This document shows, one piece after another, positions 1-64,000 of a DNA stretch of 64,000 nt. This DNA comes from an uncultured Pelagibacteraceae bacterium (GTDB lineage Bacteria; Pseudomonadota; Alphaproteobacteria; Pelagibacterales; Pelagibacteraceae): NCBI GenBank assembly GCA_902559305.1, contig CACEHK010000001.1:1-64000 (forward strand), in the 5' to 3' direction. A program made the position numbers and the translations under genes. How positions within the stretch are numbered: the stretch's first letter is position 1; every line of letters starts with the position of its first letter. A model generated the notes under the pieces. It was not told the DNA's origin, did no database searches, and saw nothing but the letters and a program-made list of their open reading frames with translations.

Positions 1-301
1 TATCGAATGGGTCGATATTTGTCCAAAAATGACTGAGCAGATCTTCAAAATTTATTTTTTTTCTATCATAAATAATTTCAATAACTTCAAAGTGTTTTGT
101 ATTTCCATATGTAACTTCTTCATATGTTGGATTTTTTGTAGTACCCCCTGAATATCCTGAGATTACTTCTATAACACCTTCTTTTTTTTCAAATGTTTCT
201 TCCATACACCAAAAACAACCTCCGGCAAAATATGCTTTTTTGATATCTTGGGCAAATAAACTTGTTTGAAATAAAAAAATGAAAAATAAAATTTTTTTCA
301 C
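1..301 (-). CDS. msrA: Peptide-methionine (S)-S-oxide reductase MsrA, exported, C-terminus outside window
   Basis: Repairs methionine-S-sulfoxide in proteins using a Cys nucleophile. The first 100 residues are visible. A hydrophobic signal-like segment spans about residues 1-17, followed by the family hallmark GCFWC at 28-32 (catalytic Cys29), then conserved SGYSGG and YEEV stretches and an H-F-E-V-x-E segment. The start is GTG at 301-299, which shares its first base with the TAG stop of the upstream CoA-binding gene, so the two are translationally coupled. The signal sequence suggests action in the periplasm. It is the last visible gene of the bhmT operon. The gene runs off the left edge, so the resolving Cys and any MsrB fusion cannot be judged. 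Confidence 0.93.
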   Translation of the reverse strand, partial: MKKILFFIFLFQTSLFAQDIKKAYFAGGCFWCMEETFEKKEGVIEVISGYSGGTTKNPTYEEVTYGNTKHFEVIEIIYDRKKINFEDLLSHFWTNIDPFD

Positions 302-768
302 TAATTTTTTAAGAGAGGAAATACCGGATTAGATTTTTGAAATAATTTTTGGTATTCTTGTTTAATACATTTGTTTTCTATGTATTTTATATTAGCTTCT
401 TCAGAAATTTTTTTAGCTTCTTCATGTTTAATTCCATATTGTAACCATAAGGTTTTGGCTCCAATTTTAACAGCTTCTTTAGCAAAACCAGGCGTTTCTT
501 TGGATGGTCGAAAAATATCAACTATATCTATTTTTTCAGAAATTTTATCTAAACTTTCAACTACAGTTTCTCCATTTATTATTTCTCCTTTTGCAAAAGG
601 ATTTACGGGTATTACCTTGTATCCAAAATCCTGCATATATTTCATAACAACATTTGCAGGTTTTCTTTTTAAATTTTTAGGATCTTCTCCTTTTTTTTCT
701 GAACTTACACCAATCATTGCAATTGTTTTCGAATTTTTGAGAATTTCCTTTATTTGATCGTCTCTCAT
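301..768 (-). CDS. CoA-binding domain protein (YccU family)
   Basis: A 155-residue single-domain protein of the CoA-binding (Rossmann-like) YccU family. An N-terminal I-A-M-I-G-V-S strand-loop lies near residues 16-22, then the family-typical K-P-A-N-V-V-x-x-Y, G-Y-K-V-I-P-V-N-P and D-I-V-D-I-F-R segments. Family members bind CoA by structure but have no established reaction. It overlaps the upstream enoyl-CoA hydratase homologue by 4 bases (ATGA) and shares a base with the msrA start. Its place after two acyl-CoA-type enzymes fits a role with CoA substrates, but that is inference. Confidence 0.85.
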   Translation of the reverse strand: MRDDQIKEILKNSKTIAMIGVSSEKKGEDPKNLKRKPANVVMKYMQDFGYKVIPVNPFAKGEIINGETVVESLDKISEKIDIVDIFRPSKETPGFAKEAVKIGAKTLWLQYGIKHEEAKKISEEANIKYIENKCIKQEYQKLFQKSNPVFPLLKN

Positions 769-1538
769 TTATTTTTCCATTTAGGTTTTCGCTTATTTAA
801 AAATGCTGATATACCCTCATGAGCATCTAATGACATCATATTTAAAGTCATCATCTTACTTGTGTACAAATAAGCTTTTCTTAATGGCATTTCTAATTGT
901 TTATAAAATGCTTGCTTCCCAATTTTTATTGTTAAATTTGATTTAGAGGCAATCGTTTTTGCAACTTTTAAAACTTCATTATTTAGGTTTGATTTTAAAA
1001 AACAATCATTAATTAATCCTATTTCCTTTGCATATTCTGCATTAATGGGCTCGCCAGTTAAAAGCATTTTCATCATTCTTTTTCTACTGATTTTTCTGCT
1101 AACAGCTACCATGGGCGTACTACAAAATAATCCAATATTAACTCCAGGTGTAGCAAATGTTGCATCCTTGGTACTGTAAGCCAAGTCGCAACTTGTTGCT
1201 AATTGACATCCAGCAGCGTAAGCGGCTCCATGTACTTTTGCTATAACTGGTTTTTTTCCTTCAACTATTTGAAGCATCAACTTAGAACAGAGATTAAATA
1301 ATTTTAAATATTTGGATCTTTTTTTTAAACTTTTTACTTCTTTTAAATTATGACCAGCGCTGAAACCTTTTCCAGCACCTTCTAAGATTATTACTTTGGT
1401 TGTGTTATCTTTATCAAGTTTCTTAAAAGTATTTAAAAGTGATCTTAAAGTTGCAAAAGATAATGAATTATAAGTTTTTGGGTCATTAATTTTAATATTT
1501 TTTATGCCATTACCTAAATTTTTGACCAAAATAACCAT
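765..1538 (-). CDS. Enoyl-CoA hydratase/isomerase family protein (crotonase fold, ECHDC3-like)
   Basis: A 257-residue crotonase-fold protein. The first oxyanion-hole segment is FSAGHNLKE at about 59-67 and the second is HGAAYAAGCQL at about 103-113, followed by ATPGVNIGLFC at about 129-139. The AGHNLKE form and the G-L-F-C-S-T-P stretch resemble the ECHDC3-like group, whose substrates are poorly defined, rather than classic short-chain enoyl-CoA hydratase. It lies 15 bases after the carnitine-dehydrogenase-like gene and overlaps the CoA-binding gene. It could act on a CoA ester made downstream of the operon's betaine or carnitine step. No acyl-CoA ligase is visible in the operon, so the substrate is unknown. 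Confidence 0.85.
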   Translation of the reverse strand: MVILVKNLGNGIKNIKINDPKTYNSLSFATLRSLLNTFKKLDKDNTTKVIILEGAGKGFSAGHNLKEVKSLKKRSKYLKLFNLCSKLMLQIVEGKKPVIAKVHGAAYAAGCQLATSCDLAYSTKDATFATPGVNIGLFCSTPMVAVSRKISRKRMMKMLLTGEPINAEYAKEIGLINDCFLKSNLNNEVLKVAKTIASKSNLTIKIGKQAFYKQLEMPLRKAYLYTSKMMTLNMMSLDAHEGISAFLNKRKPKWKNK

Positions 1539-1553
1539 AATATTTTATTACTA

Positions 1554-2492
1554 TCATTTTCTTATTTTGTCTGCATATTTTTTTCTTAACTTTTGAAGAT
1601 TAACTAAATATTCATCTCTAATATTGGATATACTTGAAACAGATTTACCTTTTGCTTGTTGTTTAGTGCCTTTAATAACTCTTGTTGATAATTTTTTAGA
1701 AAGTTTTGGAGCTTTAAGTTTGGTCCAAGGTAATTTTAACGCAGGGCCAAATTGTTTTAACATATGCTTCATTCCTGCTTTACCTCCTGCTAAATGGAAT
1801 GTTAAAAAAGTTCCCATTAATGACCATCTAAGTCCTGGTCCATCTTCTATTGCTCTATCTAAATCTTTAGTGGTAGCATAGCCCTCGTTAATTATATGTA
1901 AAGCTTCTCTCCATAGTGCTTCCTGTAACCTGTCAGCTAAATATCCTGGAAGTTCTTTTTTGACCATAATTGGATTCATAGAAATTGATTTGTAAAATTT
2001 GTTAGCTTTATTTATATAATTTTTCTTGGTTTTTTTTCCTGCAACAATCTCAACACCGGGGCATAGGTAAACAGGGTTAAATGGGTGCCCTATTATTGTT
2101 CGTGCAGGATTTTTGCATTTTGAATATATCTTAGTTGGTAGTAAACCCGATGAGCTTGATGAAATTATTGCACTTGATTTTGCTATTTTACCAATAGAGC
2201 TCATTAAATTTATTTTTATTCTATAATTTTCAGTTGCACATTCTTGAATAAAATCTGCATCTTTCACAGCTTCTTCTATAGAAGTTACATATTTAAAATT
2301 ATTAAGATTAAGTTTTTTTTTATTGAATAATTTTTTTACAAAAGGCCAAGTACGTTTTATTTCGATAATTAGTCTTTTCTCTAATTTTAAATCCTTATCG
2401 AAAGCAACAACCTTTTTATTGTGCGCTAAACACCTTATGATCCATCCAGTTCCTATAACTCCAGCCCCAATAACAGCAATTTTTTTAATCAT
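1554..2492 (-). CDS. 3-hydroxyacyl-CoA dehydrogenase-fold protein, probable carnitine 3-dehydrogenase
   Basis: A 312-residue NAD-dependent dehydrogenase. The nucleotide-binding loop GAGVIGTGW is at residues 9-17, the catalytic GHPFNPVYLCPGVE motif is near residues 135-148, and the C-terminal 3HCDH domain contains G-P-G-L-R-W-S-x-M-G-T-F-L and G-P-A-L-K-L-P-W-T. These last motifs, with the length near 310, match L-carnitine dehydrogenases (carnitine to 3-dehydrocarnitine) better than fatty-acid enzymes. That product could be split to glycine betaine, the substrate of BHMT at the head of the operon. The cleavage enzyme (BKACE family) is not seen here. It abuts the Fe/2OG oxygenase stop with no gap. 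A related 3-hydroxyacid activity is possible. Confidence 0.8.
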   Translation of the reverse strand: MIKKIAVIGAGVIGTGWIIRCLAHNKKVVAFDKDLKLEKRLIIEIKRTWPFVKKLFNKKKLNLNNFKYVTSIEEAVKDADFIQECATENYRIKINLMSSIGKIAKSSAIISSSSSGLLPTKIYSKCKNPARTIIGHPFNPVYLCPGVEIVAGKKTKKNYINKANKFYKSISMNPIMVKKELPGYLADRLQEALWREALHIINEGYATTKDLDRAIEDGPGLRWSLMGTFLTFHLAGGKAGMKHMLKQFGPALKLPWTKLKAPKLSKKLSTRVIKGTKQQAKGKSVSSISNIRDEYLVNLQKLRKKYADKIRK

Positions 2493-3344
2493 CTAGTCTG
2501 CTAGACCGTCTGATCTAGCAACATTTCTTTCATTGTGGATTGGTAACACTTTTCCATATATTGCTTTTGAGTGCTCTGGTGTATTAACTCTCCATGGATC
2601 TAAAACGTAAGCAGGAATACACATGTATCTTGATTTTTGTCCTTCTATTTTTGTTACCCTATGTAATGTAAATCTACCTTTGAATATTTGTAGGTCCCCC
2701 GGTTCTAATTGAAGTTGTTTAACTCTTTTTCTATCGCCATTTAAAACTTTTTTAACTTCTTCAAAATTTTCATTTCCTGGCTCTCGAATATTTGGACAGT
2801 ATTCAAATACACCACCTTTCTCTGGCTTTTGAATCATTAAACTTAATGTAAATTCACAACTATCAAAATGCCAAGGAAGAATTCCTTCAGGCTTCATAAC
2901 ATTGTAAGCATGGCAAGCCAATGGATCTGCCCATCTATAAATTGGGGAAACTCCTAAGCATGCTGATATAAATTTTAACAGTTCATCTGTTTCATAAAGG
3001 TATTTCATTTCTGAATTTTTTGGAAAACAATCAGAATTTAAATAGCCATTATATCTATTCATAAAAGTTCTTTTTGGATGATCTTTAGATAAATTTATAT
3101 CATCTTCAGCATATAAATATGGATTTATACTTTCTTTAGACATGTAAACTTCATCAAGTTGTTTTTCCAACTCTGAATTCATAATTTTTAATGATTTAGA
3201 TAAGATAAAATTTGATATGGTAGAACAACTAAATTGATCTAGTTCTTTTCTACATCTTTTAATTAAGTTTTTAATTATTGGAGAATTTAAGTCGTAAATA
3301 GGATATTTTTCTAAATCTACTATAGACTTAAGTCTTTCGTTCAC
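2493..3344 (-). CDS. Fe(II)/2-oxoglutarate-dependent oxygenase, HalD/ArpA-like
   Basis: A 283-residue protein with the facial triad of a 2OG oxygenase: H159-x-D161 in PWHFDSCE, distal His228 in TLHRVT, and Arg239 placed to hold 2-oxoglutarate. Because an Asp and not Gly follows the first His, it should hydroxylate rather than halogenate. The sequence resembles bacterial HalD/ArpA-like proteins, some of which act on free amino acids or small charged molecules. It overlaps the nucleotidyltransferase start region by 4 bases and abuts the carnitine-dehydrogenase-like gene. A methylated amino acid or betaine is a natural guess from context, but the substrate is not readable from sequence. Confidence 0.82.
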   Translation of the reverse strand: MNERLKSIVDLEKYPIYDLNSPIIKNLIKRCRKELDQFSCSTISNFILSKSLKIMNSELEKQLDEVYMSKESINPYLYAEDDINLSKDHPKRTFMNRYNGYLNSDCFPKNSEMKYLYETDELLKFISACLGVSPIYRWADPLACHAYNVMKPEGILPWHFDSCEFTLSLMIQKPEKGGVFEYCPNIREPGNENFEEVKKVLNGDRKRVKQLQLEPGDLQIFKGRFTLHRVTKIEGQKSRYMCIPAYVLDPWRVNTPEHSKAIYGKVLPIHNERNVARSDGLAD

Positions 3345-3715
3345 TTCAGGTCTCCATCCTCACGCATTTTAGCTCTAATTTTAGTCGCTGAAATTTTTTG
3401 TATTTCTTCAGGCATTACTACTTCCTCTATTTTGTATCCTACTCCTCTGCCATAGCATATATTAGTAATATTGGGCACTAAGATAATTTTAAATCTACCC
3501 TCGTATTTAGGGTTTAATCTTTCTTCTATTTTTTTTTTGACTGTTTCAAAATCAAAAGGATTATCATCTACCCCTTGAACATCTCTTATCTGAATACAAA
3601 CTTGACCTGTCTTTTTAATTATTTCTTCAAATAATGCGTAGTGCCCATCATGAAATGGCTGCCATCTTCCAAGCATCTGTGCTGTTGGTTTCTTATTATT
3701 CCATTGATAAGACAT
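3341..3715 (-). CDS. HxGH-motif nucleotidyltransferase (cytidylyltransferase-like)
   Basis: A 124-residue protein starting at the ATG at 3715, whose A is the last base of the kinase TAA stop (TAATG). A start 11 codons upstream is open but would lie inside the kinase gene, so I prefer 3715. The hallmarks are GRWQPFHDGH at 16-25, with the ATP-binding H22-x-x-H25, and ISATKIR near the C-terminus, the second phosphate-binding motif. Such enzymes transfer AMP or CMP to a phosphorylated small molecule. The partner kinase directly upstream would supply the phosphate ester. It is shorter than typical NMN or pantetheine-phosphate adenylyltransferases. The acceptor is unknown. Confidence 0.82.
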   Translation of the reverse strand: MSYQWNNKKPTAQMLGRWQPFHDGHYALFEEIIKKTGQVCIQIRDVQGVDDNPFDFETVKKKIEERLNPKYEGRFKIILVPNITNICYGRGVGYKIEEVVMPEEIQKISATKIRAKMREDGDLK

Positions 3716-4122
3716 TATTTTATATCCTTTGCTATTTTGGTTGCCCAAACTTTAGCATCTTGGGTTGTTACATGACAATCATATTTTTCTGGTTTTACAA
3801 ACATTTGATTTGTATCTTCAAACCTACCTTCTTTAATCGTATCAAGCCAAACAACATAGTCTGCAGGAAAAAGATTTCTCGCTTCAGGAGTTGGGCATAT
3901 AAAATCAGCAATAACATTATTTCCTTCACCTTTCAATTTAAGCGCGTTATCTGCCATTCTTTTAGCTTGTCTTTTTCTACCTTCCTCAGAAAAATCCCAA
4001 TCATTAGCAGCTTTTCTTATTTCATCTGCATTAAGTCTTTTAGAAACAATTAACTTTGCTAATTCGTTTGCCAAAGTAGTTTTACCTGCACCTGGAAGTC
4101 CCATAATTAGAATTATTTTCAT
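3715..4122 (-). CDS. Small P-loop kinase, adenylylsulfate-kinase-like
   Basis: A 135-residue kinase with Walker A GLPGAGKTT at 8-16 and segments resembling CysC: an L-N-A-D-E-I-R stretch, then D-W-D-F-S-x-E-G-R and a D-F-I-C-P-T-P-E-A-R lid region. It is shorter than true APS kinases (about 180-200 residues). No ATP sulfurylase or sulfate-reduction gene is in the window, so sulfate activation is doubtful. The stop overlaps the nucleotidyltransferase start and its own start overlaps the M24 gene stop by one base, so the pair is translationally coupled. I infer that it phosphorylates a small metabolite that the nucleotidyltransferase then activates. Confidence 0.8.
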   Translation of the reverse strand: MKIILIMGLPGAGKTTLANELAKLIVSKRLNADEIRKAANDWDFSEEGRKRQAKRMADNALKLKGEGNNVIADFICPTPEARNLFPADYVVWLDTIKEGRFEDTNQMFVKPEKYDCHVTTQDAKVWATKIAKDIK

Positions 4123-5358
4123 TATATATCTTCTAAAGGGTGATGAGACATAAGTTCAAGATTATTTTGACCTACTAAATACTGTTGCTCTAGTTTAACT
4201 CCTTCTTTACCACCTACTTTTCCGATATAACTTTCTAATGTGATAGTCATATTTTTTTCAAAATAACCTTCCCTTTGTCCTCCATCAGTTGGATATTTTA
4301 TTTGTGGCCACTCATCACATAGTCCAATACCATGAAGCATGCAGGAATATCTATTTCCATAATATTCTTCAGGCAATTTCCAAGATTTTTCTGTAAATTC
4401 TCTAAAAGATGTACCAGATTTGATCAATCTGTGATTATGATTAATTTGTTCAACAGCCATTTGATATAATTTTTTCTGATCTTCATTAAATTTGTGACCC
4501 TCAACAAATGTTCTCGATATATCTGCACAATATCCATAAGGTCCAACCATATCTGTGTCAAAAGATATTATTTCACCTTTTTGAATTATTTTATTACTAC
4601 TTTCTTGCATCCATGGATTTGTTCTTTCACCAGATGATAAAATTCTACATTCAATCCATTCTCCACCATTTTCAATATTTGTTTTATGTAAAATTGACCA
4701 AAGTTCGTCTTCGGTCATACCAGCCTTTAATTCATTACGCATTTTAGAAACACCTATTTCAGCAACCTCTATTGCTGCCTTCATGCATTTTAATTCTTCA
4801 GAAGATTTTATAACTCTAGCTTGTTCAAGTATTAATTTAGCATCTACTACTTTAATATCTGCTTTGTTTAATGCTGTAACCGCTGGAGCATTAATAATAT
4901 CAATTGCAACTTTTTTACTTTTAAAATAAGAATTTGATAAATCTTTGATTTCATTAATCCATTTTTTTAATTGTGTACTTGCTTGATCACCGTTGCTAAA
5001 ATAATCCCAAGTTATTGCTGGTCTTATTTCATCTATTAAATTTAAGTGGCTAGATAATCCCTCGCAATTAAAATATTCATATAATATTATAGGTCCGTTT
5101 ACTGGTACAAAACAATAACGAGTTAAGTTATGCATGTTATAAACACTCATATTTACAGTGTCTAAAGCATACCTAACATTTACAGGATCAAATAATATAC
5201 AAGCTTCTAAATTATTTTTTTCTAGTTCTTTTTTTACTCTGTCCAACCTATAAGATCTAAGTTTCCGAAAGTTGATCTCGTCCTCTTTTAATCTTTTTTT
5301 TTTTTATAAAATTTACTTTTGATTTCGTATTAGGTGTAATTTTTCTATTAAATTTCAT
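4122..5358 (-). CDS. M24 metallopeptidase-fold protein, DddP-like, reading frame broken at a T12 tract
   Basis: The intact frame (TTG at 5246, open back to 5303) encodes 374 residues of the M24 pita-bread fold. It has metal ligands in FDTD and CADISRTF, the His in CMLHGIGLCDEW, and Glu in TLESY and KLEQQY. Stretches GGEWIECRILSSG.RTNPW, IIQKGEIISFDTD and Y-x-C-x-L-H-G-x-G-L-C-D-E-W closely match remembered DMSP lyase DddP, including the Tyr, His and Asp that surround its active site. The normal N-terminus is missing. An ATG at 5358, two bases after the Rieske stop, would read into this frame if the 12-base T run at 5294-5305 were 11. Either the assembly has an indel or slippage is used. DMSP cleavage is possible, but other M24 amine or ectoine hydrolases are alternatives. 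Confidence 0.7.
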
Positions 5359-5360
5359 AA

Positions 5361-6536
5361 TTAAACTATATTAGTTGCCACCCATTTATGGAAATGGTGG
5401 GTTGGATTGTCCATTACAGGTGAGAAGTTGCCACCATTATAAGAGGGTGAATTTCTTCCTTCCTGCATTCCTTCAATTATATGAACATCCTCTGCTTGAA
5501 CACTTTTCCATAGTTTGTGGTTTTGTTTTCTTAAAGATTGATATTTCTTTGAGTTAGCAGCTTCTTTTCCTACATAATAAATTTCCATATGTTCTTTAGT
5601 AAATTTATGATCAACAGGCTCGAGCCAATATGCATAAAAATGGTCTTTATGAATACCCAACATAACATTTGGAAATAAAGCTACATATTCGGCAATATTT
5701 TCTTTATTTTTCGGCCAATTTGGAAAACACGGAAATTTTCCCTTTCCCCTAAACTTTGGATTATAAACTTTGGTACCTTGACCAGCAAAGCGATTTGGTA
5801 ATCCTTGAATATGGTAATGATCGCTGATCTTTGAGTAAGAATTTAAACCAGGATGAACCCATGGCAAATGATAGCTTTCACAATAATTTTCTATTGCAAA
5901 TTTCCAATTACACTTTGCGTTTAAATTAAAATATCCAAAATCATTTGAATAAACCATTAGTTTTCGATCATTTTTTGGCCAAAACTTTTCCCATCTATCG
6001 CTTAAAGGTTTTATATATTTTTCAAATGAAATTTCATTTTCGCTTATATTTATAAATATCATATCAAGCCAAACACTTGATCTAATTTCTTTCAAACCAT
6101 TTATGGATTTATCAAATTTTTTACATTCATGCTTATTCATTCCTCCCAAATGTGGTGTTGCAACTAGTTTGCCATTAGTATCATAGGACCAAGAATGATA
6201 AGGGCACCTTATAACATTTTTAATTTTACAACTATTTTGTAGAATTTTATATCCCCTGTGGCTGCAAACATTATGATAAACCCGAATTTTATTTTTTTTA
6301 TCTCTTAAAATTATTATAGGAATTCCTAACAAATCAAAAGGTTTTGCATCACCTTTGTTAGGTAGAGAACTAGCAATACCAATAACCACCCATTTATCTT
6401 CAAATAATTTTTTTCTTTCTAGTTGAGTATATTTTTCACTTGTGTAACATTCATTAGGAAGACCATGAGATTTTTCGATTGGATTACTTACAACGTCTAA
6501 TTTTTTCTTTTCTATTATATTATACACTTCAGACAT
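5361..6536 (-). CDS. Rieske-type oxygenase alpha subunit, quaternary-ammonium group
   Basis: A 391-residue Rieske non-heme iron oxygenase. The [2Fe-2S] ligands are C91-x-H93 (CSHRG) and C111-x2-H114 (CPYHSW). The mononuclear iron ligands are His223 and His228 in ENYCESYHLPWVHPG. The bridging residue before Y-H is Glu220 rather than the usual Asp, as in carnitine monooxygenase CntA, glycine betaine GbcA and choline monooxygenase, so a methylated ammonium substrate is likely. No reductase partner lies in the operon. It shares a base with the methyltransferase stop and ends 2 bases before the putative M24 ATG. GbcA-type betaine demethylation would duplicate BHMT, so another betaine or a carnitine-like compound is equally possible. 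Confidence 0.85.
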   Translation of the reverse strand: MSEVYNIIEKKKLDVVSNPIEKSHGLPNECYTSEKYTQLERKKLFEDKWVVIGIASSLPNKGDAKPFDLLGIPIIILRDKKNKIRVYHNVCSHRGYKILQNSCKIKNVIRCPYHSWSYDTNGKLVATPHLGGMNKHECKKFDKSINGLKEIRSSVWLDMIFINISENEISFEKYIKPLSDRWEKFWPKNDRKLMVYSNDFGYFNLNAKCNWKFAIENYCESYHLPWVHPGLNSYSKISDHYHIQGLPNRFAGQGTKVYNPKFRGKGKFPCFPNWPKNKENIAEYVALFPNVMLGIHKDHFYAYWLEPVDHKFTKEHMEIYYVGKEAANSKKYQSLRKQNHKLWKSVQAEDVHIIEGMQEGRNSPSYNGGNFSPVMDNPTHHFHKWVATNIV

Positions 6537-7165
6537 TACTTAATTACCTCGTAAAGACCTAACCAAGCATTGACATCTTTGCTAGCAATATAATTTGATT
6601 TAAAAAATTCTATTTCTTTCCATTTATTATCTTTATTCAGCTGTTCTATTTTTTTATCAAAACCATACTCTTCGTGAATTCCTTCATTAATTGTAAAACA
6701 AATAAGACCTTTATTTTTAGTAATTCTAATAAATTCATCTAAAGCGGGTGGTTTTACATGTCCAAAAGTGAATGTTCCAACACATAATACCGCATCATAC
6801 GAATTGTCATCTTCCTCTATAGTTTTGTTTAAATCTACTTTATTTAATTTTTGATATAAATTTGTTGGAACTAAATCTAATAATTTTTGAGAAAGATCTG
6901 CTCCATAAAAATTTGAGAATCCATATTTTTTTAATTCAACGCCTACAAGTCCTGTTCCACATCCTGCATCATAAATTTTAGCATCTTTGTTTTTTTGATA
7001 TTTAATAAAAACCTCTGAAGTTTCTTTGGGACCAGTATAATTCCATTCAACCATATCTTGATCATATTTATTTCCTTCACCCCACTCATCATAGTATTTC
7101 ATTACTTCATCAGTTTTTTTTAATTTATAGATTGGTACTTTATTTCCTACATCTTTTTGTGCCAT
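6536..7165 (-). CDS. Class I SAM-dependent methyltransferase
   Basis: A 209-residue Rossmann-fold methyltransferase with SAM motif I DAGCGTG at 66-72, an acidic motif II near YGADLS, and the YDAVLCVGTF motif typical of methyltransferase 11/25-type domains. It resembles small-molecule enzymes of the Williams-Beuren-region type. The start and stop each overlap neighbouring genes by one base, placing it firmly in the bhmT operon. BHMT supplies methionine and hence SAM, so a methyltransferase beside demethylating enzymes could remake a methylated osmolyte or inactivate an intermediate. The acceptor cannot be told from sequence. Confidence 0.83.
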   Translation of the reverse strand: MAQKDVGNKVPIYKLKKTDEVMKYYDEWGEGNKYDQDMVEWNYTGPKETSEVFIKYQKNKDAKIYDAGCGTGLVGVELKKYGFSNFYGADLSQKLLDLVPTNLYQKLNKVDLNKTIEEDDNSYDAVLCVGTFTFGHVKPPALDEFIRITKNKGLICFTINEGIHEEYGFDKKIEQLNKDNKWKEIEFFKSNYIASKDVNAWLGLYEVIK

Positions 7166-9570
7166 TAGCTCCTCATCTTTTGACCACCTGGATCATAAAG
7201 TGGTTCTTTAATTATTGAACAGTTAAAAAAGTCGCCATTAATTTCAACTTGTATACCTTTTTCAGATTTTAATTCATTTTGATCTATATAAGAAAAAGCA
7301 ACACTTTTATTTACAAAATGAGCAAAACCTCCAGAAGTGATATATCCAATACTTTTATCACCTTTTAATACAGCTTCGTTGTAAGTCACATCGATATCAT
7401 TTGTCTCAACTATTAATGGGACTAATTTATTTTTGCTTAAATCCTTTTTAGCGCTATCTTTTCCAATAAAGTCTTTATCCCAATTTATAAAAACATCTAA
7501 ACCAGTTTCTTTTGCAGTAAAATCAGGACGATAGTCTAAAGTCCAAGCTCCCCAATTTTTTTCTAATCTCATAGACATTAATGCTCTCGCACCAAAAGGT
7601 TTTATATTAAATTCTTTTCCAGCATTAGTTAATTCTTCATATAATTTTAATTGAAAATGTGGAGCTACATAAATTTCATATCCAAGCTCTCCTGTAAAAG
7701 ATATTCTATTAACTATAGCAGGAACTCCAGCAACAAACATTTTTTTAGAATCTCTAAATTTAAAACTATCATTAGAAACATTTTCTCTAACAATTTTTTG
7801 TAAGAGTTCTCTAGATTTTGGGCCTGCAATACTAAGGCCATGAAATTCATCAGACCTATTTTTATATTGTAAATTAAATTTTTCTAAATGACTCTCAAAC
7901 CATCTTCTATGCATTTCTTGTGCTGCTCCTGATCCAAAAACCATGAATTCATTTTCGTCTAAACATGCAACGGTTAAGTCACCATAAAGTTTTCCTCTGT
8001 ATGTAAGCATTGGTGTTAAAGAAATTCTTCCAGGCTTAGGTAATTTACCAGCCATGATATGATCTAAAAATTTTCTAGCGTCTGGTCCTTTGAATTCATG
8101 TTTTGAAAAGTTGGCTACTTCAGTAATGCCTACATTTTCTCTTACATTTATTACTTCTTTTGAAACATAATTATGTGATCTTGATCTTTTAATTGTTGGT
8201 TCTTCATAAGCATCTTCTTTATTATTAGCAAACCATAAAACATTTTCTAAACCAAAAGAATCTCCCATCACGGCTCCTTGTTCAACAAATCGATCGTATA
8301 AGGCTGTTGTTTTTTGTTTTCTACCTTTTGGCAAAGTCTCGTTCGGAAAAGTCATTATAAATCTTCTTTCATAATTTTCCGATGATTTAATCGTTCCATA
8401 CTGTGGTGATGCATAATCTCCAAATCTTGCAACATCCATTGCCCAAACATCTATTGATGGTTCACCGTCTATAATCCATTCAGCAATACATTTACCAACA
8501 CCACCGCCTTGGCAAAATCCTGCCATAACACCTACAGCTACCCAATAATTTTTCATTCCAGGTACAGGGCCTATCAAGGGACTTCCATCAGGACCGAAAG
8601 TGAATGGTCCATTTACAATATTTTTTATTCCTGCTTTTTCTAAGGCTGGCATTCTTTCAAACCCAATAGCCAATCTATCTTGAATGTTATCAAGCTTAGG
8701 TTCTAAAAGTTCGTGTCCAAAATTCATTGGAGTTCCGTCTACCTTCCACGGTGTAGATTTTTGTTCATAGGTTCCAAGCAACATGCCTTTTCCTTCTTGT
8801 CTAAAGTAAATATTGCCTTCGAAATCTGTACCTATTGGAATTCTTTGATCTCCTAATACTTCAATTTCTGGAATAGCTTCTGTAATTAAATAGTGATGTT
8901 CCATAGGCTGAACTGGTAAATTTATTCCTGCCAAATTACCAACTTCTCTTGCCCATAATCCTCCAGCGTTAATTACAATCTCTGCATTAATATTTCCTTT
9001 ATCTGTAACAACATTCCATGAACCATCTTCTTTTTGTTTTGTGTCTTTAACAACTGTGTGTGTATAATATTTTCCACCATGAACTTTTGCTGCTTTTGCA
9101 AAAGCATATGTAACACCAGATGGATCAACCTCTCCATCAATAGGATCCCATAATGCTAATAGATATCTAGATGGATCAATTAATGGATTTTTCTTCTTTA
9201 CTTCTTCAAGTGAAATAAATTCTTGATCTAGGCCCATGTATCTTGCTTTTGATCTTTCTCTTTTTAGATATTCTGCCCAGACATCGTTTGAAGCTAAATA
9301 AAATCCTCCACTTGGTTTAAACCCGCAAGAGTGTCCAGACTCTTTTTCTATTTCTTTGTAAAGACCAATTGTGTAGGCCATCATTCTAGAAATATTTGGA
9401 TCATTAGAGATTACATGAACATTTCCAGCGGCATGCCATGAAGATCCTGAGGTCAATTCATTCCTCTCTAAAAGAATACAATCTTTTAAACCAAATTTAG
9501 AGAGATGGTAGAGAATTGAACACCCTACTACACCACCTCCAATAATTACTACTTTAGCATTTTTTTCCAT
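7165..9570 (-). CDS. Dimethylglycine dehydrogenase-like flavoprotein (DAO + GcvT domains)
   Basis: An 801-residue two-domain enzyme. The N-terminal FAD-dependent DAO domain spans about residues 5-370, with GGGVVG at 11-16 and SGSSWHAAG at 41-49. His46 matches the residue that carries covalent FAD in dimethylglycine and sarcosine dehydrogenases. A linker FAO-type region follows, then a C-terminal GcvT/tetrahydrofolate domain from about 430 containing ISFTGELGYE. The reaction is oxidative N-demethylation with the one-carbon unit passed to tetrahydrofolate. It directly follows bhmT (1-base overlap), whose by-product is dimethylglycine, so dimethylglycine to sarcosine is the best assignment. Sarcosine could then go to SoxBDAG at 23486-28592. 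Confidence 0.88.
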   Translation of the reverse strand: MEKNAKVVIIGGGVVGCSILYHLSKFGLKDCILLERNELTSGSSWHAAGNVHVISNDPNISRMMAYTIGLYKEIEKESGHSCGFKPSGGFYLASNDVWAEYLKRERSKARYMGLDQEFISLEEVKKKNPLIDPSRYLLALWDPIDGEVDPSGVTYAFAKAAKVHGGKYYTHTVVKDTKQKEDGSWNVVTDKGNINAEIVINAGGLWAREVGNLAGINLPVQPMEHHYLITEAIPEIEVLGDQRIPIGTDFEGNIYFRQEGKGMLLGTYEQKSTPWKVDGTPMNFGHELLEPKLDNIQDRLAIGFERMPALEKAGIKNIVNGPFTFGPDGSPLIGPVPGMKNYWVAVGVMAGFCQGGGVGKCIAEWIIDGEPSIDVWAMDVARFGDYASPQYGTIKSSENYERRFIMTFPNETLPKGRKQKTTALYDRFVEQGAVMGDSFGLENVLWFANNKEDAYEEPTIKRSRSHNYVSKEVINVRENVGITEVANFSKHEFKGPDARKFLDHIMAGKLPKPGRISLTPMLTYRGKLYGDLTVACLDENEFMVFGSGAAQEMHRRWFESHLEKFNLQYKNRSDEFHGLSIAGPKSRELLQKIVRENVSNDSFKFRDSKKMFVAGVPAIVNRISFTGELGYEIYVAPHFQLKLYEELTNAGKEFNIKPFGARALMSMRLEKNWGAWTLDYRPDFTAKETGLDVFINWDKDFIGKDSAKKDLSKNKLVPLIVETNDIDVTYNEAVLKGDKSIGYITSGGFAHFVNKSVAFSYIDQNELKSEKGIQVEINGDFFNCSIIKEPLYDPGGQKMRS

Positions 9571-10616
9571 TAATATTTATTTTTCATACTTGTGTTTATC
9601 TCTTTTAAAGACTTATCTGTCCCATGTAAAAAATGTCTACTCATATTTGGGTAGTATTTATATGATATTGGTTTTCTACCTAATGCAACTGACATTTCTC
9701 TAACATGATGGGGTTCCGCTCCACAACAAATTCCAATAAGATTAATATTTTGTTTTTGACAGTCCTTTGCAAACTCAGCCATTTCAAATCTGTTACAATA
9801 TAAATTATCTAATGCAACAGGGAATGCATTCCCCCCAGGTATACAATCGCACCCATGATCAGTTTGATTTAAAAAACCTGGCTGTTCCTCTGTTGTTCTA
9901 TATGGGACAGGTAAGGCTGCAACGTGACAAGAAACTTTTTCTCTTATTTCTGGCAAAAGTTTCATGGTCATCTTTGGTCCTCTATAACAATTTAATCCAA
10001 CTACATCGGCTCCAAGATCTTCCATTATTTTACAAGCATCACCAGGAGTGTGTCCTTCTCTAGTTTTATCACCCTTTTTAATAGAAAAATTTGTTACTGC
10101 AATCAAACCTTCATCCTTAATAGCTTTTAGAGCAATTTTCATTTCTTCAGTCCAATTTATTGTTTCAGCAACTATGAAATCTACACCAGCCTCTTTTGCC
10201 CAAAAAACTTGCTCTTCGTACATTTTTTGACACTGAGAATGACTTTTTTTGTCATTTGGATCATAAATATTTGTATTTGCAACATCACCACAAACCAATA
10301 AATCAAGATCTTTAAATTCATTTCTTGCATCTTTTGCTATTTGAAGAGCATTTTTTTGTAAAGGCTCCAACAAATCTTCTTTGCCAATCAAACGTAATTT
10401 TTCTCTATGTCCATAGTAAGTAAATGCTTGAACAATATCAGATCCTGCTCTTATAAACTCTCTATGTAATTGAGACACTACCTCGGGATGCTCTAGAACT
10501 ACTTCTGGCACAAATGCTCCAGCTGATAAATATCCTCTTCTTTCCATTGCAAATAAATAACCTTCTGCAAAAAGAACAGGTCCTTCATTTAATCTTGTTA
10601 TTAAATCTTTTGTCAT
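9570..10616 (-). CDS. bhmT: Betaine-homocysteine S-methyltransferase-like (homocysteine methyltransferase family)
   Basis: A 348-residue zinc-dependent homocysteine S-methyltransferase. Zinc-binding cysteines lie in GLNCYRG and in the C-terminal GICCGAEPHH pair. The N-terminal A-E-G-Y-L and V-P-E-V-V-L-E-H-P segments are typical of bacterial BHMT. It would make methionine from homocysteine with glycine betaine as donor and release dimethylglycine for the next gene. It is the first gene of a twelve-gene run and has a good Shine-Dalgarno (AGGAGA, complement of 10621-10626) five to ten bases before the ATG. The structured region upstream suggests riboregulation. Confidence 0.88.
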   Translation of the reverse strand: MTKDLITRLNEGPVLFAEGYLFAMERRGYLSAGAFVPEVVLEHPEVVSQLHREFIRAGSDIVQAFTYYGHREKLRLIGKEDLLEPLQKNALQIAKDARNEFKDLDLLVCGDVANTNIYDPNDKKSHSQCQKMYEEQVFWAKEAGVDFIVAETINWTEEMKIALKAIKDEGLIAVTNFSIKKGDKTREGHTPGDACKIMEDLGADVVGLNCYRGPKMTMKLLPEIREKVSCHVAALPVPYRTTEEQPGFLNQTDHGCDCIPGGNAFPVALDNLYCNRFEMAEFAKDCQKQNINLIGICCGAEPHHVREMSVALGRKPISYKYYPNMSRHFLHGTDKSLKEINTSMKNKY

Positions 10617-10620
10617 AAAT

Positions 10621-10626
10621 TCTCCT
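10621..10626 (-). promoter_or_regulatory. Ribosome binding site of bhmT
   Basis: Reads AGGAGA on the minus strand, four bases before the ATG at 10616. Strong Shine-Dalgarno sites are scarce in this window, and this one marks the head of the long operon. Confidence 0.6.
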
Positions 10627-10704
10627 TTTATTTTTTATTTATTTATTACTTTAAAAAAAAAATTTAACGATTCTGGAAAGAGTTTGAATGAAGATGATAA
10701 TAAA

Positions 10705-10795
10705 ATCTATTTAAATAGATATGATCGAAACGGGAATATCCCATTACGATAAATTCTTTAATGAATCTACAAGCCCCTTTGGACATAAGTATTAG
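10705..10795 (-). ncRNA. Structured leader of bhmT, possible SAM-sensing riboswitch
   Basis: The 302-base divergent region 10617-10918 has no gene. On the minus strand, about 110-180 bases before bhmT, several helices can form. A GGGGCUUGUAG segment (10778-10768) precedes a 6-bp stem AGAUUC/GAAUUU around an AUUAAA loop. Next is a long hairpin at 10750-10724 (AUCG and AUGGGA arms with matching UCCCGU and CGAU). A perfect 16-base palindrome lies at 10720-10705. SAR11 bhmT and metY genes are known to carry SAM-V riboswitches, so a SAM aptamer is the first hypothesis. I could not match the full SAM-V pseudoknot by eye. The rest of the region is AT-rich and must hold both divergent promoters. Confidence 0.45.
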
Positions 10796-10918
10796 GTTAC
10801 ATTTTAATATTAATGTTTGCAAAAACATTTTGTCTACAACTGATGGTTGAAATAGATTTGCATTTTTTTTTTCAATATGTTCTGATGTTATTTTAATTAA
10901 TTAAAAGGGAAATAAATA

Positions 10919-11938
10919 ATGAAAATAAAAAATATAATTCTTTCAGCTCTTGTAGTATTAGGTTTCACTTCATTTAGTAGTGTTGCTAATGCAGGATGCG
11001 GAAAGCTAGTTATTGCTGAGCAAAACTGGGCGTCAGCTGAATTAATGGCTAACGTAGATAAGATCATTTTAGAAAAAGGATATGGTTGTGAGGTCGAGTT
11101 AGTGCCTGGTGCAACTATGCCAACTTTCACTTCAATGAATGATAAAGGAACACCTGACATGAACCCAGAACAATGGGCGAATGCTGTGTATGAACCTTTA
11201 AAAGTAGCAGTAGCTGAAAAAAGAATATTCGTTGCAAATAAAGCACCGATTACAGGTCTTGGTGAAGGATGGTGGATTACACCTGGAACTGTAAAAAAAT
11301 ATCCACAGATAAAAAATATGACTGCTCTAGAAATCTTAGAACATCCTGAATGGTTTCCTGACAAAGAAGATCCTTCTAAAGGAGCTTTTGTTGGTTGCCC
11401 TGCAGGTTGGGGATGTCAATTAGCAAATGCAAATTTATTTGTAGCATATGAAATGGAGAAAAAAGGTTGGAAGTTAATCGATCCAGGTTCTGCTGCAGGT
11501 CTTGATGGCACAATCTCTAAAGCATCAGACTCAGGTAAGCCTTGGTTTGGTTATTACTGGAACCCAACTTCAATGGTTGGAAAATATGGTTTAATCTCAG
11601 TTCCTTTCGGTGTGGATTTTGCTGGAAGAGATAATTGGGACAATTGCATTATGAAACCAGCTGGAGAGTGCGCAAATCCAAAACAGACTGCTTGGACAAA
11701 GTCAGAGGTAAATTCACTTATTTCTAAAAGTTTCGTAGAAAAAGGTGGAAAAGATGCTGTAGCATATGTTGAAAAACGAACTTATCCTGGTGATGTTATG
11801 AATGGTATGCTTGTATATATGGCGGACAATCAAGCAAAAGGTTCGGATGCAGCAGTTGAGTTTTTAAAACAGCATGAAAGTTTATGGAGTAAATGGGTAT
11901 CTTCATCTGCTAAGAAAAAAATCAAAGCTGGTCTTTAA
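10919..11938 (+). CDS. Glycine betaine/proline-type ABC transporter substrate-binding protein
   Basis: A 339-residue OpuAC/ProX-family periplasmic binding protein. A signal peptide ends near residue 22 (V-A-N-A, then G-C-G-K). The mature protein begins with the family-typical LVIAEQNWASAE and contains W-W-I-T-P, PGSAAGLDGT, a W-F-G-Y-Y-W-N-P segment and many Trp, as used for aromatic-cage binding of quaternary amines. It has a purine-rich ribosome site (AAAAGGGAAATAA). A hairpin terminator directly after the stop should make it far more abundant than the permease that follows. The adjacent bhmT operon suggests glycine betaine or a related betaine as ligand, but it could bind another methylated osmolyte. 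Confidence 0.88.
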   Translation: MKIKNIILSALVVLGFTSFSSVANAGCGKLVIAEQNWASAELMANVDKIILEKGYGCEVELVPGATMPTFTSMNDKGTPDMNPEQWANAVYEPLKVAVAEKRIFVANKAPITGLGEGWWITPGTVKKYPQIKNMTALEILEHPEWFPDKEDPSKGAFVGCPAGWGCQLANANLFVAYEMEKKGWKLIDPGSAAGLDGTISKASDSGKPWFGYYWNPTSMVGKYGLISVPFGVDFAGRDNWDNCIMKPAGECANPKQTAWTKSEVNSLISKSFVEKGGKDAVAYVEKRTYPGDVMNGMLVYMADNQAKGSDAAVEFLKQHESLWSKWVSSSAKKKIKAGL

Positions 11939-11952
11939 AATATAATTTATTT

Positions 11953-11988
11953 AACGAGCCTATAATTAAGTAGGCTCGTTAATTTTTT
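11953..11988 (+). terminator. Intrinsic terminator between binding protein and permease genes
   Basis: A perfect 10-bp stem AACGAGCCTA (11953-11962) pairs with TAGGCTCGTT (11971-11980) around an 8-base loop and is followed by AATTTTTT. It lies between the two transporter genes, so it likely attenuates permease expression relative to the binding protein. Confidence 0.85.
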
Positions 11989-11996
11989 GAAATTAA

Positions 11997-12881
11997 ATGG
12001 AATTTTTCACTAAGTTTCCAGTAATGGAACGTTCAGAGCTTGCTGAATTCAGAAAAGGAATTGATTTTGCTTTTAGAGATTTTTCAAGAGCATATGGCGA
12101 TGGTATAGAAGCATTTTTTGATCCATTGCTATACTTTTTGGTTTGGTTAGAAAAACTATTAATAAATTCTCCTTGGCCAATAATTATTGGTGTAATTTGT
12201 GGATTAGCTTGGATAGCTTCAAGAAGTTGGAAGCTTGTTTTAGGTGCTGCAATATCTTTCTTTTTAATTGGATACTTTGGAATGTGGAAAGATTGTATGG
12301 CGACTGTCGCAATTATAACTGTGTGCGTAATGATATGTATGGCTGTAGGAATACCTATGGGTGTAATAATGGCTCGTTCTAATAGAGCTGAAAAAACAAT
12401 TTTACCTGTTTTAGATATGATGCAAACAATTCCAAGTTTCGTTTATTTAATACCAATACTGATGTTACTTGGTATTGGTAAAGTCCCTGGATTAATAGCT
12501 ATTTGTATTTATGCTGTTCCTCCAATAATTAGGTTAACAAATTTGGGTATTAGAGAGGTTGATAAAGAAACTATTGAAGCTAGTGAGGCATTTGGTGCAA
12601 CCAAATTACAAAAATTAAGAACAGTACAAATACCTTTGGCTCTTCCTACAGTTTTTGCAGGTGTAAACCAAACAATTATGATGGCTTTAGCGATGGTGGT
12701 TATAGCTTCTATGATTGGAGTAAAAGGATTGGGGGTGCCTATATTAAGAGCTGTTTTAAACCAATACTTAGCCTTAGGACTATTTAACGGTTTAGCAATT
12801 GTAGCTTTAGCTATTATTTTTGATAGGGCAGCTCAAGAGTATGGTCGAAGAATACAAAAGCATAGAGGTATAAAAAGATAA
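11997..12881 (+). CDS. Glycine betaine/proline-type ABC transporter permease (ProW family)
   Basis: A 294-residue inner-membrane permease. Hydrophobic helices begin near residue 55. The binding-protein-dependent transport domain contains MQTIPSFVYLIP, the cytoplasmic coupling loop E-A-S-E-A-F-G-A-T-K-x-Q-K-L, and the terminal G-V-K-G-L-G-V-P segment, all typical of ProW. It follows the binding protein beyond a terminator. No ATPase gene accompanies it. The ATPase at 40557-41588 belongs to the second betaine-type transporter and could serve both. Length and topology are normal for a single-domain ProW. Confidence 0.9.
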   Translation: MEFFTKFPVMERSELAEFRKGIDFAFRDFSRAYGDGIEAFFDPLLYFLVWLEKLLINSPWPIIIGVICGLAWIASRSWKLVLGAAISFFLIGYFGMWKDCMATVAIITVCVMICMAVGIPMGVIMARSNRAEKTILPVLDMMQTIPSFVYLIPILMLLGIGKVPGLIAICIYAVPPIIRLTNLGIREVDKETIEASEAFGATKLQKLRTVQIPLALPTVFAGVNQTIMMALAMVVIASMIGVKGLGVPILRAVLNQYLALGLFNGLAIVALAIIFDRAAQEYGRRIQKHRGIKR

Positions 12882-12945
12882 ATTCAGATAATTTGTCTCT
12901 TCGATTTTTATAGACAGCCATTTTAAAATAAATAAATATCCTTGA

Positions 12946-13674
12946 ATGAATTTTTCTTTAGAAATTGGTCCTAAGACTGACCTGGATACTTTGCCTAATT
13001 TAAAGGATGTTTATATCACCTTTTTGCCTGGGGGAGATTTTAAAGAAACTGCTTATAAAGCTGAAGAATTGGTTAAAAAAGGATGTAATCCGATACCTCA
13101 TTTTGCTGCAAGATCAATTGAAGGAGAAGCTCAACTAAAAGAATATATAAAGAGATGCAAGGATGTAGGCGTCAAACAGGCATTGGTTATAGGGGGGAGT
13201 AGAGAGCCGGTAGGAAATTTTGATAGCTCAATTCAATTATTGGAAACCGGTTATTTTGAGCAGATGAAGATAGGAATTGCTGGACATCCTGAGGGGAGTC
13301 CTGATATATCCGATTCAAGATTAGAAAAAGCTATGAAAGATAAAAAGCCTTATGCTGACTATATAGTAACACAATGGTTATTAGATCCTCAGCCAATTAT
13401 AGATTTTATTTCTAAACAAACTATACCAGTTCATGTTGGAATTACTGGTCCACTAAAAATAACAAGCCTAATTAAATTTGCTAATATTGTTGGTGCAAAA
13501 AATTCCTTAAATTTTCTTAAATCTAATTTTAGTAAGGCGTTAGATTTAATGAAACCTAGAGACCCAAATGATTTAATTGGAAAAGTTAAATCTCATACTG
13601 ATTTTTTCCACATTTATACATTCGGCGGCTTGAAGGAAACTAACAAGTGGTTGATGGAGAACAAATATGTCTAA
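12946..13674 (+). CDS. Methylenetetrahydrofolate reductase-like protein (MetF family, short)
   Basis: A 242-residue TIM-barrel protein of the MetF family, about 50 residues shorter than usual MetF. It keeps the N-terminal S-L-E-I-G-P-K strand with the Glu, P-H-F-A-A-R-S, Q-A-L-V-I-G-G, G-I-A-G-H-P-E-G and Y-I-V-T-Q-W segments. The usual L-R-G-D folate/flavin motif is replaced by I-G-G-S-R. Its end overlaps the GcvT-like demethylase start by 8 bases. In aromatic O-demethylation loci (ligM with metF and a formate-THF ligase), MetF recycles 5-methyl-THF made by the GcvT-like enzyme. A similar role is the best inference here. Confidence 0.8.
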   Translation: MNFSLEIGPKTDLDTLPNLKDVYITFLPGGDFKETAYKAEELVKKGCNPIPHFAARSIEGEAQLKEYIKRCKDVGVKQALVIGGSREPVGNFDSSIQLLETGYFEQMKIGIAGHPEGSPDISDSRLEKAMKDKKPYADYIVTQWLLDPQPIIDFISKQTIPVHVGITGPLKITSLIKFANIVGAKNSLNFLKSNFSKALDLMKPRDPNDLIGKVKSHTDFFHIYTFGGLKETNKWLMENKYV

Positions 13675-15025
13675 TGAATTTGATTATACAAAACTAAAAC
13701 ATGTAACTTCAGTAGATCAGTCAGATCGAGAGGTTCCATATAACTTAAGACAAAGTGGTCCTACTAAGGTTGAGATGTTAATCTCAACAAGAGTAAGAAA
13801 ATCACCATTCTGGCATTTATCAATGCAGGCTGGATGTTGGAGAGCAACAGTTTATAACAGAATTTACCATCCACGTGGATATGTAAAACCTGAAGATGGT
13901 GGAGCAATGGTTGAATATGATGCAATTGTTAACCATGTTACAATGTGGAACGTTGCAGTTGAAAGACAGATTAGAGTTAAAGGACCAGATGCTGAAAAGT
14001 TTGTAGATTATGTAATAACAAGAGATGCAACTAAAATTTCCCCAATGAGAGCAAGATATGTAATTTTATGCAATGCTTATGGTGGAGTTTTAAATGATCC
14101 AATTCTTCTTAGAATTTCAAAAGATGAGTTCTGGTTTTCATTATCAGACTCAGATATTGGAATGTATCTTCAAGGTGTAAATTCAGATGGTAGATTTAAT
14201 TGCACAATAGAAGAAACTGATCACTGTCCAGTACAAATACAAGGTCCAAAATCTAAAGCTTTAATGAAAGATCTTTGTGGAGATCAATTTGATTTAGATA
14301 ACATGCCTTTCTATGGTTTAGCTGAAGCAAAAATTGGTGGAAGAAGTTGTGTAATATCTCAATCAGGTTTTTCTGGTGAGGCCGGATATGAAATATATTT
14401 AAGAAATGCAACTTTGTATGCTGAAGATATGTGGAATGCAGTTTTAGATGCAGGTAAAAAACACAAATTAATGGTTATTGCCCCAGCCCATCATAGAAGA
14501 ATACAAGCAGGAATTCTATCTTGGGGTCAAGATATGGATCAACAACATAACCCTTATCAATGTAATTTAGGATATCAGGTTTCTTTATCTGGAAAAGGTG
14601 AATGGAATAAAAAAACTAACTATGTTGGTAAAGAAGTTTTAGAAAAAATGGGTTCTGATATTAAGGCTGGCAAAAAGCCATACAAGCTTCAACTAGTTGG
14701 TTTTGAACTTGGTGGAAAACCAATTGAAGAATATGCACCTGATTTCTGGCTAATTTCCAATGCAGATGGAGGAGATCCTGTCGGATTTATAACATCTCCA
14801 TGGTATCATCCTGAAAAGAAAACAAATATAGCAATGGGTTATGTTCCTTTCGATGGTACTTTAAATTCAAATGGTTTTCCTAAAGGTAAAGTTGGAACTA
14901 AATATAAAATTCATTTACCTACAAAATATTCTGATAAACCAGGAGTGCCTGTTGACGCTGTAGTAGTAGATATACCATTCAAAGAATCTTTCAACGCAAA
15001 TACTAGAGAAGTGGTTAAAGGTTAA
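13667..15025 (+). CDS. GcvT-family tetrahydrofolate-dependent demethylase (DmdA/LigM-like)
   Basis: A 452-residue aminomethyltransferase-fold protein. It has W-N-V-A-V-E-R-Q-I-R-V-K-G-P-D-A near residues 87-102, V-Q-I-Q-G-P-K-S near 187, Q-S-G-F-S-G-E-A-G-Y-E-I-Y near 226 and a C-terminal GcvT barrel. It resembles DMSP demethylase DmdA (about 370 residues in Pelagibacter) across the first two thirds. It is some 80 residues longer, with an extended C-terminus more like LigM-type O-demethylases. It would move a methyl group from a small donor to tetrahydrofolate. The MetF-like partner upstream supports 5-methyl-THF as product. I do not call it DmdA because of the length and sequence divergence. 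Confidence 0.82.
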   Translation: MSNEFDYTKLKHVTSVDQSDREVPYNLRQSGPTKVEMLISTRVRKSPFWHLSMQAGCWRATVYNRIYHPRGYVKPEDGGAMVEYDAIVNHVTMWNVAVERQIRVKGPDAEKFVDYVITRDATKISPMRARYVILCNAYGGVLNDPILLRISKDEFWFSLSDSDIGMYLQGVNSDGRFNCTIEETDHCPVQIQGPKSKALMKDLCGDQFDLDNMPFYGLAEAKIGGRSCVISQSGFSGEAGYEIYLRNATLYAEDMWNAVLDAGKKHKLMVIAPAHHRRIQAGILSWGQDMDQQHNPYQCNLGYQVSLSGKGEWNKKTNYVGKEVLEKMGSDIKAGKKPYKLQLVGFELGGKPIEEYAPDFWLISNADGGDPVGFITSPWYHPEKKTNIAMGYVPFDGTLNSNGFPKGKVGTKYKIHLPTKYSDKPGVPVDAVVVDIPFKESFNANTREVVKG

Positions 15026-15036
15026 AGATAATATTC

Positions 15037-15070
15037 AATAGGGGAAATAATTAATTTCCCCTATTTTTTT
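15037..15070 (+). terminator. Intrinsic terminator after the demethylase gene
   Basis: An 11-bp stem AATAGGGGAAA (15037-15047) pairs with TTTCCCCTATT (15055-15065) around TAATTAA and continues into a T run. It closes the 10919-15025 transcription unit. Confidence 0.88.
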
Positions 15071-15140
15071 GTTTTAATTTTAAAATTTATTAAAAATTTT
15101 CTTTTATTACTCTAAAAATGTTTATAATTTAGATTTAGAT

Positions 15141-15686
15141 ATGTTTGCACAATTTTTGAGTATTGTTTTTAGTTCAATAAAACTTGATAAATCTTTATAT
15201 AACGATAATAAATTTTTTGGTGAAGCAGGTATTTATTTTTCAGGTTTAATAATGATTTTAGATGGTGTTGCCGGAGCTGTCGCTGCAAATTCATTTGTCA
15301 AAACATCAATTGGTGTATCTGGATTGACTGCTATTTTTACTTGGTTAGTCTGGGCAATTTTCATTTATGTTATTGGGGTCAAATTATTTTCTGATAAAGA
15401 AACAAAAGTTACATTTAAAAAAATACTTATTGCGGTTGGTTACGCACATTCACCAGGTTTGTTGAGATTCTTTGCTGTTACTCCAGATTTTGTAATACCT
15501 ATTATATTTTTAACACAGTTTTGGATTTTTGCGTCATTAATTATTGCAACAAAACAAGTTCTAAACCTTAAATCTAATATTAAAGCTTTTGGTATAGTGT
15601 TTTTATCTTTTTTAATTATAGCATTTTTATCTATTTCATTTGTAATGAGTAGGATGAATGCTTTATCAATTAGCAATATAAGCTAG
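15141..15686 (+). CDS. Yip1-family integral membrane protein
   Basis: A 181-residue membrane protein with about five hydrophobic helices (roughly residues 28-50, 58-85, 96-115, 117-140 and 147-170). The sequence pattern is that of the bacterial Yip1 domain: an N-terminal amphipathic piece, F-F-G-E-A-G-I-Y-F-S-G-L-I, and a K-I-L-I-A-V-G-Y-A-H-S-P-G-L-L-R-F-F core. No enzymatic motif is visible and the function is unknown. It stands alone on this strand after a terminator and its stop overlaps the convergent small Cys4 gene by 4 bases. Confidence 0.75.
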   Translation: MFAQFLSIVFSSIKLDKSLYNDNKFFGEAGIYFSGLIMILDGVAGAVAANSFVKTSIGVSGLTAIFTWLVWAIFIYVIGVKLFSDKETKVTFKKILIAVGYAHSPGLLRFFAVTPDFVIPIIFLTQFWIFASLIIATKQVLNLKSNIKAFGIVFLSFLIIAFLSISFVMSRMNALSISNIS

Positions 15687-15844
15687 ATAGGAAATAAAGT
15701 TTTTGAAGTTTTGCATGATTTACAAAGTTTATATCCTGAAAGGATTAGATTTTCTGTAACACTTTCATCAATGTTTTTACAATCCTCACAAATATTATCT
15801 AGTTCTTTTTCAATTTTATTATTTACATCTACATCATCAGTCAT
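15683..15844 (-). CDS. 53-residue Cys4 (zinc-ribbon-like) small protein
   Basis: A short frame from ATG 15844 to TAG 15683 encodes an acidic N-terminus followed by two Cys pairs, I-C-E-D-C (C19, C22) and L-C-K-S-C (C41, C44), spaced like a small zinc ribbon. The start overlaps the DUF3726 gene stop by 8 bases (ATGACTGA), the coupling style used throughout this window. Codon use is like the neighbours. I cannot assign a function. A metal-binding helper for the DUF3726 or M19-like proteins is only a guess. Confidence 0.65.
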   Translation of the reverse strand: MTDDVDVNNKIEKELDNICEDCKNIDESVTENLILSGYKLCKSCKTSKTLFPI

Positions 15845-16448
15845 TGTCTGTTAATCCTGCCCCTGCAGCTCCAATTTTTAATGATTCATTTTCTTCAACA
15901 AAAGTATTCTCAGATAATTTATAAATTTCTTTCCATTCAACTTCCGTAAATGAATTATTATTTTCAATAAAATCAATACTAATAGATTCGCAATTTTCTA
16001 AAATCTCATTTTTAAGATAATTAGAATAAATTGATTGATTTAAATTGAATAAAAATTCTTTATCATCTAACTTAAAAAAAATTCTCTTTCCTACTACTTC
16101 AGATGCTCTACTAACAAATGGTAAAAATAATACTGGGAAAGCTACATTATATATTCTAATATTTCTTTTTTTATCCATTAAATTAACTTGATCAATAAAA
16201 TTTGTTCCTAGTATAATTGGACAAAAAGGATTTTTTTTACTTTCATTTATTTCGTGAATTAAAGTAATTTTTTCAAGCTGTTTTTGTTTATAATCTTTTA
16301 AATATTTATTGAGATTTTTTATTCCTGATAAACCGAATAACTCTAATAATCTCATATTTTTTCCAACTTCTTCTGCAATGCCCCAAGAAAATCCAGCAGC
16401 CCTTGTGGCTCTTTTTGAAGTAGTATCTATTTCGCTTAAAGTTTTCAT
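15837..16448 (-). CDS. DUF3726 family protein
   Basis: A 203-residue protein with the ends typical of DUF3726: an N-terminal S-E-I-D-x-x-x-K-R-A-T-R-A-A-G-F-S-W-G-I-A-E-E-V-G-K segment and a C-terminal G-A-A-G-A-G-L-T-D-N-D tail. It is a soluble protein with no transmembrane segment or catalytic motif that I can name. It lies 8 bases after the 549-residue unknown and overlaps the Cys4 small protein. The three and the M19-like protein upstream form one run, suggesting a shared but undescribed role. Confidence 0.78.
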   Translation of the reverse strand: MKTLSEIDTTSKRATRAAGFSWGIAEEVGKNMRLLELFGLSGIKNLNKYLKDYKQKQLEKITLIHEINESKKNPFCPIILGTNFIDQVNLMDKKRNIRIYNVAFPVLFLPFVSRASEVVGKRIFFKLDDKEFLFNLNQSIYSNYLKNEILENCESISIDFIENNNSFTEVEWKEIYKLSENTFVEENESLKIGAAGAGLTDND

Positions 16449-16456
16449 AAATTTAT

Positions 16457-18106
16457 TTAATTATAAACCCAATGTTCATTAAAATTTTTTAACTCATTTG
16501 GCAGAGGTGCGCCTTGAAACATACATATTCTTAACCATTTATCTGATCTTGGATCGAATTTTATTGCACCAAAAAACGAAAGTTTTAATCTTAACATATC
16601 AATAGGTATTAAATTTGAGCCTATTATATTATCTTGAATTTCTGAGTAAGGAAATTTTTCTGAAATAAATGCTCTTCTTACAACATGTCTAAGATCGTTA
16701 TTTTCTATTAAAAACTTTCCAATTTTTAAACTATTTTTTTGATTTGATATTCTTCCGTACAATTTTTTTATGTCTCTTGCTATTGCTAATGGTTGTTCTA
16801 GTTCAGATCCTTGTTCATCATATCTATTAGCTAGTCTTGGTTCTTCTTTATTTTTTGAAATAAACCAAAAATTTTCATTACTTTCTTTTTTATCAAAATC
16901 TATTTTTAAGACATCGGAATACTTTTCTTCTAATATATTTCTTAAATCTTGTACTGTTCTTTCTCCTGGTATATTAAAAAATTTTTCTTCATCAGAACTC
17001 ATTTGCTTTATCAATGGATCAATAATAAAATTATAAGGCTCAAACATCATCGAAACAACATATTCTAAGCATTCAAAATCTAAATTTTCTTCAGCCCATA
17101 AATAAAGTATATTAAACGCATAATTTGTCTTGAAATTAAAATCTTTAATAAAAACTAATAATTTGTTTAAATCTATAATTAATTGCTTAATTTTTTTTTT
17201 TTGAAACTCACTTTCAGTGTTCCAGGAAGTAACATTCTTTATTGATTTTTTTAGACAATTAACAAAAAGTTTAAAATCTTCATTCTTGATAATTTTAATT
17301 TCTCTAACTTTTTTTAAAGCATTTTCTCTTGCCAGTATCCAATTATTTAAAAGTGTTGGATGATTCACTATAAAAGGGGCCATACCAAGCCCAGTGGAAT
17401 TTCCTATTCCCAAATTTCTTGAAATTTCTTTATCTAACGGAACAAATTTTTTTGGATTTTTATTTTTGGCTATATGATTAACTTGATCAAAGGTGAATTG
17501 TCTAACCAAGTACACTAGCATCATTTCTAATCTGAAGGGTCCACAAATTTCTTCTCTATTTTTTATTCTAAATCTATCAGCTAATCCAAATTTTCCTGAC
17601 CCATATACTGCTGTAGTTCTGTATAAATAACCAACTTTTGATAAAAATTCCTTATCTGGTTGATTTCCTTTTGAAAGGCTTTCTATAACATGGTTAAAAA
17701 CTCTAACAGACTTATTAGCTCTTGAAAGAGTTAATTCTTTATATGATAATCTTCCAACTTCTTGTCTTGGAACATTTTGCTCAAGTCTTTCAATATCTTT
17801 TTTTGAAGGAATGCCATCGTGTAGTACAAAAGCTGCATCCCATTTTGTTGCTATTACTCTGTCTGATCTTTCATCATCGTTTATTTTATTAGCAAAGCAA
17901 ACTAATGAATAAGTTTTATTTTTTTTTGTAAAAGAATAAACCGCTCGCCCATAACCACTTTCGTCTAAATCGAATAAATCTCTATTATATTCCCAATCTT
18001 TAAATTCTTTTAAAAATGATCTTAGAAAAGATAACTTTGATTGATGAAAAGATCCAAGTCTTGTTAATTTCATAATAGTTTTGGGATCTCTTAATTGTGC
18101 TTGCAT
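16457..18106 (-). CDS. Conserved protein of unknown function, 549 residues
   Basis: A large soluble protein without signal peptide, membrane helices or a catalytic motif that I recognise. Distinct stretches include an R-L-G-S-F-H-Q-S-K-L-S-F-L-R near the start, K-W-D-A-A-F-V-L-H-D-G, Y-G-S-G-K-F-G-L-A-D-R and G-I-G-N-S-T-G-L-G-M-A-P-F, which look like conserved functional loops. I believe homologues exist in other alphaproteobacteria as hypothetical proteins, but I cannot confirm this here. It sits 2 bases after the M19-like gene and 8 bases before the DUF3726 gene, so all are probably co-translated parts of one process. Confidence 0.75.
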   Translation of the reverse strand: MQAQLRDPKTIMKLTRLGSFHQSKLSFLRSFLKEFKDWEYNRDLFDLDESGYGRAVYSFTKKNKTYSLVCFANKINDDERSDRVIATKWDAAFVLHDGIPSKKDIERLEQNVPRQEVGRLSYKELTLSRANKSVRVFNHVIESLSKGNQPDKEFLSKVGYLYRTTAVYGSGKFGLADRFRIKNREEICGPFRLEMMLVYLVRQFTFDQVNHIAKNKNPKKFVPLDKEISRNLGIGNSTGLGMAPFIVNHPTLLNNWILARENALKKVREIKIIKNEDFKLFVNCLKKSIKNVTSWNTESEFQKKKIKQLIIDLNKLLVFIKDFNFKTNYAFNILYLWAEENLDFECLEYVVSMMFEPYNFIIDPLIKQMSSDEEKFFNIPGERTVQDLRNILEEKYSDVLKIDFDKKESNENFWFISKNKEEPRLANRYDEQGSELEQPLAIARDIKKLYGRISNQKNSLKIGKFLIENNDLRHVVRRAFISEKFPYSEIQDNIIGSNLIPIDMLRLKLSFFGAIKFDPRSDKWLRICMFQGAPLPNELKNFNEHWVYN

Positions 18107-18108
18107 TT

Positions 18109-19074
18109 TTAAATATTTTTATAAAAATTATACCAATTATTACCTAAAATTCCTTCTATATCGGTTTTATTAAACCCAATTTTTTTTAAGCCTACTTCTA
18201 AATTTTCAAATCCCCTGGCATCACTAAACCAATCGGGTTGTTTTGGAAAACCTGCTTTATTTTTTGACCCTTCTCCATAATTTTTTTTTTTTGTCCAAGT
18301 TCCATTTCTCATCCAGTCAACAATTTCATCTGGTTGATCCAAACATAAATCTGAGCCAATACCTATATTTTTTACTCCAATCAATTCAGCAGTTTTAGCT
18401 GTCATTTCGCAGAAACTTTCTAATTTACAATTAGTTCCATCTTTTAAATGATGTGGATACAATGAAAGTCCAAGCATACCTCCACTTTCAGCAAGAGCTT
18501 TTAAAAGGTCGTCAGATTTATTTCTTAATGCATTATGCCAAGATAAAGGATTAGCATGAGTTATTGCGATTGGTTTTTCACTTAGTTCAATTGCATCGAA
18601 TGTACTTTTTTCTGCTGAATGTGACATGTCAATAACTATTCCAACTCTATTCATTTCTTTAATTGTTTGTTTTCCAAAATTAGTAACTCCACTATCAATT
18701 TTTTCATAACAACCGGTAGCAAGAAGAGATTGATTATTATATGTAAGCTGCATAAATCTACATCCTAGTTCATGTACTTTTTCAACTAAATTTATATTAT
18801 CTTCAATTGGTGAACAATTTTGGAAACCAAAAAATATAGCTGTTTTATTTTGTTCTCTGGCTTTTTCTATATCTTTGTAATTTTTTGCATGAAAAATTAA
18901 ATCTGAATTTTCTTTAAAATGTTTTTCCCACTCACCTATTCTTTCTAATAACTCATCATAATCTTCATGGTAAACAATTGTAACATGCACGGCATCTAGT
19001 TTTGCCTCTCTATTAATCTTAAATATTTCTCTTGACCAATTACAATATTGAAGATTATCAATTTTATAGTTCAT
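18109..19074 (-). CDS. M19 membrane-dipeptidase family protein, N-terminal zinc motif altered
   Basis: A 321-residue TIM-barrel amidohydrolase of the M19 (renal dipeptidase) family, containing GFQNCSPIED, FMQLTYNN, V-I-D-M-S-H-S, I-A-I-T-H-A-N-P and I-G-I-G-S-D. The usual N-terminal H-x-D zinc site is replaced by IDNLQYCNW, so one metal ligand pair is missing. The same altered motif occurs in the M19-like protein encoded beside the dimethylglycine/glycine betaine genes of Pseudomonas aeruginosa, as I remember it. Peptide hydrolysis is therefore uncertain. An amide or lactam of a methylated amine is an alternative. It heads the run to 15683. Confidence 0.8.
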   Translation of the reverse strand: MNYKIDNLQYCNWSREIFKINREAKLDAVHVTIVYHEDYDELLERIGEWEKHFKENSDLIFHAKNYKDIEKAREQNKTAIFFGFQNCSPIEDNINLVEKVHELGCRFMQLTYNNQSLLATGCYEKIDSGVTNFGKQTIKEMNRVGIVIDMSHSAEKSTFDAIELSEKPIAITHANPLSWHNALRNKSDDLLKALAESGGMLGLSLYPHHLKDGTNCKLESFCEMTAKTAELIGVKNIGIGSDLCLDQPDEIVDWMRNGTWTKKKNYGEGSKNKAGFPKQPDWFSDARGFENLEVGLKKIGFNKTDIEGILGNNWYNFYKNI

Positions 19075-19101
19075 TTTTTAAAATATTTTTATATTTTAAG
19101 A

Positions 19102-19488
19102 CTAGATTCCTTTTTTAATAAGATTATAAATATCTTTTTTTTTATATAGTCCAATTTCTCTAAATAATTCCTTGTTATGTTTGTAAACAGCAATTGTTGT
19201 CCAATAATCAATTTTTAATAGCTCCGCAATTTTTTTGTTTTTGTTTTGTTCAAAACTCATAAAAATTACGTCTTTAAAGTCTTTTTTAGCTTTTTCTAGT
19301 ATTGGTTTTTGTTTTGAACAAGTATTACAAAATTTATTCCATGAATGTACAACTACTAATTTTCCATTATTTTGAGCTAAATTAAACTCTTCAACGTTGA
19401 AGTTTGATTTGTATTCTTCGGCAAAAGAACCTGTTGAAATAAATAATATAAAAAAAGCTAATATTTTCTTCATAAAACTAAATAGCAT
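19102..19488 (-). CDS. Exported thioredoxin-like protein
   Basis: A 128-residue protein with an N-terminal signal peptide ending near residue 23 (G-S-F-A, then E-E) and a thioredoxin fold carrying C54-N-T-C57 in HSWNKFCNTCSKQKP. A second ATG at 19473 gives a shorter signal peptide starting M-K-K-I-L and is equally plausible; neither start has a clear ribosome site. The Trp-x-x-x-Cys-x-x-Cys arrangement suggests a periplasmic disulfide reductase or a thioredoxin-like cytochrome-assembly type. There are 27 bases between it and the M19-like gene, so co-transcription is possible but not tight. Confidence 0.8.
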   Translation of the reverse strand: MLFSFMKKILAFFILFISTGSFAEEYKSNFNVEEFNLAQNNGKLVVVHSWNKFCNTCSKQKPILEKAKKDFKDVIFMSFEQNKNKKIAELLKIDYWTTIAVYKHNKELFREIGLYKKKDIYNLIKKGI

Positions 19489-19580
19489 ACTTTTATTGTA
19501 TTTACACTTACATTACTAATTTTATTGAAATATTTAATTTAATTTGAAATAACTAAAAAATTATTCATTAGTTGGGTCAT

Positions 19581-20072
19581 ATGTCAGCGAAAAATATATA
19601 TAAAGTTTCTATTGTAATGGGAAGTCAATCCGACTTTAAAACAATGAAACTGTGTCAAAATGTTCTAAAAATTTTAAATATAAATTTTGAAACAAAAATT
19701 ATTTCTGCACACAGAACACCTAATAGAATGTTTAAATATGCAAAAGTTGCAGAAAAAAATAAAATTTCAGTAATTATAGCTGGTGCTGGTGGATCGGCAC
19801 ATTTACCAGGAATGATTGCGGCTCTTACCCCAATACCAGTAATTGGTGTGCCAATAGAAAGTAAAAAATTAAAAGGTTTGGATAGTTTATTGTCAATTGC
19901 TCAAATGCCAAAAGGAATACCTGTTGGGACAGTAGCAATAGGTGACGACGGAGCAGTTAATGCTGCATTGTTAGCTGCATCTATATTAGCTTTAAGCGAC
20001 AATAAAATAAAAAAAAATTTAAACAAGTGGCGGATTAAACAAAGCTCTTCTGTTAAAAAGAAACCAAAATAA
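19581..20072 (+). CDS. purE: N5-carboxyaminoimidazole ribonucleotide mutase PurE
   Basis: Converts N5-CAIR to CAIR in purine synthesis. The 163-residue protein from ATG 19581 (preferred over a TTG at 19572) carries the class-I PurE signature: V-M-G-S-Q-S-D near the start, SAHRTP with its catalytic His, IAGAGGSAHLPGMIAA, and TPIPVIGVP. A basic tail ends the protein. It lies 5 bases upstream of purK, the partner that makes N5-CAIR. Confidence 0.96.
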   Translation: MSAKNIYKVSIVMGSQSDFKTMKLCQNVLKILNINFETKIISAHRTPNRMFKYAKVAEKNKISVIIAGAGGSAHLPGMIAALTPIPVIGVPIESKKLKGLDSLLSIAQMPKGIPVGTVAIGDDGAVNAALLAASILALSDNKIKKNLNKWRIKQSSSVKKKPK

Positions 20073-20077
20073 ACATA

Positions 20078-21121
20078 ATGTCAGTCACTTCTATTGGAAT
20101 AATTGGTGGTGGGCAACTAGGAAGTATGCTTTGTACTGCTGCAAAAAAACTTAATATAAAGTCAGTCATAATTTCAGACGACAAAGATGCACCAGCTCAA
20201 TCATTTGCTGATGAATTTATTTTAAGTAAATATGATGATGATTTAAAAATTCAAGAATTTTGTAATAGAGTTGAATTTATAACATTTGAGTTTGAAAATA
20301 TTCCTTACGAAACATTATTAAAGATTAATGATATAAAAAAAATTAATCCCAGACCAATCATAAATAAAATTGTTCAAAATAGAATAAGTGAAAAAGATTT
20401 TCTAAATAAAAATAATATTAGAACTACTTCTTATATTTCAGTAAAAAATGAAAATGAACTTAAATCTAGTCAAGATTTTATCCCAGGAATACTTAAGACT
20501 TGCACTATGGGTTATGATGGAAAAGGCCAGTATAGAATTAATAATGAAAAAGAATTAGAAAATTTAAAAATTAGTTTTGATAATGAATATATTCTTGAAA
20601 AATCAGTTAGACTTAAAAAAGAAATTTCAGTAATTATAACAAGGTTTGGTCCAGAAAAATATGAAGTATATGATCCAATAGAAAATGTTCATGAAGATCA
20701 AATATTAAAGTATTCAAAAATACCTGCAGAAATTGATCAAAATATAAATGATCAATCAATAAACTGGGCAAAATATATTGCAGATGAACTTAATTACATT
20801 GGAACAATGTGTGTTGAATATTTCATAGATAAAAATGAAAATTTATATGTTAACGAAATCGCACCAAGAGTTCATAATTCAGGGCATCTTACAATTAATG
20901 CGTATAATATTAGTCAATTTGAAAATCATATAAGAGCTGTGTGTGGTTTAGAAAAAATTAAAACTGAAAAAATACATAATGCAAAAATGATAAATTTAAT
21001 AGGAGATGATATTCTCGTTTATAAAAACAAAAAATTTAAAAATAATGAATTTTTCTTTGATTATTTAAAAAAAACAATAAAGCAAAAAAGAAAAATGGGT
21101 CATTTAACTACAATAGAATAA
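20078..21121 (+). CDS. purK: N5-carboxyaminoimidazole ribonucleotide synthase PurK
   Basis: ATP-grasp enzyme that carboxylates AIR with bicarbonate. The 347-residue protein opens with G-I-I-G-G-G-Q-L-G and contains the EFENIP segment, the ATP-grasp loop L-K-T-C-T-M-G-Y-D-G-K-G-Q and the metal-binding NEIAPRVHNSGH motif, all diagnostic for PurK. It is of normal length. It is co-transcribed with purE. The gene ends 10 bases before the MBL-fold gene, so purEK may be transcribed together with unrelated genes. Confidence 0.96.
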   Translation: MSVTSIGIIGGGQLGSMLCTAAKKLNIKSVIISDDKDAPAQSFADEFILSKYDDDLKIQEFCNRVEFITFEFENIPYETLLKINDIKKINPRPIINKIVQNRISEKDFLNKNNIRTTSYISVKNENELKSSQDFIPGILKTCTMGYDGKGQYRINNEKELENLKISFDNEYILEKSVRLKKEISVIITRFGPEKYEVYDPIENVHEDQILKYSKIPAEIDQNINDQSINWAKYIADELNYIGTMCVEYFIDKNENLYVNEIAPRVHNSGHLTINAYNISQFENHIRAVCGLEKIKTEKIHNAKMINLIGDDILVYKNKKFKNNEFFFDYLKKTIKQKRKMGHLTTIE

Positions 21122-21131
21122 AAAAATTCTA

Positions 21132-22187
21132 ATGCTAAAAATATTAAGTTTTTTATTTATTTTTTTTGTTTATAACAATAATTTATTTGCTATGGATAAT
21201 AAACCTTATCACCACATGTCTGATGGAACTTTTAGAAACCCTGAAGGTTCACCTGAAAGAGATATTAATTTTAACTGGAGTTTTAAGATTTTTAATGAAG
21301 AAAAAAGAAAACTTAAAATGGATATCCCGGTTGACCATGTGGTTAATAAAAAAGAGCTTTTGGAAAATATTATTAAATATAAAAACAATGATTATATTGC
21401 TTGGATAGGGCACGCTACATTTTTAATTAAACTTGGTAATACAACAATAATCACCGATCCAGTTTTTGAAAAAAATATGGGACCTCTAATATTTGGTCCC
21501 AAAAGATTTGTGGACGCTGCACTAAATCTAAATGAATTACCGGAGGTGAATTTATTTTTATTGACACATAATCATTACGATCATCTAAGCACTAGAACTA
21601 TTCAAAGATTTCCATACAAAAAAGCTAAGGTTTTAACTCCTCTTAAACTTGGAAAATATTTTACCAAAAATGGTTTTCGTGATGTAAATGAAATGGATTG
21701 GTATGATAATATAGAAGTAAATGATTTAAAAATTACTTTTTTACCTGCAGTTCACTGGTCAAAAAGGAGTTTATGGGACACAAATAAAACATTATGGGGA
21801 AATTTTTTAATTGAATATAAAGATAAAAAAATATTTTTTGCTTGTGATACAGGCTATGGAAATATTTACAAAGAACTAGGAAATAAGTACGGTCCTATTG
21901 ACTTAACTTTTATAAATATAGGAGCTTATAATTTCTACCCTATGTCACCAAAAAAAGATAAATCTATATACCATACAAATCCTGAAGAAGCTTTAAACAT
22001 TGGTAAAGATTTAAAAAGTAAAAAAGTTTTGGGAATGCATTGGGGAACAGTTGTTTTATCCCTTGAGCCAATATTTGATCCCCCAAAACGTTTTAAAAAT
22101 TCTGCAAGCAAATATGGATATAAATCTGATGATGCAATTATTTTTAAAATTGGACAATTAGAAACTATCGAAAAAATATTTAAATGA
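21132..22187 (+). CDS. MBL-fold metallohydrolase, NAPE-PLD/RomA-like, exported
   Basis: A 351-residue protein with a hydrophobic N-terminal signal segment (residues 1-20, ending L-F-A-M). The metallo-beta-lactamase metal motif T-H146-N-H148-Y-D150-H151 is followed by P-A-V-H-W-S, A-C-D-T-G-Y and M-H-W-G-T. The NAPE-PLD/RomA-like subgroup includes phospholipase-D-type and alkylphosphonate-type hydrolases, so a membrane lipid or phosphodiester substrate is plausible. It overlaps the GNAT gene by 4 bases. Confidence 0.87.
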   Translation: MLKILSFLFIFFVYNNNLFAMDNKPYHHMSDGTFRNPEGSPERDINFNWSFKIFNEEKRKLKMDIPVDHVVNKKELLENIIKYKNNDYIAWIGHATFLIKLGNTTIITDPVFEKNMGPLIFGPKRFVDAALNLNELPEVNLFLLTHNHYDHLSTRTIQRFPYKKAKVLTPLKLGKYFTKNGFRDVNEMDWYDNIEVNDLKITFLPAVHWSKRSLWDTNKTLWGNFLIEYKDKKIFFACDTGYGNIYKELGNKYGPIDLTFINIGAYNFYPMSPKKDKSIYHTNPEEALNIGKDLKSKKVLGMHWGTVVLSLEPIFDPPKRFKNSASKYGYKSDDAIIFKIGQLETIEKIFK

Positions 22188-22639
22188 AATCTGTTGAAGG
22201 AAATTTTGATAATCCCGAAGTAAATGAATTGTTAAATAAACATTTTATAGAGCTTAGATCAGTTTCTCCTGCAGGAAGCACCCATGTTCTTAATATTGAG
22301 GGTCTTAAAGATCAAAGTATAAAATTTTGGAGTCTTTGGGAAAATGATAAGTTAGTCGGTTGTGGTGCATTAAAATTCTTAGAAAAACATCATGGTGAAT
22401 TTAAATCGATAAGAGTAGTAGACAAGTTTAGAAAATCAGGAATTGGAGAAAAAATAATTAATCATTTAGTTGAAGAAGCAAAAAAATTAGAAATTACAAA
22501 ATTAAGTATTGAAACAGGATCAGGAGATTTTTTTTTACCTGCTAGAAAACTTTTTACAAAATTTGGTTTTAAAAAATGTTCTCCATTTGCTCATTATAAA
22601 GAAGATCCAAACTCTTGTTATTATTATTTAGATTTATAA
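22184..22639 (+). CDS. GNAT-family N-acetyltransferase
   Basis: A 151-residue GNAT enzyme. The acetyl-CoA pyrophosphate loop is seen as V-V-D-K-F-R-K-S-G-I-G-E-K-I, followed by L-S-I-E-T-G and a C-terminal F-T-K-F-G-F-K-K-C-x-P-F strand. The set resembles small-molecule or amino-acid acetyltransferases such as the PhnO/YncA-type group. It is coupled to the MBL-fold gene by an ATGA overlap. The acceptor is unknown. Confidence 0.88.
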   Translation: MKSVEGNFDNPEVNELLNKHFIELRSVSPAGSTHVLNIEGLKDQSIKFWSLWENDKLVGCGALKFLEKHHGEFKSIRVVDKFRKSGIGEKIINHLVEEAKKLEITKLSIETGSGDFFLPARKLFTKFGFKKCSPFAHYKEDPNSCYYYLDL

Positions 22640-22648
22640 TTACAAAAA

Positions 22649-23083
22649 ATGAATAAAACAAAACCCTATGTTCTGCGTGTTGCTGAAATTGTATATACAG
22701 AAATATCAAATATTAAAAAAAAGAGTCCAGAAATAAAAAATATTGAAGCAATAGAAAGATTTATTGGTACTAAGCTGTATAATCAAATAAGCAGTGGGGA
22801 ATTTCATGAGAACTGGTTATCTGAATTAAAAAAAAATAATTTTGTTGATAAAAAAACTGATAAAAAAGTATCGAATGAAACTTTAAGACTTTTACAAATT
22901 CAAAAAGAAATAATGAAAAAACAACTCATAATTTACCCAGATTTATATTATACTAAAAGTCACTATCCCCTTGAAATTTCACAAAGAGCTTTTGATCAAT
23001 TATGGAGAATTTGTGAAAGTTACGAATTATGGTGTAAAGAAACAGATCAAAATGATTTGGTTTATTTAAATGTATCGAATTGA
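22649..23083 (+). CDS. Hypothetical protein, 144 residues
   Basis: A soluble, lysine-rich protein with mainly helical predicted segments and no motif that I recognise. Features include a Y-P-D-L-Y-Y-T-K-S-H-Y-P-L stretch and a C-terminal L-W-R-I-C-E-S-Y-E-L-W-C. It begins 9 bases after the GNAT gene and its last 22 bases overlap the 3' end of the convergent lipoprotein gene. The codon use matches its neighbours, so I consider it a real gene. Confidence 0.7.
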   Translation: MNKTKPYVLRVAEIVYTEISNIKKKSPEIKNIEAIERFIGTKLYNQISSGEFHENWLSELKKNNFVDKKTDKKVSNETLRLLQIQKEIMKKQLIIYPDLYYTKSHYPLEISQRAFDQLWRICESYELWCKETDQNDLVYLNVSN

Positions 23084-23379
23084 TCTTGCAAGATAAGTAT
23101 TTTTCTAGTTTTTTGAAAATTACTCTTAACTAAAGTTTTAAATTCTCGTTTAAGTTTCGTTTTGTTATGGTTTTCTTCAATTTTTTTTGACACAAAAGAA
23201 ACAGTATTCATTCCAGTTTCTTCTTCGACTGCTTTATTTGTAAAAAATGTTAATCCAGCCTGAGAAACATTTCCGGTTGAAGCTATTGTAATTGCCGGTC
23301 CAACAAATGCTGTTGATTGTACACAACCAGATAATACTATAGCTGCAATAATGTAAATAAATACTCTTTTTATTCCCAT
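23062..23379 (-). CDS. Small lipoprotein
   Basis: A 105-residue protein with a clear lipoprotein signal: hydrophobic I-Y-I-I-A-A-I-V-L-S-G-C with the lipobox Cys at residue 19, followed by a Gly/Ala/Thr-rich stretch and a basic C-terminus. The A-S-T-G-N-V-S-Q-A-G-L-T-F region resembles small alphaproteobacterial lipoproteins of unknown function. A 106-base gap separates it from soxG, so it need not belong to the sox operon. It overlaps the convergent gene by 22 bases. Confidence 0.75.
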   Translation of the reverse strand: MGIKRVFIYIIAAIVLSGCVQSTAFVGPAITIASTGNVSQAGLTFFTNKAVEEETGMNTVSFVSKKIEENHNKTKLKREFKTLVKSNFQKTRKILILQDQFDTFK

Positions 23380-23485
23380 TTTAATTTATCCCTAAAGTTG
23401 AACCTTAATATTATTTTGAATTCAACTCAAGAGAGTAAATAATATCACTATCCAATATGGGTAATTTATTGAGTTTTAAGTGAAA

Positions 23486-24073
23486 TTAAATAGCTTTATA
23501 TCCAAATTCCAATGAAGAGTCGGTTATAGAATGATAGAAAGATTCTCCAAAGCTTCTTAGTGAAAACATTCTTACCTTATAAGGATCCACATCTATCATG
23601 TCAGCGGTAAATGCTATTCCATTAAAAGTAGAGTTTATACAATTATTTTTATTAAAAATATTAAAATTATAAGGACAACCTTTTTTCAAAACTTCTTTCA
23701 CATCATTTCCTTCTAATTCAATTATAGCTCTCGAATGAGATAAGTCTGTTATAGCAAATTCTGTATTTTTAAAAACTTCATAAATAACTTTTAATAAATC
23801 TTTTTTTATTGAAATTAAAAACCAATTGTATGGTCCATTCCATAAAATTCTAGTATCTTTATTACTAATTACGCTTTGGGGTTCATTTTTTAATTTCAAA
23901 TTATCAATATCAATATTCTCAATTGAAACTGAAGAATTTTTATACTTAACTAATTGAACTATAAGTAAATTTTTAATTTCTGAAACTTTTAATAAGTTTT
24001 GTTCATTTTTATTTTCATGATTTCCAAAAAGACCTAATTTATGAGTATAATTTAATGCTGATATTGATGTCAT
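23486..24073 (-). CDS. soxG: Sarcosine oxidase gamma subunit-like SoxG
   Basis: A 195-residue protein of the SoxG family, the small folate-domain subunit of heterotetrameric sarcosine oxidase. It has an I-L-W-N-G-P-Y-N-W-F-L-I motif (family form L-G-P-x-x-W-L) followed by T-D-L-S-H-S-R-A-x-x-x-L-x-G and G-C-P-Y-N in the middle. The C-terminus is typical in containing R-S-F-G-E-S-F-Y. It overlaps soxA by 4 bases. The complex oxidises sarcosine to glycine, passing the methyl carbon to tetrahydrofolate. The related N-methylglutamate dehydrogenase has an equivalent subunit (MgdD). Confidence 0.87.
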   Translation of the reverse strand: MTSISALNYTHKLGLFGNHENKNEQNLLKVSEIKNLLIVQLVKYKNSSVSIENIDIDNLKLKNEPQSVISNKDTRILWNGPYNWFLISIKKDLLKVIYEVFKNTEFAITDLSHSRAIIELEGNDVKEVLKKGCPYNFNIFNKNNCINSTFNGIAFTADMIDVDPYKVRMFSLRSFGESFYHSITDSSLEFGYKAI

Positions 24074-27066
24074 GATCTTACTCTTTCTCCTTTAGGATCA
24101 ACATAGTGAGATGATACTATTTCAACAGGTATTGTTTTATTTTTTAAAGGAGACATTGCAAAAAGTTTTTGTCCAATCATATTTTTTCCATCTTTTATTA
24201 TCGCAAGTGAAAATGGATTATCATATTCAACGCTCCAGCAAGAAGCAGATACATGACCTAATTTAGGATTTGGAAGTTTTGCTTTAGCATCTTTAACTAT
24301 ATATGAGCCTTCTGGTATACTAGTTTTTTTATCTAATGGAACAACTCCAACTATTTTCTGCCTATCTGAGGCTACGTAAGCACTTTTACTTAAAGATCTT
24401 TTTCCAATAAAATCTTTCTTTTTACTAATTAATCCATCAAGTGAATTGTCATACGGAATTGTACGCCCATCTAGTTCAGATCCTGCAACATGGCCCATTT
24501 CGATTCTCAATGTTGATAGTGCCTCAGTTCCGTAAGGTTGAATATTAAACTCTTTGCCAATTTCAATAATTTTTTCCCACATAAAAATACCATTATCGGA
24601 CTCTACATTTACCTCATAGGCAAGTTCGCCGGAAAATGAAATTCTATAAATTTTAGCATTAACACCAAATAAATTACCTTCCATATATCCCATGAATGGC
24701 AAACCTTCTTTTGAAACATCCAAATCTGGAAATAATTTTTGTAGTACTTCTCTAGACTTTGGTCCAGCAATTGCAGCACCTGCCCATTGTTCGGTAGATG
24801 AAACTACATTTACATTTAATTCAGGCCATACTAATTGTAAATAATATTCTAAATGGGATAAAACGTTTGCAGCTTGGGCTGTTGTCGTCGTCATATGATA
24901 ATGGTTTTCTGAAATTCTAGTTGTGGTTCCATCATCCATAACAATTCCATCTTCTCTTAACATTACCCCATATCTAGCTTTGCCAACAGGTAGTTTGAGC
25001 CATGCATTTGTGTATACTCTATTTAAAAATTCCGCAGAGTCAGGTCCTTTAATATCAATTTTACCTAGGGTAGTTACATCACATACTCCAACATTTTGTC
25101 TTACATTTTTCGCTTCTCTCTTTGATGCTTCAAATAAATTTTCATTTCTTTGTTTGTAATATCTTGGACGCAACCAAACTCCCGCATCTACAAATACTGC
25201 ATTATTTTTTTCATGCCAATAATGCATTGGTGATTTTCTAGTTGGTTTAGAATGTTTCCCAATTTCTCTTCCAACAATGGCTCCTATTGAAATTGGTGTA
25301 TAAGGTGGTCTAAAAGTAGTATGACCTACTTGAGGTACAACTTTATTTTCAACGTCTGAAACTAATTGTAATCCATTAAGATTACTAGTCTTGCCTTGGT
25401 CTGTAGCCATTCCTAATGTAGTATATCTTTTAACATGTTCAATTGATCTATAACCTTCTCTCAAAGCAAGTTGTATATCGGATACAGCAACATCGTTCTG
25501 AAAATCTAGGAATCTTTTATAATATTTACCTTTAGGTAATGGTACACACCAAAATTTATCATGCTTAGAAGTTTTTTTTTCTACAATACTAGGAATTGAA
25601 ATTTTATTTTCTTTATTTGTAATTTTTTTTGATAATTCATTTCCTTTTTGAAAAGATGTTTTTAGTGTTTCTTCTAATGTAAAAATTCCATTAGCCGATC
25701 CAAGAGTTGTTTCCTTTTGTTTTGATTGATTTGGAATAAATGCATCTATTTCTTCATTAAATATAGATTTATTACCTGATTGTGAGGCTAAATGAATTGT
25801 TGGTGTCCAAAATCCTGAGACACAAATACAATCACATTTTAAATTTTCAATATTACTTAAATTTTTTTTATCATCTGATATCTTGGCAATATCTGCTGAT
25901 TTTACTTTTTTGTAACCTTTTGCAGCTACAACGACATAAGAAAACTTTATATTAATATTTAAATCTTTTGCTTCTTTTATAATTTCAGAATTAGGATTTT
26001 TTCTTGTGTCTAAAATGATAGGTTCTACTCCATTTTTTTTAAATTCTATTGCTGTTTCATATCCGCTATCATTATTTGTAAATATTAGTGGTTTTTTTCC
26101 GACTAAAACTCCGTAAATTTTTAAGTATTCTTTGGCTGCTGAAGAAAGTATAACGCCGGGGGTATCGTTGTTTCCAAAAACCAAAGGTCTTTCTATTGAG
26201 CCAGATGAAATAATAACTTCTTTTGCACGAATGTACCAAAGTTTTTGTTTGGGAACGTATTTTTCTGTTTTTGGTAAATGATCGCTAATTCTCTCTGACA
26301 TAACAAGCATATTATGATCGTAATAACCAAAAACTTGAGATCTATTTTTCACAATTACATTTGGCATTGATTTAAGTTCAGATATTATTTTTTCTGCCCA
26401 TTCTTGCCCACTTTGATTTCCAATTGTTACTTCGCTGGTTAGAAGACTTCCTCCGAATCTAGATTTATCCTCAGCTAAAATTACTTTTGCACCATTTTTA
26501 GCTGCAGCATATGCACTTGCTAATCCAGCCGGACCAGATCCTGTAATTAATAAGTCACAATATTCATATTTATGTTCGTATCTTTCTTTATCATGTTTAG
26601 TGGATGCTGACCCAAAGCCTGCAGCTTTTCTAATTATTGGCTCATAGACCTTATACCAAAAACTTTTAGGCCACATAAAAGTTTTATAGTAAAAACCTGC
26701 AGGAAAAAATTTGTTTAAAAAATTGTTTATTGCACCAATATCAAATTCTACATTTGGCCAACAATTTACACTTTTTGCCTCTAAACCTTCAAATAACTCC
26801 TGTTCTGTTGCTCTTACATTGGGATCAACTTCATCATTTCTATTCATTTGAACTAGCGCATATGGTTCGTCTACCCCTGCTCCAAAAAAACCTCTGGGCC
26901 TATGATATTTAAAACTTCTACCAACGAGATGGACTCCATTTGCAATTAAAGCTGAAGCTAAGGTGTCACCTTCATAACCAAAATATTTTTTACCATTAAA
27001 CTTAAATGAAATTTTTTTATTTCTATTTACCAATCCACCTTTTTCTAATCTAAAATTTTTTGACAT
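24070..27066 (-). CDS. soxA: Sarcosine oxidase alpha subunit-like SoxA
   Basis: A 998-residue subunit, full length for the family. The N-terminal ferredoxin-like region (F-K-Y-H-R-P-R-G-F-F-G) is followed by an NAD/FAD-binding domain near residue 172 (I-T-G-S-G-P-A-G-L-A-S-A-Y). A Cys-containing stretch C-D-C-I-C-V-S-G-F lies near residue 413. The C-terminal GcvT-type folate domain begins near 620 and contains R-I-S-F-S-G-E-L-A-Y-E. In the complex it takes electrons from the beta-subunit flavin, reduces NAD-linked flavin and hosts folate. It lies between soxD and soxG with 2- and 4-base junctions. Confidence 0.92.
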   Translation of the reverse strand: MSKNFRLEKGGLVNRNKKISFKFNGKKYFGYEGDTLASALIANGVHLVGRSFKYHRPRGFFGAGVDEPYALVQMNRNDEVDPNVRATEQELFEGLEAKSVNCWPNVEFDIGAINNFLNKFFPAGFYYKTFMWPKSFWYKVYEPIIRKAAGFGSASTKHDKERYEHKYEYCDLLITGSGPAGLASAYAAAKNGAKVILAEDKSRFGGSLLTSEVTIGNQSGQEWAEKIISELKSMPNVIVKNRSQVFGYYDHNMLVMSERISDHLPKTEKYVPKQKLWYIRAKEVIISSGSIERPLVFGNNDTPGVILSSAAKEYLKIYGVLVGKKPLIFTNNDSGYETAIEFKKNGVEPIILDTRKNPNSEIIKEAKDLNINIKFSYVVVAAKGYKKVKSADIAKISDDKKNLSNIENLKCDCICVSGFWTPTIHLASQSGNKSIFNEEIDAFIPNQSKQKETTLGSANGIFTLEETLKTSFQKGNELSKKITNKENKISIPSIVEKKTSKHDKFWCVPLPKGKYYKRFLDFQNDVAVSDIQLALREGYRSIEHVKRYTTLGMATDQGKTSNLNGLQLVSDVENKVVPQVGHTTFRPPYTPISIGAIVGREIGKHSKPTRKSPMHYWHEKNNAVFVDAGVWLRPRYYKQRNENLFEASKREAKNVRQNVGVCDVTTLGKIDIKGPDSAEFLNRVYTNAWLKLPVGKARYGVMLREDGIVMDDGTTTRISENHYHMTTTTAQAANVLSHLEYYLQLVWPELNVNVVSSTEQWAGAAIAGPKSREVLQKLFPDLDVSKEGLPFMGYMEGNLFGVNAKIYRISFSGELAYEVNVESDNGIFMWEKIIEIGKEFNIQPYGTEALSTLRIEMGHVAGSELDGRTIPYDNSLDGLISKKKDFIGKRSLSKSAYVASDRQKIVGVVPLDKKTSIPEGSYIVKDAKAKLPNPKLGHVSASCWSVEYDNPFSLAIIKDGKNMIGQKLFAMSPLKNKTIPVEIVSSHYVDPKGERVRS

Positions 27067-27068
27067 TT

Positions 27069-27335
27069 TTATACTTCTTCGTTTGCTTTAAATGTTTTAA
27101 ATATTTCGTGAGTTAATGTATCTCTTTCAACTTTAATCCATTGTCTACATCCAGAAATGTGCTGCCATAATTCTAAATGGTTTCCTCTTGGGCTTTTTCT
27201 TAAATAAACAAAGTTATCCCATTCTTGATCTGAAATTTCTTTATTTAATTCTGGTCTTTTAACAGTAGCATCTCCCCCATATGTAAATTCATTTTGTGAT
27301 CTTAATCCACAGTGAGGACATTTAATATGTAACAT
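27069..27335 (-). CDS. soxD: Sarcosine oxidase delta subunit-like SoxD
   Basis: An 88-residue subunit that binds zinc. It has C5-P-H-C8-G near the start, S-G-C-R-Q-W-I near the end (third Cys) and a His nearby, with Y-G-G-D-A-T and R-K-S-P-R-G-N-H-L-E-L-W-Q-H between. This is the standard SoxD arrangement. It stands one base before soxB's stop and 2 bases from soxA. Position and size make the identification firm at the family level. Confidence 0.92.
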   Translation of the reverse strand: MLHIKCPHCGLRSQNEFTYGGDATVKRPELNKEISDQEWDNFVYLRKSPRGNHLELWQHISGCRQWIKVERDTLTHEIFKTFKANEEV

Positions 27336-28592
27336 TTAAGAAATCCAAGTCTTTGTTCCTAGGCCTTTTTCATCTATTAAATTTCCAGTACTAAATCTAT
27401 TTAAACTATATCCTGAATTTAATTCGTGAGGCCTATCTTGTGCAATTGTATGAGCAAAAGTCCATCCTGATGCGGGTGTTGCTTTAAATCCTCCATAACA
27501 CCAACCACAATTTAAATATAATCCTTCAATATGTGTTTTATCTATGATGGGAGATCCATCCATAGACATATCCATTATTCCTCCCCAAGTTCTCAGCATT
27601 TTTAATTTACTTAAAAATGGAAACATGGCAATTCCTTCGGTTAGAACGTGCTGTAACGTTGGTAAATTTCCTCTTTGAGCGTAGCTATTATAACCATCCA
27701 GATCACCGCCCATTACCATTTCGCCTTTGTCAGATTGACTACAATAAAAGTGTCCAGCACCAAATGTGACTACTTTGTCTAATAGTGGTTTAATTGGTTC
27801 AGATACACAAGCTTGCAAAAGATGTGTCTCAATTGGTAAAGTCATATTTAATTTTTCTGCTAAAATATTTGTGCTTCCTGCAACACATAGACCTATTTTT
27901 TTTGCCTTAATGTTTCCCTTGGAAGTTCTTACGCCTTTAATTTTTCCATTTGAAACATCAAAACCTATAACCTCACAATTCTGAATTATATCTACACCCA
28001 TTGAATCTGCTTGACGTGCATATCCCCAAGCAACAGCATCATGTCTAGCTGTTCCAGCGCTAGGCTGCATTAGTCCACCAAAAATAGGGAATCTTACATT
28101 GTTAGAAAAATCAGCCATTGGAATTATTTTTTTAACTTCCTCCCTGCTTAAAAGAACTGCATCAATTCCATTTAATCTCATTGAATTACCTCTTCTAGAG
28201 TAGGCATTCATTTGTGCATCAGAATGTGCAAGATTTATAATTCCTCTTGGGGAAAACATTACATTGTAATTTAAATCTTGACTCATATTTCTCCACAAAT
28301 TCATTCCAAACTCGCTGAATAAACCATTTTCATCATGCATATAATTTGATCTAATAATTGTAGTATTTCTTCCTACGTTCCCTCCTCCTATCCATCCTTT
28401 TTCTATGATGGCTACATTTTGAATATTATGTTCTTTTGCTAAATAATAGGCGGTAGCAAGTCCATGACCTCCACCTCCTATAATAATTACATCGTATTCA
28501 GTTTTTGGGGTAGGATCTTTCCATGCAACCTCCCAGTTTTCATGGTTAGAAAATGCATTTTTAATTAAACTAAATATAGAATATTTTTGCAT
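27336..28592 (-). CDS. soxB: Sarcosine oxidase beta subunit-like SoxB
   Basis: The 418-residue flavin subunit oxidises the N-methyl group. It has a DAO-type FAD loop GGGGHG at 39-44, E-K-G-W-I-G-G-G-N, T-T-I-I-R-S-N-Y and the family-typical C-terminal L-N-C-G-W-C-Y-G-G-F-K-A-T-P-A-S-G. It matches proteobacterial SoxB closely, but MgdA of N-methylglutamate dehydrogenase belongs to the same family. In this window both sarcosine (from DMGDH) and N-methylglutamate (from MgsABC) are available, so a substrate test is needed to decide. It is first in soxBDAG and divergent from fhs. Confidence 0.9.
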   Translation of the reverse strand: MQKYSIFSLIKNAFSNHENWEVAWKDPTPKTEYDVIIIGGGGHGLATAYYLAKEHNIQNVAIIEKGWIGGGNVGRNTTIIRSNYMHDENGLFSEFGMNLWRNMSQDLNYNVMFSPRGIINLAHSDAQMNAYSRRGNSMRLNGIDAVLLSREEVKKIIPMADFSNNVRFPIFGGLMQPSAGTARHDAVAWGYARQADSMGVDIIQNCEVIGFDVSNGKIKGVRTSKGNIKAKKIGLCVAGSTNILAEKLNMTLPIETHLLQACVSEPIKPLLDKVVTFGAGHFYCSQSDKGEMVMGGDLDGYNSYAQRGNLPTLQHVLTEGIAMFPFLSKLKMLRTWGGIMDMSMDGSPIIDKTHIEGLYLNCGWCYGGFKATPASGWTFAHTIAQDRPHELNSGYSLNRFSTGNLIDEKGLGTKTWIS

Positions 28593-28727
28593 GGTTACTT
28601 TTTATATAAATAAATATAAATAATTCTTATTTTTTTTATATATAATTTTTAGATGTTTAAAAAATTGATAAAAAAGGATAAGAATTCATCCAAAAGTTAG
28701 AAAACAATATATAAGGCTCCTTAAATT

Positions 28728-30410
28728 ATGTCAAAATCTGATATTCAAATAGCCCGAGAAGCAAAAATGAAACCAATTCATGAAGTTCTTGCTAAAATAA
28801 ATGTTCCGAATGAGCCAGATGCTTTTAGTCCAATGGGAAGACATATTGCTAAAATCAATTTTGAATATCTTGAAAAATTAGATAATAAAAAAAATGGTAA
28901 GCTTATTTTGGTTACTGCAATCACTCCAACTCCAGCTGGGGAAGGTAAAACAACAGTCTCTGTTGGTCTTTCAGACGGAATTAATAAAATAGGAAAAAAA
29001 TCAATTGTTTGTTTAAGAGAACCAAGCTTGGGTCCATCTTTTGGTATGAAAGGTGGTGCGGCAGGTGGTGGATATGCGCAAGTAGTTCCAATGGAACAAA
29101 TAAATTTACATTTTACTGGAGATTTTCATGCCATAACTTCTGCTCATAATCTTTTATCCGCTTTAATTGATAATCATATCTACTGGGGTAATAAATTAAA
29201 TATTGATGATAAAAAAATAGTTTGGAAAAGAGTTATGGATATGAATGATAGAGCTCTTAGAGCAATAAATATCAATACTAAAGGAGTTGCTAAAGATTTT
29301 CCAAGGGAAGATGGCTTTGATATAACAGTAGCATCAGAAGTCATGGCAATATTTTGTCTTTCAAATAATTTAAAAGATTTAGAAAAAAGAATTGGAAATA
29401 TAACAATTGCATATAATAAAAATAGTGAACCAGTTTATGCCAAAGATTTAAATGCCCAAGGTCCAATGACTGTTTTGTTAAAAGAGGCTATAAGACCAAA
29501 TGTAACTCAAACTTTAGAAAACAACCCTGCAATAATACATGGTGGCCCGTTCGCAAATATTGCTCACGGATGCAACTCGGTTATAGCAACTAAGTCAGCC
29601 TTAAAGCTATCAGATTATGTAGTTACTGAAGCTGGATTTGGAGCTGATTTAGGTGCAGAAAAATTTATGGATATTAAATGTAGAAAATCAAATATTAAAC
29701 CAAGTTGTGTAGTTATAGTGGCTACTGTCAGAGCTCTTAAAATGCATGGTGGTGTTGATAAGGAAGATTTAAAAAAGGAAAATATAGAAGCATTAAAAAA
29801 AGGTTTGGTAAACTTAGAAAGACACATCAATAATGTAAAAAAATTTGGAGTTGAAACAATTGTTGCAATAAATCATTTTGTTATGGATACAGATAAAGAA
29901 ATAAATGCTTTAGTAGATTATTGTAAAAGCATAGATGTTAAAGTTAGCAAGTGTACTCATTGGGCTGATGGCGGAAAAGGAACAAAAGAATTAGCAGAAA
30001 ATGTTGTTAAAATTTGTGATAAATCAGATTCTAACAAATTTAAATTTTTGTATGATCAAAATGATAAACTATGGGATAAAATAGAGAAAATTGCCAAAGA
30101 AATTTATAGAGCAAATAAAATTACTGCTGATGAAAGAGTGAAAGAGCAGTTAAGTATTTTTGAAAAAAATGGTTACGGCAAACTACCTGTTTGCATAGCA
30201 AAAACACAATATAGTTTTTCTGTAGATCCCAAACTTAAGGGTGCACCTTCTGGTCATGAGATCCCTATTAGAGAAGTAAGGTTATCTTCTGGGGCAGAAT
30301 TTATAGTTGTTATCTGTGGTTCAATAATGACTATGCCAGGTCTTCCAAGAGTTCCAGCAGCAAATTCTATACTTTTAAATAGCAAGGGTGAAATAGAGGG
30401 TTTATTTTAA
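28728..30410 (+). CDS. fhs: Formate-tetrahydrofolate ligase
   Basis: Joins formate to tetrahydrofolate with ATP to give 10-formyl-THF (also reversible). The 560-residue protein has the nucleotide-binding [11 protein letters not shown] near residues 66-76, [22 protein letters not shown] and the G-T-I-type C-terminal domain with P-G-L-P-R-V-P. It lies 135 bases from the divergent soxB and its stop overlaps gshB by 9 bases. Formate or formaldehyde carbons from demethylation could be captured here. As in ligM loci, Fhs plus MetF plus a GcvT-like demethylase form a folate demethylation set. Confidence 0.96.
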
Positions 30411-31331
30411 TCTCTTAGCTTCATTCCAAAATTCTTTAGCTAAATTTATTCCAGTAAGTTCTTTAAATTGAGGCAAGCCCGTTGGGGATGTTACATTTAT
30501 ATCTCCAATTAAATATCCATCAATTAAATCAATGCCTGCAAAAAATATTTTGCTTTTAAATAAACTTTTAGCAATAGCTTTTGATATTTTAAGTTCTTTT
30601 TTATTAAGTTTTGTTTCAAATGCTTTTCCACCTTGCGAAATATTAGCTAAATTTGATCCTCTTTTAGGTATTCTTTTGATTGCGCCTTTTACTTTACCAT
30701 TTATTATAAAAATTCTTTTATCTCCATTTTTGATACTTGGAAGATATTTTTGAACCATTACATGATCAAATTTTTTTAAATATTTTAAAATATTTTTTTT
30801 ATTTATTATTTTTTTTATAAATAAAATATTTTTTCCTGCATACCCATTTATAGGTTTGATAACGATATTTTTATATTTTTTAAAAAAATTATTAATCTCA
30901 AAAAAATTTTTAGTAAAAATTGTTGGTGGCATATATTTAATAAATTTAGCAGAATAAAATTTTTCAGATACATTTCTTATAGATGTTGGGTTATTAATAA
31001 TTTTTCTGCCTCCCAGAATATCTAAGTAATAGGTTGAATTAATATAGTTTATATCGAATGGAGGATTTTGTCTTATCAGTATATATTTAGCTTTTGATAT
31101 ATCAAATTTAATATCTTTTATTATCTTATAAAATTTTATTTTATTATTAAAAAATTTAATTTCTTTTCCATAAACAAGCACTTTAGAATTAATAAAGTTT
31201 AAGTCCTTTGTTTCATACCATATAATTTTGTATCCTTGATCTTGAGCTTCTTTTGCTAACAAAACAGAAGTGTCAGTTTTAACGTTTACTTTTTTTATAT
31301 CATCTGATTGTATTGCTATTATTTTATTCAT
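30402..31331 (-). CDS. gshB: Glutathione synthetase
   Basis: A 309-residue ATP-grasp enzyme that adds glycine to gamma-glutamylcysteine. The motifs are [14 protein letters not shown] (ATP-grasp glycine loop), [20 protein letters not shown] and [19 protein letters not shown] at the metal site, all typical of GshB. It directly follows gshA with no gap. It is the last gene of the alcohol dehydrogenase-amidotransferase-gshA-gshB operon and converges on fhs with a 9-base overlap. Confidence 0.93.
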
Positions 31332-32570
31332 TTATATATAGTTTATTAAAGCATCTTCAGCCTTAGTTCTGCCACTAGTTAAAATATTTTCAATATTTTT
31401 TAAATAAACAGTCTCATCATTTCCATTTTTATTTATGAAATTCCTTTTTTTTAATCCATTTCTAGCTATCTCAAGAATAATTTTTGACCAATACAAAATT
31501 GATTTTGAATCGATTTCTGTTTTTAATCCTTTTGTGTGTGAAATTGAATAAGCATTTAAAATATCATTAATTTTCCAATTTTTAATTAAATCATATGTTT
31601 CATCTAAATTTTCATAAATTATTCCAGTAAAAAAAGCTGGCGCAGCACAATGACAATCCCATTCACATGCATCAATTGATCTAAGTTCAATGTAAGATTT
31701 TAATCTTAATTCAGTAAAAATTGTTGATAAATGTAATTTTAAGTCATCCATATTTATCATATTTTCATTTGCAATTTCTGATAATTTTTTACCGTTCGAC
31801 GATAAATATTTATTGTTTTTGTAAATAAATAAAAGAGGAAAGTTTAACGCAAAGTCACAATATTTTTCAAAAGTCATATCTTCTAAAAAAAACTTTGGCA
31901 AACCTCCTCTCGAGGTGCTTTGCCAAACTTTTGATCTATATGATAAAAACCCAGAGGGCTTATTTTTTTTTATAGCCGAGTTAGCAAACAAAGCTATAGT
32001 TATTGGTGTCAAAAAAGAAATAATCTTAAATTTTTTTCTAAAATCACTTTCAGATGAGTAGTCTAGATTGATTTGAGTACCACATGTTTGATACATCATA
32101 TGAAGGCTTAATTTACCATTCTTGGGCATTTCCTCGGTCATAATGTTATATCTTTTTTTTGGATTATTAGGCACATCATTAAGATCAGTTAATGGATCGT
32201 AACCTATTGATAAGGTTTTAAGACCATATTTCTCATTTGCCTTATCTAGCTGTTCTTGAAAAGTAAAAGACTCACTGCATACCTCATGAATATTTTTGCA
32301 TAGTCCACCTGCAAGCTCGATTTGATTTCCAGGTTCTAATGTAATTGATTGCCCATTTTTTGTTAAACCAATAATATTTGAATCTTCATTGATTTCTTTC
32401 CATCCAAATTTTTTTAAAAAAGTTAGTATATTTTTAATCTGGTCATAATTAGCACGTTTATTTGATTTTAAATCAAATAAAAATTTTTCATTTTCTACTC
32501 CTATTGAAAGATTTTTTTTACATCCGCTTTCAAAATATTTAATTAAATCATCTTTTAAATTAATTTTCAT
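31332..32570 (-). CDS. gshA: Glutamate-cysteine ligase GshA (proteobacterial/plant type)
   Basis: A 412-residue enzyme that makes gamma-glutamylcysteine. The signature regions include G-V-E-N-E-K-F, I-E-L-A-G-G in the substrate pocket, M-M-Y-Q-T-C-G-T-Q-I-N-L-D-Y and E-L-R-S-I-D-A-C-E-W-D, matching the plant/alphaproteobacterial GCL2-type family rather than the E. coli form. The start overlaps the amidotransferase by 11 bases and the stop abuts gshB. Glutathione made here could bind formaldehyde released by the adjacent TMA/TMAO pathway; that is inference. Confidence 0.92.
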   Translation of the reverse strand: MKINLKDDLIKYFESGCKKNLSIGVENEKFLFDLKSNKRANYDQIKNILTFLKKFGWKEINEDSNIIGLTKNGQSITLEPGNQIELAGGLCKNIHEVCSESFTFQEQLDKANEKYGLKTLSIGYDPLTDLNDVPNNPKKRYNIMTEEMPKNGKLSLHMMYQTCGTQINLDYSSESDFRKKFKIISFLTPITIALFANSAIKKNKPSGFLSYRSKVWQSTSRGGLPKFFLEDMTFEKYCDFALNFPLLFIYKNNKYLSSNGKKLSEIANENMINMDDLKLHLSTIFTELRLKSYIELRSIDACEWDCHCAAPAFFTGIIYENLDETYDLIKNWKINDILNAYSISHTKGLKTEIDSKSILYWSKIILEIARNGLKKRNFINKNGNDETVYLKNIENILTSGRTKAEDALINYI

Positions 32571-33357
32571 TTATAAATTCAAGCCAATTTTTAACTTCCT
32601 GCATTCGAGAGTGTTTATTTGTTCTTTGGTTTTCTTCTTCAATATTTTTTATATGATCATCTATATCTGTTTCATTTTTAAATGCTTTTCTAAAATTTAT
32701 TAATCTATCTTTTCTAAAATTTATTAAGCTAATCATTTTGTCATAGGTTATTTCTGGATGATATTGTATGCCCCAAATTTTGCTTATTCCTTTTTCAAAT
32801 TGTATCCCTTGAACTTTATTGACCAGGTTTGAAGCAAGCAATATTGATCCACTTGGAATAGTTTCAACTTCATCAAAATTAAATGCTGGTGTATTAAACA
32901 ATTTTTTTTTATCTTTATAAATTGGATGTTTTAGACCTGCGACACTAATTTTAATATCCCTTGCGATACCAATGTGTGCGCCATTTTCTGATTTTTTTAC
33001 TGTTCCACCTGCTGCAGTTACAGCAACTTGCATACCCCAACAAATTGCAAAAATATTTTTTACTTTATTAAAGCACTCTTTCATAAAGTAAATCTGCCTT
33101 TTTATTTCAGGTGTATCATTATAGATATTTAAACTACTTCCTCCCCATACAAGTCCATCAAAACTTTCAAGTTTATCAATAATATTATTAAAATTATCTT
33201 CACTAGATGGATTTAATATTTCATAATTAACATTATTGTTATAATTTGCGATACTTTCTTTCAAGCTTTCAGTATGTGTTTGAATTCCAGCATCTTTAAA
33301 ATTTTTATTTTCACTAATTAGATTTCCTTCAACAATTAATAAATTTAAATTTTTCAT
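32560..33357 (-). CDS. Class I glutamine amidotransferase domain protein
   Basis: A 265-residue single-domain amidotransferase. The nucleophile elbow is A-I-C-W-G-M-Q and the His/Glu pair is in I-Q-Y-H-P-E-I-T, so the Cys-His-Glu triad is complete. No synthetase domain is fused. The substrate-binding region differs from GuaA and from MetA-type acyltransferases. The position between an alcohol dehydrogenase and gshA suggests a gamma-glutamyl amide or glutathione-linked hydrolase, but such enzymes also act as free glutaminases. The stop and start overlap both neighbours. Confidence 0.82.
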   Translation of the reverse strand: MKNLNLLIVEGNLISENKNFKDAGIQTHTESLKESIANYNNNVNYEILNPSSEDNFNNIIDKLESFDGLVWGGSSLNIYNDTPEIKRQIYFMKECFNKVKNIFAICWGMQVAVTAAGGTVKKSENGAHIGIARDIKISVAGLKHPIYKDKKKLFNTPAFNFDEVETIPSGSILLASNLVNKVQGIQFEKGISKIWGIQYHPEITYDKMISLINFRKDRLINFRKAFKNETDIDDHIKNIEEENQRTNKHSRMQEVKNWLEFINEN

Positions 33358-34514
33358 TAAAACAGTTTACCTTCGATGCTATTTTGATACATGATTTTTA
33401 AATCCTCTTTTTTAAGTTTAATTGGATTGCTAGAAGTGGAAGGATCCTCTAATGCCATTTGAGAAAGTTCGTCAATTTCATTTGGTTTTATTTCAATTAA
33501 TTCTGATAACCTATGTGGTATTTTAAGCTCTTTTCTTAATTCTAATATCCAACTTAAAAAACTGTTAAAATTATTATCAATTCCAACAAAAAGACATATT
33601 GAACTAATTTTTTCTTCGATAGATTTTTTATTAAATGTTAAAACATATGGCATAAAAATTGCGTTTGATAATCCATGATGCATATTAAATTTTGCGTTTA
33701 CTGGATGACTTAACGAATGTATAGCCCCTAATCCTTTTTGAAAAGCTGTTGATCCCATTGAAGAAGCAGCTAATAAATTTTGTCTAGCTTCAATATTTTT
33801 TCCGTCTTTAAAAGCTTTTAATAAGGAAGTTTTAATTAGCTTTATTCCTTCTAATGCAATTCCATCAGCCATTGGATGAAAACCTGGTGCGCAAAATGCC
33901 TCTAAATTATGTGCCAATGCATCCATACCAGTTGCAGCTGTAAGTTTTGGTGGTAGATTAATAGTTAAAACTGGATCTAAAATAACTATTGAAGGTAAAA
34001 TTTTTGGATGAAAAATTATTTTTTTTACACTATTTGTTTTATCAATTATTGCTGATGCTCTTCCTGTTTCAGATCCTGTTCCTGCTGTAGTAGGAACAGC
34101 AATTATAGGAGCTATATTTTTTTCTTCTGCTCTTTTCCAATAATCCCCTATATCTTCAAAATCCCAAATTGGTCTAGTCTGTGCTGACATAAACGCAATT
34201 GCTTTTCCTACGTCTAGCCCACTCCCACCACCAAAAGCTATAACTCCATCACAATTTTTTTTCTTAAACATCAAAACCCCTTCTTCTACATTTTCACCTA
34301 TAGGGTTCCCTGAAAAATTTGAAAATACAGATAAATTACTAAATTTTTTTTTAACCTCTAAAATGATATTCTTGGTCATATCAAGATTTATAAGATCTTT
34401 ATCTGTAACAAATAACGGGCTTGATATACTTAAATTTTTACAAGCTTCAGGCAAATCTTTAATTCTGTTTTCTCCTACCCATACAGAAGTGGGGTAATTC
34501 CAATTTATTTTCAT
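33357..34514 (-). CDS. Iron-containing alcohol dehydrogenase
   Basis: A 385-residue group-III (Fe-ADH) protein. It has G-G-G-S-G-L-D-V-G-K-A for NAD, T-T-A-G-T-G-S-E and the metal ligands D-A-L-A-H-N-L-E and G-L-G-A-I-H-S-L-S-H-P-V-N, plus a further His in the H-H-G-L-S-N segment. It is typical of enzymes that reduce aldehydes or oxidise short alcohols. It heads the gsh operon and is divergent from tmm, 77 bases apart including the tmm leader. Oxidation or reduction of formaldehyde from methylated amines is a reasonable guess, though the substrate is not determined. Confidence 0.9.
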   Translation of the reverse strand: MKINWNYPTSVWVGENRIKDLPEACKNLSISSPLFVTDKDLINLDMTKNIILEVKKKFSNLSVFSNFSGNPIGENVEEGVLMFKKKNCDGVIAFGGGSGLDVGKAIAFMSAQTRPIWDFEDIGDYWKRAEEKNIAPIIAVPTTAGTGSETGRASAIIDKTNSVKKIIFHPKILPSIVILDPVLTINLPPKLTAATGMDALAHNLEAFCAPGFHPMADGIALEGIKLIKTSLLKAFKDGKNIEARQNLLAASSMGSTAFQKGLGAIHSLSHPVNAKFNMHHGLSNAIFMPYVLTFNKKSIEEKISSICLFVGIDNNFNSFLSWILELRKELKIPHRLSELIEIKPNEIDELSQMALEDPSTSSNPIKLKKEDLKIMYQNSIEGKLF

Positions 34515-34591
34515 AATAAAATATTATTGCAATTTTTACTTTTTTGTTAGTAAAATGCATTTATAAAATTGTTTTAAATGAGAAAAATTCA

Positions 34592-35932
34592 ATGACAAAA
34601 GTAGCTATTATTGGAACAGGACCTTGTGGTCTTTCAATGTTAAGGTCCTTTGAGCAAGCTGAAAAAAAAGGTGAAAAAGTACCTGAAATAGTTTGTTTTG
34701 AAAAACAGGAAGACTGGGGCGGATTGTGGAATTACAGTTGGAGAACTGGATCTGATCAATATGGTGATCCCATTCCAAATAGTATGTACAGGTATCTATG
34801 GTCAAATGGTCCTAAGGAATGTTTAGAATTTGCAGACTATTCATTTGATGAACATTTTGGAAAACCTATTCCATCTTTTCCACCTAGAGAAGTTTTGTAT
34901 GATTATATAACTGGCAGAGTAAAAAAAGGTAAACTAAAAAATAAAATAAGATTTAGCACAAGTGTTTCTAAAGTTATTTTCAATGGAGATAAGTTTGAGA
35001 TTACTTCCCATGATAAAAAAAATGATAGTTACTCAAACGATATTTTTGATTATCTAGTTGTATCTACTGGACATTTTTCAGTTCCTTTTATTCCAGAATA
35101 CCCTGGAATGAAATCTTTTCCTGGAAGAATTATGCATTCACACGATTTTAGAGATGCAGAAGAGTTTAGAGGAAAAAATGTTATTGTTTTAGGAAGCAGT
35201 TATTCAGCTGAAGATGTTGCTCTTCAATGCCACAAGTATGGAGCAAAAAGTGTAACTATAGGTTACAGAAATAATCCAATGGGATTCAAATGGCCTAAAG
35301 GAGTAAAAGAAGTGCATTATTTAGATAAACTAGTTGGAAATAAAGCAATCTTCAAAGACGGTCACGAACAAGAAGCTGATGCAATAATTTTGTGTTCTGG
35401 CTACCTGCATCATTTCCCATTTTTAAGTGAAGACCTAAAATTAAAAACTAGAAACAGATTATATCCACCAAAATTATACAAAGGTGTTGTATGGGAAGAT
35501 AATCACAAATTGCTTTATTTGGGTATGCAAGATCAATTTCATACTTTTAATATGTTTGACTGTCAGGCGTGGTATGCGAGAGATGTTATAATGGGAAAAG
35601 TTAAAATTCCAAATAGCTCAGAAATAGAAAAAGATATTAATAAATGGGTTGCTTTAGAAGAAAAATTAGAAAATCCAGATCAAATGATAGATTTTCAAAC
35701 TGAATATACAAAAGAACTTCATGGGTTGTCTGATTATCCAAAAATTGATTTTGAGCTAATTAGAAAACATTTTAAAGAATGGGAACACCACAAGGTAGAA
35801 GATATTATGACTTACAGGAATAAATCTTTTTCATCACCTGTAACTGGATCTATTGCACCGGTTCATCATACGCCATGGGCATCAGCAATGGATGATTCTT
35901 CAAAAGCTTTTTTAAATCAATCAAAAAAATAA
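34592..35932 (+). CDS. tmm: Trimethylamine monooxygenase (flavin-containing)
   Basis: A 446-residue class-B flavin monooxygenase oxidising trimethylamine to TMAO. The FAD loop GTGPCG is at 8-13, the FMO identity motif FxGxxxHxxxF at 176-186, and the NADPH-loop G-S-S-Y-S-A-E-D follows. Long stretches match known Tmm proteins: Q-E-D-W-G-G-L-W-N-Y, M-Y-R-Y-L-W-S-N-G-P-K-E and D-Q-F-H-T-F-N-M-F-D. I use ATG 34592 instead of the upstream open frame because family alignment starts at M-T-K-V-A-I-I-G. The neighbouring tmo transporter and tdm make the pathway clear. It is convergent with gpsA and divergent from the gsh operon. Confidence 0.93.
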   Translation: MTKVAIIGTGPCGLSMLRSFEQAEKKGEKVPEIVCFEKQEDWGGLWNYSWRTGSDQYGDPIPNSMYRYLWSNGPKECLEFADYSFDEHFGKPIPSFPPREVLYDYITGRVKKGKLKNKIRFSTSVSKVIFNGDKFEITSHDKKNDSYSNDIFDYLVVSTGHFSVPFIPEYPGMKSFPGRIMHSHDFRDAEEFRGKNVIVLGSSYSAEDVALQCHKYGAKSVTIGYRNNPMGFKWPKGVKEVHYLDKLVGNKAIFKDGHEQEADAIILCSGYLHHFPFLSEDLKLKTRNRLYPPKLYKGVVWEDNHKLLYLGMQDQFHTFNMFDCQAWYARDVIMGKVKIPNSSEIEKDINKWVALEEKLENPDQMIDFQTEYTKELHGLSDYPKIDFELIRKHFKEWEHHKVEDIMTYRNKSFSSPVTGSIAPVHHTPWASAMDDSSKAFLNQSKK

Positions 35933-35963
35933 ATTCTTTTATTAGTCTTTAATAGGGAATTTT

Positions 35964-36923
35964 TTATCTTATATTTAATTTTTTATTTTTTAAGATAGTT
36001 TTTAATAAATTAGACATAAGTGGAATTTTTTTTTTATTTATTTTTTTTGATATATATGGTGCTATCTCTCTTGCAAGTTGTTCTCCTTCAACCGTATCTG
36101 TTGGCATAAATTTTTTTTTTGCACTTTTAAATGTAAATCCCTTGCCTAAATAACTTCCCATTTTACTATTTCTTCCACCTGCTGCACTAACATATAGATC
36201 ACCGACTCCTGCAAGTCCTAGTGTTGTTTCCTCTTTTCCTTTAAAATATTTAGTTAAATATTTCATTTCATTTATTGACTTTTGAAATAAACTTGATGAC
36301 CTGTTTAAACTAAGGCCTGCTCCAATTATCATTGCATATATATTTTTTATTGCAGAACATATTTCAACACCGATAATATCATTAGAAAATTCGACAATGT
36401 AATACTTCGTAGAAATCATCTTGCCTATTTTTTTGGCTATTTTAATATTTTTATTAGCTATAATTACGCTAGTATGATTTTTCCTAGCCAATTCCTTGGC
36501 TAAACACGGACCTTTTAAAACTGAAATATTCATTCCATTATAATTTTTTTTTAATTGTTCTGAAATTGTCAAAATTTTATTATTTTTTTTTTCATACTTT
36601 AATCCTTTTGTGAGTACTAATATTGGATTTTTTAATTTTAGCTTTTTTAGTTCTTTGCTGATAAAATCAATACCTGATAGGCTTAAAGCGATTACAATTA
36701 AATCAAATTTTTCTCTTAATAAACTTGTGGAAAATTTTCTAAATTTTAAACTTTTTGGGAGATTTACCTTTAAACTTGAATGAAATTTATTTTTTGAAGA
36801 AAGATTTTTAATAAAAGCTTTGCTATAAGGTTCTGTAATAGTAACTTTATTTTTGTTTTCTAAGCAAGGTATTGTAAATGCCGAACCCATGGCCCCACCA
36901 CCAATGATTAATATTTTTTTCAT
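35964..36923 (-). CDS. NAD(P)-dependent glycerol-3-phosphate dehydrogenase-like (GpsA family, divergent)
   Basis: A 319-residue Rossmann dehydrogenase. GGGAMGSAF is at 8-16, then K-G-L near the substrate loop (T-K-G-L-K-Y-E), V-L-K-G-P-C-L-A-K-E-L, and a C-terminal G-L-A-G-V-G-D-L and G-G-R-N-S-K-M-G, all family markers. It shares a base with the glpK stop. Because it is paired with glycerol kinase it may oxidise glycerol-3-phosphate to DHAP in this host rather than act only in lipid synthesis. I leave the gene symbol empty because divergence and context allow a second, biosynthetic copy elsewhere. Confidence 0.88.
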   Translation of the reverse strand: MKKILIIGGGAMGSAFTIPCLENKNKVTITEPYSKAFIKNLSSKNKFHSSLKVNLPKSLKFRKFSTSLLREKFDLIVIALSLSGIDFISKELKKLKLKNPILVLTKGLKYEKKNNKILTISEQLKKNYNGMNISVLKGPCLAKELARKNHTSVIIANKNIKIAKKIGKMISTKYYIVEFSNDIIGVEICSAIKNIYAMIIGAGLSLNRSSSLFQKSINEMKYLTKYFKGKEETTLGLAGVGDLYVSAAGGRNSKMGSYLGKGFTFKSAKKKFMPTDTVEGEQLAREIAPYISKKINKKKIPLMSNLLKTILKNKKLNIR

Positions 36924-38395
36924 TAAACTAAGGTTTTTCTAATTGCTTGTTGCCAACCTTTCAACAGCTTAGTACGGTTTGATTTGCTTATTTTTGGAGT
37001 GAATTTTTTATCTATTTTCCAATAATTTGAAATATCTGAAAGAGATTTATAAACTCCTATTTTTAAACCTGCCATGAAAGCTACTCCTAGAGCTGTAGTT
37101 TCTTTAACCTTTGGTCTTATAACTTTTACATCAATTATATTAGATAAAAATTGTGAAAACCAATTGTTAGTGACCATTCCACCATCTATCTTAACAATCT
37201 TCGGTTTTAATCCATCTTTTCTCATAGACTCAAATAAATCGTAACTTTGATATGCAACAGACTCGATCATTGCACGCACCAGATCTTTCCAATCACTATT
37301 TCTTGTTAGTCCAGTAATTAATCCGCGAGAACTCGAGTTCCAATAAGGTGCACCTAAACCAGTAAAAGCAGGTACAATATAGACGCCATCATTATTTTTA
37401 TTTAATCTAGAAATTTTTTCTGTTTCATAAGCGTTATTTATTAACCTTACTTTATCTCTTAACCACTGAACTCCAGCACCAGCAACAAAAATAGACCCCT
37501 CAATTGCAAAAGTATTCTTATTATTTAATCTATAACAAATTGTTGTGAGTAATTTGTTTTTTGAAATTAATTTTTCATTACCAGTGTTCATAATTACAAA
37601 AGCTCCAGTACCATATGTGCTTTTTACAGATCCTTTTTTAAAACAAGCTTGGCCAAATGCTGCGGCTTGTTGATCTCCTAAAACAGCTGAAATTGATATT
37701 TTTTCACCTATAACTTTTTTACTAGTACTACCAAAATCATCTGCTGAGTTTTTTACTATTGGTAAAATATTTTTATTTATTTTAAAAATTTTTAAAATAT
37801 CATTATCCCAATTATTTTTATTAATATTGAAAAGCATTGTTCTTGATGCATTGGTTGCATCAGTAGCATGAACTTTACCTTCTGTAAGTTTCCATATTAA
37901 AAAACTATCAATGGTTCCGAATAATAATCGTTTCTTCTTTATAAGATTTTTTGCTTTTGGAATATTTTCTAATATCCACTTTATTTTAGTAGCAGAAAAA
38001 TATGGATCAATAAATAAGCCTGTTTTTTTTCTTATAAAATTTTCTTTTTTTTTTATTTTCTTACAATAATCTTCAGTTCTTCTATCCTGCCAAACAATTG
38101 CATTATAAATATGCTTTCCAGTTTTTTTATCCCATAGAATAGTGGTTTCTCTTTGATTTGTAATTCCTATTGAAATAATTTCACCTTTTAACTTTTTACT
38201 TTTCACTATTACATCAAATAAAACTTTTTTTACTGTACTCCAAATTTCACTTGGATTATGTTCTACCCATCCATTTTTTGGAAAATATTGTTTAAATTCC
38301 TTTTGAGAAGTATAAATAGGTCTACCCGTTAAACTAAATAAGATGGCTCTGCTAGATGTTGTGCCTTGGTCAATAGCAACAAGAAATTTTTTCAC
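36923..38395 (-). CDS. glpK: Glycerol kinase
   Basis: A 490-residue FGGY-family kinase. The N-terminal D-Q-G-T-T-S-S-R-A-I-L-F phosphate-1 loop, T-N-Q-R-E-T-T, W-Q-D-R-R-T-E and L-T-x-G-x-V-H-A-T-D-A-T-N-A-S-R-T are diagnostic for GlpK. The C-terminal K-I-D-G-G-M-V-T-N-N-W-F/Q completes the ATPase core. It makes glycerol-3-phosphate. It stands 4 bases after the fused permease gene and overlaps the gpsA-like gene, so glycerol use is in one operon with an osmolyte transporter. No glycerol facilitator is in the window. Confidence 0.95.
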   Translation of the reverse strand: MKKFLVAIDQGTTSSRAILFSLTGRPIYTSQKEFKQYFPKNGWVEHNPSEIWSTVKKVLFDVIVKSKKLKGEIISIGITNQRETTILWDKKTGKHIYNAIVWQDRRTEDYCKKIKKKENFIRKKTGLFIDPYFSATKIKWILENIPKAKNLIKKKRLLFGTIDSFLIWKLTEGKVHATDATNASRTMLFNINKNNWDNDILKIFKINKNILPIVKNSADDFGSTSKKVIGEKISISAVLGDQQAAAFGQACFKKGSVKSTYGTGAFVIMNTGNEKLISKNKLLTTICYRLNNKNTFAIEGSIFVAGAGVQWLRDKVRLINNAYETEKISRLNKNNDGVYIVPAFTGLGAPYWNSSSRGLITGLTRNSDWKDLVRAMIESVAYQSYDLFESMRKDGLKPKIVKIDGGMVTNNWFSQFLSNIIDVKVIRPKVKETTALGVAFMAGLKIGVYKSLSDISNYWKIDKKFTPKISKSNRTKLLKGWQQAIRKTLV

Positions 38396-38399
38396 AATT

Positions 38400-40553
38400 T
38401 TAATTTATGCCAAGGTGTTTTTTTCTTTTTTCAACCCAGGTTCTAATTAAATTATCAAATATTAGACCTATAAAAGCAACACAAATCCCAAGAGTAAATC
38501 CTATACCAGCTCCTTTTTTATCTGATAATGCTTTTAAAATATATTGCCCTAAATCTTCAGTTCCAATAAATGCTCCAATGATCACCATAAACAATGCAAA
38601 TACAATTGTTTGGTTTAAGCCAAGCATCATGTGAGGAAATGCTAAAGGAAATTCTATTTTGGTCAATCTTTGGAATTTATTTACACCTGACATTGTTGCG
38701 GCATCATGTAAACCAACTGGAACACTTCTAAGACCTTCAATTGTATACCTTGTTGCTGGTATTGTTGCATAAACTATAACTGCAATTAAAACTGATGTAT
38801 CAGTTATACCAAAAAGCATCATCACTGGAATTAAGTATACGAAAGAAGGAAAGGTTTGAAATATATCACAAACCCCCAGCATAAAACTCGCAGAATGTTT
38901 GTTTTGAAAACATAAAGTTCCAACTGTAAATCCAATTATACAAGATATAACAACTCCAAAAGTTGCCATATATGCTGTAACTAAAGCTCTATCCCACCAT
39001 GGACTTAAAGCTATAAATAATGTTAATCCACAAACAACTAATGCTGAACGAATCCCACCAATTAAATATCCAGCTCCAACAACCAAAACTAATGTAGCAA
39101 CCGCAGGCATTCTTAAATATAAAGCTCTCATTGGCTGAAGCACGTCTTGAATTAACCATGTATTAAATGCTTTTATATAAACAAAGAACGTATCAAAGAT
39201 CCAATCAACACCTTTATTCCAAAAATCTGCTGTTGATATTCCTTTGTTATGTGGAACTTCAAATAAATAGTTGTAACTACCTTTAAACAAAAAAGTTCCA
39301 ACATAAGCAAGTACAATTCCTATAATTACTGTTGCAACAAAGAATAAAATATTTTTATTTCTTTGATAGAATGTCAGATTGCCAAAATAATCTGTTTGCT
39401 TATTTGCCCAAGCTAAAGACATTTTATCTAAAAGAATTGCAATTAAACTAATACACAGTCCAGCTTCTAAGGCTAAACCGATATTGAGTTGGTTTAAGGC
39501 TAGTAATAAATTAAACCCTAAACCTTTTGCACCTATAAATGCGGAAATAACAGCCATAGAAAAACACACCATGATGACCTGGTTTACTCCAATTAAAATA
39601 TCTCTTCTTGCGGTTGGAATTAATACTTTAAACATTAGTTGCCAGTTGTTACATCCGCTCATTCTACCTGCTTCAATAACTTCTGGTGGTATCGCTCTTA
39701 AACCTAATATAGTTAATAATATCATTGGTGGAACAGCAACAACCATAGTTATAATTACTGCAGCATGATCACCAACTCCAAAAAGAACAAGCGCAGGAAC
39801 CAATACTGCATATTGTGGCATTGTTTGCATAACTAAAAGTATTGGATATAAAGCTTTCTCAACACGTTTACTTTTAAATGCCGCTATACCTAAGCCTAAG
39901 CCAAAAATAAATGACAGTGGTGCTGCAACTAATATAAATGAAAGAGTTTGCATTGAGGGTTTCCATTGTCCAAATATAGAAATGTAAACCATAACTAAGC
40001 CGGCAAACAAAGCTAGACCTTTACCACTTAGCTTATAAGCAAGTATTGCCGAACCAGCAGCAACAATAGTCCATGGTAGACCTGGTAGCTCTGCCCAAGG
40101 GTTTTTGTCTATCCAATCCCAACTAGTAAATGCAACTATAGTTTCAAGTCCACCTAATAAAATCTCTCTGATCAACTCTATGAGAAAAGTCATAAAAGCA
40201 GTTAAGTTTCTACTTATTTGTAAAACTAAAGGCCGAGTTCTGAATTCTTGAGTATCTTCGTTCCAAAATTCAATTGGCATCCATTCATTCATTAAAAAAA
40301 ATAATGAATCATTTATCCAGATAGGTAACCATCCAAGTAAAGGAGGTAATCTCCAAAATACATCAAAGGCATAATATCTTACTTCTTTACCAAGAAAAAC
40401 AAATGAGCTTTGGTTGGGATCTTTAACAAATTCTGCTTGGCCTCGTATAAATTTATATGTTTCAGGAACATCAATCGCAAAACATAAAGCAAAAAATACA
40501 ATTAATAAAAATAACCATTGAAATAACTTTGGATATTTTTTTATAAATTCCAT
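38400..40553 (-). CDS. tmoW: Fused double-domain ABC permease, TMAO/betaine type (TmoW-like)
   Basis: A 717-residue membrane protein with two ProW-type domains in tandem. Domain 1 (about 155-375) carries M-Q-T-M-P-Q-Y-A-V-L-V-P and a coupling loop with E-A-G-R-M-S-G-C-N-x-W-Q. Domain 2 (about 500-710) carries F-Q-T-F-P-S-F-V-Y-L-I-P and H-D-A-A-T-M-S-G-V-N-K-F-Q-R-L. The double length is as in TmoW of the TMAO transporter TmoXWV. Two fused domains would form a pseudo-dimer channel on one ATPase pair. It lies 3 bases from the ATPase gene. Glycine betaine could be transported too. Confidence 0.85.
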   Translation of the reverse strand: MEFIKKYPKLFQWLFLLIVFFALCFAIDVPETYKFIRGQAEFVKDPNQSSFVFLGKEVRYYAFDVFWRLPPLLGWLPIWINDSLFFLMNEWMPIEFWNEDTQEFRTRPLVLQISRNLTAFMTFLIELIREILLGGLETIVAFTSWDWIDKNPWAELPGLPWTIVAAGSAILAYKLSGKGLALFAGLVMVYISIFGQWKPSMQTLSFILVAAPLSFIFGLGLGIAAFKSKRVEKALYPILLVMQTMPQYAVLVPALVLFGVGDHAAVIITMVVAVPPMILLTILGLRAIPPEVIEAGRMSGCNNWQLMFKVLIPTARRDILIGVNQVIMVCFSMAVISAFIGAKGLGFNLLLALNQLNIGLALEAGLCISLIAILLDKMSLAWANKQTDYFGNLTFYQRNKNILFFVATVIIGIVLAYVGTFLFKGSYNYLFEVPHNKGISTADFWNKGVDWIFDTFFVYIKAFNTWLIQDVLQPMRALYLRMPAVATLVLVVGAGYLIGGIRSALVVCGLTLFIALSPWWDRALVTAYMATFGVVISCIIGFTVGTLCFQNKHSASFMLGVCDIFQTFPSFVYLIPVMMLFGITDTSVLIAVIVYATIPATRYTIEGLRSVPVGLHDAATMSGVNKFQRLTKIEFPLAFPHMMLGLNQTIVFALFMVIIGAFIGTEDLGQYILKALSDKKGAGIGFTLGICVAFIGLIFDNLIRTWVEKRKKHLGIN

Positions 40554-40556
40554 AAT

Positions 40557-41588
40557 TTAATTATTATTTTTTCTTCCTCCAAAAACCGTATTAATTATTT
40601 TTGCTGGATTAATTGAACCTACAATTTTGTTGTTATTATCTATAACTGCTACTGATTTTTCTTGTGTTAAAATTTTTTCAGCAACATTTTCAATAATTTC
40701 ATCTTTTAAAACCTTTAAATCACCCAAATTATCATTAGTAGATGGGTCCATTACATCTTCTATTAATAGAACTTTTTCTCTTGGTACTTCTTCAGTAAAT
40801 TTCCTTACATATTCAGTTGCTGGATTTAAAACAATATTTGCAGGTGTGTCTAGTTGTTCAATTATTCCGTCTTTCATGATAGCAATACGATCAGCAAGTT
40901 TTAAAGCCTCATCAAAATCGTGTGTAATAAACATAATTGTTTTTTGTAATTTATCCTGAAGTCTTAAAAACTCATCCTGCATTTCTTTTCTAATTAATGG
41001 ATCTAATGCAGAAAAAGGTTCATCTAAAAACCAAATATCTGGCTCTACTGCTAATGATCTCGCAATACCTACTCTTTGTTGTTGACCTCCAGAAAGTTCT
41101 CTTGGAAAATAATTTTCTCTTCCATCAAGACCAACAAGTTTAACCATATCCATTGCTTTACTAATACTGTCTTCAGTTTTAATTCCTTTAATTTGGAGTG
41201 GGAAAGCAATATTTTCTATAACAGTTTTATGAGGAAGTAGAGCAAAACTCTGAAAAACCATTCCCATTTTATTTCTTCTAAGCTCAATTAGTTCTTTATT
41301 GTTCAATTGAAGTAAATCTTGACCTTCTATAAAAATTTTTCCACCTGTTGCATCAGTTAATCTAGAAATACATCTTAATAAAGTTGATTTACCTGATCCA
41401 GACAAGCCCATTACAACTAACATTTCTCCCTTTGAAACTTCAAATGAAGCATTGTTAACGCCTACTATGCATCCATTTTCTTGAAAAGTTTTTGCGTCTA
41501 CATTGCCATTTGATTCTTGAAGCATTTTTTTGGCATTTTCTCCAAAAATTTTAAAAACAGCTTCACATTTAATTACTGGTTCAGACAT
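40557..41588 (-). CDS. tmoV: ABC transporter ATPase, TMAO/betaine type (TmoV-like)
   Basis: A 343-residue ATPase of the ProV/OpuAA group. Walker A GLSGSGKST is at 61-69, the signature is L-S-G-G-Q-Q-Q-R, Walker B is W-F-L-D-E-P, then the H-loop M-F-I-T-H-D. The C-terminal part (from about 290) looks like one CBS-type module, as in osmoregulated family members, though only a single unit is clear. It powers the fused permease just downstream (3-base gap) and, lacking any rival, perhaps the ProW-type permease at 11997-12881. A good ribosome site is not visible before its ATG. Confidence 0.88.
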   Translation of the reverse strand: MSEPVIKCEAVFKIFGENAKKMLQESNGNVDAKTFQENGCIVGVNNASFEVSKGEMLVVMGLSGSGKSTLLRCISRLTDATGGKIFIEGQDLLQLNNKELIELRRNKMGMVFQSFALLPHKTVIENIAFPLQIKGIKTEDSISKAMDMVKLVGLDGRENYFPRELSGGQQQRVGIARSLAVEPDIWFLDEPFSALDPLIRKEMQDEFLRLQDKLQKTIMFITHDFDEALKLADRIAIMKDGIIEQLDTPANIVLNPATEYVRKFTEEVPREKVLLIEDVMDPSTNDNLGDLKVLKDEIIENVAEKILTQEKSVAVIDNNNKIVGSINPAKIINTVFGGRKNNN

Positions 41589-41654
41589 AAATTTCTAATC
41601 AAATTATACGAAATTAAGATAAAATAAAATCTATATAATTTATTCCTTTCCTCC

Positions 41655-42206
41655 TTAAAAATTTTTAATAAAATAAACCCTTGTATCAATTCCAGTGCTT
41701 AAAAAACTTAAAACCTCTCCACTTACATTTGCTGATTTATTTACTCCTACATTAGCTCCACTTACAGTGTAACCAGCAAAACATTTGTTTTTCTCTTTAT
41801 CCCATCTAACATACGTTTCATCAATTTTATTACCATTGATATTATATAGTTCGTAAGCTTCATAATTTAAAAAATGTGCAGCCATGATAGCACGTTGAGG
41901 AAGAAGTTTTGTTGCATTACAAACTGCTTCATATAGTTCATCAGTCAATCTAAAATTATCTGTTCCATCAAATGTTACTAGAATACCCGATGGAAGTTGG
42001 GATATAAGTGCATTAAGTTTTTTTTCTTCTGCGATTCTTTCTTCTTCTAATTTCATTTTTTTAATTAATTCATCTCCTCCTCCCCAATAAATATTTAAAA
42101 TGCCAAAAGATAAAATTATAATAAGTGTTAAGATAAGAAGACCACCAAATTGCTTTGTTGTTTCGGGCAACTCTTTTAATCTATTTATATAATTATTTTT
42201 TATCAT
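41655..42206 (-). CDS. Hypothetical membrane-anchored protein, 183 residues
   Basis: A protein with a single transmembrane helix at about 20-42 (L-L-I-L-T-L-I-I-I-L-S-F-G-I-L) followed by a coiled-coil-like charged stretch (residues 48-65) and a globular C-terminal domain containing V-C-N-A-T-K-L-L-P-Q-R. I do not recognise the family. It lies 8 bases after the MORN gene and 66 bases before the ATPase gene, so it is in the transporter unit or in a small separate unit inside it. Its codon use is like that of the neighbours. Confidence 0.65.
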   Translation of the reverse strand: MIKNNYINRLKELPETTKQFGGLLILTLIIILSFGILNIYWGGGDELIKKMKLEEERIAEEKKLNALISQLPSGILVTFDGTDNFRLTDELYEAVCNATKLLPQRAIMAAHFLNYEAYELYNINGNKIDETYVRWDKEKNKCFAGYTVSGANVGVNKSANVSGEVLSFLSTGIDTRVYFIKNF

Positions 42207-42214
42207 TATTTTAA

Positions 42215-42592
42215 TTATTCTTGTAATTTACCATTAACCCAGATGCCTGTTTTTTCTTTACCATCAGACCAAGTAAAAGTTCCTTTTCCATTCATAAAAC
42301 CATTTGCCCATTCTCCAATATACGTTGCGCCATTTGGAAAAATTAAAGTACCTTGTCCACTCCACTCACTGTTTTTAAATTCGCCTTTATAAATATATCC
42401 ATTAGGCCAAGTTTCTGTTCCTTGACCATGTTTTTTTGTGTTAACCCACTCACCTTCATAAGTTGTTTTATCTGTATAAACCCACTTACCATAACCATTT
42501 TCACAATTTCCCTCCTTGCATCCAGTACTACGAGCTAGAACTTCAGATGTAATTAAAAAACTAAAAATTATGCTAATAATAAATTTTTTCAT
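42215..42592 (-). CDS. Secreted MORN-repeat protein
   Basis: A 125-residue protein with a signal peptide (ending near residue 20, E-V-L-A) and about four MORN repeats (pattern Y-x-G-E-W-x-x-G-x-x-x-G-x-G-x-x-x-W). These include Y-E-G-E-W-V-N, Y-K-G-E-F-K-N and Y-I-G-E-W-A-N. MORN repeats usually mediate lipid or protein contacts, and the exported form suggests an envelope structural or scaffolding role. It is not obviously tied to TMAO transport but lies inside that operon. Confidence 0.85.
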   Translation of the reverse strand: MKKFIISIIFSFLITSEVLARSTGCKEGNCENGYGKWVYTDKTTYEGEWVNTKKHGQGTETWPNGYIYKGEFKNSEWSGQGTLIFPNGATYIGEWANGFMNGKGTFTWSDGKEKTGIWVNGKLQE

Positions 42593-42626
42593 AACGATAC
42601 TTTACACAAAATTAATTAAAAAAAAA

Positions 42627-43115
42627 TCAGACATTTGTGTTTCTTTTTCTGCATGAATAAAAAGAAATATCTTTTTCTGAGTTTTCACTTTTGACGTTTC
42701 TTGTAATTTCATGAACTAATTCGCCTGATTTTCTATTTATAATACCAGACTCTGAGTAATTTTTTTCTTGGTCAATTGCTTTAAATAAAACCACATCTTT
42801 ATTTACTATTTTAACATTTAGTTTTGCCGTATCTGAAAGAAATAAAGATAATCCACTAATCAAAAGTGTTTCTGGTTTTTTTGCTTCAATATCAAATTTA
42901 TCTAAATCCTTATCATCTAAATCTTCAGCCAGAAAAGTTTCATAATTATATTCAGAATTCTTAAGTATTTTTTTTTCTAAATCACATACAAAACTAAGAT
43001 TGATATCCTCTTGAATATCTACATCTTTTGCTAATGTTAAATTAAAAAATAACAAGCTAAAAAATATGTAAAAAAAATGTTTTATTAATATAAATTTAAA
43101 CTTTTTAGTAATCAT
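42627..43115 (-). CDS. Hypothetical exported protein, 162 residues
   Basis: A protein with an N-terminal hydrophobic segment (about residues 9-28, ending T-L-A) that looks like a signal peptide, then a mostly beta/charged domain with an early C-D-L and a late C near the end (Y-S-C-R-K-R-N), perhaps one disulfide. No known family is apparent. The gene follows the terminator of the binding-protein gene and precedes the MORN gene by 34 bases. The three genes 41655-43115 may form an envelope subset of the transporter operon. Confidence 0.65.
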   Translation of the reverse strand: MITKKFKFILIKHFFYIFFSLLFFNLTLAKDVDIQEDINLSFVCDLEKKILKNSEYNYETFLAEDLDDKDLDKFDIEAKKPETLLISGLSLFLSDTAKLNVKIVNKDVVLFKAIDQEKNYSESGIINRKSGELVHEITRNVKSENSEKDISFYSCRKRNTNV

Positions 43116-43125
43116 TATTCTGAAG

Positions 43126-43163
43126 TTAAAAAAAAATCCCCCCCAACATTGTTGAGGGAGATT
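43126..43163 (-). terminator. Intrinsic terminator after the TMAO-type binding-protein gene
   Basis: On the minus strand a 13-bp stem (43163-43151 with 43147-43135, including two G-U pairs) with a 3-base loop is followed by a run of about nine T. It follows the binding-protein stop at 43187 and would limit expression of the small genes and ATPase downstream. Confidence 0.85.
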
Positions 43164-43186
43164 TAATTAATTTAATTGTTATGACC

Positions 43187-44140
43187 TTAATGATCGTGTG
43201 TAAATTCTTTCCACACTTTCTTATTATCCTTCAGCCATTTCTTAGCTGCATCTTCATGAGTCATTTTATCAATGTCAACTAAAGCTGCCATTGCACCAAT
43301 TTGACTTGTAGAGAATGAAAGCTTTTTGAACATTGCAGCCGCTTTTGGATGAGTTTTTGGAAAATCAGCATTAACTGCTTTTTTCAAATAACCATCTGGC
43401 GAACCACATTTACCATCTCCACCATCTTCTGGTCTACAACCAGCTGTGTATGGAGGAAAATCTATAAATGTAAAACCAGCACCATCTGTAAAGTTTGGTG
43501 TCCAGTTAAAGATGATAGTTCCTCTTCCTTCTTTTTTAGCTGCTGCTAACTCTGCCCAAAGTGCATCTGCACTTCCAGCAAATTTAACCCACCAAAGATC
43601 TCCTAAGCCTAATGCATCAACTCTTTGCGGAATTAAGTCACCGTGCCAAGTTTGAGGTCCTTCCAACATTCTTCCTTTTCCATCTGGTGAATCAGGTGTT
43701 GTAAAGTTTTTTGCACAGTCTGGATTTTTTAAAGCAGTCCAATCTGGTAGACCTGGGCATAAACCTTTTTCAGCAACCCAGTTAGGATATCCCATATCTT
43801 CAAGAGTTCTAGCCTCATGGTCTCCCCAATCAAGTAAACCACCTTTGTCTAAAGCTGTTGTAAATGATTTACCAAAAGCAGATTCCCAAACTTCGTGTGA
43901 TATAGTCACATCACCAATTCGAATTGATTCATAAACTGCTTGTGAGTCAGCGTTTACATATTTAACATTATTACCCATGTCTTCCATAATTCCACCAATT
44001 ACGTAAGCCATTACAATTTGACTTGACCAATTGTGTGTCGGGATAACAATAGGTTTCTTACTATCTGCAGAATTTGCTATTCCACTAAATGAAACTAATG
44101 AAATAACTAAAGCAGATAAAAGAGATATTATTTTTCTCAT
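43187..44140 (-). CDS. tmoX: TMAO/betaine-type ABC transporter substrate-binding protein (TmoX-like)
   Basis: A 317-residue OpuAC-family periplasmic binding protein with a signal peptide (ending G-I-A-N-S-A-D). The mature part begins P-T-H-N-W-S-S-Q and carries the aromatic W-E-S-A-F, G-P-Q-T-W-H and I-F-N-W-T-P-N-F-T-D segments typical of quaternary-amine binding. It is divergent from tdm, whose substrate is TMAO, and belongs with the ATPase and fused permease downstream, hence the TmoX assignment. Glycine betaine or choline would be the alternative ligands. A ribosome site AAAGGGGAAA precedes the ATG. Confidence 0.85.
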   Translation of the reverse strand: MRKIISLLSALVISLVSFSGIANSADSKKPIVIPTHNWSSQIVMAYVIGGIMEDMGNNVKYVNADSQAVYESIRIGDVTISHEVWESAFGKSFTTALDKGGLLDWGDHEARTLEDMGYPNWVAEKGLCPGLPDWTALKNPDCAKNFTTPDSPDGKGRMLEGPQTWHGDLIPQRVDALGLGDLWWVKFAGSADALWAELAAAKKEGRGTIIFNWTPNFTDGAGFTFIDFPPYTAGCRPEDGGDGKCGSPDGYLKKAVNADFPKTHPKAAAMFKKLSFSTSQIGAMAALVDIDKMTHEDAAKKWLKDNKKVWKEFTHDH

Positions 44141-44244
44141 TTATTTCCCCTTTCCTTAATATTAAGTTGAATTAGTATCTGATGAATTAAATGTATAGTC
44201 AATAAGAGATAGATATATTATGCTCATTTTGAAGGGTTTTAAAA

Positions 44245-46584
44245 ATGATAAATACTAGTGCTAATATTAAAGAACCTGGCTTAAATGTTTTGCCACCTGG
44301 AGTTGAAAGATACACAGTTAATGGAGGTGGACTTACAGGTATTCAAGTTTTTCCAGATGACGAAATTGAGATTGTAAACAATGAGGGAAACCAACTATGT
44401 GAAATTTCAGTTTTTAATAAGGAAGGAAAATCGGAACTTTCAATTTTAAATTTAAAAGAAAAAAAAGATACATCAGAAATTAAAAAAATACTTTTAAAAA
44501 AAAATGAAAGCTCTTTAGTAGCTCTTCGACAGTTAAAAAAAAGAAACCTAGATATTTCAAAGTCAAAAGCTTCAATTCTTTTTGAAAAAGATACTAAATG
44601 GGGAGAAAAAATAAAAATTAAATCAAAAGATAAATGTTATTGTATTTTTGCTGCTCCTGGACCAGAAATGTTAGTTCATGAACAAAACCCACCTACTGAC
44701 TTAACTATTTTCGTTAAAAGAGCAAAAATCACAAAAGATAAAGAACATTCTGTAATACCTGATCCTATGTTTGATCCATTAAACGAGACAAATATTGATC
44801 GTACAACTGCAATTTCATTTCAAGTAAAAGAAGGAGATTATATTCAGGTAATTTCACCAACGGGAAGACAATGTTCAGATTTTGTAGCATTTGACACTGC
44901 AAAGCTAGATAAAAAAATTGAAAAAGGTCTTGATTGGCAAACAACAAGAACTTTTATGGCAAGCACTTTTCCAGGACCAGGTTTATTTTCAAAATTTTAT
45001 GATACAGACCATGAACCTTTAATCGAAGTTATTAGAGATACAGTTGGAAAACATGATACCTTTAACCTAGCTTGTACATCAAAATATTATGAAGATGCAG
45101 GATATTTTGGTCATGCGAATTGCTCTGATAATTTAAATAATTCAATGGAAAAGTTTGGAGTTGAAAAAAAGAAAGGCTGGCATGCAATTAACCTTTTTTT
45201 CAATACTTCAGCAGGTGGCTTAAACTCTGTATTATCAGATGAATCATTTTCAAGACCTGGAGATTATGTCATATTTAAAGCTCTTAAGGACTTAACTTGT
45301 GGCACTACAGCGTGTCCAAGTGATATTGATGCTTGTAATTCATGGAACCCTACTGATATTTTTGTTAGAACTTATGATAAAAAAAAAGAATTTACAAAAT
45401 CTTTTGCATTTAGAATGAAAACAGATTCAGAAACAAAATTAACTAGAAACACTGGATTCCATGAAAGAACTTCAAAACTTACGAGGAATTTTATAGATGC
45501 AAGAGGCTTCTGGTTGCCTAACGATTATACGAAACATGGAGTAGTAAATGAATATACAGCTTGTCGTGAAAAAGCAGTAGTTATTGATTTATCTTCATTG
45601 AGAAAATTTGAAATATTAGGTCCTGATGCAGAAGAACTAATGAATTACACGCTAACAAGAAATATTAAAAAACTTTCAGTAGGACAGGTTGTTTATTCTT
45701 CAATGTGTTATGAGAATGGATTCATGTTTGACGATGGTACATTATTGAAATTGAGTGATCATGGTTTTAGATGGGTATGTGGTGATGAATACGCAGGTGA
45801 ATGGTTAAAAGAACAAGCAAAAAAGAAGAATTTTAAAGTTTTAATTAAAAACTCCACTGACCAAATAAATAATATTTCATTACAAGGTCCAAATAGTAGA
45901 AAAATTCTTGAAAAATTTATTTTTACACCTCCAACGCAACCTTCGATATCTGAATTACAATGGTTTAGATTTACCATCTGTAGAGTTGAAGATTTAAATG
46001 GTATCCCACTTATTGTTTCTAGAACTGGTTATACTGGAGAACTTGGTTATGAAATTTGGTGTCATCCATCAGATGCTCCTAAAGTTTGGGACAAAGTTAT
46101 GGAAGCAGGAAAAGATGAAGGATTAATACCTGCGGGTTTTGGAGCGCTAGATTTATTAAGAATTGAAGCGGGTTTAATTTTATTTGGAAATGAATTTGAC
46201 GGACAAATTGATCCTTTTGAGGCAGGTGTTGGATTTACTGTTCCATTAAAAACAAAAAAAGAAGATTTTATAGGTAAAGAAAATTTAATAAAAAGAAAAG
46301 AAAATCCTCAAAAAAAATTAGTTGGTCTTGAATTGTTAGGAAAAGAAAAAGCAAACCATGGTGACTGTGTTCATATTGGAAGATCTCAAGTTGGTGTTAT
46401 AACAAGTGGATGTATATCTCCTACTTTAAATAAAAATATTGCTTTGTGTAGAATAGATGTAGGACATTCAGAAGTAGAAACCGAAGTTGAAGTTGGAAAA
46501 ATTGATGGTCATCAAAAAAGAATTCCAGCAAAAATTGTTTCTTTTCCTCATTATGATCCAAAAAAACTTAGGGTTAAATCTTAA
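44245..46584 (+). CDS. tdm: Trimethylamine-N-oxide demethylase Tdm (DUF1989 + GcvT)
   Basis: A 779-residue fusion. An N-terminal region and a DUF1989 domain carry three Cys at 352, 357 and 364 (C-G-T-T-A-C-P-S-D-I-D-A-C). A C-terminal GcvT folate domain from about 410 contains V-S-R-T-G-Y-T-G-E-L-G-Y-E. This architecture and length match TMAO demethylase (trimethylamine-oxide aldolase), which splits TMAO to dimethylamine and formaldehyde. The DUF1989 Cys set is a probable zinc site. The gene is divergent from tmoX and 3 bases before a MarR-like gene. The GcvT domain could receive the C1 unit on tetrahydrofolate. Confidence 0.87.
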   Translation: MINTSANIKEPGLNVLPPGVERYTVNGGGLTGIQVFPDDEIEIVNNEGNQLCEISVFNKEGKSELSILNLKEKKDTSEIKKILLKKNESSLVALRQLKKRNLDISKSKASILFEKDTKWGEKIKIKSKDKCYCIFAAPGPEMLVHEQNPPTDLTIFVKRAKITKDKEHSVIPDPMFDPLNETNIDRTTAISFQVKEGDYIQVISPTGRQCSDFVAFDTAKLDKKIEKGLDWQTTRTFMASTFPGPGLFSKFYDTDHEPLIEVIRDTVGKHDTFNLACTSKYYEDAGYFGHANCSDNLNNSMEKFGVEKKKGWHAINLFFNTSAGGLNSVLSDESFSRPGDYVIFKALKDLTCGTTACPSDIDACNSWNPTDIFVRTYDKKKEFTKSFAFRMKTDSETKLTRNTGFHERTSKLTRNFIDARGFWLPNDYTKHGVVNEYTACREKAVVIDLSSLRKFEILGPDAEELMNYTLTRNIKKLSVGQVVYSSMCYENGFMFDDGTLLKLSDHGFRWVCGDEYAGEWLKEQAKKKNFKVLIKNSTDQINNISLQGPNSRKILEKFIFTPPTQPSISELQWFRFTICRVEDLNGIPLIVSRTGYTGELGYEIWCHPSDAPKVWDKVMEAGKDEGLIPAGFGALDLLRIEAGLILFGNEFDGQIDPFEAGVGFTVPLKTKKEDFIGKENLIKRKENPQKKLVGLELLGKEKANHGDCVHIGRSQVGVITSGCISPTLNKNIALCRIDVGHSEVETEVEVGKIDGHQKRIPAKIVSFPHYDPKKLRVKS

Positions 46585-46587
46585 AAA

Positions 46588-46938
46588 ATGAATAAAGCAA
46601 CTAAGGATCTTCTTGAATTTTGGGAAGATCAAATGAAGCTATCGCATACTTCAAGTAATTATTTTTTTAGAAAATCTCCTTCACATTATCATATGATGTT
46701 ATTAGTTATGTCAGCTTATAAATTAAAGGAAAATTTGTCGGTTGAAGAATTAAAGACTAAATTATTTAAAACTTCTAGACCAAAATCTGCTTTAATAATA
46801 AATGAAGCGTGTGAAAAAGGATTTTTTTATTTAGAAAAGACTTCTAACGACCAAAGAAAAAAGTTTATCAAACCAAGTAAGTCTTTTATCAACGAATTTA
46901 ACGATTATTTGTCCACTTTGAGAAATCTAAGCTTCTAA
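46588..46938 (+). CDS. MarR-like winged-helix protein
   Basis: A 116-residue protein whose helix-turn-helix region is followed by a typical wing with E-K-G-F-F-Y-L-E-K and S-N-D-Q-R-K-K-F-I-K-P-S, as in MarR-family regulators. It begins 3 bases after tdm and an AT-rich, promoter-like gap follows. No other regulator lies in the TMAO region, so it is the best candidate controller of tdm or tmo genes. Assignment rests on fold-like patterns, not on strong family identity. Confidence 0.6.
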   Translation: MNKATKDLLEFWEDQMKLSHTSSNYFFRKSPSHYHMMLLVMSAYKLKENLSVEELKTKLFKTSRPKSALIINEACEKGFFYLEKTSNDQRKKFIKPSKSFINEFNDYLSTLRNLSF

Positions 46939-46946
46939 ATCATAGG

Positions 46947-46976
46947 TTGTACATTTACTTATATTTTTTATATATA
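46947..46976 (+). promoter_or_regulatory. Candidate promoter of the DAO-GS-mgs operon
   Basis: TTGTAC at 46947-46952 and TATATA at 46971-46976 are spaced 18 bases apart, with the ATG 44 bases further on at 47021. The whole gap 46939-47020 is highly AT-rich, so chance matches are likely. Confidence 0.35.
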
Positions 46977-47020
46977 AAAAAAATTATATATTTCTGTCGC
47001 ACTAAAAATAAAGTCCTGAC

Positions 47021-48367
47021 ATGGAACTTCCAAAAAAAGCAAAATTTGTAATTATTGGTGCAGGGATACATGGATTAAGCACTGCTTGGAACATTGGCGA
47101 AAAATTAAGAGAAAAAGGTCATTCAGTTAAAGAAAACGATATTGTAGTTTTAGACAAAACTGGAATTGCTGCTGGTGCAAGTGGAATTGCGTGTGGTGTT
47201 GTAAGAAACAATTATTTTCAGCCAGCGATGAGAGAGTTAATGGCGCATAGCGTTGATGTTTGGGAAAAAGATTCAGAAGAGTTTAATTATCATTCAGTTG
47301 GTTTTATGCAAATCAACACGGAGTCTATGAGAAAAGACATGGCATCTGTTTATGAACAGCAGCAAAAAATAGGATACGATTCAGAATTTATTGAAGGTGA
47401 AGAAAAATGTTTTAATTACATGAAAAATATGTTCAGCGATTGGCAAGCAAAAGGAATTACAAGTATACTGCACGAAAAACAAGGTGGTTATTCTCCAAAT
47501 AAGATTGCAATAAATGCATGTGGGAATAAAGCAAAAAAAGAAGGTGCAAATGTTATTACTGGAGTTGAGGTAACTGGATTTAAAAGAGGAAGTAATAGCA
47601 AAGCAGTTACTGGTGTTGAAACTAACCTAGGTACAATTGAATGTGAACAGGTTGTAGTTGCTGTTGGTCCATGGATTTACAAAATTTGGGAAATGCTAGA
47701 ATTGCCACAAAAAATATCTGTAAAATATGATGGAGAAATTAAAAAAAATCAAAATATGTGGAAATATTGGTTTTTACAAGAAGGTGTAATGAATGTGGGT
47801 GATGGATTCTTAAAAACAGACGACGGTAAAATGCCACCATTAATTCATGTAGATAGCGATCAACCTTTATATTCAGATAGAGATAAATCTTTGATCACAG
47901 ATAAAATGTGGGGAATTTATTATAAACCTGATATTTGTGAAAATTTAGGAATTCAAGGTGGAGCTGCTCCATTTAAAGTTGATAATAAAGTTGAAGATGT
48001 AAAAATAGATCCTTATGGATTACAATCTAAAGATTATCAAACAACAGATGATTTTGCACATATGTGGTCATCAGCATTAGCACATTGTCAAAAAAGATTT
48101 GAAGGCAGATCTAATCAATACAAACAAGGTCCTTCTGGAGGTTTGGGTTGTTTTACTCCTGATAGTTTTCCAGTTTTTGATAAATTTTGCGAAAATGTTT
48201 ACGTAATTGCTGATTCTAATCACGGTTACAAAATGATGGGAGTTGGAAAACTTGTAGCAGAAGAAATTTTAGGAAATGAAAGCGAATTATTAAAACCATT
48301 TAGATTCAACCGATACGAGAAAGGTGATTTGCACCCTACTTCGAACAGTCCATTCCCTTGGAGTTAA
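47021..48367 (+). CDS. FAD-dependent oxidoreductase, DAO family
   Basis: A 448-residue amine-oxidising flavoprotein with the FAD loop GAGIHG at 13-18, an S-G-I-A-C-G-V-V-R-N-N region, W-I-Y-K-I-W and a C-terminal D-S-N-H-G-Y-K-M-M-G-V-G-K that closes over FAD. It belongs to the sarcosine oxidase-beta/N-methyl amino acid dehydrogenase group. The operon that follows makes gamma-glutamyl and N-methylglutamate-type products, so an N-substituted glutamate or related secondary amine is the likeliest substrate. It ends in a hairpin terminator 65 bases before the glutamine synthetase homologue. Confidence 0.85.
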   Translation: MELPKKAKFVIIGAGIHGLSTAWNIGEKLREKGHSVKENDIVVLDKTGIAAGASGIACGVVRNNYFQPAMRELMAHSVDVWEKDSEEFNYHSVGFMQINTESMRKDMASVYEQQQKIGYDSEFIEGEEKCFNYMKNMFSDWQAKGITSILHEKQGGYSPNKIAINACGNKAKKEGANVITGVEVTGFKRGSNSKAVTGVETNLGTIECEQVVVAVGPWIYKIWEMLELPQKISVKYDGEIKKNQNMWKYWFLQEGVMNVGDGFLKTDDGKMPPLIHVDSDQPLYSDRDKSLITDKMWGIYYKPDICENLGIQGGAAPFKVDNKVEDVKIDPYGLQSKDYQTTDDFAHMWSSALAHCQKRFEGRSNQYKQGPSGGLGCFTPDSFPVFDKFCENVYVIADSNHGYKMMGVGKLVAEEILGNESELLKPFRFNRYEKGDLHPTSNSPFPWS

Positions 48368-48368
48368 T

Positions 48369-48396
48369 TTATCTATCTAGACAGATAATTTTTTTT
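48369..48396 (+). terminator. Hairpin terminator after the DAO-family gene
   Basis: TTATCT (48369-48374) pairs with AGATAA (48383-48388) around an 8-base loop, followed by a T run. The stem is short, so read-through into the next gene is likely. Confidence 0.55.
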
Positions 48397-48432
48397 CAGT
48401 TACCTTTTTAAACTTATAATTTAAGGGGGAAA

Positions 48433-49902
48433 ATGACAGATCTAGAAAAACACGTAAATCAACCAGGAAGAGCGAAATTAGTAAAAAGAGTTAGAGAAAA
48501 AATTAACGAATTAGGAATTACATACATTTATTACCAATTTATATCTGTAACAGGACGTGTTGTTGGTAAAGGAATTCCCGCAGACCACTGGGAAAGAACT
48601 GCAGAAAAAGGATTTCAATTAGTTTATGGATCTACTGCCAACTTATTTGTAGACAGACATAAAAATTATATCGGTTACGGTCCTGAGGCTATGGAACTTG
48701 TAGGTATACCTGACCCTGAAACTTTCTGTCAATTACCTTGGGATAAAAGAATTGGAAGAGTTTTTGTTACATGTTTTAGAAATAGAGAAGAAAGACAAAA
48801 TCCAGGAGGACATTTAACCTCTGATTGTAGAGGAAATCTAAGAATATTCATGGATGAATTTCAAAAAAAACACGGTCTAGAGTTAAGAGTTGGAACAGAA
48901 CCTGAAATGATGTGGTTGACAAAAAATCCAGACGGCACTCCTACTGGATCAGGTTTTTCTAAACCATACTGTTATCATATTGATCAATTTGAGTCATTGA
49001 GACCTGTATTTATGAAAGTAATTGAATACGCATCAGCCATGGGATTAGATATGATCCAAGGTGACCATGAAGATGCTCCAGGACAATTAGAATTAAACTG
49101 GACATACGATAATGTTTTAAGAAACGCTGATAGACTTTCTACTTACAGACAAATTTGCGCCCAAGTAGCAAGAGAACATAATTTAATAGCGTGCTTTATG
49201 ACAAAACCATTTATGGGTGTATCTGCAAGCGGATGTCATACAAACATGTCATTATGGAAAGGTGGAAAAGTTGTAACAAACAAATTAGGTAATAAAAAAT
49301 TACCAGGAGTAGAAGAAGTTTTTGGTTATGTGCAAGGAGGTACAAATACTTTTATGCCTGACACAAAAGATATGCAACTACCAGGTAAAATTGGTTTACA
49401 ATCAATTGCAGGAATAATGGAACATTTACCTGCCTTAACTGCATTAGGATCTTCAACAGTTAATTCCTACAGAAGACTTTGGGATCAAGGTTTCTGGGCT
49501 CCGGTTTATGCTGACTGGGGATATCAAAATAGAACTTGCGGTTTAAGAGTATCAGCTCCTGGAAGATTTGAATATAGATCAGTTGACTCAATGCACAATC
49601 CATATCTGCTAGGTGCAGCTTTATTAAAAGCTTGTGATCATGGTATTTCAAAAAAACTACAACCATCTAAACCTGAGTCTAGAAGTATGTATGAAGCTAA
49701 AAAAGCTGGTAAAGATGTCAAAAAACTTCCGTTAAGTTTAGGAGAAGCTTTGGATAGATTGGCTGAAGACGAAGTAATTAAATCAGCTATGCCTGATGAA
49801 ATGTATAAAGTATTTCATTGGTATAAGAATGATGAATGGGAAAAATTCTTAGGTGCGACAACTCAATGGGATCTTGATACCTATTTAGATTGTCTTCCAT
49901 AA
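48433..49902 (+). CDS. Glutamine synthetase family protein, second paralogue (489 residues)
   Basis: A 489-residue GS-fold ligase. The C-terminal catalytic barrel has E-P-E-M-M-W near residue 157, G-D-H-E-D-A-P-G-Q-L-E-L-N-W near 212 (metal and ammonia site) and the S-G-C-H-T-N-M-S-L-W His loop. The family form is neither GlnA nor GlnT. The N-terminal domain is longer and differs (V-G-K-G-I-P-A-D-H). It probably glutamylates an amine. The partner genes are mgsABC and a DAO oxidase, so a different amine than methylamine may enter this branch. A strong purine ribosome site (AAGGGGGAAA) precedes the ATG. Confidence 0.87.
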   Translation: MTDLEKHVNQPGRAKLVKRVREKINELGITYIYYQFISVTGRVVGKGIPADHWERTAEKGFQLVYGSTANLFVDRHKNYIGYGPEAMELVGIPDPETFCQLPWDKRIGRVFVTCFRNREERQNPGGHLTSDCRGNLRIFMDEFQKKHGLELRVGTEPEMMWLTKNPDGTPTGSGFSKPYCYHIDQFESLRPVFMKVIEYASAMGLDMIQGDHEDAPGQLELNWTYDNVLRNADRLSTYRQICAQVAREHNLIACFMTKPFMGVSASGCHTNMSLWKGGKVVTNKLGNKKLPGVEEVFGYVQGGTNTFMPDTKDMQLPGKIGLQSIAGIMEHLPALTALGSSTVNSYRRLWDQGFWAPVYADWGYQNRTCGLRVSAPGRFEYRSVDSMHNPYLLGAALLKACDHGISKKLQPSKPESRSMYEAKKAGKDVKKLPLSLGEALDRLAEDEVIKSAMPDEMYKVFHWYKNDEWEKFLGATTQWDLDTYLDCLP

Positions 49903-49926
49903 ACAAATAAGTATAAGAGAAAAACT

Positions 49927-50868
49927 ATGTGCGGAATTGCTGGATTAATTCATAGAGGAAAATCTTCAAACGTTGGAGAAGAATTGCAAAACATGTTGCA
50001 AGCTTTAAAGCATAGAGGTCCTGATTCAACTGGATATGCTCTTTATGCCAATAACGATGGTAAAAATTTTATATTGAGATTTAAAGTAGGTGAAAATGTT
50101 GGAGAAGGAAGTACATCAGTGAATGAAGATGAAAGTGTTTATAATGAAAGAAAAAAAACTGTAGATAAAAAACTCTCAGAATTGGGCGCACCTATTATTA
50201 AGGAGGAAAAACTAACTCCTTATTCTTATAGATATGAAATTAAATATGAAAAAGATTTAATGGAATTTTCTAAAGCAATTGAAAGTATTGAAAGTGTTGA
50301 GATACTTTCTATTGGAAAATCCCTAGAACTTATTAAAGATCTTGGTGATGCAACAGCAGTATCGGAAAGATATGGTTTAAATAAAGTACAAGGAACACAT
50401 GGTATAGGACATGCAAGAATGGCTACAGAGTCGGGTGTTGATATAAAGTCTGCCCACCCTTTTTGGGGTTATCCTTTCGCAGATGTGTCTGTAGTGCATA
50501 ACGGACAGTTAACTAATTATTGGAATAATAGAAGAGTACTTGAAAATAAAGGTATGCGTTTTATGTCAGAATGTGATTCAGAATTGATTGCTGTATTTCT
50601 TGCTGAAAGAATGAGAAATGGTGCAACTTTAGAGGAAGGTATGAAAGAAAGTCTTACTGGACTTGATGGTGTTTTTACTTACTTTGTTGCTACAAAAGAC
50701 TCTTTAGGTATGGCAAAAGATACAATGGCAGCAAAACCATTAGTATTATATGAATCTGACGATTTAGTAGCAATGGGATCTGAAGAAATAGCAATAAGAT
50801 CTATCCTTCCACAAGAAATAGATACTTATGATCCTTTTGATGGAGAGGTAAAAGTATGGCAAACTTAA
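49927..50868 (+). CDS. mgsA: Class II glutamine amidotransferase, N-methylglutamate synthase subunit A-like (GlxB/MgsA)
   Basis: A 313-residue Ntn-type amidotransferase. After Met removal the N-terminal Cys2 (C-G-I-A-G-L-I-H-R-G) is the nucleophile. R-H/K-H-R-G-P-D-S-T-G, G-H-A-R-M-A-T-E and V-H-N-G-Q-L-T-N-Y-W complete the family. Single-domain proteins of this type, with the B and C subunits downstream, form the GlxBCD/MgsABC group, which transfers nitrogen or a methylamino group to 2-oxoglutarate. It follows the GS homologue by 24 bases and overlaps subunit B by 13. Confidence 0.88.
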   Translation: MCGIAGLIHRGKSSNVGEELQNMLQALKHRGPDSTGYALYANNDGKNFILRFKVGENVGEGSTSVNEDESVYNERKKTVDKKLSELGAPIIKEEKLTPYSYRYEIKYEKDLMEFSKAIESIESVEILSIGKSLELIKDLGDATAVSERYGLNKVQGTHGIGHARMATESGVDIKSAHPFWGYPFADVSVVHNGQLTNYWNNRRVLENKGMRFMSECDSELIAVFLAERMRNGATLEEGMKESLTGLDGVFTYFVATKDSLGMAKDTMAAKPLVLYESDDLVAMGSEEIAIRSILPQEIDTYDPFDGEVKVWQT

Positions 50869-51710
50869 AAACAACAGAAAAAAAAACAAAAGCCCAGTCA
50901 ATGGGTATGCACACAGAAATTTTAACAGGAAAGACTCAACAAAAATTTTTTAATCCGGATGAAGCTGAAAATTTTTTTTACTGGGGTACCTATGATGTAG
51001 ATTTTAACAAAAGAACTGAACTCGATGTTAAAAATATGGAATGTAAGGAAGCTAATAACAAAATTGATAATTTAATGAGTGAAGGTTATGGAACAATTGT
51101 TATAAAAAATCCTCAAGGAAAACATAGTTTAGGTGTTGGAATTTTAAATAAACTCAATCTAATTTTTGAAGGAAGTTTAGGTTATTTTGGTGTTGGATCA
51201 ATTGATGGACCAATAGTTAGAGTAAACGGAAGGGTTGGATGGTCATGTGCAGAAAATATGATGGCTGGAAAAGTAGTGATTGAAAAAAATGCAGGATCAT
51301 GTTTTGGAGCAGCTATTAGAGGTGGTGATTTAATTTGCAAAGGTAGTGTTGGTGCAAGAACTGGTATAGACCAAAAAGGAGGTACAATAATTATTGGTGG
51401 TGATGCTGGTGCTTTTACAGGATTTATGATGCAAAGAGGTAGAATTGTTATTTTGGGTGATGTAGGAATTAACCTTGGAGACTCTATGTATGATGGAACA
51501 ATTTATGTAGGAGGAAAAATAGGTTCGTTTGGTAGTGATGCGGTAGAATCCCCTATGACAAAAGATGATATAGATTGGTTGAATAGAAAACTTAGAGTGG
51601 CAGAAATAGGTGAAAACTTCGATGTATCTAAAATGACCAAGGTTGTTGCAGGTAAAAAACTGTGGAACTATGATGCTTTAGAACCTACTGAAAAAAAAGG
51701 AGCTATATAA
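50856..51710 (+). CDS. mgsB: GXGXG-repeat protein, N-methylglutamate synthase subunit B-like (GlxC/MgsB)
   Basis: A 284-residue beta-helix protein of the glutamate-synthase C-terminal (GXGXG) family. Repeated G-x-G-x-G motifs appear, such as F-G-V-G-S-I-D-G, G-A-A-I-R-G-G-D-L and G-G-D-A-G-A-F-T-G, with later turns matching MgsB. The first 30 residues are variable and charged. It overlaps subunit A by 13 and subunit C by 1 base, so all three are coupled. Confidence 0.88.
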   Translation: MANLKTTEKKTKAQSMGMHTEILTGKTQQKFFNPDEAENFFYWGTYDVDFNKRTELDVKNMECKEANNKIDNLMSEGYGTIVIKNPQGKHSLGVGILNKLNLIFEGSLGYFGVGSIDGPIVRVNGRVGWSCAENMMAGKVVIEKNAGSCFGAAIRGGDLICKGSVGARTGIDQKGGTIIIGGDAGAFTGFMMQRGRIVILGDVGINLGDSMYDGTIYVGGKIGSFGSDAVESPMTKDDIDWLNRKLRVAEIGENFDVSKMTKVVAGKKLWNYDALEPTEKKGAI

Positions 51711-53098
51711 TGGCAAAAAAGAAAAATGGAAAAGATAACGGCCACTCCAACGGCAAAGGTGAGTTTGCAAAAAGAAATAAAAGTTTATTAGGTTATAATT
51801 CTATATTCACTCCAGAAGTAATCGACGACATACATATTAAAGCTCAGTTAGGAAGATATAGAATGCGTGGAATGGCTTTAATGAAAAAAATTCCAACTTT
51901 TGATGATTTAGTATTTTTGCCTGGGACATTAACAAGATTCGTAATTGAAGGTTATAGAGAAAAATGTGAAACAAAAACTGTAATAGGTCCTGGATGTGAA
52001 AACCCTATAGAGCTTGATATTCCAGTTTATATAACTGGTATGAGTTTTGGTGCTCTTTCATATGAAGCAAAAACTGCTTTAGCAAGAGGAGCAACAATGG
52101 CAGGAAGTGCTACGTGCTCGGGAGAAGGTGGAATGATACCTGATGAAAGAAGATATTCTGAAAAATGGTATTACCAATGTATTCAATCTAGATATGGATT
52201 TAATCCTCATCACGCTCAACTAGCTGATGGTATAGAAGTATTTATAGGACAAGGTCAAAAAGTAGGAATGGGAGGTCACTTGATGGGTCAAAAAGTTACT
52301 GATCAAGTTGCTGAAATGAGATCTTTGCCTGCAGGGATTGATCAAAGATCCCCTGCTAGACACCCAGACTGGCTAGGACCAGATGATTTATCTCTAAAAG
52401 TCAAAGAATTAAGAGAGTTAACTAAAAATAAAGTGCCAATTCAATTAAAGCTTGGCGCAGCCAAGGTTTATGATGACGTTCGTATGGCCGCTAAATGTGA
52501 CCCAGACTCAATTTATTTAGATGGAATGGAAGGGTCTACTGGAGCTGGTCCTCATATCGCTGCAGCAAATACTGGTATTCCAGGAATTGCCGCTATTAGA
52601 GAAGCAAGAAGAGCTATTGATGATGTGGGTAAAACTGGAAAAGTGACACTAATTTATGCAGGTGGAGTTAGAGATGGTGCTGATATGGCAAAAGCTTTGG
52701 CTTTAGGCGCTGATGCCATTGCTATTGGTACTGGAGCAATGATTGCTCTTAATTGTAATAAAGAAATTCCAGAATCTAACTTTGAAAAAGAAATGGGAGT
52801 TCCAGCTGGTCATTGTTATCATTGTCATACAGGTCGTTGCCCAGTAGGTGTTGCAACACAAGATCCTAAACTTAGAAAAAGATTAAATCCAGATGATGCA
52901 GCTTTAAGAGTTTATAATTACTTGCATACGATGACACTAGAAGCTCAATTGTTGGCAAGAGCCTGTGGTAAAACAAATATTCATTCATTAGAGCCAGAGG
53001 ATTTGGCAGCACTAACTATGGAAGCATCTGCTCTAGCTAAAGTTCCATTGTCTGGCACAAATCATACTGTAGGAGTTGATGACTTTCATAAAATTTAA
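51710..53098 (+). CDS. mgsC: FMN-binding glutamate synthase-like subunit C (GlxD/MgsC)
   Basis: A 462-residue FMN/iron-sulfur protein with a (beta/alpha)8 barrel: P-V-Y-I-T-G-M-S-F-G-A-L-S-Y, G-Q-G-A-K-type loop as L-G-A-A-K-V-Y, D-G-M-E-G-S-T-G-A-G-P and Y-A-G-G-V-R-D-G-A-D-M. It also has the 3Fe-4S motif C-Y-H-C-H-T-G-R-C-P-V-G near residues 368-379. A Lys/Gly-rich 20-residue start precedes the family domain. Together with A and B it would make N-methylglutamate from methylamine-derived gamma-glutamylmethylamide and 2-oxoglutarate, with GmaS supplying the amide. Plain glutamate synthesis is also possible. Confidence 0.88.
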   Translation: MAKKKNGKDNGHSNGKGEFAKRNKSLLGYNSIFTPEVIDDIHIKAQLGRYRMRGMALMKKIPTFDDLVFLPGTLTRFVIEGYREKCETKTVIGPGCENPIELDIPVYITGMSFGALSYEAKTALARGATMAGSATCSGEGGMIPDERRYSEKWYYQCIQSRYGFNPHHAQLADGIEVFIGQGQKVGMGGHLMGQKVTDQVAEMRSLPAGIDQRSPARHPDWLGPDDLSLKVKELRELTKNKVPIQLKLGAAKVYDDVRMAAKCDPDSIYLDGMEGSTGAGPHIAAANTGIPGIAAIREARRAIDDVGKTGKVTLIYAGGVRDGADMAKALALGADAIAIGTGAMIALNCNKEIPESNFEKEMGVPAGHCYHCHTGRCPVGVATQDPKLRKRLNPDDAALRVYNYLHTMTLEAQLLARACGKTNIHSLEPEDLAALTMEASALAKVPLSGTNHTVGVDDFHKI

Positions 53099-53106
53099 GG
53101 AAAATT

Positions 53107-53514
53107 ATGGGAAAAAAAAAAAAGAAAAAAAATAAAAAAAAAGAATTGAAAGCACAACTAGGAAAAAAGAAAGAATCAGCTAGAGAAAAAATGATAGGAC
53201 AAACTATTGGTTACCGATATGATGTAAACTTGCTTCCTGATTATAAAAGACTTACACCATTTCTAAAAAAATATATTGAGCACATGGGGTGGGATGATCT
53301 AAATTGGCTTGAAGATGTTCATATGGGTTATGAAGAAGATAGACCTGCAGTTTTTGATAGAAATGCTAATGGATGGGTTACAATTCCGAAAAAAATTAAG
53401 CTACCAAACAATCAACAAGATAGAGACATGATAGCAAGAGAGCTTCTTGTTAAATTCCAAATGTCACCCAATCATCCACTTGTTGATCTTAAAAAAGCAT
53501 ACAGAAAATTTTAA
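53107..53514 (+). CDS. Conserved hypothetical protein with Lys-rich N-terminus
   Basis: A 135-residue soluble protein. The first 27 residues are almost all lysine from A-rich homopolymers (positions 53107-53180), an unusual tract prone to slippage. An internal start at residue 29 (M-I-G-Q-T-I-G-Y-R-Y-D) would avoid it. The rest has Y-D-V-N-L-L-P-D-Y, H-M-G-W-D-D-L-N-W and L-V-K-F-Q-M-S-P-N-H-P. It follows mgsC by 8 bases. I do not know the family, but the tight linkage suggests a role in this pathway. Confidence 0.7.
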   Translation: MGKKKKKKNKKKELKAQLGKKKESAREKMIGQTIGYRYDVNLLPDYKRLTPFLKKYIEHMGWDDLNWLEDVHMGYEEDRPAVFDRNANGWVTIPKKIKLPNNQQDRDMIARELLVKFQMSPNHPLVDLKKAYRKF

Positions 53515-53548
53515 TTAATTTCATCTACTGTAGGTTGTGTAGTAACAA

Positions 53549-53554
53549 TATAAT
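53549..53554 (+). promoter_or_regulatory. Possible -10 element upstream of amt
   Basis: TATAAT at 53549-53554, in the 136-base gap before amt. No convincing -35 at a 17-base spacing is present, so this is weak. Confidence 0.25.
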
Positions 53555-53638
53555 ACTAAAAAATTTGGCTTTTTAACTATTGTGATAACTTTTCTAACAT
53601 CTAGAATCCTTCTTAGTTAGTTTAAATTAACAAAGTAA

Positions 53639-53644
53639 AGGAGG
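53639..53644 (+). promoter_or_regulatory. Ribosome binding site of amt
   Basis: AGGAGG six bases before the ATG at 53651. This is an ideal Shine-Dalgarno, rare in this window, which suggests strong translation of the transporter. Confidence 0.8.
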
Positions 53645-53650
53645 AAGGCA

Positions 53651-55051
53651 ATGACAGATCAACTTACTGCATTGACTACCATATTTACAGAGTTCTATTA
53701 TTGGATAACAGTGGTACTTATGTTCCTGATCCACGTAGGCTTCTGTATGTATGAAGTTGGAGCCTCAAGATATAAACATCACCAACACACTTTAATGAAA
53801 AACACAATGCTAATACCATTGGTAACAGTTACGTGGTTTTTATTTGGTTGGTGGATTTATTGGGCGTTTCCAACTGGACCAGGTTTAGCACCTTCTATAA
53901 TGAATGAAAGTGCGGCATTGATTACAGATGATTCTGCTTTCAGTGCAGCTTGGTATGTGCCAACTAGTGACTTAATGGGAACAAACTTAAATGACCGTAT
54001 CAGCGGTGTATTCTGGGCTGCGTTCTTATTATTCTCTTGGACTGCTGCTTCAATCGTATCAGGTGCTGTAATTGAAAGAATTACAACATTTGCATTCGGT
54101 ATATTGGCAATAGCAATTGGTTCAGTTTTCTGGACTATTGATGCTGCTTGGGGATGGCATTTCGATGGTTGGATGTTAAAAATATTGGGATACCATGATG
54201 CTTATGCATCAGGTGTTATTCACGCAGTAGCAGGAGGGTTTGCTCTTGGGGTTCTAGCAGTTTTAGGTCCAAGAATAGGAAAATTCTCATCTAGCGGTGA
54301 ACCTAGAAATATAGGACCAAGAAATCCATGGTTAGTAACTATTGGATTATTCTTAATTTATACTGGTTTCTGGGGATTCTATGCAGCGTGTAATATACCA
54401 ATTTTTGATCTAGGACCTGAATATGGAATGGAAGGAGTATCATTCTGGACAGCAACTAACATTTACGTAACACCAACAACGTTAGGTGCAATCACAATGA
54501 ACTTCTTGATGTCGTTATCTGGAGGTTTAATGGCCGGATATCTTATATCTAAAGGAGATCCTTTCTGGACATACTCAAGTGGACTAGCTGGAATAATATG
54601 TGCTTCTGCAGGAAATGATTTATATCATCCAATTCAATCATTCATAATTGCAATGGTTGGAGTGTGGGTAGCATACAGATTGCATTACTGGGTTGAACGT
54701 AAGTTCAAAATTGATGATGCAGTTGGTGCTGTTGCAGTTCACGGTTATGCCGGTGTCGCAGGACTTATAATTTGTGGTTTCGTTCTAAACGGATATCCTT
54801 CATCAGGTTATAGTGTAGGAGCTATGTGGGTAGGAACAGACTACGCTCCAATAAATCCTTTGGGAATGTTTATTGGTGCCATAATTATGTTCGGTGTACT
54901 TGGTTTCTTACCAGGATGGATATTGGCTAAAATACTTCAAGGAATGGGTAAACTTAGAATTCCAAAAGAAGTAGAGTTAGCTGGTCTAGACTATACAATA
55001 ATGGAAGATGCAAAAAGCGATGAAAAAGCTGTTGCGTCATCCTCAAGGTAA
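53651..55051 (+). CDS. amt: Ammonium/methylammonium transporter Amt
   Basis: A 466-residue channel protein with 11 hydrophobic helices and the family markers F-G-F-C-M-Y-E-V-G, S-G-A-V-I-E-R-I-T, G-V-I-H-A-V-A-G-G and G-G-A-V-G-x-V-x-V-H-G-Y-A-G-V-A-G, whose paired pore histidines are consistent with ammonium conduction. Amt proteins also take up methylammonium, which would suit the adjacent GmaS and MgsABC. No GlnK gene is adjacent. It is co-transcribed with a small membrane protein 12 bases downstream. Confidence 0.92.
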   Translation: MTDQLTALTTIFTEFYYWITVVLMFLIHVGFCMYEVGASRYKHHQHTLMKNTMLIPLVTVTWFLFGWWIYWAFPTGPGLAPSIMNESAALITDDSAFSAAWYVPTSDLMGTNLNDRISGVFWAAFLLFSWTAASIVSGAVIERITTFAFGILAIAIGSVFWTIDAAWGWHFDGWMLKILGYHDAYASGVIHAVAGGFALGVLAVLGPRIGKFSSSGEPRNIGPRNPWLVTIGLFLIYTGFWGFYAACNIPIFDLGPEYGMEGVSFWTATNIYVTPTTLGAITMNFLMSLSGGLMAGYLISKGDPFWTYSSGLAGIICASAGNDLYHPIQSFIIAMVGVWVAYRLHYWVERKFKIDDAVGAVAVHGYAGVAGLIICGFVLNGYPSSGYSVGAMWVGTDYAPINPLGMFIGAIIMFGVLGFLPGWILAKILQGMGKLRIPKEVELAGLDYTIMEDAKSDEKAVASSSR

Positions 55052-55063
55052 AGGAGGAAACAT

Positions 55064-55285
55064 ATGGCAACAGTTACAAATTGGATAGATCACCTTAGCG
55101 CAGCTGAAGTGCAAGGACCAGTTTACCCTGGTGTTGGAACTGAAGGAATTTTAGTTCTTATTCTAGTGGTGCTTTGGATAGGTTGGCATTTCATTTCGAA
55201 TATGCAAGAGAAAAGCAAATCGGATGCGATTGCTAGAAGAAGACCTGGTTCAAATGACTGGAAAAGCAATGTTACCGATGGGTAA
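55064..55285 (+). CDS. Small membrane protein, 73 residues, downstream of amt
   Basis: A short protein with one transmembrane helix at about residues 28-46 (I-L-V-L-I-L-V-V-L-W-I-G) and a basic, Lys/Arg-rich cytosolic tail with A-R-R-R-P-G-S-N. It has its own AGGAGG ribosome site (55052-55057), 6 bases before the ATG. Size, placement and strong translation signals suggest an accessory subunit for Amt, but I know no such family and the claim is inference. Confidence 0.75.
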   Translation: MATVTNWIDHLSAAEVQGPVYPGVGTEGILVLILVVLWIGWHFISNMQEKSKSDAIARRRPGSNDWKSNVTDG

Positions 55286-55300
55286 ATAAAATTAAAATAT

Positions 55301-55324
55301 AGGGCGCATTTAATTATGCGCCCT
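55301..55324 (+). terminator. Hairpin terminator after the amt unit
   Basis: A 9-bp GC-rich stem AGGGCGCAT (55301-55309) pairs with ATGCGCCCT (55316-55324) around a 6-base loop and is followed by only TATTTAT. The strong stem but poor T run suggests partial termination. Confidence 0.65.
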
Positions 55325-55332
55325 TATTTATC

Positions 55333-55491
55333 ATGGACGAAAAAAAATCAGAAAACATTAATAAAACACCCGAAAAAATGTCAAGAATTGCTTGGCCAAA
55401 AGCAAAGTATGGACTTGTCGTGGCAATAATAATAATTGTGGTAGTTAATCTAATATACTACAAAGATAAAATTATAAATTTATTTAATTAA
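55333..55491 (+). CDS. 52-residue single-helix membrane protein upstream of gmaS
   Basis: An ATG at 55333 opens a 52-codon frame ending TAA at 55489-55491. It has a charged N-terminus, one hydrophobic helix (residues 28-43, V-V-A-I-I-I-I-V-V-V) and a basic tail, and ends 8 bases before gmaS. The position after the terminator and the lack of a ribosome site lower confidence. It could be a leader or accessory membrane peptide. Confidence 0.5.
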   Translation: MDEKKSENINKTPEKMSRIAWPKAKYGLVVAIIIIVVVNLIYYKDKIINLFN

Positions 55492-55499
55492 AACTATTT

Positions 55500-56825
55500 A
55501 TGGCAAAAGATCTTTCTAAATTAGCTAAACAAAAAAAAATAAAATATTTTTTAATAAGTTTTGTAGATTTATTCGGTGTCTTAAGATCAAAACTGGTTCC
55601 AGCTCAGGCAATAGGAGAAATGCAAAAAAATGGAGCAGGTTTTGCTGGTTTTGCTACTTGGTTAGATATGACTCCTGCTGATACCGATATGTTTGCAATA
55701 CCAGATCCAGACAGTTTAATACAATTACCATGGAATAAAGAAGTTGGTTGGTTAGCATCAGATTTATGGATGGATGGTAAACAAGTTAAAGCATCACCCA
55801 GAGTTATGCTAAAAAATCAAATCAAAAAATTGGATAAAATGAATCTTCAAATGAAGTCAGGTGTTGAGTGCGAATATTTTTTAATTTCACAAGATGGCTC
55901 AAGTATTGCAGATAGTAGGGATATTCAGTCAAAACCTTGCTACGATCAATCTGCTCTAATGAGAAGATATGAGCTAATTAAAGAAATTTGTGACAGTATG
56001 ATTGAATTAGGTTGGAACCCTTATCAAAATGATCATGAAGACGCAAATGGGCAATTTGAAATGAATTGGGATTATGATGATTGTTTGGTTACAGCAGATA
56101 GACATGTTTTTTTTAAATTTATGGTAAAAAGTCTAGCAGAAAAACATGGATTAAGAGCAACGTTTATGCCTAAACCTTTTGAAAATTTAACAGGTAATGG
56201 ATGTCATGCACACGTATCACTTTGGAACGGAAAGAAAAATAAATTTTTAGACACAGGAGATCGGTATGGTTTGAGCAAAACAGCATATCATTTTGTTGGT
56301 GGCTTATTAAAAAATGCAAGATCTTTATCGTCTTTATTTAATCCTACAATTAATAGTTATAGAAGAATTAATGCACCAGCAACTAAGTCTGGAGCTTCAT
56401 GGTCACCAAGTAGTATTTCATATACCGGTAATAACAGAACCCATATGATTAGAATTCCAGATGCGGGAAGATTTGAGCTTAGGTTAATGGATGGAGCTGC
56501 AAATCCATATCTTTTACAAGCTGGAGTTTTGGCTGCTGGATTATTTGGATTAAATAATAAAACTGACCCTGGAGAACCATTAACATGCAATATGTATACT
56601 GATTATAAAAACTATCCGAATCTAGAAAGGCTTCCAAATGACATTGAAGAGTCTTTAGAGGAATTGGATGAAAATAAAATATTAAGAGAAGCCTTTGGTG
56701 ATGATGTAATTAATAGTTATTTAAAATTAAAAAGAAAAGAAATAGAGGATTTTGAACAAAATGACTCTTTTGATAAGAGTTCTTCCGTCACTGAATGGGA
56801 AAAAAATAATACTTTAGATTGTTGA
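55500..56825 (+). CDS. gmaS: Gamma-glutamylmethylamide synthetase-like (GlnT/GmaS, type III glutamine synthetase)
   Basis: A 441-residue GS-fold enzyme closely following the GlnT/GmaS pattern: K-L-V-P-A-Q-A-I-G, G-A-G-F-A-G-F-A-T-W-L-D-M-T-P-A, M-R-R-Y-E-L-I, N-D-H-E-D-A-N-G-Q-F-E-M-N and F-M-P-K-P-F-x-x-L-T-G-N-G-C-H-A-H. GmaS condenses glutamate and methylamine to gamma-glutamylmethylamide, entering the N-methylglutamate pathway. The same family also includes true ammonia-using GlnT, so methylamine use needs a test. It is followed directly by a diaminopropionate ammonia-lyase-like gene. Confidence 0.88.
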   Translation: MAKDLSKLAKQKKIKYFLISFVDLFGVLRSKLVPAQAIGEMQKNGAGFAGFATWLDMTPADTDMFAIPDPDSLIQLPWNKEVGWLASDLWMDGKQVKASPRVMLKNQIKKLDKMNLQMKSGVECEYFLISQDGSSIADSRDIQSKPCYDQSALMRRYELIKEICDSMIELGWNPYQNDHEDANGQFEMNWDYDDCLVTADRHVFFKFMVKSLAEKHGLRATFMPKPFENLTGNGCHAHVSLWNGKKNKFLDTGDRYGLSKTAYHFVGGLLKNARSLSSLFNPTINSYRRINAPATKSGASWSPSSISYTGNNRTHMIRIPDAGRFELRLMDGAANPYLLQAGVLAAGLFGLNNKTDPGEPLTCNMYTDYKNYPNLERLPNDIEESLEELDENKILREAFGDDVINSYLKLKRKEIEDFEQNDSFDKSSSVTEWEKNNTLDC

Positions 56826-56828
56826 ATA

Positions 56829-57956
56829 ATGTCTTCTAACTCTGAAGTCTCCCAATGGAGATATGAAAAATTTTTAATAAATAAAAATAGTAATTTTGAC
56901 AAGAATAAAATTTTAAAAATCTTAACCTCTAAAGATATTGATGAAGCTTATAAAATAATATCAAACTGGGATGGTTATTCATCTACACCTCTAATTTTAT
57001 TAAACAAATTAAATAAAAAACTTAAAATTAATAAGATTTACTACAAGGATGAATCTAAAAGATTTCATTTAAAATCATTCAAAGCATTAGGCGGTGCTTA
57101 TGCGGTTGAAAAAATAATCCAAGGAAATAATAAAAAAACTATTTCAACAGCTACAGCTGGAAATCATGGAAGATCTGTTGCTTGGGGCTCACAAAAAAAC
57201 GGTTTAGAGTGTAAAATTTTTATTAGTGAATTTGTTAGTGAGTCTAGAGCTAAAGTTATGAGAAGCTTTGGTGCAGAAGTAATTAGAGTGAAAGGAAATT
57301 ATGAAGACTCTTTAAATGAATGTATCAAACTATCAAACAAAAATGACTGGCAAATAGTACAAGATGTTGCCTGGGAAGATTATAGACTGGTACCAAAATT
57401 AACTATGGCTGGATATTCTGTGATGATGAAAGAAATTTCTAAACAAATTAAAGATGAAAAAATTTCACATGTGATATTACAAGCTGGTGTTGGTGGAATG
57501 GCAGCTGCTATGGTAGCTGGTATTTCTAGATATTTAAATTATATACCTCAAATTATAGTAGTAGAACCAAATTCTGCAGCGTGTGTATTAGAAAGTATTA
57601 AAACAGGAAAAATTGAAAAAATCACCATCGAAGAGGAAAGCATAATGGGAGGAATGTCTTGTGGAGAGGTATCTTTAGTGCCTTGGGAAATATTAAAAGA
57701 ATCAATTCATTTTTGCGTAACTATTTCCGATGATTATGTGTCAAAAACTGTTAAAAACCTTGCTAATAAAGCATTTAGTGATGAAAAAATTGTAGGTGGA
57801 GAATGTTCTACGCCAGGAATATCAAGCTTAATTGCATTAAGTAATGATCTTGAAATAAGAAAACAAATTGATCTTAATGAAAACTCAAATGTACTTGTAT
57901 TTGGTTGTGAAGGTGACGCAGATGAAGAATTGTACCAAAGGTTACTAAAAGAATAA
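56829..57956 (+). CDS. Diaminopropionate ammonia-lyase-like PLP enzyme
   Basis: A 375-residue fold-type-II PLP enzyme with Lys85 in S-F-K-A-L-G-G-A, the phosphate-binding T-A-G-N-H-G-R-S, G-V-G-G-M-A-A-A and a C-terminal G-C-E-G-D-A-D. It matches DpaL (2,3-diaminopropionate to pyruvate and ammonia) more than threonine deaminase. It is about 20 residues shorter than common DpaL. The start is 3 bases after gmaS, an unusual pairing that suggests deamination of a beta-substituted amino acid in the same nitrogen-acquisition route. Confidence 0.82.
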   Translation: MSSNSEVSQWRYEKFLINKNSNFDKNKILKILTSKDIDEAYKIISNWDGYSSTPLILLNKLNKKLKINKIYYKDESKRFHLKSFKALGGAYAVEKIIQGNNKKTISTATAGNHGRSVAWGSQKNGLECKIFISEFVSESRAKVMRSFGAEVIRVKGNYEDSLNECIKLSNKNDWQIVQDVAWEDYRLVPKLTMAGYSVMMKEISKQIKDEKISHVILQAGVGGMAAAMVAGISRYLNYIPQIIVVEPNSAACVLESIKTGKIEKITIEEESIMGGMSCGEVSLVPWEILKESIHFCVTISDDYVSKTVKNLANKAFSDEKIVGGECSTPGISSLIALSNDLEIRKQIDLNENSNVLVFGCEGDADEELYQRLLKE

Positions 57957-57969
57957 AATTTCAAAATAA

Positions 57970-58431
57970 ATGAAAAAAATATTTAAAAAAAAATTAGCTA
58001 ATTTAGATTTTTATAAAATTTTTAAACCGGAATTAACTCCTAAAAAAATGCTAGAACTTGGGGTTTTTGGAGGATCTTATTTTGGGTCCAAGATTAAAGA
58101 ATTTCCATCTTCATGGCTAAAAGATGCTAAATTAAGTAAAAATTTTGATGTAAACATAAATCGTTTTAAAGTTAAATCAGGATTACCAAGGGAACATTGG
58201 ATTGAAAAAGGATGGATTTTTAAAGAAGATCCGCTTGGATGGTTTCAGTGGTATTGTAGATTTTGTAATGGAAGAAGAATTCCACATATAGATGAAATAC
58301 AAATTAAAAGATGGAAAAATTTTCGAAGACATGTTTCAGCAATTGAAAAAAATTGTGAAAAAAATGATCTAGGTTGCAGAAGGAAACAGAGACAAGCTAT
58401 ATTGCAATGGGCTTATAATCCTTTCATTTAA
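57970..58431 (+). CDS. Conserved hypothetical protein, 153 residues
   Basis: A soluble basic protein with L-E-L-G-V-F-G-G-S-Y-F, F-P-S-S-W, G-W-F-Q-W-Y-C-R-F-C-N-G-R-R and I-K-R-W-K-N-F-R-R-H, a set I recall from a conserved bacterial and fungal family of unknown function. The Trp- and Arg-rich central region suggests nucleic-acid or cofactor contact, but this is only a guess. It lies 13 bases after the DpaL-like gene. Its last 8 bases overlap the convergent cupin gene. Confidence 0.75.
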   Translation: MKKIFKKKLANLDFYKIFKPELTPKKMLELGVFGGSYFGSKIKEFPSSWLKDAKLSKNFDVNINRFKVKSGLPREHWIEKGWIFKEDPLGWFQWYCRFCNGRRIPHIDEIQIKRWKNFRRHVSAIEKNCEKNDLGCRRKQRQAILQWAYNPFI

Positions 58432-58855
58432 TTTTAGTTTTAAAATCAATTCCATATTCTGCTCTATTACCTCTTCTTAATCCAAAAGGTCCAGGAATAA
58501 ATATAGTCATAGGCTTTGTGCCTGGCTCTAAATCAACTCTATGGAAGTTATTTGCAGATCTTAAACCAATATATCCAGGAGCTCTCCAATGTTTTCCTGT
58601 TTTTGTTGTTTCCCAATAGCCACCTCTAATTATTATAGTTATGTACGGGCAAAGATGATTGTGAACGCCCTCTCCATGGTCATCATCTAACATTTCATGA
58701 ATCAAGATATTAAATGGAAACCACTTTGGTCTATATCTAAATAATAAGTAATATCTATTTAGCCAAGGTTTTGCTTCATTATATTTTGGATGAGATGGGC
58801 CTCTATCTAAAACAGTTTTTTTTCTACCCAATTTTTCTAAAAATCTCAAAATCAT
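58424..58855 (-). CDS. Cupin-fold protein
   Basis: A 143-residue single-cupin protein. The first metal motif G-E-G-V-H-N-H-L-C-P-Y-I-T gives two His. The second stretch, I-G-L-R-S-A-N-N-F-H-R-V-D-L, gives the third. Such small cupins often bind Fe or Zn and act as dioxygenases, isomerases or sensors; the shape here recalls cysteine-dioxygenase-like folds. It is one base from the BamB-like gene and convergent with the conserved hypothetical. The substrate is unknown. Confidence 0.78.
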   Translation of the reverse strand: MILRFLEKLGRKKTVLDRGPSHPKYNEAKPWLNRYYLLFRYRPKWFPFNILIHEMLDDDHGEGVHNHLCPYITIIIRGGYWETTKTGKHWRAPGYIGLRSANNFHRVDLEPGTKPMTIFIPGPFGLRRGNRAEYGIDFKTKIK

Positions 58856-58856
58856 T

Positions 58857-60164
58857 CTAATTTAATTTAATAATTGCATTTTTTTTAACAATGAACATAT
58901 TGTTGTTGTTAACATAAGGTCTAGAAATTTTTTCATTATCAATTTTAATAATATCCATTGGTTTACCAGTAGAAATATCAATTATAATTAATCTTCCATT
59001 ATTTAAACTTAAATAAACTTTATTTTTACTTACTATAAAACCTTCTGGTTTTATATTTTTTGTTTTAAAATTTTTAATTAAATAAAATACATTTGTCATT
59101 CTAACAATATTTCCATTTCTAGAGTCAACTACTACAAAATATCCTTCTAAAGTGACTGTAAATATTAAACCTTCAGAAAAAGTTGGTCTTAAATTCGAAT
59201 TCAGCGTCTGTTCCCATTTTATTAAGCCACTGGTTTCATCTACTGCAAAAAATTGATTCTGATTATTTGAAAAGTAAATTGTATTATTTGCAGCAATTAG
59301 GTCTGAATTTTTTAGAGAAAAGTAATTTTCATATATAGTACTACTCTGTGTAGGAGTTTGCCAAACCAATTTTCCAGAATCGATATCTACAGAACTCAAA
59401 TCTCCTAAGGTATTAATAAATATCACTTTATTATTGTTTATAATTAGCGATAGCTTTTGTTGTGATTTTATAAAAGATTTTTCTGTTTTAAAATTCCAAA
59501 TTTCCTCACCATCTTTAATTGAATAACACCTAATAACGTTCTCAAAGTCTATAACAAAAAACTTATCTTTAAATATTTTTACCTCTGAATTAAAAGGAGC
59601 AATATTACTTTTTGACCATAATAATTCTCCACTATTAATATTTATTGCATAATATTTAGCCAAATTGTCTGCAACAATTAAAGTTTTATCATCGGATGAA
59701 AAATATAATATTGGATTTTGTTTTTTTTCTTTTTTTGAGTAAATATTTTTTTTCCAACTTAATTTATTATTATTAGCAAAATTTAAAATTGTCCCTTTAT
59801 TGTTAAAAAAAATTAAGTTATTTTTTTTTGTAATTAATAGCTCAGGTTGATATTGATCAAATTTTTTTATTTTAGAAAACTTATATTTAGAAATTTTTTT
59901 TAATTCACCATCAAATTTTATAATTCCATTATTGTTTGCTAAGTTATTTATGAAACTATTTTTTTTAAATTTATTTTTAAGTTTAATTTTAAGTGAAGGG
60001 TTAAATTCATTTTCATAGATTTTGCTTTCTTCAAATAATTTTTTTGTAATATTACCTTTTTCTGAGTCTAATTTTTCAGATTGCGTCCATAATCCTGTTT
60101 TTGTATCTAATGAGCAATTCGAAACTAATATTAATAGAAAAAAAAAATATATTATCTTATTCAC
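58857..60164 (-). CDS. BamB-like PQQ-repeat outer-membrane assembly protein
   Basis: A 435-residue beta-propeller protein with a lipoprotein-like N-terminus (F-F-L-L-I-L-V-S-N-C) whose Asn at -1 is unusual for a lipobox. Repeats with I-N-S-G-E-L-L-W, I-D-S-G-K-L-V-W and D-E-T-S-G-L-I-K-W match the PQQ-like blades of BamB, which scaffolds the Bam complex. It overlaps the YfgM-like gene by 8 bases, the usual neighbour pairing in alphaproteobacteria. The GTPase Der that often follows is not present in the visible part of the cluster. Confidence 0.85.
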   Translation of the reverse strand: MNKIIYFFFLLILVSNCSLDTKTGLWTQSEKLDSEKGNITKKLFEESKIYENEFNPSLKIKLKNKFKKNSFINNLANNNGIIKFDGELKKISKYKFSKIKKFDQYQPELLITKKNNLIFFNNKGTILNFANNNKLSWKKNIYSKKEKKQNPILYFSSDDKTLIVADNLAKYYAININSGELLWSKSNIAPFNSEVKIFKDKFFVIDFENVIRCYSIKDGEEIWNFKTEKSFIKSQQKLSLIINNNKVIFINTLGDLSSVDIDSGKLVWQTPTQSSTIYENYFSLKNSDLIAANNTIYFSNNQNQFFAVDETSGLIKWEQTLNSNLRPTFSEGLIFTVTLEGYFVVVDSRNGNIVRMTNVFYLIKNFKTKNIKPEGFIVSKNKVYLSLNNGRLIIIDISTGKPMDIIKIDNEKISRPYVNNNNMFIVKKNAIIKLN

Positions 60165-60801
60165 TAAAATCTCTATTTAATCTTTTTTGAGCTTCTTGAA
60201 TTATTTTTTCATTGCTTTTTTTATATTCTAAAATTTGAATATAAAATTCTTTTGCTTTTTGTTTCTCATTTTTATGAAAAAAGTATTCTGCAACTAAATA
60301 TAGTGCATGAGACTTCCATACACTTTCAGAATTTATAATTGGGTTAAGAATTTTTAATAAATTATTCTCAGTCTCAAATTCTGAGTTAAATAGGCCTTTT
60401 TTATAAATGACTAAGTTTTTAATTTCTTTATTTAGGTTTGTTTTGTTTATAATAATATCAAAAAAATTATTAATTTCATCATTAGTAACTTCTAAATTAT
60501 TATCAATAATAAAATATAATGCTAATGGAGAATATGTAGAATTTTCTTCATTAATAATTTCAATTAGATTTTGTGTTACAGTTTTTTTATCTAAATTTTC
60601 AAAATTAATGACAATATTATTATATTTTTCTGATAAGTTTTCAAATTTTCTATCTTTTATTTCTGCATAAAAAAAATAAGTGAAAATAATTAATAAAATT
60701 GTTAATAAAATACCTACAATTAATTTTTTATTTTTAATAAAAAAATTTTTTATTTTTTCATTTCTTGTATTAGAATTTATTATTGATATTTCTTCGTCCA
60801 T
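60157..60801 (-). CDS. YfgM-like tetratricopeptide-type membrane protein
   Basis: A 214-residue protein with a cytosolic N-terminus, one transmembrane helix at about residues 27-49 (L-I-V-G-I-L-L-T-I-L-L-I-I-F-T-Y-F) and a periplasmic helical domain with a C-terminal TPR-like unit (A-L-Y-L-V-A-E-Y-F-F-H-K-N-E-K-Q-K-A-K). The pattern fits YfgM, a translocon/chaperone ancillary protein paired with BamB in many proteobacteria. Sequence identity in this family is low, so the call leans on context and topology. Confidence 0.78.
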   Translation of the reverse strand: MDEEISIINSNTRNEKIKNFFIKNKKLIVGILLTILLIIFTYFFYAEIKDRKFENLSEKYNNIVINFENLDKKTVTQNLIEIINEENSTYSPLALYFIIDNNLEVTNDEINNFFDIIINKTNLNKEIKNLVIYKKGLFNSEFETENNLLKILNPIINSESVWKSHALYLVAEYFFHKNEKQKAKEFYIQILEYKKSNEKIIQEAQKRLNRDFSE

Positions 60802-60802
60802 T

Positions 60803-63472
60803 TTAAATCATTTTTCTTAAAACAAATTGTAATATTCCATCATTTTTATAATATTCTAACTCATTTTTAGTATCAATTCTGCACAATGTTTTTATTTTTT
60901 TAATATCCCCAGATAAATATTTAATTTCTATATCTATAAAACAACCAGGTAAAATGCCTTTTTCTATATTTAAAACACTTATTAACTCAGAGCCTTTAAG
61001 TTCTAAATTTAATCTATTTATTCCATTTATAAATTGTAAAGGCAGAATGCCCATTCCAACAAGATTTGACCTGTGAATTCTTTCAAAACTTTCAGCAATA
61101 ACTGCTTTTATACCTAATAACTTTGTACCCTTTGCTGCCCAATCTCTTGATGAGCCAGTTCCATATTCTTTACCTCCTATAATGACTAAATCTGTTCCTC
61201 TTTTCTTATATTCTACGACAGCATCGTATACGGGCATAATTTTTTCTTCAGGAAATAACTTTGTAAACCCACCTTCTGTTTCTGGTGCTATCTCATTTCT
61301 AATTCTTATATTGGCAAATGTTCCTCTCATCATTACTTCGTGATTACCTCTTCTAGATCCATATGAATTATAATCTTTTGGTAAAATTTGATGTTGCATA
61401 AAATATTCTCCTGTAGGACTTTCTTTTTGAATAGAGCCAGCAGGAGAAATATGATCGGTGGTTACTGTGTCGCCTAAAATTAATAATGGTCTTGCATCTC
61501 TAATTTTTTTAAATCCTTCTGGTTCATCTGGTAGGTTATCAAAGAATGGTGGTTTTTTTACATAAGTTGACTCTTGATCCCAATTATAAATACTACTTTT
61601 TTTAGTTTCAATTTTTTGCCATTGAACAGGTCCTTCTGAAATATTTGAATATCTTTTAGTAAACATTTTGGGATTAAGTGAATCTTTTATTAAATCTTCA
61701 ATTTCTTTATTTGAGGGCCAAATATCTTTCAAAAATATTTCTTTACCATTTTTACTCTTACCTAATGGATCTTTGTATAAATCCATTTCCATGTGACCTG
61801 CTAAGGCATAAGCAACAACAAGTGGTGGGGAAGCTAAATAATTTGCTTTTATATGTGGGGATATTCGACCTTCAAAATTTCTATTACCTGACAAAACTGA
61901 TACAGCATAAATATTTTTTTTTTGAATTGCTTCTATAATATTTTCAGGCAAAGGACCAGAATTTCCAATACAAGTAGTACATCCATAACCAACTAGATTA
62001 AATCCTAGTTCGTCCAGGTATTTATTAAGACCAGCTTTTTTCAAATAATCAGTAACAACTTGCGATCCTGGTGCTAATGAAGTTTTTACCCAAGGTTTAG
62101 TTTTTAATCCCAATTCTACAGCTTTTTTTGCCAACAAACCTGCTCCAATTAAAACGTTTGGATTAGAAGTGTTTGTGCACGATGTTATTGCAGCTATTAA
62201 TATAGAGCCATCTTTAATTTCAAAGTTATTTCCAGTCACTTTTGAAATATTTTTTTCTTTTCTTTTAGTGGTATTTTCAAATACTTTTTTAAATTCAATT
62301 GCTGCTTGGTTTAATAAAACTTTATCCTGAGGTCTTTTTGGTCCAGATATTGTCGGAACAAGAGAAGACATATCTAATGAAACATTGTCAGTAAACTCAA
62401 CGTTATCACTTGCCCATAGTCCTTGTTCTTTTGAATATTTTTCTACAATATCAACTGCATGACTATCCCGTCCTGAAAATTTTAAATATTTCAATGTTTC
62501 TTGATCAATTGGAAAAAAGCCACAAGTTGCACCATATTCTGGGGCCATGTTTGCGATGGTTGCTCTATCAGCAAGTGTTAGATTTTTTAATCCATCTCCA
62601 TGAAATTCTACAAATTTTCCTACAACACCTTTGTCTCTTAAAATTTTTACAATTGTTAAAACTAAATCAGTAGCAGTAATACCTTCGGGCATTTTATTCT
62701 TAATTTCAAAACCAATAACTTCAGGGATTAACATTGAAATTGGCTGTCCAAGCATTCCAGCTTCAGCCTCTATTCCGCCAACACCCCAACCAAGCACGGA
62801 TAATCCATTTACCATTGTTGTATGGCTATCTGTTCCTACCAATGTATCAGGAAATAAATATTCATCTTCTTTATATTTTTCAGACCAAACAACTTTTGAT
62901 AGATACTCCAAATTAACTTGATGACATATACCAGTTCCTGGTGGAACAATTCTAAAATTGTTGAAAGCTTGTTGTCCCCACTTTAAAAAAGAATATCTTT
63001 CGCCATTTCTTTCGAATTCTATATCAACATTTTTTTCAAATGAATCAGGTTTTGCAAATTGATCAACTTGTACTGAATGGTCTATTACTAAATCAACTGG
63101 AGAGAGTGGATTTATTGTATTTGGATTTTTATTTTTTTTTTTAACTGCTTCTCGCATTGCTGCTAAATCTGCTACCGCTGGGATTCCAGTATAGTCTTGT
63201 AATAAAACTCTTGTAGGTCTGTAAGCTATTTCAGTACTTGATTTTTTTTCTTCTAACCATTTTTGAATTGCTTTTATTTGGTCTTTAGTAACTGACAAAT
63301 CATCCTCATATCTAAGTAAATTTTCTAACAAAACTTTTAATGATTTTGGTAAATTTGAAATTCCTTTTAAACCATTTTTTTCAGCCTCACATAAAGAAAA
63401 ATATTTATAATCAAAATTATTTATCTTTATTGATTTAAGACATTTAAATGAATTTTTATTTCCAGGTTTCAT
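60803..63472 (-). CDS. acnA: Aconitate hydratase
   Basis: An 889-residue AcnA-type aconitase interconverting citrate and isocitrate in the TCA cycle. Iron-sulfur Cys motifs are I-T-S-C-T-N-T-S-N-P and G-C-T-T-C-I-G-N-S-G. The D-S-H-T-T-M and G-S-S-R-D-W-A-A-K-G active-site segments and the swivelling C-terminal domain are present, and the length is normal. It is 1 base before the YfgM-like gene and 3 bases after the LysE-like gene, so it is read in one cluster. Confidence 0.97.
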   Translation of the reverse strand: MKPGNKNSFKCLKSIKINNFDYKYFSLCEAEKNGLKGISNLPKSLKVLLENLLRYEDDLSVTKDQIKAIQKWLEEKKSSTEIAYRPTRVLLQDYTGIPAVADLAAMREAVKKKNKNPNTINPLSPVDLVIDHSVQVDQFAKPDSFEKNVDIEFERNGERYSFLKWGQQAFNNFRIVPPGTGICHQVNLEYLSKVVWSEKYKEDEYLFPDTLVGTDSHTTMVNGLSVLGWGVGGIEAEAGMLGQPISMLIPEVIGFEIKNKMPEGITATDLVLTIVKILRDKGVVGKFVEFHGDGLKNLTLADRATIANMAPEYGATCGFFPIDQETLKYLKFSGRDSHAVDIVEKYSKEQGLWASDNVEFTDNVSLDMSSLVPTISGPKRPQDKVLLNQAAIEFKKVFENTTKRKEKNISKVTGNNFEIKDGSILIAAITSCTNTSNPNVLIGAGLLAKKAVELGLKTKPWVKTSLAPGSQVVTDYLKKAGLNKYLDELGFNLVGYGCTTCIGNSGPLPENIIEAIQKKNIYAVSVLSGNRNFEGRISPHIKANYLASPPLVVAYALAGHMEMDLYKDPLGKSKNGKEIFLKDIWPSNKEIEDLIKDSLNPKMFTKRYSNISEGPVQWQKIETKKSSIYNWDQESTYVKKPPFFDNLPDEPEGFKKIRDARPLLILGDTVTTDHISPAGSIQKESPTGEYFMQHQILPKDYNSYGSRRGNHEVMMRGTFANIRIRNEIAPETEGGFTKLFPEEKIMPVYDAVVEYKKRGTDLVIIGGKEYGTGSSRDWAAKGTKLLGIKAVIAESFERIHRSNLVGMGILPLQFINGINRLNLELKGSELISVLNIEKGILPGCFIDIEIKYLSGDIKKIKTLCRIDTKNELEYYKNDGILQFVLRKMI

Positions 63473-63475
63473 ATT

Positions 63476-64000
63476 TTATAAATAAAAACTTGCTACACAT
63501 CCAACAAGTAGGATGGACATAGCATAATTAAACCTTTTAATGAATTCATTATTTGTCGCGAATTTTCTTAAAAATTTACCTAATAATGCCCAACTTGTTA
63601 TACTTAAAAAAGCAGTAACTGAACAAACTATAATTACTGTTATAGAAGAACTAATATAATTTTCTTGAGATACAAATTTAGAAATAAGAGTAATCGCTGC
63701 AATTATTCCTTTAGGATTTATAAATTGGAAAAAAAATGTTTCATAAAATTTAACAGGGTTTTCAGTTTTTGATTTGGATTTATTTTTTGAAAAAGATATT
63801 TTGTACGCTAAATAGATTAAAAATAAAGAACCTAAAATTCTAATTATCTCTTGTATATAGGGATATTTTTGAAAAATAGAAATTAGGGCAAATATCAATA
63901 AAACTACTAAAACTGTATAACCAAAACCTACACCCAAAATTATTGGAAGTGTTTTTCTTACTCCGAAATTAAATGCTGAATAAGAAGCTACAGCATTATT
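63476..64000 (-). CDS. LysE/RhtB-family amino acid exporter, N-terminus outside window
   Basis: An exporter with helices at about 28-47, 53-70, 93-115, 124-148 and 156-175 of the visible part. The open frame continues to the window edge with N-N-A-V-A-S-Y-S-A-F-N-F-G-V-R-K, which is the typical LysE region after T-P-G-P. The real gene therefore starts beyond 64000, and the in-frame TTG at 63937 is not its start. Substrates are usually basic or neutral amino acids. It is 3 bases upstream of acnA. Confidence 0.87.
   Translation of the reverse strand, partial: NNAVASYSAFNFGVRKTLPIILGVGFGYTVLVVLLIFALISIFQKYPYIQEIIRILGSLFLIYLAYKISFSKNKSKSKTENPVKFYETFFFQFINPKGIIAAITLISKFVSQENYISSSITVIIVCSVTAFLSITSWALLGKFLRKFATNNEFIKRFNYAMSILLVGCVASFYL

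Follow-up and report, generated by a model that had tools for sequence, protein, structure and literature searches.

What is the joint product of a short APS-kinase-like kinase and a short HxGH nucleotidyltransferase whose genes are coupled in a Pelagibacteraceae bacterium? Here, we analyse this gene pair (KIN and NT) in the window, a stretch of 64,000 nucleotides, as well as in other bacteria and in viruses. We consider it probable that KIN-NT is a compact sulfate-activation module, in which NT would act as ATP sulfurylase and KIN as APS kinase, together constituting a PAPS synthase. This proposal is based on an assimilatory operon in the alphaproteobacterial family f25, a locus swap in the sister family f2, the sulfotransferase neighbours of viral KIN-NT, and the co-occurrence of the pair with AprA in genomes without Sat or CysDN.

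Gene pair and predicted structures

KIN (3715..4122, minus strand) encodes a 135-residue, lid-less, APS-kinase-like P-loop kinase with the P-loop GLPGAGKTT and is a candidate APS kinase. NT (3341..3715, minus strand) encodes an HxGH nucleotidyltransferase of NadM/PPAT fold with the motifs GRWQPFHDGH and ISATKIR, 124 residues long when counted from the conserved ATG, and is a candidate minimal ATP sulfurylase. Both reading frames were confirmed where the original prediction had placed them, coupled by a TAATG junction within which the KIN stop and the NT start have one base in common. The junction between the upstream gene for a DddP-like M24 protein (4122..5246, minus strand) and KIN is of the same overlap type, and the NT stop overlaps the GTG start (GTGA) of a downstream gene for a HalD-like Fe/2OG oxygenase (2493..3344, minus strand; PF23169, E 8.1e-12), so that translational coupling spans at least four genes. 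The oxygenase and the M24 protein probably stand outside the KIN-NT module, as their presence among relatives is patchy. By its sequence, the oxygenase is more likely a hydroxylase than a halogenase, because it retains the HxD motif (WHFD). The start of the M24 gene is frameshifted in the window (about 5246-5358, minus strand), with residues 1-17 and 25-411 in different frames by comparison with 411-residue relatives.

The window's genome comprises 1.08 Mb on 52 contigs; among named genomes, single-cell genomes of Pelagibacteraceae (SAR11) are closest to it. In line with the original prediction, the window has no sulfate gene in the roughly 10 kb around KIN-NT; AprA is encoded elsewhere in the genome (G000:C8:2-1720), and no sulfotransferase was found in this incomplete assembly.

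KIN matches the Pfam APS_kinase family PF01583 with E 1.9e-10 and 41.4 bits, above the gathering cut-off of 21.1, and its fused relatives reach 50-53 bits. Against the curated apsK equivalog TIGR00455 it scores 35.2 bits (49.0 bits for the fused protein of G445), far under the cut-off of 138.7, because the C-terminal lid RDPKGLYKKAR is missing, as seen in alignment to CysNC kinase domains. Among solved structures, the best matches to a profile of 52 KIN relatives are APS kinases (2yvu, E 1.6e-14). The KIN model (mean pLDDT 96.1) superposes on APS kinases with Z 16.0-18.4 and rmsd 1.7-2.2 over up to 135 residues, with gluconate kinase near behind (Z 15.8). On the strength of this model, KIN is predicted to fold as a lid-less APS kinase. 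The kinase had been described as APS-kinase-like and shorter than APS kinase. Its length and missing lid bear out the latter; the likeness stands in that the nearest structures are all APS kinases, but it does not extend to the curated apsK cut-off. Clear placement within the APS kinase family, with sulfate-activation partners elsewhere in the genome, had been named as the outcome that would refute the original prediction. This outcome was largely obtained: KIN is nearest to APS kinases and AprA is encoded elsewhere in the genome, but the apsK cut-off is missed and the partner is no known sulfurylase.

The N-terminal half of NT is related to archaeal NadM (1f9a, E 1.8e-10). The NT model (mean pLDDT 93.7) matches 1ej2 with a TMq of 0.71 in Foldseek and both PPAT and NadM with Z about 11, and the HxGH, NPF and ISxTxIR motifs of NadM are present in the same fold. 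Residues R17, H22, H25, R44, N52, R90, Y94, S109, T111 and R114 are invariant among 43 NT sequences. NT scores below both NadM cut-offs (24.6 bits against 181.2 for TIGR01527, 28.3 bits against 127 for PRK01153). It matched the ATP-sulfurylase domain PF01747 at no E up to 0.1, neither NT nor KIN matched CysD or CysN, and ATP sulfurylase was absent from the top fold-library matches of NT, a result that does not exclude a distant relation to that enzyme. The nearest folds use NMN or phosphopantetheine, and it is from gene context that we infer the sulfurylase activity of NT.

An NadR-like NAD salvage module, with KIN as nicotinamide riboside kinase and NT as NMN adenylyltransferase, would fit the closeness of the N-terminal half of NT to archaeal NadM and the NADAR-domain gene beside the fused gene in Casjensviridae phages. 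We give this reading hardly any credence. From the NPF motif to the C-terminal GY motif, NT is missing some 25 residues of a stretch that NadM needs for NMN, presumably for its binding and recognition. Moreover, the best matches of KIN are APS kinases, complete genomes with KIN-NT encode NadD in addition, and the sulfur and sulfotransferase neighbourhoods described below would be left unexplained.

Distribution in Pelagibacterales

KIN-NT is conserved across Pelagibacterales. NT was detected in 44 of the 61 related genomes, with identities of up to 97% and without internal stops, and kinase profile matches adjoin it in nearly all of the genomes that have it. The conservation of NT and the confident models of both proteins argue that KIN and NT are not chance reading frames. 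The kinase occurs in 74 of the 80 loci fetched, adjacent to NT in 53 and separated from it in 21 by one to three open reading frames whose combined length is about 2.2-4.7 kb. The inserts that were inspected encode one or two large exported, autotransporter-like proteins of about 700-820 residues on the same strand, with a propeller-like N-terminal and an autotransporter-like C-terminal part (L043:4897-9416, L045:845-3313, L046:7848-10139, L047, L048). A phylum-wide search returned a single further genome, which was already known; KIN-NT is patchy in cellular genomes, many of which were incomplete in our comparison.

Pelagibacter genomes retain KIN and NT, followed almost always by an enoyl-CoA hydratase gene, while the presence of nearby Rieske, DddP-like, oxygenase, dehydrogenase and BHMT genes varies. 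Since these neighbours vary and the pair persists, the betaine setting of KIN-NT is probably incidental, and the expectation of a product in betaine metabolism is not upheld. The related idea that KIN-NT makes a new nucleotide-activated compound for the metabolism of betaine or related osmolytes in SAR11 draws on the Rieske, BHMT, DMGDH-like and DddP-like genes around the pair in the window. It appears very unlikely to us, as those genes are missing from many KIN-NT genomes and none of them stands beside the pair in viruses, f2 or f25.

In Pelagibacterales genomes with AprBA, KIN-NT is the only sulfate-activation system that we found, with neither Sat nor CysDN detected. A single-copy sulfotransferase gene is present in most but not all KIN-NT genomes of this order. 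Counting against sulfate activation, KIN-NT of Pelagibacter proper lies among betaine-type genes and not among sulfur genes. There are also exceptions among individual genomes: G009 (92% complete) carries aprA and a sulfotransferase gene, yet we found no KIN-NT in it, and the near-complete G358 has an intact KIN beside an NT that a frameshift splits (L167:6932-7305). The NT match of G156 was not resolved into a gene.

Sulfur gene contexts in other families

In f2, a sister family within the same order, KIN-NT lies tail-to-tail with aprBA. At this locus in G038 and G049, CysD, CysNC and DUF2061 stand between the same flanking genes in place of AprBA and KIN-NT. Without correction for shared ancestry, aprA is found in 16/16 KIN-NT genomes of f2 as against 0/8 others (Fisher p 1e-6), and CysN exceeds its cut-off in 0/16 as against 4/8 (Fisher p=0.007). 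As AprBA and KIN-NT form one locus in f2, their co-occurrence there represents few independent events. Four f2 genomes have neither system; this absence is uninformative, since G043, G048 and G052 lack the flanking FAD gene and the contig of G059 ends just before the site. Several further features mark the f2 loci. In all loci inspected, aprA is followed by a 116-residue protein that matches neither Pfam nor NCBIfam (L033:5168-5518, minus strand, and homologues), and type I secretion ABC and HlyD-like genes, together with a gene for a giant Met/Gly-rich protein, flank KIN-NT (L033:40-4220 and homologues). CysD in this family is extended at its N-terminus by about 190 residues without Pfam match (L170:6686-8158, L171:8860-10353, L172:8398-9885, L173:6991-8463).

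An assimilatory context is found in f25, an alphaproteobacterial family apart from that of the window, with genomes of ~1 Mb. All four f25 genomes (G393, G314, G216, G084) have the operon cbiX-cobA-cysI-cysH-DUF2061-KIN-NT. CysN and CysD were detected in none of the four, Sat in none of three, and AprA in none; G084 does encode Sat, within a capsule locus, which counts against our proposal. The CysH of f25 shows the CC...CxxC and ECGIH pattern of APS-type reductases, and the APS model outscores the PAPS model, with neither above its cut-off. With an APS-type CysH and, in three of the four genomes, no known sulfurylase, the activity that f25 lacks is APS formation, i.e., the step assigned here to NT, which makes NT the candidate APS maker of this family.

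Fused KIN-NT proteins, with the kinase first and a second domain outside the Sat family, also occur in the bacteria G445, G247 and G176. Sulfotransferase genes lie about 3 kb from KIN-NT in G247 and about 9 kb in G176, and a TPR-sulfotransferase gene is divergent from KIN-NT in G442. In the essentially complete genomes G442, G445 and G176 we found no CysN, CysD or Sat; G247 encodes CysD/CysN in addition to KIN-NT, which counts against the proposal. In G013 and G851, NT adjoins a full-length canonical APS kinase instead of KIN (PF01583 E 1.5e-30 in G013).

These last two genes belong to capsule cassettes of the order CysC-NT-PykL, and the corresponding cassette of G050 reads CysC-Sat-PykL-sulfotransferase. 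At first sight NT cleanly replaces Sat in these cassettes, but three more genomes have CysC-PykL with neither gene adjacent, so that the comparison supports the proposal weakly. In capsule-type loci of Pelagibacterales and relatives, CysC, Sat or NT is repeatedly accompanied by a pyruvate-kinase-barrel protein (L038:6575-7561, L175:355-1773, L176:6981-8330, L338-L341). The inserted autotransporters, the type I secretion genes of f2 and the capsule locus of G013 were grounds for considering a kinase-cytidylyltransferase route to surface glycans; this route was set aside, as it leaves the cysH/cysI operon and AprA unexplained.

Viral relatives

Two scans of viral contigs yielded hundreds of KIN-NT relatives. 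KIN and NT form a single reading frame of 255-321 residues in 64 of the 154 viral loci fetched, and 122 non-redundant loci were left after removal of near-identical contigs. In 33 of these 122, a sulfotransferase gene lies directly upstream (-1) on the same strand. Sulfotransferases account for 40 of 466 positions within two genes of viral KIN-NT and for 1 of 809 positions at a distance of five or more genes (p=3e-17), which suggests that PAPS is supplied by many viruses themselves; the target of sulfation is perhaps their own coat or the cell surface. DUF2061 adjoins viral KIN-NT in 12 loci (p=4.5e-5) and is also found with KIN in f25 and with CysNC in f2.

The fusion is present in deposited phages of Stenotrophomonas, Xanthomonas and Clavibacter. 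In Clavibacter phage 33, a NADAR gene and a weak match to Sulfotransfer_4 are located just upstream of it. Casjensviridae phages have a NADAR-domain gene that overlaps the fused gene at its start (L055:5559-6002, L057:5559-6002), and about 3 kb upstream they carry a gene with the annotation cysteine dioxygenase.

In the NT tree, in which many deep forks are open, the genes of SAR11 lie nested within viral ones, and those of f1 and f2 belong to separate viral-rich clades, which suggests repeated exchange between viruses and hosts. On one viral contig (L179), NT is 86% identical to that of the window and stands beside primase-like and DNA-methylase-like genes, which suggests a recent virus-host transfer in SAR11.

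About 18 viral loci contain KIN alone, without NT, and this bears on an alternative in which KIN is an APS kinase and NT is not a sulfurylase. NT might adenylylate another acceptor or recycle a by-product, with APS provided by AprBA or by the host cell. Such a role would agree with a fold that is NadM/PPAT-like and not Sat-like, and with the presence of AprBA, able to make APS from sulfite, in the KIN-NT Pelagibacterales. It is harder to reconcile with f25, where AprA is absent, three of the four genomes have no known sulfurylase and the APS-type CysH/CysI operon nevertheless ends in KIN-NT, or with the repeated fusion of NT to KIN and the position of NT beside a canonical APS kinase in G013 and G851. 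We therefore regard a non-sulfurylase NT as unlikely.

Proposed role in sulfate activation

In the proposed sulfate-activation module, NT would join sulfate to the AMP part of ATP, forming APS and pyrophosphate, and KIN, as a shortened APS kinase, would phosphorylate APS to PAPS. Whether separate or fused, the two would thus make up a PAPS synthase of ~250 residues. In viruses and several bacteria, PAPS would feed the neighbouring sulfotransferase, and in one alphaproteobacterial genus APS from NT would feed the assimilatory CysH. In Pelagibacterales, the pair could provide PAPS for the single-copy sulfotransferase. NT could also run in reverse and convert APS from AprBA and pyrophosphate to ATP and sulfate, which would complete sulfite oxidation. 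Both uses are possible in SAR11, and they are not exclusive. It had been predicted that the pair makes a nucleotide-activated product. The notion that one enzyme uses the product of the other is retained here, while an unfamiliar metabolite gives way to APS and PAPS, given the sulfur, APS reductase, sulfotransferase and CysDNC-type contexts elsewhere.

To our knowledge, ATP sulfurylases are of two kinds, Sat and CysDN. In the open-access journal literature, we found neither an assignment of a sulfurylase role to the partner of KIN nor a description of a small ATP sulfurylase. Most SAR11 bacteria are reported to lack ATP sulfurylase despite an AprAB route (PMC10356861). Smith and co-workers found cysC and aprA in the same 5/7 SAR11 strains and cysQ in 7/7, whereas cysDNCHIJ and sat were missing (PMC5069961); the text of that study calls cysC absent and its table scores it present. 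This cysC is likely KIN.

We favour, with somewhat less assurance than the module itself, the wider view that NT represents a third class of ATP sulfurylase, without evolutionary relation to the other two, and forms with KIN the smallest known PAPS synthase, spread between marine viruses and bacteria, closing the AprBA route of SAR11 and supplying PAPS. If so, this third kind of ATP sulfurylase would have about 120 residues and derive from another branch of the nucleotidyltransferase superfamily. The reading of sulfate activation from genomes would change accordingly, as organisms scored as lacking it, including SAR11, may have it. SAR11 bacteria count among the ocean's most abundant cells, and KIN-NT is a concrete candidate for their reported ATP sulfurylase gap.

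Comparison with known systems

Among the closest known systems is the bifunctional PAPS synthase (PAPSS; APS kinase and Sat). The fused KIN-NT proteins of viruses and bacteria share its order, kinase first and nucleotidyltransferase second, as in the animal enzyme, and the proposed overall reaction, from ATP and sulfate to PAPS, would be the same. Unlike PAPSS, which has roughly 620 residues, the fused viral proteins have 255-321; KIN lacks the lid, and the NT half is of NadM/PPAT type, without Sat match or PUA-like domain. KIN shares with the APS kinase CysC (PF01583, TIGR00455) the fold, the P-loop, the substrate-site pattern D..R...N...F....R..Q..R and F(I/V)xP, but has only about 135 residues, no RDPKGLYKKAR lid, and N in place of the first D of DGD.

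NT would catalyse the reaction of Sat (PF01747) and CysDN, and it occupies equivalent cluster positions, namely in the exchange with CysD-CysNC, in the cysH/cysI operon and beside canonical CysC. However, it is far smaller than Sat and without sequence match to it, and it bears no resemblance to the PP-loop/GTPase pair CysDN. With NadM and phosphopantetheine adenylyltransferase NT shares the fold and the GRxQPxHxGH, NPF and ISxTxIR motifs, but it has about 115-125 residues as against 160-180, the central acceptor region is shortened, and the invariant R44 and YGR(G/D)VGY replace NadM residues. Finally, PHROG 10255, annotated only as 'kinase' and with no function assigned to its second half, is a fused phage form of exactly the KIN-NT pair (kinase 1-109, NT 127-228).
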